In this document: positions 1-18,228 of the stretch, piece after piece
Layout: the number at the start of each line of letters is the position of its first letter
Numbering within the stretch: the first letter of the stretch is position 1
Source of the DNA: DASVDK01 sp036381125 [NCBI: Thermodesulfobacteriota bacterium]
GTDB taxonomy: Bacteria; DASVDK01
Length of the DNA: 18,228 nt
Direction of reading: 5' to 3'
Assembly: GCA_036381125.1 (NCBI GenBank)
Contig: DASVDK010000162.1
Coordinates: 1-18,228, forward strand
The notes under the pieces: generated by a model
What the model saw: only the letters and a program-made list of their open reading frames with translations
The model's database searches: none
Told to the model about the DNA's origin: nothing
Position numbers and translations under genes: made by a program

Positions 1-2
1 GA

Positions 3-260
3 CGGGAGATCCGGCACGAGGAGCGGCTTGCGCGCCACGCCGCCATGCGCGCCGCGGCCCGGGCGCGCGAGGTCCGCCATGCCATGGGGGGCGGCCGACC
101 GCCGGTCGTGGACCTGGACCTCGCGGAGGTCTTCCACTGGCGCCGGCTCGGCCGCTCCTTCGAGTGGATCGCCGACGTGCTCGGGGTGTCCGCGGGGACC
201 ATCCGGGCCCGGGTGCGGCAGGCCGGGTTCGCCGATCCCGGGGCGAAGGGTTCCCCGTGA
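3..260 (+). CDS. Small helix-turn-helix protein, 5' end probably outside the window
   Basis: The frame is open from the left edge to the TGA at 258-260. The first in-frame ATG is at 45 (71 residues), but the codons before it already read as a charged helical stretch (EIRHEERLARH), so the real start may lie upstream. The C-terminal half holds a plausible helix-turn-helix: a first helix around FEWIADVLGVS, a turn, then TIRARVRQAGF as recognition helix, like the DNA-binding tails of resolvases and small regulators. No partner domain is visible. Its stop codon overlaps the GTG start of the binding-protein gene (GTGA, 257-260), so it is translationally coupled to the transport operon and could regulate it. 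That role is inference; only the HTH-like pattern is seen. Confidence 0.55.
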   Translation, partial: REIRHEERLARHAAMRAAARAREVRHAMGGGRPPVVDLDLAEVFHWRRLGRSFEWIADVLGVSAGTIRARVRQAGFADPGAKGSP

Positions 261-931
261 GGTGCGTGCCGGCCGTCGTCGCGGCCCTCCTCCTGCTCGG
301 CATGTGCGGCCCTGCCGCCGGGCGCGAGGCGCCGCCCGCCGGCGGCCGCACCGTGATCGACTCGGCCGGCCGCTCGGTGCGCCTGCCGGCGCGGATCGAG
401 CGGGTCTACGCGGCCGGCCACCCGGCAGTCGTCCTCCTCTACACGCTCGCCCCCGACCGGCTCCTCGGTTGGACCCGCCGGCCGACCGAGGAGGAGAAGC
501 CGTTCCTCCTCCCCGCGACCCGCGACCTCCCGGAGTACGGCCGCCTCACGGGCCGCGGCGACACGGCGAACGTGGAGGTCGTCCTCGCCGCGCGGCCCGA
601 CCTGATCCTCGACTACGGCTCCGTCACCCCGACCTCCGCCTCGCTCGCCGGCCGCGGGCGGCTCGCCAGCGTCTCGCTCGAGCAGGTCCTGCTCTGGAAC
701 CCGGAAGTCGTCCTCACGCTCGACTGGGTCTTCTTCGCCGACGGCGTGCGGCGGCCCGAGTGGGAGGGCGTCGATGCAGTCCGAGCCGGGCGCGTCTACA
801 TGGTGCCGAGGCTCCCGTTCCCCTGGTTCGACCGGCCGCCGTCGGTGAACCGCCTGATCGGCGTGCGCTGGCTGCTGCACCTGCTCTACCCCGCCGCCGC
901 GACCGGCGACCTCGGCGAGGCCGCCCGGTGA
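257..931 (+). CDS. Periplasmic substrate-binding protein of a BtuF/FhuD/MolA-type ABC importer, internally shortened
   Basis: Starts at GTG 257, inside the preceding stop codon; 224 residues. Residues 1-22 are a Sec-type signal (RCVPAVVAALLLLGMCGPAAG). Residues 33-130 match the N-lobe of class III binding proteins: VIDSAGRSVRLPARIERVYA, then GRGDTANVEVVLAARPDLIL, then DYGSVTPT. Residues 131-211 match the end of the C-lobe: RGRLASVSLEQVLLWNPEVV, then VRAGRVYMVPRLPFPWFDRP, then PSVNRLIGVRWL. Family members are usually near 300 residues or more. The stretch that normally joins these parts (rest of N-lobe, linker helix, first part of C-lobe, about 100 residues) is absent, and so is the usual C-terminal helix. 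The reading frame stays intact. It would bind a metal chelate, corrinoid, molybdate or tungstate; the downstream Mop gene favours an oxyanion. Whether this short form still binds ligand is doubtful. Confidence 0.8.
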   Translation: MRCVPAVVAALLLLGMCGPAAGREAPPAGGRTVIDSAGRSVRLPARIERVYAAGHPAVVLLYTLAPDRLLGWTRRPTEEEKPFLLPATRDLPEYGRLTGRGDTANVEVVLAARPDLILDYGSVTPTSASLAGRGRLASVSLEQVLLWNPEVVLTLDWVFFADGVRRPEWEGVDAVRAGRVYMVPRLPFPWFDRPPSVNRLIGVRWLLHLLYPAAATGDLGEAAR

Positions 932-2688
932 CGCCGAAGCGGACCGCCGGCCTCGTCGGCCCGGCGCTCGTGCTCCTCGCGCTCGTCCTGGCGTCGTTCG
1001 CCGTCGGCCGGTACCCGGTCTCGCCGCTCGACGTGCTGCGCGTCCTCGCCGGGACGCCACACGACCTGCCGGCGGCGCTCGAGACGGTCGTGCTCCAGAT
1101 CCGGCTGCCGAGGGTGACGGCCGGGATGCTGGTCGGCGCGGCGCTTGCCGCAGCCGGGGCGACCTACCAGAGCCTCTTCCGCAACCCCCTGGTGTCGCCC
1201 GACGTGCTCGGCGTCTCGTCCGGCGCCGGCCTGGGCGCCGCCCTCGGGCTCTTCCTCTCGCTGCCGGTCGCGGCCGTCCAGGGGCTGGCGTTCGCGTTCG
1301 GGCTGGCGGCCGTGGCGATCGCCTACGGCACCGCCGGCGCGGTGAGGCGGACGCACGACCCGGTCCTCGTGCTCGTCCTCGCCGGCGTGGTCGTCGGCAC
1401 GCTCTTCGGCGCCGGGATCTCCCTCCTCAAGTACCTGGCCGACCCGTACGATCAGCTCTCGGCCATCGAGTTCTGGCTCCTCGGCAGCCTGGCGTCCGCG
1501 CGTCTCGACGACCTGGCCGGCGTGGTGCCGGCCGTGGTCCTCGGGCTGCTGCCGCTCGTCCTCCTCAGGTGGCGCATCAACGTCCTCGCCCTGGGGGACG
1601 ACGAGGCGCGCGCGCTCGGCGTCGACGCCAGGCGGCTGCGGCCGGTCGTCGTGGCCGCGGCCACGCTCGTGACGGCGGCCGCCGTCTCGATCACCGGGAT
1701 CATCGGCTGGGTGGGGCTCGTCGTCCCGCACGCGGCGCGCCTGCTCGTCGGTCCCGAGTTCACGCGCCTTCTGCCGACCTCCATGCTCATCGGCGCCGGC
1801 TACCTGCTCGCCGTGGACGACCTGGCGCGCACGGTCGCGCACGTCGAGGTGCCGCTCGGCGTCCTCAACGCGGTCGCCGGTGCGCCGGTCTTCCTCTGGC
1901 TCCTCGCGCGGGCGCTTGCCCTCGGCTACCCCGGCCGGCCGGTCGGCCGTGACGTCTCGCTCGACGTGGCGCCCGGCGAGGTCACGGTCCTGCTCGGCCC
2001 GAACGGCAGCGGCAAGACGACGCTCTTCAAGACGCTCCTCGGCCTCCTCGCGCCCCAGGGGGGAGAGGTCCTCCTCGGCGGCACGAGGCTCGAGCGCATC
2101 CCGCCGCGCGCGCTCGCCCGGACGGCGGCCTACGTCCCGCAGGCCTACACCGGCTACTTCCCCTATACCGTCCTCGACACCGTCCTCATGGGCCGCACCG
2201 CGCGGCTATCGCTCTTCGCGACGCCGTCGCGCGCCGACCGCGCCGTCGCGGCGCGCAGCCTCGACCTCCTCGGGGTCGGCCACCTCGCCGACGCGCCCCT
2301 CACGGCGGTCAGCGGCGGCGAGCGGCAGCTCGTCCTCGTCGCCCGCGCGCTCGCCCAGGAGCCGGCGCTCCTCGTCATGGACGAGCCGACCGCCAGCCTC
2401 GACTTCGGCAACCAGGTGCGCGTCCTCGAGCGGATCGCGCGGCTCGCGGACGAGGGGATCGGGGTCCTCCTCTCGACCCACGACCCCGACCAGGCGTTCC
2501 TCTACGGGGACCGGGTCGCGATCCTGCACGGCGGCCGTCTCGTCGCGCTCGGGTCGCCCGAGGCGGTGATCACGCCGGAGACGCTTCGGGTCGCCTACGG
2601 CGTGGAGGTCGAGGTCGTCCGGCTCGACGGCAGGCGCAGGGTGTGCGTCCCGAGGCTACCCGCGCGGGCGGGCCATCGAGTCCGGTAA
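928..2688 (+). CDS. Fused permease-ATPase of a BtuCD/FecCDE/MolBC-type ABC importer
   Basis: Starts at GTG 928, which overlaps the previous stop (GTGA); 586 residues. Residues 1 to about 328 are a FecCD/BtuC permease with many hydrophobic spans, the NPLVSPDVLG motif (87-96) and GIIGWVGLVVPHAARLLVG (257-275). Residues from about 329 to 586 are the nucleotide-binding domain: A-loop Tyr in ALGYPGRPV (331-339), Walker A GPNGSGKTT (357-365), Q-loop Gln405, signature VSGGE (461-465), Walker B LLVMDEP (481-487) and H-loop His518. In most genomes these are two genes. Here the permease ends FLWLLAR and runs straight into ALALGYPGRPVGRDVSL, so only the last few permease residues, the intergenic gap and the first few ATPase residues are missing. 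All catalytic motifs survive. In a two-subunit importer this gives one permease and one ATPase per chain, so a homodimer would make a full transporter. Confidence 0.88.
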   Translation: MTPKRTAGLVGPALVLLALVLASFAVGRYPVSPLDVLRVLAGTPHDLPAALETVVLQIRLPRVTAGMLVGAALAAAGATYQSLFRNPLVSPDVLGVSSGAGLGAALGLFLSLPVAAVQGLAFAFGLAAVAIAYGTAGAVRRTHDPVLVLVLAGVVVGTLFGAGISLLKYLADPYDQLSAIEFWLLGSLASARLDDLAGVVPAVVLGLLPLVLLRWRINVLALGDDEARALGVDARRLRPVVVAAATLVTAAAVSITGIIGWVGLVVPHAARLLVGPEFTRLLPTSMLIGAGYLLAVDDLARTVAHVEVPLGVLNAVAGAPVFLWLLARALALGYPGRPVGRDVSLDVAPGEVTVLLGPNGSGKTTLFKTLLGLLAPQGGEVLLGGTRLERIPPRALARTAAYVPQAYTGYFPYTVLDTVLMGRTARLSLFATPSRADRAVAARSLDLLGVGHLADAPLTAVSGGERQLVLVARALAQEPALLVMDEPTASLDFGNQVRVLERIARLADEGIGVLLSTHDPDQAFLYGDRVAILHGGRLVALGSPEAVITPETLRVAYGVEVEVVRLDGRRRVCVPRLPARAGHRVR

Positions 2689-2703
2689 GCGGAGGAAGTG
2701 GTC

Positions 2704-2916
2704 ATGGCGAAGATCAGCGGGCGGAACAAGCTCCCCGCCACGGTGAAGCAGGTGGTCAGGGACGGCGTGATGGCCAAGGTGGTGCTCGACGGCCCGGGCG
2801 GCGTGGAGATCACCGCCGTCATCACGGCCGACGCGGCGGACGACCTCGGCCTCGCGACGGGTCAGAAGGTCACCGCTCTCATCAAGGCCACCGAGATCAT
2901 GGTCATGAAGGACTGA
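2704..2916 (+). CDS. mop: Molbindin, molybdate/tungstate-binding Mop domain protein
   Basis: The ATG at 2704 is preceded by GGAGGA (2691-2696) at a 7-base gap; a GTG at 2698 would add two residues but overlaps the ribosome-binding site. The product is 70 residues, the usual size of a single Mop/TOBE domain. It opens with SGRNKLPATVKQVVRDGVMA and continues with VVLDGPGGVEITAVIT, GLATGQKVTALIKATEIMVM; SxRNxLxGxV-like openings and the closing IKxTxVM strand are hallmarks of molbindins. These proteins assemble into hexamers that store molybdate or tungstate in the cytoplasm. It follows the fused transporter by 15 bases, so it is probably co-transcribed with it and suggests that the importer carries an oxyanion. 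The gene is followed by a strong hairpin. Confidence 0.9.
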   Translation: MAKISGRNKLPATVKQVVRDGVMAKVVLDGPGGVEITAVITADAADDLGLATGQKVTALIKATEIMVMKD

Positions 2917-2921
2917 CGGTT

Positions 2922-2974
2922 CTGGCCCGGGAGGCCCCACGTACCGCGAACGGCACGTGAGGCCTCCCGGCCAG
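2922..2974 (+). terminator. Hairpin after mop, between convergent genes
   Basis: The left arm (2922-2942, starting CTGGCCCGGGAGGCC) pairs with the right arm (2955-2974, ending GCCTCCCGGCCAG) over about 19 pairs, with one bulged base and one mismatch, around a 12-base loop. It starts six bases after the mop stop. There is no T-run, so it may end transcription poorly on its own or act with Rho. It could serve both mop and the convergent lipoprotein gene. Confidence 0.6.
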
Positions 2975-3042
2975 CCTGCGCTGCGAGGGGCGTGGTTCGG
3001 CTCCGTCCTGGCGCGCCGCCCACGCCCCGCCCTGCCGGCGCT

Positions 3043-3057
3043 CGGGCCTTCGGCCCG
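3043..3057. other. Short GC hairpin in the mop/lipoprotein gap
   Basis: CGGGCC and GGCCCG flank TTC, giving a perfect 6-bp stem. It may be a second terminator arm for the minus-strand lipoprotein gene that ends at 3092. The rest of 2975-3081 shows no reading frame with coding character. Confidence 0.35.
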
Positions 3058-3091
3058 GGGCCGCTCGCGCGGCCCGCATTCCCGCTACTAG

Positions 3092-4300
3092 CTAGCGGAA
3101 CACGCTGGTCCAGACCTGGGTGCCGCTGCTCGTGGTCTCGACCCAGGCGGTGACGGTCGCCGAGCCGTCCATCGCGACCCGCGGCGCGCTGCCGTCGCCG
3201 GTCGAGCTCGACTGCAGCTTCGTCGCCGAGGCCCACCCGCTGGCCGTGGCGTACCGGCGCGCCCAGATGACGCCCCGACCCACGTCCTGCGTCCAGACCA
3301 CGGTCGCGTTGCCGGCGCCGTCCATCGCGACGCGAGGCTCGAGGGCGGTCCCGGCGAGGTCGCTCTCGAGGCCCTGGGCGGCCTGCCAGACGCCGCCCGA
3401 GAGCCGGCTCGACCGGACCCGGTAGTCCGAGCCCTCGAGCCTCACCCAGACCGCGACCGCGTCTCCGCTCGCGTCCATCGCCACCTGCGGCGCGGCCGCC
3501 TCGGCATCCACGGCGTCGGTGGCATCGACGGGCGCCCCGGCGGTCCAGGTGCCGGAGGCGGCGTCGAAGCGGCTGGCCCAGACGCGCGCGCCGGACCCGC
3601 CGCTGTTGGCCTGGAGCCAGACCGCCACGGCGTTGCCCTCGTCGTCGATCGCGACGCGCGGATGGGCCGCGTCGGTGTCCTCCGACTCGAGCGGCTCCGG
3701 CGAGGTCCAGCTCTCGTCGGCGGCGTCGTACCGGGTCGCGTAGACGCTGGCCGAGGTCCCGTCGGACTCCGTCCAGACGACCACGAGGTGGTTACCCGCC
3801 GACGTGGCGGCGTGCGCCCCCGTCACCTCCCCGCCGCCGTCGAGGGGCACGCTCCCCTCGAAGCCGGGGATGTCGGTCCGGTATCTGTTCGCCCAGAGCG
3901 TCGATCGGTTCGAGAAGTCCTCCTGCAGCCAGACGGCGATGCCGCTGCCGGTGCCGTCCATCGCGACATACGGCCTCGTGGCGCCGAGGCTCACGCCGTC
4001 GTCGAGCTTCACCGGGGTGGCGCCCCAGCCGGTCGACGGCTCGTACCGCAGGGCCAGGATCTCGTTGCGCCCCGTCGTCGCGTTCTCCTGGGACCAGATG
4101 GCGAGGGCCGCCCCGCTCGCATCCATCGCGAGCTCCGGGGTCTCGACGGCGGTCGTCGCCGCGTCGAGCGGCCCGACGGGCGAGGCCCAGCCCCCCGCCG
4201 GGGTATACCGGCGCGCGAGCAGGTCTGTGGCGCTTCCCACGCTCACGAACGTGAGGAGCGCGCCGCCGGCGCCGTCCATGGCGACGCGAGGCTCGGCCGT
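3092..4300 (-). repeat. Tandem in-gene repeats coding the PRVAMDG blades
   Basis: The plus strand repeatedly shows GTCCATCGCGAC or close variants (near 3168, 3320, 3474, 3958, 4122, 4276, with ATCGATCGCGAC-like variants near 3647), spaced about 150-165 bases or multiples of this. This is the reverse complement of the codons for VAMDG/VAMDA. The high DNA similarity of the core codons suggests blade duplication or strong codon constraint. Confidence 0.65.
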
Positions 4301-4444
4301 GGGCGTCGTCGTGCCGCCCGCGTTCGTCGGCGGGGCCCAGCCGGTCTTGGGCGCCTTCTTTACCTTGCAGCCCCCCACGGAGACCGAGACGAGGGCCACG
4401 AGGATCCACGCGGTGATCGAGGTGACATGTCGAGGCGCGAGCAT
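3092..4444 (-). CDS. Repeat lipoprotein, probable beta-propeller
   Basis: The start chosen is the ATG at 4444, preceded by AAGGAG nine bases upstream; the frame stays open for 42 more codons but those residues do not look like a signal. The 450-residue product begins with a lipoprotein signal: MLAPRHVTSITAWILVALVS, then VSVGGC, with lipidation Cys26. After a short linker come about eight repeats of 45-55 residues. Each has a core like PRVAMDGAGNATVVWTQ followed by a strand like VWARRYxxxxGW; variants include PELAMDASGAALAIWSQ, PYVAMDGTGSGIAVWLQ and PRVAIDDEGNAVAVWLQ. Such Asp/Gly-turn, Trp-ending repeats fit an eight-bladed propeller with each repeat giving one blade. No catalytic motif is seen. 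It is likely anchored in the outer membrane. The function is unknown; ligand or protein binding is the reasonable guess. Confidence 0.82.
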   Translation of the reverse strand: MLAPRHVTSITAWILVALVSVSVGGCKVKKAPKTGWAPPTNAGGTTTPTAEPRVAMDGAGGALLTFVSVGSATDLLARRYTPAGGWASPVGPLDAATTAVETPELAMDASGAALAIWSQENATTGRNEILALRYEPSTGWGATPVKLDDGVSLGATRPYVAMDGTGSGIAVWLQEDFSNRSTLWANRYRTDIPGFEGSVPLDGGGEVTGAHAATSAGNHLVVVWTESDGTSASVYATRYDAADESWTSPEPLESEDTDAAHPRVAIDDEGNAVAVWLQANSGGSGARVWASRFDAASGTWTAGAPVDATDAVDAEAAAPQVAMDASGDAVAVWVRLEGSDYRVRSSRLSGGVWQAAQGLESDLAGTALEPRVAMDGAGNATVVWTQDVGRGVIWARRYATASGWASATKLQSSSTGDGSAPRVAMDGSATVTAWVETTSSGTQVWTSVFR

Positions 4445-4457
4445 ATCCGCGTACTCC

Positions 4458-4541
4458 TTACCTACCCGGGGGCAGGCACCCGTCCAACACGATGCGCGTG
4501 ACCCCGGCGATGTCGCGGGCGTGACCGTACAGGGTCTCCAC
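4458..4541 (-). CDS. Possible 27-residue leader peptide or gene remnant upstream of the lipoprotein
   Basis: A minus-strand frame opens after a TAA at 4578-4580 and ends at TAA 4458-4460, immediately before the ribosome-binding site of the lipoprotein gene. From GTG 4541 it reads VETLYGHARDIAGVTRIVLD then GCLPPGR; upstream in frame are VCLASA. The composition looks protein-like, unlike most shadow frames here. It could be a coupled leader peptide or the tail of a lost gene. I do not recognise it, and chance is a real alternative. Confidence 0.2.
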   Translation of the reverse strand: METLYGHARDIAGVTRIVLDGCLPPGR

Positions 4542-4552
4542 GGCGGAGGCAA
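4524..4552 (-). promoter_or_regulatory. Weak sigma70-like promoter candidate for the lipoprotein gene
   Basis: On the minus strand TTGCCT (4547-4552) and TACGGT (4524-4529) are separated by 17 bases, and lie about 80 bases upstream of the ATG at 4444. The -10 match is poor. It would conflict with the small reading frame at 4458-4541 if that were translated from its own start. Confidence 0.22.
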
Positions 4553-4694
4553 GGCAAACTCTGGGGTCAAATGAACCTTACTGGGGCCAGGCCCGAGGCC
4601 GGCGGTCGACGGCCCCGATCGGGACCGGGCTCCGCGCGCGCGTGGCGCGGGGCCCCGATGGGGTGGCGGATCCCGAGGTCGGCGCGGCGTCCCG

Positions 4695-5555
4695 TCAGTC
4701 GCGCGCGGTGGACGGCAGGCCCATGGCGCGCGCCACCAGGCGGTCGCGCCACCGGTCGGGGAGGAGGCCGACGAGAATCCGGAGGCGGGCGTCGGCGCCG
4801 ACGACGTACCGGGTGCGCGGGCGCCGCGCGGTCAGCGCGTGGAGGACGGCGTCGGCCACGCGGCCGGCCGGGATCGCGCCGCGCGCCGCCCGGTCGGCGG
4901 CGCGCTCGAGGGCCGCCATGCCGCGCTCGTAGAGGGCGAGCGTCGCGGCCGGCATCGCCGGCAGGCGCCGCCGGGCGTGCTCGGCCGACTTCCGCCAGAT
5001 GGGGGTGGCGACGGCGCCCGGCTCGACGATCGCCACCTCGATGCCGAAGGGGCGCACCTCGAGCCGCAGGGCGTCGGTGAGCGCCTCGAGGGCGAACTTC
5101 GAGGCGGCGTAGGGCCCGAGGAACGGCGTCGCGAAGCGCCCGGAGACCGAGCCGACGTTCACGATGCGGCCGCGGCCGGTCCTGAGGAGCGGCAGCATCG
5201 CCTGCGTGACCGCGACCTGGCCGACCACGTTCACCTCGAGCTGGTCGCGCAGGCTCTCGAGCGGCAGGCACTCGAGCGGGCCGGCCACGGCGATGCCGGC
5301 GTTGTTGACGAGGCCGGCCAGGCCCGACGAGCCGGCCGCCTCGGCCACCGTCCGGGCCGCGGCGGCGATCGACGCGCCGTCGGTGACGTCGAGCCTGAGG
5401 GGCACGAGCCGGGCAGAGGCCCCGCGCGCGAGCGCCTCGGCGTCGGCATCGCGCCGGACGCCCGCGAAGACGCGGAAGCCCTCGGCGTCGAGCCGCCGCG
5501 CGCACGCCTCCCCGATCCCGGTGGAGGCGCCGGTGACCACGACGGCGCGAGTCAC
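4695..5555 (-). CDS. Short-chain dehydrogenase/reductase (SDR), NAD(P)-dependent
   Basis: The 286-residue product is a classical SDR. It has the nucleotide-binding TGASTGIG at residues 8-15, LDVTD at 55-59 (adenine contact), NNAG at 84-87, catalytic Ser136 in VGSVSG, and Tyr149/Lys153 in PYAASK. PGAVATPIW around 179-187 is the usual segment after the active site. RR at 34-35 after the second strand hints at NADPH preference. The C-terminal part (about 190-286) extends beyond the classical fold and ends with RILVGLLPDRWRDRLVARAM, as in SDRs of lipid or ketone reduction. The substrate cannot be read from sequence. The ATG overlaps the stop of the DUF4197 gene (ATGA, 5552-5555), so the two are translationally coupled. 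Confidence 0.9.
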   Translation of the reverse strand: MTRAVVVTGASTGIGEACARRLDAEGFRVFAGVRRDADAEALARGASARLVPLRLDVTDGASIAAAARTVAEAAGSSGLAGLVNNAGIAVAGPLECLPLESLRDQLEVNVVGQVAVTQAMLPLLRTGRGRIVNVGSVSGRFATPFLGPYAASKFALEALTDALRLEVRPFGIEVAIVEPGAVATPIWRKSAEHARRRLPAMPAATLALYERGMAALERAADRAARGAIPAGRVADAVLHALTARRPRTRYVVGADARLRILVGLLPDRWRDRLVARAMGLPSTARD

Positions 5556-6277
5556 GACCGCCGCCCGAACACGTCGCGCAGGATCTCGGTCGTGCGAGCG
5601 GCCGGATCGGTGCGGATCCGCTTCTCCTCCTCGCCGAGGACGAGGAAGAGGCCCGAGAGGGCCCGCGCCGTCACGTAGTCGTCGAGGTCCACGGCCTGCG
5701 GCCTGGCGAGCGGGATGCGGTTGTACCGCGCGACGAGCGCCCGATACTGGCGCGTCACGCCGACCTCGTCGAGGGCGCGGCCCACGATCGGGCGGAAGGC
5801 GGCCGTGAGCGGCGCCGTGGTCCTTGCCCGGAAGTAGTCGGTCGCCGCGGTGTCGGGCCCGTTCAGGATGCGGCGGGCGTCGGCGATCGTCATCTGCGCG
5901 ATCGCGTCCCAGAAGATCCGCTTCGCCCGCGGAGCCGCCTGCTCGGCCGCCCGGTTCATGCCGAGCACGAAGCGGTCCACCTCGGCGCCGAGCCCGACGC
6001 GCCGCAGCGTCCGCTCGAGCGTCTCGAGCTCCGGCGGCATCGGGATGCGGATGCGGGCGTTACCGAAGTAGCCGTCGCGGCGGCCGGTCACGCCGACGGC
6101 CGTCTCGGTGCCGACCCGCAGGGCATCCTTGAGGCCCTGCGCGATGCGCGCCTCGGTGAGCGGCGCTCCCGGCGAGAGGCCTCCCCCGCGCAGGAGATCG
6201 TCGACGCTCGGCGGCGAGCCGGCGGCACAGCCCGCCACCGCGAGCGCCGCGAGGAGCAGGGCGACGTATCGGGTCAT
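5552..6277 (-). CDS. DUF4197 family lipoprotein
   Basis: 241 residues, starting at ATG 6277 with GGAGGA seven bases upstream. The N-terminus MTRYVALLLAALAVAGC is a lipoprotein signal with lipobox VAGC and Cys17. The rest matches DUF4197: GLKDALRVGTETAVGVTGRR, GYFGNARIRIPMPPELETLE, RVGLGAEVDRFVLGMNRAAE, DAIAQMTIADARRILNG, ATDYFRARTTAPL. The family is widespread in proteobacteria-like diderms and its biochemical role is unknown. It is the first gene of a two-gene unit with the SDR. A good promoter candidate lies just upstream. Confidence 0.9.
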   Translation of the reverse strand: MTRYVALLLAALAVAGCAAGSPPSVDDLLRGGGLSPGAPLTEARIAQGLKDALRVGTETAVGVTGRRDGYFGNARIRIPMPPELETLERTLRRVGLGAEVDRFVLGMNRAAEQAAPRAKRIFWDAIAQMTIADARRILNGPDTAATDYFRARTTAPLTAAFRPIVGRALDEVGVTRQYRALVARYNRIPLARPQAVDLDDYVTARALSGLFLVLGEEEKRIRTDPAARTTEILRDVFGRRS

Positions 6278-6317
6278 GGTCGTGTCCTCCGGGCGCGCGG
6301 GGTGGAGCGGCGCGGAG

Positions 6318-6344
6318 CCTATACCCGCCCACAGGGCCCGTCAA
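6318..6344 (-). promoter_or_regulatory. Sigma70-like promoter for the DUF4197-SDR pair
   Basis: On the minus strand TTGACG (6339-6344) and TATAGG (6318-6323) are separated by 15 bases, a little short of the ideal 17. This is the closest match to a consensus promoter in the window and sits in the 79-base gap between the EamA stop (6357) and the DUF4197 start (6277), about 40 bases upstream of the ATG. Confidence 0.5.
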
Positions 6345-6356
6345 GCGCGGGGCGGC

Positions 6357-7241
6357 TCACGGCCGGCTCGCCAGCGCGACCCCGCCCGCCGCGAGCGCCA
6401 TGCCGAGCCACGCGGCCGCGGGCATCGCCTCGCCGAGGACCGCATACGCGATCAGGGCGGCCGTCGGGGGGACGAGGAAGAAGAGCGCGGAGACGCGCGA
6501 CACCTCGCCGTGCCGGATCATGGCGAGGAGGAGCGTGATCGAGACGAGGGAGTTGCCGACCACGAGGTAGGCGAGCGAGACGAGGAGGTCGGCCGTCCAG
6601 TCGACGCGCGGCTCCTCGATCGCCAGCGCCGCGGGCAGGACGACGGCGAGTCCCACGGCGCACTGCACGAGGTTGGCGGTCACCGGGTGATGGGTCGTCC
6701 CGAAGCGCTTCTCGTAGAGCGTCCCGGCGGTCATCGCCGACAGGGCGCCGACGGCGCTGAGGACGCCGAGGGCGGAGGTCGACGCGACGGCCGACCGGGC
6801 GCCGATCACGAGCGCGGCGCCGGAAAGGCCGAGCACGAGCCCGGCCCACCGCCGCCCGCCCACCCGCTCGCCGGCGAGCCGCGGCGCCAGCACGGCCACG
6901 ACGATCGGCTGCAGCGAGACGAGGATCGCCAGGCCGCCGGCCGTGAGCCCGAGGTCGAGCGCCAGGTAGGACAGCGCGAAGTAGAGCGCCTGGATGAGGA
7001 CGCCGATCACCGCGAGGTGCCGCCACGCGGCCGCCCCTACCGGCCAGGCGGGCCGCAGGACGGCGGCGAGGGGGAGGAGCACGGCGAGGACCACCGCGTA
7101 CCGGAGGGCGAGGAAGGTCAGCGGCTCGGCGTGGGCGAGCCCCATCTTGAGGAAGGCGAAGCCCCCCGACCAGAGCAGGAGGAAGACCGCGGGGGCCAGG
7201 TTGAGCCAGCGCGGGGCGGCGCCGCGCGAGCCGGTCGCCAC
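6357..7241 (-). CDS. EamA/DMT-family membrane transporter
   Basis: From GTG 7241 the product has 294 residues; a TTG at 7268 would add nine residues and overlap the VIT gene by 23 bases. About ten hydrophobic spans are arranged as two EamA halves: the first runs from LNLAPAVFLLLWSGGFAFLK through ILVSLQPIVVAVLAPRL, the second from ALGVLSAVGALSAMTAGTLY through VSALFFLVPPTAALIAYAVL and GEAMPAAAWLGMALAAGGVA. These are typical drug/metabolite transporter signatures; substrates in the family range from amino acids to nucleotide sugars and cannot be predicted here. It is the last gene of the LysR-VIT-EamA cluster, four bases after the VIT stop if the GTG start is right. Confidence 0.9.
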   Translation of the reverse strand: MATGSRGAAPRWLNLAPAVFLLLWSGGFAFLKMGLAHAEPLTFLALRYAVVLAVLLPLAAVLRPAWPVGAAAWRHLAVIGVLIQALYFALSYLALDLGLTAGGLAILVSLQPIVVAVLAPRLAGERVGGRRWAGLVLGLSGAALVIGARSAVASTSALGVLSAVGALSAMTAGTLYEKRFGTTHHPVTANLVQCAVGLAVVLPAALAIEEPRVDWTADLLVSLAYLVVGNSLVSITLLLAMIRHGEVSRVSALFFLVPPTAALIAYAVLGEAMPAAAWLGMALAAGGVALASRP

Positions 7242-7245
7242 GAGC

Positions 7246-8310
7246 TCAGGCGAGGCCGGCGCCGACAACGTGGCCGATGAGGTAGGCGACGACCCCCGCG
7301 CCGCCGCCCACGCCGAGCATCCGCAGGCCGCCCCGGACCGCGCCGCGGCCGGTGAAGAGGCTCAGGGCCGCGCCGACGCCGAAGAGCGAGAGCGCGGTGA
7401 GGCCGATCGCGGCGGGGAGGGCGAGGGCCCCGGCGCCCGCGAGGAACGGCAGCACCGGGACCGCCCCGCCCAGCGCGAACGAGACGAAGGACGAGACGGC
7501 GGCGCCCCACGGCGAGCCGAGGTCCTCGGGGTCGACCCCGAGCTCCTCCCGGGCGAGGACCCGGAGGGCCCGCTCCGGGTCGGCCACGATCTGCCGCGCC
7601 ATCTGCGTCGCCTCGGCCTCGCCGAGCCCGCGCGTCCGGTAGATCAGCGCCAGCTCCGCCGCCTCGTCCTCGGGGTACTGCGCCAGCTCCGCCCGCTCGA
7701 GGCCGATCTGGTACTCGTACATCTCGCGCTGCGACCGAACCGAGACGTACTCGCCGGCCGCCATGGAGAGGGCGCCGGCCAGTAGCCCGGCCAGCCCCGC
7801 GAGCAGGACCGTCTCGTGGCTCGTCGCCGCGCCGGCCACGCCGAGGATCAGCGTGGCGTTCGAGACCAGCCCGTCGTTCACGCCGAAGACCGCGGCCCGG
7901 AGGTTGCCGCCCCCGCGGGTGCCGTGGTGGCTGCGCAGCTCCTCCACCGAGTCCGGCACCGCGTGGTGCGCGGTGCTCGGCACGCTGGCGGCGTAGGCCG
8001 ACACGCCGCGGACCTTCATCGCCGCGAGCACCGGTCGCATCGCGCTCGGCCCCACGGCGCGCACGAGCGCGGCCACGACGCGGGCCCGCATCGAGGGGGT
8101 GAAGCGGCCGGGCGGCGGCGCGCCGGCCCGGGCGGCGATGGCCGCCCACACCTCGGCCTGCGCCTCGGCCGCCTCGGCGAGGCCCGCGAACAGCGCCTCG
8201 CGCGGCGTCCCCCGCTCCGCCGCCTCCACCACGCGGTAGAGGAAGGCCGACTGCTTCTCCTCGCGCCAGCTCGAGACGGCCTGCGCGGCCGACGTCCGCT
8301 CCACGTTCAC
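7246..8310 (-). CDS. VIT1/CCC1-family Fe/Mn transporter with N-terminal ferritin-like domain
   Basis: GTG 8310 lies inside the LysR stop (GTGA); 354 residues. Residues 8-110 resemble the rubrerythrin/ferritin-like domain seen in front of bacterial VIT proteins (WREEKQSAFLYRVVEAAERG, LAEAAEAQAEVW). Residues 130-354 are the CCC1/VIT domain: NLRAAVFGVNDGLVSNATLI (span 1, with Asp145), LLAGALSMAAGEYVSVRSQR (with Met183), a cytoplasmic metal-binding helical insert rich in Glu (about 195-265), then three C-terminal spans. VIT proteins export Fe2+/Mn2+ from the cytoplasm; family members with this front domain are linked to iron detoxification. The normal ExxH of the di-iron site aligns with AAEAQ here, so the ferroxidase centre appears degenerate. 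A LysR gene directly upstream suggests regulated expression. Confidence 0.88.
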   Translation of the reverse strand: MNVERTSAAQAVSSWREEKQSAFLYRVVEAAERGTPREALFAGLAEAAEAQAEVWAAIAARAGAPPPGRFTPSMRARVVAALVRAVGPSAMRPVLAAMKVRGVSAYAASVPSTAHHAVPDSVEELRSHHGTRGGGNLRAAVFGVNDGLVSNATLILGVAGAATSHETVLLAGLAGLLAGALSMAAGEYVSVRSQREMYEYQIGLERAELAQYPEDEAAELALIYRTRGLGEAEATQMARQIVADPERALRVLAREELGVDPEDLGSPWGAAVSSFVSFALGGAVPVLPFLAGAGALALPAAIGLTALSLFGVGAALSLFTGRGAVRGGLRMLGVGGGAGVVAYLIGHVVGAGLA

Positions 8311-9239
8311 CGCGCCCCCCGGCCGAAGGGGCCGGCGAGGAGCCCCGGGAGCCCCTCGCGGCAGGCCGCGCGGAAGCCGGCCACCGTCGCGTCCTCGCCG
8401 CGGCCCTTCGCATAGGCGACGGCCCACCGTCGCCGCAGCGACGGCCCCACGAGGCGCACCGCCGCGATCTCGCCGGCAGCCGCCTCCCTGGCGACCACCC
8501 AGGCCGGGACGAGCGACACCCCGAGCCCGATGCGCACCATCTCCTTCATGGCCTCCACGTAGCCGACCTCCATCCGCACGTCGAGCCGTACGCCGGCGCG
8601 GGCGAACTGCCCGAGGATGCGCCGCGAGGTGCCGGTCCCTCGATCGTAAAGGATGAAGGGCTCGCCGTCGAAGGCCGCGAGGGGGAGCCGTCCGCGGCGC
8701 GCGGCCCACGGGTGATGGGGCGCCGCGATGGCGACCTGCTCGTCCTCGCCGACGTCCTCGAGGACGAGGCCGCGCGTGCGGACGGGACGGGTGACGAGCC
8801 CTGCGTCGAGCTCGCCCTTCGCGACCGCCTCGGCGACCCGCTCCGGATGGTGCGTCGAGACCGAGACCCTGAGGTTCGGAATGCGCGACGCGAGCGCCTC
8901 GAGGAGGGGCGGCACGAGGTACTGCGCCGGCATCCCCCCCGCCCCGATGCGCAGCCGGGCCGCCGCGGCAGCCCCCTCGGCGGCCACCGCCTCGCGCGCC
9001 TCGTCGAGCAGGGCGAGCACCTGCCGCGCGTACGCGGCGAGGCGACGGCCGGCCTCCGTGAGCACCGCCGCCCGCCCGACGCGGCGGAAGAGCGGCACGC
9101 CGAGCGCCGCCTCGAGGGCCCGCACCCGGCGGCTCACGGTCGGCTGCGTCCGCTCGGCGCTCCCCGCCGCGCCGGTGAAGCTGCCCCCTTCGGCCACGAG
9201 CAGGAACGTGCGGAGGTGGGCGAGGTCGAGATCGGCCAT
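8307..9239 (-). CDS. LysR-family transcriptional regulator
   Basis: 310 residues from ATG 9239. Residues 5-64 are the winged helix-turn-helix: LDLAHLRTFLLVAEGGSFTG, AAGSAERTQPTVSRRVRALE, ALGVPLFRRVGRAAVLTEAG. The remaining part is the LysR effector-binding fold with RLRIGAGGMPAQYLVPPLLE, a DAGLVTRP segment and MVRIGLGVSLVPAWVV. It faces modA across an 81-base gap and runs into the VIT gene with a GTGA overlap. LysR proteins usually bind the divergent gap to control themselves and the opposite gene, so control of modABC, VIT, or both is likely by position. The effector is unknown. No clear Shine-Dalgarno sequence precedes the ATG. Confidence 0.93.
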   Translation of the reverse strand: MADLDLAHLRTFLLVAEGGSFTGAAGSAERTQPTVSRRVRALEAALGVPLFRRVGRAAVLTEAGRRLAAYARQVLALLDEAREAVAAEGAAAAARLRIGAGGMPAQYLVPPLLEALASRIPNLRVSVSTHHPERVAEAVAKGELDAGLVTRPVRTRGLVLEDVGEDEQVAIAAPHHPWAARRGRLPLAAFDGEPFILYDRGTGTSRRILGQFARAGVRLDVRMEVGYVEAMKEMVRIGLGVSLVPAWVVAREAAAGEIAAVRLVGPSLRRRWAVAYAKGRGEDATVAGFRAACREGLPGLLAGPFGRGAR

Positions 9240-9320
9240 GCCGAATCATACACACTCCGCATCGATCCGTGTCATATCATGTATTGGACGCAGACGACTC
9301 CGCCTGGTATCCCTTCCGGC
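9240..9320. promoter_or_regulatory. Divergent LysR/modA control region
   Basis: This 81-base gap holds one of the few AT-rich patches in the window (about 9245-9286). ATCATACAC (9245-9253) and GTGTCATATCAT (9269-9280) form an imperfect inverted repeat with ACAC/GTGT at the inner edges, which suits a LysR site. TATCAT at 9275-9280 could act as a -10 toward modA, without a good -35. Specific site positions are tentative. Confidence 0.4.
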
Positions 9321-10112
9321 ATGCACCGGCGCACCCTGATCGGCCTCCTGGTCGCCGTCGGCCTCCCGGTCGCCGGCGTCGCCCTGCCGCGCGCGCCCGC
9401 GGGGGCGGCGCCCGCGCCCACGCTCACGGTCTTCGGCGCGTCAGACCTGGCGTTCGCCTTCGAGGCGATCGTGCCGCGCTTCGAGCGGGCGACCGGCGCG
9501 AGGGTGACGCTCGTGCTCGGCTCCACCGGGAACCTCGCGAAGCAGATCGAGAACGGCGCGCCGGCGGACGCCTTCTTCGCGGCAAACGTCGGCTTCGTCG
9601 ACGCGCTCGCCGCGTCCTCCGCGGTGCGCCCGGAGTCGCGGACCCTGTACGCGCGAGGCCGGATCGTCCTCGCGACCACGCGGAGGTCGGGCCTCCGGCT
9701 GTCGTCCCTGACCGATCTCCGCCGGCCGGAGGTGAAGCGCATCGCGATCGCCAACCCGGAGCACGCCCCGTACGGGCAGGCGGCCCGGGAGGCACTCGAG
9801 ACCGCCGGCCTCTGGGACGAGGTGCGGCCGAGGCTCGTGTACGGCGAGAACATCCGCCATACGCTGCAGTACCTCCAGTCGGGTGCGGTGGAGGCGGCGA
9901 TCGTCGCGCTGTCGATCGCCGACGTACCGGGGATCGACTCGGTGCCGATCGACGCGAGCCTCCACCGCCCGATCGATCAGGCGGCCGCCGTGACGACGCG
10001 CAGCCGACAGCCCGACCTCGCCCTCGCCTTCATCCGGTTCGTGACGGGCCCCGAGGGCCGGCCGATCATGGAGCGCTACGGCTTCGCCCTGCCGCCCTCC
10101 GGGGGTTCCTAG
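9321..10112 (+). CDS. modA: Molybdate ABC transporter, periplasmic binding protein ModA
   Basis: 263 residues from ATG 9321, which begins a normal signal peptide (MHRRTLIGLLVAVGLPVAGV, cleavage near AGA-AP). An in-frame ATG at 9279 would add 14 residues before the signal. Mature protein: TLTVFGASDLAFAFEAIVPR with ligand Ser41, VTLVLGSTGNLAKQIENGAP with Ser68, then ADAFFAANVGFVDAL, IAIANPEHAPYGQAAREALE, VYGENIRHTLQYLQSGAVEA and FIRFVTGPEGRPIMERYGF. These are ModA signatures: the first and second loops supply serines to the oxyanion. The tyrosine that E. coli ModA uses near the second lobe appears replaced in AAIVALSIA, so selectivity between molybdate and tungstate is open. It leads modABC. 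Confidence 0.92.
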   Translation: MHRRTLIGLLVAVGLPVAGVALPRAPAGAAPAPTLTVFGASDLAFAFEAIVPRFERATGARVTLVLGSTGNLAKQIENGAPADAFFAANVGFVDALAASSAVRPESRTLYARGRIVLATTRRSGLRLSSLTDLRRPEVKRIAIANPEHAPYGQAAREALETAGLWDEVRPRLVYGENIRHTLQYLQSGAVEAAIVALSIADVPGIDSVPIDASLHRPIDQAAAVTTRSRQPDLALAFIRFVTGPEGRPIMERYGFALPPSGGS

Positions 10113-10119
10113 AGGAGCC

Positions 10120-10773
10120 GTGGACCTCTTCCCGCTCCGCCTCTCGCTCGCCGTCTCGGTGGCCGCCACGGCGCTCACGCTGGCGGTGGGGCTCCCCCTC
10201 GCCTGGCTGCTCGCCCGCCGGCGCTTCCCGGGGCGCGACCTGCTCGAGGCCGCCGTCGTGCTCCCGCTGGTCCTGCCGCCCACGGTACTCGGCTACTACC
10301 TCCTCACGCTCGTCGGCGCACGCGGACCGATCGGCCGCGCGCTCGGGGCGGTCGGGATCGATCTGGCCTTCACGCCGAAGGCGGCCGTGCTGGCCGCGTC
10401 GGTCGCCTCGATCGCGCTCCTCGTCAAGGCGGCGCAGGCCGGATTCGCGTCGGTCGACACCCGCCTCGAGCAGGCCGCCCGTACGCTCGGCCGCTCGGAG
10501 TGGCAGGTCTTCTGGTCCGTGACGCTCCCGCTCGCCTGGCGCTCGGTCCTGGCCGGGGCCGTCCTCGCCTTCTGCCGCGCGTTCGGCGACTTCGGCATCA
10601 CGCTCATGGTGGCGGGCAGCATCCCGGGCGTCACCCAGACGGTGCCGCTCGCGATCTACGACCGGGTGCAGGCCAACCGGATGGACGAGGCGAACGCGCT
10701 CTCGCTGCTCGCGGTCGGCGTCGTGGCGCTCCTCCTGGTCGGCCTCGGCCGGCTCGCGCGGCTCCGCTTCTGA
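10120..10773 (+). CDS. modB: Molybdate ABC transporter permease ModB
   Basis: 217 residues from GTG 10120, with AGAGGAG just before it and only seven bases after the modA stop. It has about five hydrophobic spans and the ModB/CysT permease signatures: VVLPLVLPPTVLGYYLLTLV (46-65), the cytoplasmic EAA loop at about 117-138 (EQAARTLGRSEWQVFWSVTL), and FGDFGITLMVAGSIPGVTQT. The length matches ModB (about 225). The EAA loop docks on ModC. It forms the membrane channel of the importer as a dimer. Confidence 0.95.
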   Translation: MDLFPLRLSLAVSVAATALTLAVGLPLAWLLARRRFPGRDLLEAAVVLPLVLPPTVLGYYLLTLVGARGPIGRALGAVGIDLAFTPKAAVLAASVASIALLVKAAQAGFASVDTRLEQAARTLGRSEWQVFWSVTLPLAWRSVLAGAVLAFCRAFGDFGITLMVAGSIPGVTQTVPLAIYDRVQANRMDEANALSLLAVGVVALLLVGLGRLARLRF

Positions 10774-10775
10774 CC

Positions 10776-11885
10776 ATGCTCTCGCTCGCCATCGAGAAGC
10801 GCCTCGACGGCTTCGTGCTCGACGCCGCGTGGGAGGCGGGCGACGAGGTCGTGGCGCTCTTCGGGCACTCGGGCGCCGGCAAGAGCCTCACGCTCCAGTG
10901 CCTGGCCGGCCTCGTGCGCCCGGACGCGGGTCGCATCGTCGTCGACGGCGCGGTCCTCTTCGACCACGCGCGCGGCATCCACGTCCGCCCCCAGGCCCGC
11001 CGGCTCGGCTACGTGTTCCAGGGGTACGCCCTCTTCCCGCACCTCACGGTCGAGGCCAACGTCGGCTTCGGCCTGGCCGGCAAGGCGCGCGGCGCGCGGC
11101 GCGCGCGCACGGCCGAGGTGATCGCCCGCCTCGGCCTCACGGGGCTCGAGCGTCGCTACCCGCGGGAGCTGTCGGGCGGCCAGCAGCAACGGGTGGCGCT
11201 CGGCCGCGCCCTCGCGGCCGACCCGGCCATGCTCCTCCTCGACGAGCCGCTCTCGGCGCTCGACGCGCCCCTTCGCCGCCAGCTCAGGGACGAGCTGGCG
11301 GACGTGATCCGCGAGTGGCGCGTGCCGACCGTGCTCGTGACGCACGACCTGGCCGAGGCCTTCCAGCTCGCCGACCGGATCGTCGTGTACGAGGAGGGCC
11401 GGGTCGTGCAGGCGGCGCCGAAGTCGGAGATCCTCTCGCGGCCCGCCTCCGAGCGGGTGGCACGTCTCTTCGGCGTCCGCAACATCCTGCGCGGACGGGT
11501 CGTCGACGCCTCGGCCGGCGCGATCCGCCTCGCCTGGCAGGGTCACGTCCTCACCGCTGCCAACTCCCCCTCGCAGCCCTTCCTGCCGCCGCGGGGCGCG
11601 GAGGTGGCCTTCTTCGTGCGCCCCGAGTACGTGCGGCTCGTCCGCAAGGACCGGCCGGCGCCCGAGGCGCAGAACCGCCTCACCGGCCGGATCGTCGGCG
11701 AGGTGGACATGGGGACGAGCTGGGTGCTCCGCATGGCCGTGGACGGCGGCACCGGCCGCACGTCCGGGCCCGACCTCGAGGTCGAGGTCCCGACGATGGT
11801 CTACGAGATGCTCGGCCTCGCCCGCGACCGGACCTGGCAGCTCACGATCCAGCCCGCCGCCATCCAGGTTCTCCCTTCCGGCTGA
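10776..11885 (+). CDS. modC: Molybdate ABC transporter ATP-binding protein ModC
   Basis: 369 residues from ATG 10776, two bases after the modB stop. ATPase motifs are complete: Walker A GHSGAGKS (30-37), Q-loop in VFQGYALFPHLTV (Gln82), signature LSGGQQQR (132-139), Walker B MLLLDEPLSALD (152-163), H-loop His190. The LFPHL and HVRPQARRLGYVFQ segments are characteristic of ModC. Residues 235-369 form the C-terminal regulatory region with TOBE-like strands (FFVRPEYVRLV, NRLTGRIVGEVDMGTSW, LEVEVPTMVYEMLG), which in relatives binds oxyanion and inhibits transport. It is the last gene of modABC and converges on the mutS-like gene. Confidence 0.95.
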   Translation: MLSLAIEKRLDGFVLDAAWEAGDEVVALFGHSGAGKSLTLQCLAGLVRPDAGRIVVDGAVLFDHARGIHVRPQARRLGYVFQGYALFPHLTVEANVGFGLAGKARGARRARTAEVIARLGLTGLERRYPRELSGGQQQRVALGRALAADPAMLLLDEPLSALDAPLRRQLRDELADVIREWRVPTVLVTHDLAEAFQLADRIVVYEEGRVVQAAPKSEILSRPASERVARLFGVRNILRGRVVDASAGAIRLAWQGHVLTAANSPSQPFLPPRGAEVAFFVRPEYVRLVRKDRPAPEAQNRLTGRIVGEVDMGTSWVLRMAVDGGTGRTSGPDLEVEVPTMVYEMLGLARDRTWQLTIQPAAIQVLPSG

Positions 11886-11920
11886 GCCGCGAGGTTCCGT
11901 CGAGGGACGACCTTCCGAAC

Positions 11921-12090
11921 GGGGTCAGGCCTTTCCTTTATCCTCGCCGATCGCGTTCGGTTCCCGAGGATTTCCGGACACCTACCGGCGTGGTCGCGGT
12001 CGAACCCCAGTGTTTCTCGGGGCTTTCGCTGACGGGGGGCGTGGAAAACGGAAAGACCTGACCCCGTGGAAAATGGAAAGACCTGACCCC
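11921..12090. mobile_element. REP/REPIN-like element or relic of a RAYT-type unit, no transposase
   Basis: The 170-base unit lies between the convergent modC and mutS-like genes. The right side carries two head-to-tail 25-base copies: 12041-12065 and 12066-12090, both GTGGAAAAYGGAAAGACCTG followed by ACCCC, differing only at base nine. The left side carries an inverted copy at 11921-11945 (GGGGTCAGGCCTTTCC then TTTATCCTC), matching the reverse complement at 21 of 25 positions. GGGGTCAGGTCTTTCC-type ends are known from sequences next to REP-associated Y1 transposases. The 95 bases in between do not code for a transposase. The right end stops five bases before the mutS-like stop codon. It may have been mobilised in trans. 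Confidence 0.7.
12041..12090 (+). repeat. Two tandem 25-bp repeats
   Basis: The copies abut exactly and are 24/25 identical, starting GTGGAAAA and ending GACCTGACCCC. They form the right end of the element at 11921-12090. Their much lower GC content than the flanks shows they are foreign to the local base composition. Confidence 0.9.
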
Positions 12091-12095
12091 CGGGG

Positions 12096-13895
12096 TTAGC
12101 CGCCCTGCGGGGCGCCGGCGCCGACGTCGAGCCCGACGGCGCGCATCAGCTCGAGGGCGTTGCTGCGCGTCACGACACCGGGCCGGAGCCGGTAGTCGAA
12201 GTGCAGCCGGCCCGCCTCGAGGCGATCCTCGAAGTGGACGTTGGCGGCCGCGTCGCCGAGGCTCGCGATCGCGTCGGCGAGCGCGAGGTCGTGCGTCGTG
12301 ACGAGCCCGATGGCTCCCTTCTCGACGAGGCCGCGGATCACCGACTCGGCGCCCACCGTGCGGTCGGCCGAGTTCGTGCCGCCGAGGATCTCGTCGAGGA
12401 GGAAGAGGAGCGGCGTCGGCCCGGAGGCGAGGTCGACGAGCTGTCTGAGGCGCGTGATCTCCGCGTAGAAGCGGGAGACGCCGGTCTCGAGGGAGTCCTG
12501 CACCCGGAGCGTGGCGCCGACGGCGAGCGGCGACAGGCGCAGCGCGCGCGCCCGGACCGGCGCGCCGGCCAGCGCGAGCACCACGTTGGTCCCCACGGTG
12601 CGAAGGAGCGTGCTCTTGCCCGACATGTTCGAGCCGCTCACCATGAGGACGCGCAGGCGCCCGCCGAGCCGCACGTCGTTGGGCACGGCCCGCCGCACGT
12701 CGATCAGCGGGTGCGCGAGCCCCTCGCCGTCGAGGAGCGGGCCGGCCTCGACGACCTCCGGGAAGGGATCGCGCGGATGCTCGTACGCGTAGGCGGCAAG
12801 GGCGGCGAGCGCCTCGAGCTCGCCGACGGCAGCCAGCCAGCCGCCCACCGCCCTCCCCCACCGCTGACGCCAGGCCTCGATGGCCAGCGCGAAGTGGACC
12901 GGCCACATGAGGACGAGTGCGATCGGCGCGAAGAGCTGGTTGCGCCGGGCGTCGAGCCACTGGACCAGTCGCGCGAGCTGCCGGATGCGGGCGGCGGCAG
13001 AGGCCGGCGCGAGCCGCGAACGGAGCTCGGCCAGACGAGGGCTCTCCGCCGGCTCCCGCTGGAACCGCTCGACGACCCTCGCCAGCACGGCCAGCTCGGC
13101 CGCGGCACGGTCGATCGTCGAGGTCACGCGGCCGACCCGGTCACGCCAGGCGTGGGTCACGGCCAGCTCGGCGCCGACGGCCGCGAGGAAGGGGGCGAGC
13201 GGGGCGTCGAGGAAGGCCCACGCGAGGAGGGCCGCAAGCGCGAAGGCCGACAGCAGCAGCGCCGCCAGTCGGGCGCCCCGCCCCGGCAGATCGGCCGGCG
13301 CGGCGCCCCAGGCTGCGAGCCGCTCGGGGTCGACCGCGGCTCGCACGCCGCCGGCCAGGACCTCGAGGTCCTCCCGCAGGTCGACGCGCGGCCTGAGCTC
13401 GGCGACGGCCGCCTGCCGGGCTCGCACCTCCTCGGCGCCGGCCGGGGCAAGGAGCCAGGCGGCGAGCGTCGCCTCGCCCGCGCGGGTGCGCGCCGTGCAG
13501 AGGAGCTCGAAGAGGGAGCCTCGGCCGAAGAGGTCGAGATCGGCCGCGTACGGGTGCGCGGCGTCCGCGAAGTCCGTGCGCGTCACGCCGGTCCCGGCGA
13601 AGCGGCCGTCGACGCGCGCAAGCCCCCGCTCGTAGTGGCGGCATCCCGCCTCGACGCACGCCCGCCCGGCAAGGAGCCGGCCGTGGACGACGACGAGGGC
13701 GAGGAAGCCCGCGGCCGGCAGCCACACCCAGCCCCAGTCGACCACCCCTCGCGCGGCGGCGATCGCCAGCGCGGTGCCGGCCACGAAGACGACGAGCCGG
13801 AGGTGCGCAATGGCGGCGTCGCGCCGATCGGCGGCCGCCAGTTCGGCCCGGCGCTCCGCGAGGCGGCGCTCGTAGGTGTCGCGGGGCCCGGACAT
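12096..13895 (-). CDS. Membrane-associated MutS-family ATPase
   Basis: 599 residues from ATG 13895. The C-terminal third is a MutS ATPase: Walker A GSNMSGKST (421-429), Walker B LLFLLDE (496-502), GGTNSADR (505-512, the ST-type loop) and TTH (533-535). The middle (about 120-410) reads as the MutS core/lever region, starting DLFGRGSLFELLCTARTRAG. Unlike MutS1, there is no mismatch-recognition domain, and hydrophobic spans are present at about 32-72 (two), 208-245 and 320-340. This is the membrane-anchored MutS-related family, whose function is not established; a direct role in mismatch repair should not be assumed. It is monocistronic, diverges from the quinone reductase gene and converges on modC. 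The stop codon sits next to the REP-like element. Confidence 0.85.
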   Translation of the reverse strand: MSGPRDTYERRLAERRAELAAADRRDAAIAHLRLVVFVAGTALAIAAARGVVDWGWVWLPAAGFLALVVVHGRLLAGRACVEAGCRHYERGLARVDGRFAGTGVTRTDFADAAHPYAADLDLFGRGSLFELLCTARTRAGEATLAAWLLAPAGAEEVRARQAAVAELRPRVDLREDLEVLAGGVRAAVDPERLAAWGAAPADLPGRGARLAALLLSAFALAALLAWAFLDAPLAPFLAAVGAELAVTHAWRDRVGRVTSTIDRAAAELAVLARVVERFQREPAESPRLAELRSRLAPASAAARIRQLARLVQWLDARRNQLFAPIALVLMWPVHFALAIEAWRQRWGRAVGGWLAAVGELEALAALAAYAYEHPRDPFPEVVEAGPLLDGEGLAHPLIDVRRAVPNDVRLGGRLRVLMVSGSNMSGKSTLLRTVGTNVVLALAGAPVRARALRLSPLAVGATLRVQDSLETGVSRFYAEITRLRQLVDLASGPTPLLFLLDEILGGTNSADRTVGAESVIRGLVEKGAIGLVTTHDLALADAIASLGDAAANVHFEDRLEAGRLHFDYRLRPGVVTRSNALELMRAVGLDVGAGAPQGG

Positions 13896-13977
13896 GGCCC
13901 CCGAGCGTAGCGCACGCCGCCCACGAGTGTGCTATCAGGAATGGGACACCGTTCAGAGGCATTCCAAGGAGCCGTCC

Positions 13978-14952
13978 ATGCCCATGCAGGCGATCCGCGT
14001 CCATACGCCCGGAGGGCCCGAGGCCCTCGTCCACGAGTCCGTCGAGCGCCCGACCCCGAAGGCCGGCGAGGCGCTCGTCCGCCTCGAGGCCATCGGCATC
14101 AACTACGTCGACATCTACTACCGCTCGGGCGCCTACCCCCTGCCCACGCCGTTCACGCTGGGAAACGAGGGCGCCGGCGTGGTCGAGGCGGTCGGCGAGG
14201 GGGTCACCGAGGTCAAGCCGGGCGACCGCGTGGCGTGGGCGATGCGGCTCGGCGCCTATGCGGAGTACGCGGTGGTCGAGAGCTGGAAGCTCGTGCCGCT
14301 GCCGGCCGGCGTCACGGCGCAGCAAGGCGCCGCCATCATGCTGCAGGGGATGACGGCGCACTACCTGACCCACAGCACCTACCCGCTCGAGCCGGGCGAC
14401 ACCTGCCTCGTCCACGCCGCGGCCGGCGGGGTGGGCCTCCTCCTCTGCCAGATGGCGAAGAAGCGGGGCGCGCACGTCATCGGCACCGTCTCCACCGAGG
14501 CCAAGGCGAAGCTCGCGCGCGAGGCGGGGGCCGACGAGGTCATCCTCTACACGCAGAAGGACTTCGTCGAGGAGACGAAGCGGATCATGGGGGGCAAGAA
14601 GCTCGACGTGGTCTACGACTCGGTCGGCAAGGACACCTTCGACAAGGGGCTCACGCTGCTCAGACCGCGCGGGCTGATGGCGCTCTACGGGCAGTCGAGC
14701 GGCAAGGTCCCGCCCTTCGACCTGCAGACGCTCAACAACCTCGGCTCGCTCTTCGTCACGCGGCCGACCCTCCGCGACCACATGCAGACCCGCGAGGAGC
14801 TGCTCGGCCGCACGCGCGACCTCTTCGGCTGGCTCGAGAAGGGGGAGCTGTCGCTCCGGATCGAGCGGACCTACCCGCTGGCCGAGGCGCGCCGCGCGCA
14901 CGAGGACCTCACCGGCCGCAAGACGACCGGCAAGCTGCTCCTCTTGCCCTGA
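13978..14952 (+). CDS. NADPH:quinone oxidoreductase, zinc-free MDR family
   Basis: 324 residues from ATG 13978, with AAGGAG six bases upstream; the frame is open further 5' but that part has no coding character. It is a QorA-type medium-chain reductase: MQAIRVHTPGGPEALVHESV (3-22), INYVDIYYRSGAYPLPTPFT (41-60), GNEGAGVVEAVGEGV (62-76), GDRVAW, AAIMLQGMTAHYL, and the Rossmann loop HAAAGGVGLLLCQMAK (146-161). The zinc-binding cysteines of alcohol dehydrogenases are absent. GADEVILYT and KLDVVYDSVG follow the usual order. It reduces quinones or reactive enones with NADPH in the cytosol. The MFS gene follows two bases after its stop, so the pair is an operon. Confidence 0.93.
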   Translation: MPMQAIRVHTPGGPEALVHESVERPTPKAGEALVRLEAIGINYVDIYYRSGAYPLPTPFTLGNEGAGVVEAVGEGVTEVKPGDRVAWAMRLGAYAEYAVVESWKLVPLPAGVTAQQGAAIMLQGMTAHYLTHSTYPLEPGDTCLVHAAAGGVGLLLCQMAKKRGAHVIGTVSTEAKAKLAREAGADEVILYTQKDFVEETKRIMGGKKLDVVYDSVGKDTFDKGLTLLRPRGLMALYGQSSGKVPPFDLQTLNNLGSLFVTRPTLRDHMQTREELLGRTRDLFGWLEKGELSLRIERTYPLAEARRAHEDLTGRKTTGKLLLLP

Positions 14953-14954
14953 CC

Positions 14955-16136
14955 GTGGGAGACCAGGGCCGGCTCCTCGGCCTCATCTGGGTCTCGGCGA
15001 TCAGCTGCCGCGCCCCGATCCTCGGCGTCGGGCCGGTGCTGCCCCGGATCATCGAGGACCTGGCCCTCTCGCACACCGCGGCGGGCCTGCTCTTCGCGCT
15101 GCCGGTCCTCATGATGGGGCTGGTCAGCGTCCTCGGCGGGATCGTGGCCGACCGGGTCGGCGCGGCGCGCGTGATCGGCGCGGGACTCCTCGCGGTCGCC
15201 GGGGCCAGCGCGCTCAGGGCCGCGGGGAGCGTCGGGGCGCTCTTCGGCGGCACGGCGCTCCTCGGCGGGGCGATCGGCGCGACCCAGGCGGCGCTCCCGC
15301 GGATCGTGCGGGAGCGCTTCGCGGCGCGGATCGGCCTCGCGACGGCGGTCTACTCGTCCGGCTTCACGGTGGGCTCGCTCCTCGCCGTGACCCTGACGAA
15401 CGCCTGGCTCGTCCCGCTGACCGGCGGGTGGAGCGGCACCTTCCTGGTGTGGGCGGCCGTGTCCGCGGTGCCGGTGCTGTTCTGGCGGCCCTACGCCGCG
15501 GCGGCGCCACGGGGCACCGCCGCGTTCGACGCCGCCGCCTTCGGCGCCGTCCTCAAGGACGGCCTCCTCTGGCGCATCGCCCTCGTCCAGACCATGAACA
15601 GCGCCGCGTTCTACGGCACCAGCGCGTGGCTCACGGCCTACTTCGAGCACCTCGGCTGGCCGCCGGCGGACGCCGCCTGGCCGCTCGCGGTCTTCACCGC
15701 GGCCGGAGCCCTGGCCGGCTTCCTGGCACCGGTCGTCTCCGACCGCATCCGCGCGCGCCGGGGGCTCCTCGTCGGCACCTGCGCCCTCAGCGTGGTCGGC
15801 CTGACCGGGTTCCTCCTCGCGCCGGCCGGGCTCGTCTGGTCGTCCAGCGTCGCATACGGCGTGGGCCTCTTCGCCAGCTACACGATCAACCTCACGCTGC
15901 CGGTCGACGTGAGCCCGCCGGCCCGGGTCGGCGCCGCGACCGGGGTGGTCTTCTCCGTCGGGCACGGCGGCGGGCTCTTCGGGCCGTTCCTCGTGGGGCT
16001 CCTCAAGGACTGGACGGGGCGCTTCGAGTCGGGCCTGCTGGCGCTTCTCGCGATGGTCCTGGTGATGACCGCCGTGTCGTTCTCGGTGCCCGAGACGTAC
16101 GGCGGCCGGGCGCGCGGAACCCCGGGCGCGGGGTAG
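14955..16136 (+). CDS. MFS transporter, CynX/NimT-like
   Basis: 393 residues from GTG 14955, two bases after the quinone reductase stop. About twelve hydrophobic spans. The first half shows APILGVGPVLPRIIEDLALS, HTAAGLLFALPVLMMGLVSV and GGIVADRVGAARVIGAG, the MFS loop 2-3 motif (G-x3-D-R-x-G). A central loop (RPYAAAAPRGTAAFDAAAFG) separates the halves. FYGTSAWLTAYFEHLGWPPA and VSDRIRARRGLLVGT begin the second half. The pattern resembles CynX/NimT (cyanate, 2-nitroimidazole) transporters, but substrate is not readable. Cooperation with the quinone reductase, for example exporting a reactive compound, is only positional inference. Confidence 0.9.
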   Translation: MGDQGRLLGLIWVSAISCRAPILGVGPVLPRIIEDLALSHTAAGLLFALPVLMMGLVSVLGGIVADRVGAARVIGAGLLAVAGASALRAAGSVGALFGGTALLGGAIGATQAALPRIVRERFAARIGLATAVYSSGFTVGSLLAVTLTNAWLVPLTGGWSGTFLVWAAVSAVPVLFWRPYAAAAPRGTAAFDAAAFGAVLKDGLLWRIALVQTMNSAAFYGTSAWLTAYFEHLGWPPADAAWPLAVFTAAGALAGFLAPVVSDRIRARRGLLVGTCALSVVGLTGFLLAPAGLVWSSSVAYGVGLFASYTINLTLPVDVSPPARVGAATGVVFSVGHGGGLFGPFLVGLLKDWTGRFESGLLALLAMVLVMTAVSFSVPETYGGRARGTPGAG

Positions 16137-16201
16137 GAACCACCGTAAGCGGGCCGGGTCGGGTCCAGGCGTGGCCCTCTGGACGCTACGGCGAGGCCCG
16201 A

Positions 16202-16217
16202 GCCCGCGGCGGCGGGC
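16202..16217. terminator. Short GC hairpin between convergent genes
   Basis: GCCCGC (16202-16207) and GCGGGC (16212-16217) flank GGCG. The 144-base gap 16137-16280 separates the convergent MFS gene and the proline/alanine-rich membrane protein gene and holds no other recognisable feature. No T-run, so termination is uncertain. Confidence 0.25.
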
Positions 16218-16280
16218 CGCGACGCCGCGTCCCCCGCTCGCACGATGCCGGGCAGTCGAGAAGGCAGAGACCCGCCCCCG

Positions 16281-17012
16281 TCAGCCGCCTGCTCCGGAGG
16301 GACGGGTGCCGGCCGAGCTGGGGCGGCCTGCCTCGCGGCGGATCCGTTCGAGTTCGCGCCGGATCCGTTCGAGACGGCGGTCGCGCTCCGCCCTGACCGC
16401 GGGCGCCGAAGGGGCGGGCCGTGCGGAGGCCGGCTGCGTACGGGCGGCCGGGGTGTCAGCGGCTCTCGGCCGGGGAGTCGCCGAGCGGCGGGGTGTGGCC
16501 ACGCGCGGCGTCTCGGCCGTTCGCGGCGCGACAGTGGGGGCGGGCGCGGCAGCGCGTGGGGGCGCCGGGCTCGCGGCCGGCGCGGCGGCCTCGTCCCGCG
16601 AGGGAGCGGCGTCGGGGGCGCCGCCCTCGGGCTCGGTGGGATCGGTCGGCGCCGCGCGCGCCGCGGCGGTCGACCCGCCCACGGTGACCGGCTCCTGCCG
16701 GCTGGCCGACTTCCGCGACTGGCGGTAGGCGTAGGACCAGAAGGGCAGGGCCTCTATGAGCACCTGACCGGCCGGGCCCTTCTCGAAGCCGGGGACCTCC
16801 GGCGAGTTGAAGAACGGCTCCCCCTCTGCGCGCCAGACGAGCGCCGTGCGTCCCGGCGCCCCGTCGCCCGGCGGCGTGACGTAGACCCCGCCGAACCAGT
16901 GCCCGAGACCGAGCAGGACGAGGAGGCCGAACACGACGTACGGCCAGGTGCGACGCCGGCGCGGGCGGAACCGCGGCCGCATCGGTCGCAGGACGAGTTC
17001 TGCCAAGCGCAC
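16281..17012 (-). CDS. Single-span membrane protein with long Pro/Ala-rich tail
   Basis: 243 residues from GTG 17012; no strong Shine-Dalgarno sequence, so the start is tentative. The N-terminus is very basic (MRPRFRPRRRRTWP) and is followed by one transmembrane span (VVFGLLVLLGLGHWFGGVYV, about 26-45). A conserved-looking globular part runs to about 108: GRTALVWRAEGEPFFNSPEV, GFEKGPAGQVLIEALPFWSY, AYRQSRKSAS. After that comes a low-complexity Pro/Ala/Thr/Arg tail to about 215, and a charged helix with the doubled LERIRRE motif. The topology (short basic inside, rest outside) fits a protein anchored in the inner membrane and reaching into the periplasm. I do not recognise the family and assign no function. 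Confidence 0.7.
   Translation of the reverse strand: MRLAELVLRPMRPRFRPRRRRTWPYVVFGLLVLLGLGHWFGGVYVTPPGDGAPGRTALVWRAEGEPFFNSPEVPGFEKGPAGQVLIEALPFWSYAYRQSRKSASRQEPVTVGGSTAAARAAPTDPTEPEGGAPDAAPSRDEAAAPAASPAPPRAAAPAPTVAPRTAETPRVATPRRSATPRPRAADTPAARTQPASARPAPSAPAVRAERDRRLERIRRELERIRREAGRPSSAGTRPSGAGG
16339..16373. repeat. 14-bp direct repeat, 21-bp period
   Basis: CGGATCCGTTCGAG occurs at 16339-16352 and 16360-16373. On the minus strand it encodes the doubled LERIRRE heptad near the C-terminus of the Pro/Ala-rich membrane protein, so it is a seven-codon in-frame duplication. Confidence 0.8.
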
Positions 17013-17033
17013 CCCCGGTGAATCGCATCACAC

Positions 17034-17054
17034 CCGCGGGGCTGCGCCCCGCGG
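17034..17054 (-). terminator. Perfect 9-bp GC hairpin downstream of the TPR gene
   Basis: CCGCGGGGC (17034-17042) and GCCCCGCGG (17046-17054) flank TGC, a perfect stem. It lies in the 139-base gap between the TPR gene stop (17152) and the start of the next minus-strand gene (17012). It may end or attenuate transcription before the membrane protein gene. No T-run. Confidence 0.45.
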
Positions 17055-17151
17055 AAGGGCGCATCATAGCGAGCAGGGACCGGCTGTCCATACCATTCAG
17101 CCCTCGAACGCGCACCCGCCGCGGACCGGCTCGCTCTCGGCGTGGCCGCAC

Positions 17152-17961
17152 TCACCGCGCCCCGAGTTCGGCCAGGCGCGCTTCGGCCTGCCGCCTGAGC
17201 CGCGCGTCGCGCTCCGTGGCGACGGGCAGGGCGAGGACCTTCTCGAGCGCCGCCCGCTCCTCGTCGCGTCGGTCCATGATCCGATAGGTTCGGGCCAGCT
17301 CGTACGTCGCGAAGAGGTCGTTCGGGTCGAGCTCGACGGCCTTGCCGAGTTCCCGGAGCGCGTCCTCGTTGGTCCCGTCGGGCAGGCCGCCGAGCAGCGT
17401 CCTGGCGAGCATCTTGGTGAAGGGGTTCGCGTTGGCGACCTCGCGGTAGTAGATGCCGAGAACGGCGTGCGGCCGGCCGTCCGTCGGATCGAGGGCGATG
17501 GCGGCCTTCGCCTCCTTCTCGATCTCGCGCGAGAGGCGGACCTTCTCGCGGGCGCCGCGATAGAGCGCGAGCTGCCCGCTCGTGCTCGCCACGAGGTAGT
17601 GCGCCTCGGCCCGGTCGGGGAAGTGGGCGAGGAGCGCCTTCGCGCGGGCGGACGCCCGCTCGAAGTACCCCTCGGCCGCCTCGTCCCCCCTCGCCTTGAG
17701 CGCGTCGCCCGCGTCGCGCAGCGCGAAGGCGGCCTTCGACACCGCGTCGTAGCTCTCCGGCGCCAGCTCGGCCGCCTGCTCGTACGAGGCCGCAGCCGCC
17801 ACCGGGTCGAACCGCCGCATGGCGGCGTCGCCCGCCTCGAGCAGGGCGGCCACGTCCGGGCTGCCGTCCGCCGGAGCCGGCGCGCCGGACTCCGCCGGCC
17901 GGGCGACCGCCGGCGCGCCGAGGCACGCCGCGAGCGCCGCTGCCGCAAGAAACCGTCTCAT
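17152..17961 (-). CDS. Exported TPR-repeat protein
   Basis: 269 residues from ATG 17961, overlapping the stop of the glucanotransferase (ATGA, 17958-17961). The G-run in front (GGGGGGG then ACAGGGG) supplies a loose Shine-Dalgarno site. The signal MRRFLAAAALAACLGAPAVA contains LAAC (10-13), a possible lipobox, or could be cleaved by signal peptidase I after AVA; the two cannot be separated by eye. TPR-like helix pairs follow: VAALLEAGDAAMRRFDPVAA, ASYEQAAELAPESYDAVSKA, AKALLAHFPDRAEAHYLVAS, EAKAAIALDPTDGRPHAVLG, LGKAVELDPNDLFATYELAR, ERAALEKVLALPV. NPFTKMLARTLLGG resembles RMD1-like TPR proteins. It likely scaffolds proteins in the periplasm or at the outer membrane; partners are unknown. Confidence 0.85.
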   Translation of the reverse strand: MRRFLAAAALAACLGAPAVARPAESGAPAPADGSPDVAALLEAGDAAMRRFDPVAAAASYEQAAELAPESYDAVSKAAFALRDAGDALKARGDEAAEGYFERASARAKALLAHFPDRAEAHYLVASTSGQLALYRGAREKVRLSREIEKEAKAAIALDPTDGRPHAVLGIYYREVANANPFTKMLARTLLGGLPDGTNEDALRELGKAVELDPNDLFATYELARTYRIMDRRDEERAALEKVLALPVATERDARLRRQAEARLAELGAR

Positions 17962-18228
17962 CCCCTGTCCCCCCCCTTGCCTGCGATGCGCCCGTGCCGG
18001 GCCGACAGCCGCGCGAGCGCGTCGGTGCGGATCCTGAGCCCCTCCTCGCCGAGCAGGTCGGCGGCGCTCCAGGGCAGCCGGTAGGACCAGTTCTGCGGCC
18101 CGATCGTCCCGGGCACGTTGATCCGCTCGCGGAAGCCGAAGAGGTCCTGCACCGGCGGGATCACGAGGCGGGACCCGGCGCCGTAGAGCGTATCGAGGAG
18201 CGTCTCGTGGACGAGCGGCGTGAAGGCG
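17958..18228 (-). CDS. malQ: 4-alpha-glucanotransferase (GH77), C-terminal fragment
   Basis: The frame runs off the right edge, so only about 90 C-terminal residues are visible. The segment AFTPLVHETLLDTLYGAGSR, LVIPPVQDLFGFRERINVPG, TIGPQNWSYRLPW is the conserved end of amylomaltase/MalQ, where the substrate-site loop and the NW-R-L-PW strand lie. The enzyme transfers alpha-1,4-glucan segments between maltodextrins in the cytoplasm, usually in glycogen or maltodextrin metabolism. The catalytic aspartate and glutamate would lie outside the window. The TGA overlaps the ATG of the TPR gene, so both are coupled although their products should act in different compartments. Confidence 0.88.
   Translation of the reverse strand, partial: AFTPLVHETLLDTLYGAGSRLVIPPVQDLFGFRERINVPGTIGPQNWSYRLPWSAADLLGEEGLRIRTDALARLSARHGRIAGKGGDRG

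Follow-up and report, generated by a model that had tools for sequence, protein, structure and literature searches.

The closest described relatives of the locus studied here are the MolABC importer of Haemophilus influenzae (HI1470-1472; PDB 2nq2, 3psa/3psh) and the vitamin B12 importer BtuCDF, which belongs to the same type II family. In H. influenzae, MolBC-A imports molybdate with low affinity and operates beside ModBC-A, and deletion of mol had no effect on uptake at low molybdate, as described in the accessible part of a first report (PMC4031551). Gene fusions born from deletions, in which the loss of DNA joins neighboring genes into a new ORF, are found across bacteria according to the accessible part of a second report (PMC12803068). 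We analyzed an 18,228-nucleotide stretch of contig DASVDK010000162.1, hereafter called the window, which contains a MolABC-type operon with a shortened binding protein and a permease joined to its ATPase. Provided that the assembly is right, this structure is unusual. Our preferred reading, which we hold to be reasonably probable, is that the binding protein was lost through deletions mediated by short direct repeats and that the permease-ATPase core was fused but is otherwise undamaged.

Operon layout and genomic context

The operon consists of a binding-protein ORF, a permease-ATPase ORF and a Mop gene, in this order (Table 1). The binding-protein ORF uses a GTG start and encodes 224 residues (coding 257-928, with the stop ending at 931), and its stop overlaps the permease start in a GTGA. 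A sequence-only reading of this DNA had described the permease as running directly into the ATPase, and we indeed find a single open frame of 586 codons for both (928-2688), an arrangement present in none of 100 distinct relatives having both genes (103 loci minus three duplicates). The permease part is whole apart from its last few residues, and its best solved match is the H. influenzae permease (2nq2_A, E 1.4e-61). The ATPase part lacks its first few residues; the motifs GPNGSGKTT, SGGER and LLVMDEPT, which we take to be Walker A, the signature and Walker B, are all there, as had been claimed.

Table 1. Coordinates of the operon, its joins and neighboring molybdenum-related genes in the window
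Feature	Position	Strand	Basis or remark
MolA/BtuF-like binding-protein gene	257..931	+	PF01497, two-piece profile match, alignment with 14 relatives
Join 1, GCCGGCCGCG	647..656	+	sole copy left of a repeat doubled in L009
Join 2, C-terminal deletion of about 84-87 nt	893..928	+	tail and permease distance
FecCD-family permease part of fused ORF	928..1911	+	PF01032 2-311 of 311, E 4e-85
Join 3, Ala-Arg codons, permease ...LLAR meets ATPase LEAR...	1906..1911	+	35-nt net loss
ABC ATPase part of fused ORF	1906..2688	+	PF00005 3-137 of 137, E 6e-29
Mop (molybdenum-pterin binding) protein gene, adjoining the operon	2704..2916	+	PF03459; TIGR00638 over cut-off
Separate full-length ModABC molybdate importer	9300..11885	+	TIGR01256, TIGR02141 over cut-off

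Relatives were collected by a search of contigs, which gave 152, the best 80 of these being used as loci, and were further sought by DNA in 274 genomes (class of G004) and by protein in 398 genomes (phylum of G004) and 297 genomes (phylum of G001). Neither a close relative nor the same joins were found among the contig relatives or in the 274, 398 and 297 genomes. None of these searches showed a permease/ATPase fusion, and in the protein searches of the 398 and 297 genomes the matches spanning both genes carry one stop each. Viral contigs gave no match to the operon; the best plasmid match, among the five highest of at least 5000 records, reaches about 62%, and the best permease match in the relatives searched reaches 68%. 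Mop-like ORFs occur in 25 of the 80 relative loci, and in the window the Mop gene provides a genetic link to molybdenum genes.

Point decay in the operon is slight. Near-invariant columns, defined as those shared by 97% or more of the relatives, are changed at 0/30 positions in what is left of the binding protein, 0/40 in the ATPase and 3/74 in the permease, where an I became L and two T residues became E and N, and there is no stop inside the operon genes, though the binding protein carries large deletions. This leaves three possibilities: recent deletions, artefacts, or a core that remains under selection. We rejected a long-dead pseudogene on the basis of this slight point decay.

The ModABC set lies 6.6 kb downstream of the shortened operon, and its ATPase matches TIGR02142 and PhnT2, both under cut-off; redundancy with the MolABC-type operon is possible. 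The whole operon could accordingly be a young pseudogene, its permease and ATPase dead as well and dispensable owing to ModABC, and it would fit this explanation that the fusion costs the permease its last residues and the ATPase its first ones, along with any linker. We nevertheless regard it as rather unlikely, given the few near-invariant changes in ATPase and permease and the purifying selection on MolBC without MolA in relatives (see below). The remaining window genes tested have whole domains. On the minus strand, positions 3092-4570 encode a 492-residue protein in which AMDGxGxAxxVW-like segments recur. Pfam gave no match to it at E 0.001, and by eye it resembles a repeat or propeller protein.

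The shortened binding protein

Aligned to a profile of 30 full-length relatives, the binding protein gives two separate matches, to positions 15-124 and 226-317 of 346. Profile positions 125-225 (∼101 middle residues) and 318-346 (29 C-terminal residues) are absent, in agreement with the earlier claims that about 100 middle residues and the C-terminal helix are lacking. Two conserved motifs are 79 residues apart in the window and 178-183 in all 42 relatives having both motifs (11 more were set aside, as a motif match was lacking). The tail past PPSVNRL comprises 24 residues, compared with 45-58 in relatives (n = 42), and the distance to the permease is 242 nt, compared with a modal 326 nt. A normal family length of 224 residues, which the earlier reading had named as grounds for refutation, was rejected on the motif distances, which are longer in 42/42 relatives, and on the two-piece profile match.

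The best-scoring relative of the binding protein, from a Burkholderiales MAG (L009), carries a 10-bp direct repeat, GCCGGACGCG, with one copy at each edge of precisely the 303 nt that are missing in the window. A repeat-mediated process, one of the explanations offered by the sequence-only reading, is thereby supported at join 1; at the permease/ATPase join it is plausible. The L009 binding-protein ORF contains three 10-mer direct repeats, of which the join-1 repeat is one, and among the 44 relatives tested this repeat is long in L009 only, three others having 5-6 bp and the rest <5 bp, which counts against a repeat-mediated reading of this join. The GCTCGCC direct repeat noticed earlier is real (643-649 and 661-667), but both of its copies are inside kept sequence, and the single GCCGGCCGCG is the likelier deletion footprint. 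For join 2, an exact place and a repeat were not found within 893-928, and this too counts against repeat mediation.

The closest solved structure, by sequence (E 3.4e-25) and by model, is the solute-binding protein 4pag from Sulfurospirillum deleyianum. The model of full-length L009 (pLDDT 91.7, pTM 0.88) matches 4pag with a Z-score of 37.7 (r.m.s.d. 2.1, 314 aligned residues). The corresponding values for the window protein are pLDDT 78.7, pTM 0.64, Z 9.6, r.m.s.d. 6.3 and 187 aligned residues, with pLDDT <50 at 123-135, where join 1 lies, models of truncated proteins being weak evidence alone. In the L009 model, the block missing in the window comprises three strands (141-145, 196-201 and 207-209), helices 148-162, 217-221 and 227-231, and a long inter-lobe helix (165-186), whereas the last helices, 319-331 and 337-347, wholly or mostly make up the missing tail. 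The operon does not encode a two-lobed binding protein with an inter-lobe helix. Loss of this helix and of part of the C-lobe makes a working MolA/BtuF-type receptor unlikely, and to judge from the models the 224-residue product is most likely not such a receptor.

We therefore give a very low probability to a functional shortened importer served by a minimal binding protein. In its favor, the frames are open, the GTGA overlap with the permease is kept and none of the 30 near-invariant columns in the kept part is changed, but the inter-lobe helix and the first C-lobe strands are gone, the join is modeled at pLDDT <50 and the form is seen in none of the relatives measured. The earlier suggestion that the importer works in shortened form is unlikely as far as the binding protein is concerned, and may hold for the permease-ATPase.

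The permease/ATPase join and the open frames

From the permease GxPxF motif to Walker A we count 102 nt in the window and 137 nt in 49 of 74 relatives, the minimum being 131. This length is 2 modulo 3 in 68 of the 74, which places the ATPase there in a different frame from the permease. Join 3 thus represents a net loss of 35 nt, by which two overlapping frames became one. A whole-codon deletion is ruled out by the size of the loss and by the 2-modulo-3 lengths, and at the level of the DNA this join contradicts the earlier statement that every join keeps frame. Repeats of 5-8 bp at the place and offset of join 3 occur in 9 of 58 relatives (junction 131-140 nt). Repeats of at least 7 bp are found at offset 26 in eight relatives versus four at offset 35; other offsets thus match offset 35 in long repeats, which counts against a repeat origin of join 3.

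Random decay, it had been argued, would have produced stops or frameshifts. We find instead that repeats are mostly codon-phased and that wrong frames are also open. In 11 genes of the window (GC3 0.94-0.99) we counted pairs of direct repeats separated by 20-600 nt. For word lengths from 6 to 12, the fraction in codon phase was 0.66, 0.72, 0.79, 0.84, 0.88, 0.93 and 0.94, respectively. For 8-mers the fraction ranges in relatives from 0.56 (GC3 0.3-0.4, 5 genes) to 0.88 (GC3 >0.9, 26 genes), and from 0.49 to 0.83 in codon-shuffled copies of the relatives' genes; as the shuffled copies are nearly as phased, codon composition explains most of the in-phase excess. Between permease ends and ATPase starts, 64-78% of repeats link both own frames (44 relatives, GC3 at least 0.8). 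We estimate that three repeat-mediated deletions all leave the frame open with a chance of ∼0.4, versus 1/27 for random breakpoints.

The permease frame is open across the entire binding-protein gene, giving an 886-residue ORF from position 28 (28-2688, plus strand). At this base composition, wrong frames thus seldom meet stops. Since repeats in GC3-rich coding DNA are mostly codon-phased, frame keeping has little weight as evidence, and the frames would be open mainly for this reason rather than because selection filtered the events. More generally, an open frame after a deletion in a GC3-rich genome is a weak sign of selection. No statement of this codon-phase effect was met in the titles or abstract openings searched, and it may still be published.

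In the preferred reading, deletions of about 303 nt and about 84-87 nt, presumably by slippage, would have eliminated the inter-lobe helix together with some of the C-lobe, as well as the C-terminal helices, and with them receptor function; a third loss, 35 nt at similar Ala-Arg codons, would have merged the overlapping permease and ATPase genes. Alternatively, the true operon may be full-length, and short overlaps in very GC-rich, thinly covered DNA may have been misjoined during amplification, assembly or gap closing. The concentration of three joins within 2.4 kb of one operon, the little point decay in the remainder and the absence of the same joins from all 100 distinct relatives, the place where the earlier reading had proposed to look for them, would agree with an artefact. 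We think an artefact unlikely, because a 10-bp overlap is shorter than usual assembly k-mers, a coverage gap would be expected to exceed 35 nt and the other window genes tested keep whole domains. Frame preservation argues neither for nor against it.

MolBC without MolA, and comparison with described importers

Among 79 loci with a permease, 16 gave no binding-protein match. We set aside three of them (L051 is cut short, L065 has a divergent binding protein and L024 has its own on another contig), and thus 13 relatives keep MolBC while MolA is degraded or undetected. In L010, about 46 C-terminal MolA codons are kept just before an intact MolB gene, adjoining TupA-like and MOT1-like genes (scanned). 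In L021, a C-terminal MolA remnant behind a TAG stop directly precedes an intact MolB gene and adjoins a stretch read by eye as TupA- and ModA-like. These remnants, with TupA-like sequence just upstream in both loci, are MolA loss seen in progress. A search of 19 genomes with the L009 protein detected MolA in six, namely five MolA-bearing controls and the genome of L024; the genome of L021 gave its remnant only, and in the other 12 no match reached E 1e-12.

One or two PF01497 proteins are present in each of the 13 MolA-less genomes. In 12 of them no FecCD match at E 1e-20 was found besides the MolB-like permease, and the PF01497 proteins mostly lie away from any such permease; G972 has two FecCD permeases, one beside a PF01497 gene. 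A single FecCD permease is also found in two of three MolA-bearing genomes searched and is not peculiar to MolA-less ones. Ten regions of 8-11 kb round PF01497 genes (L122-L131, from nine of the 13 genomes) contain no FecCD permease or ABC ATPase, and the four PF01497 proteins scanned from them are BtuF-like, under the BtuF cut-off. In four loci from gammaproteobacterial MAGs (L003, L006, L036 and L062), a subtilase-family (PF00082) gene is located upstream of the MolA-less MolBC pair.

For seven MolA-less gammaproteobacterial loci, the permease dN/dS is 0.07-0.14 over 21 pairs and that of the ATPase 0.09-0.25 over 19 of these pairs (the other two are saturated), with dS >1 in many pairs. Six MolA-bearing pairs give 0.03-0.10 and 0.06-0.10, and four betaproteobacterial pairs 0.12-0.31 and 0.22-0.37, respectively. 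Low dN/dS without MolA indicates that the MolBC core can be kept, somewhat less strictly, where MolA is not found, its absence being provisional because the genomes are mostly MAGs of unstated completeness. By analogy with these relatives, the fused permease-ATPase of the window may be active, perhaps with another binding protein. There is a small but appreciable chance that MolBC sheds MolA and works via an unlinked binding protein, in which case the window would capture MolA leaving and the core as a single-chain permease-ATPase. How MolBC stays under purifying selection in lineages without detectable MolA is a testable question.

The operon resembles MolABC of H. influenzae in its set of binding-protein, permease and ATPase genes, as in most relatives, and has a Mop gene alongside. 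It differs in that the binding protein is shortened twice and permease and ATPase form one chain, and molybdate or tungstate is its candidate substrate. NCBIfam BtuC models match the window under cut-off, but the permease is closer by sequence to HI1471 than to BtuCDF, and the Mop neighbor points to molybdenum rather than B12. 4pag is full-length, and the window binding protein aligns to it as two segments, its middle part being absent. Compared with the deletion-born fusions described in the accessible part of PMC12803068, the partners joined here belong to one operon and one complex, and both domains are nearly whole.
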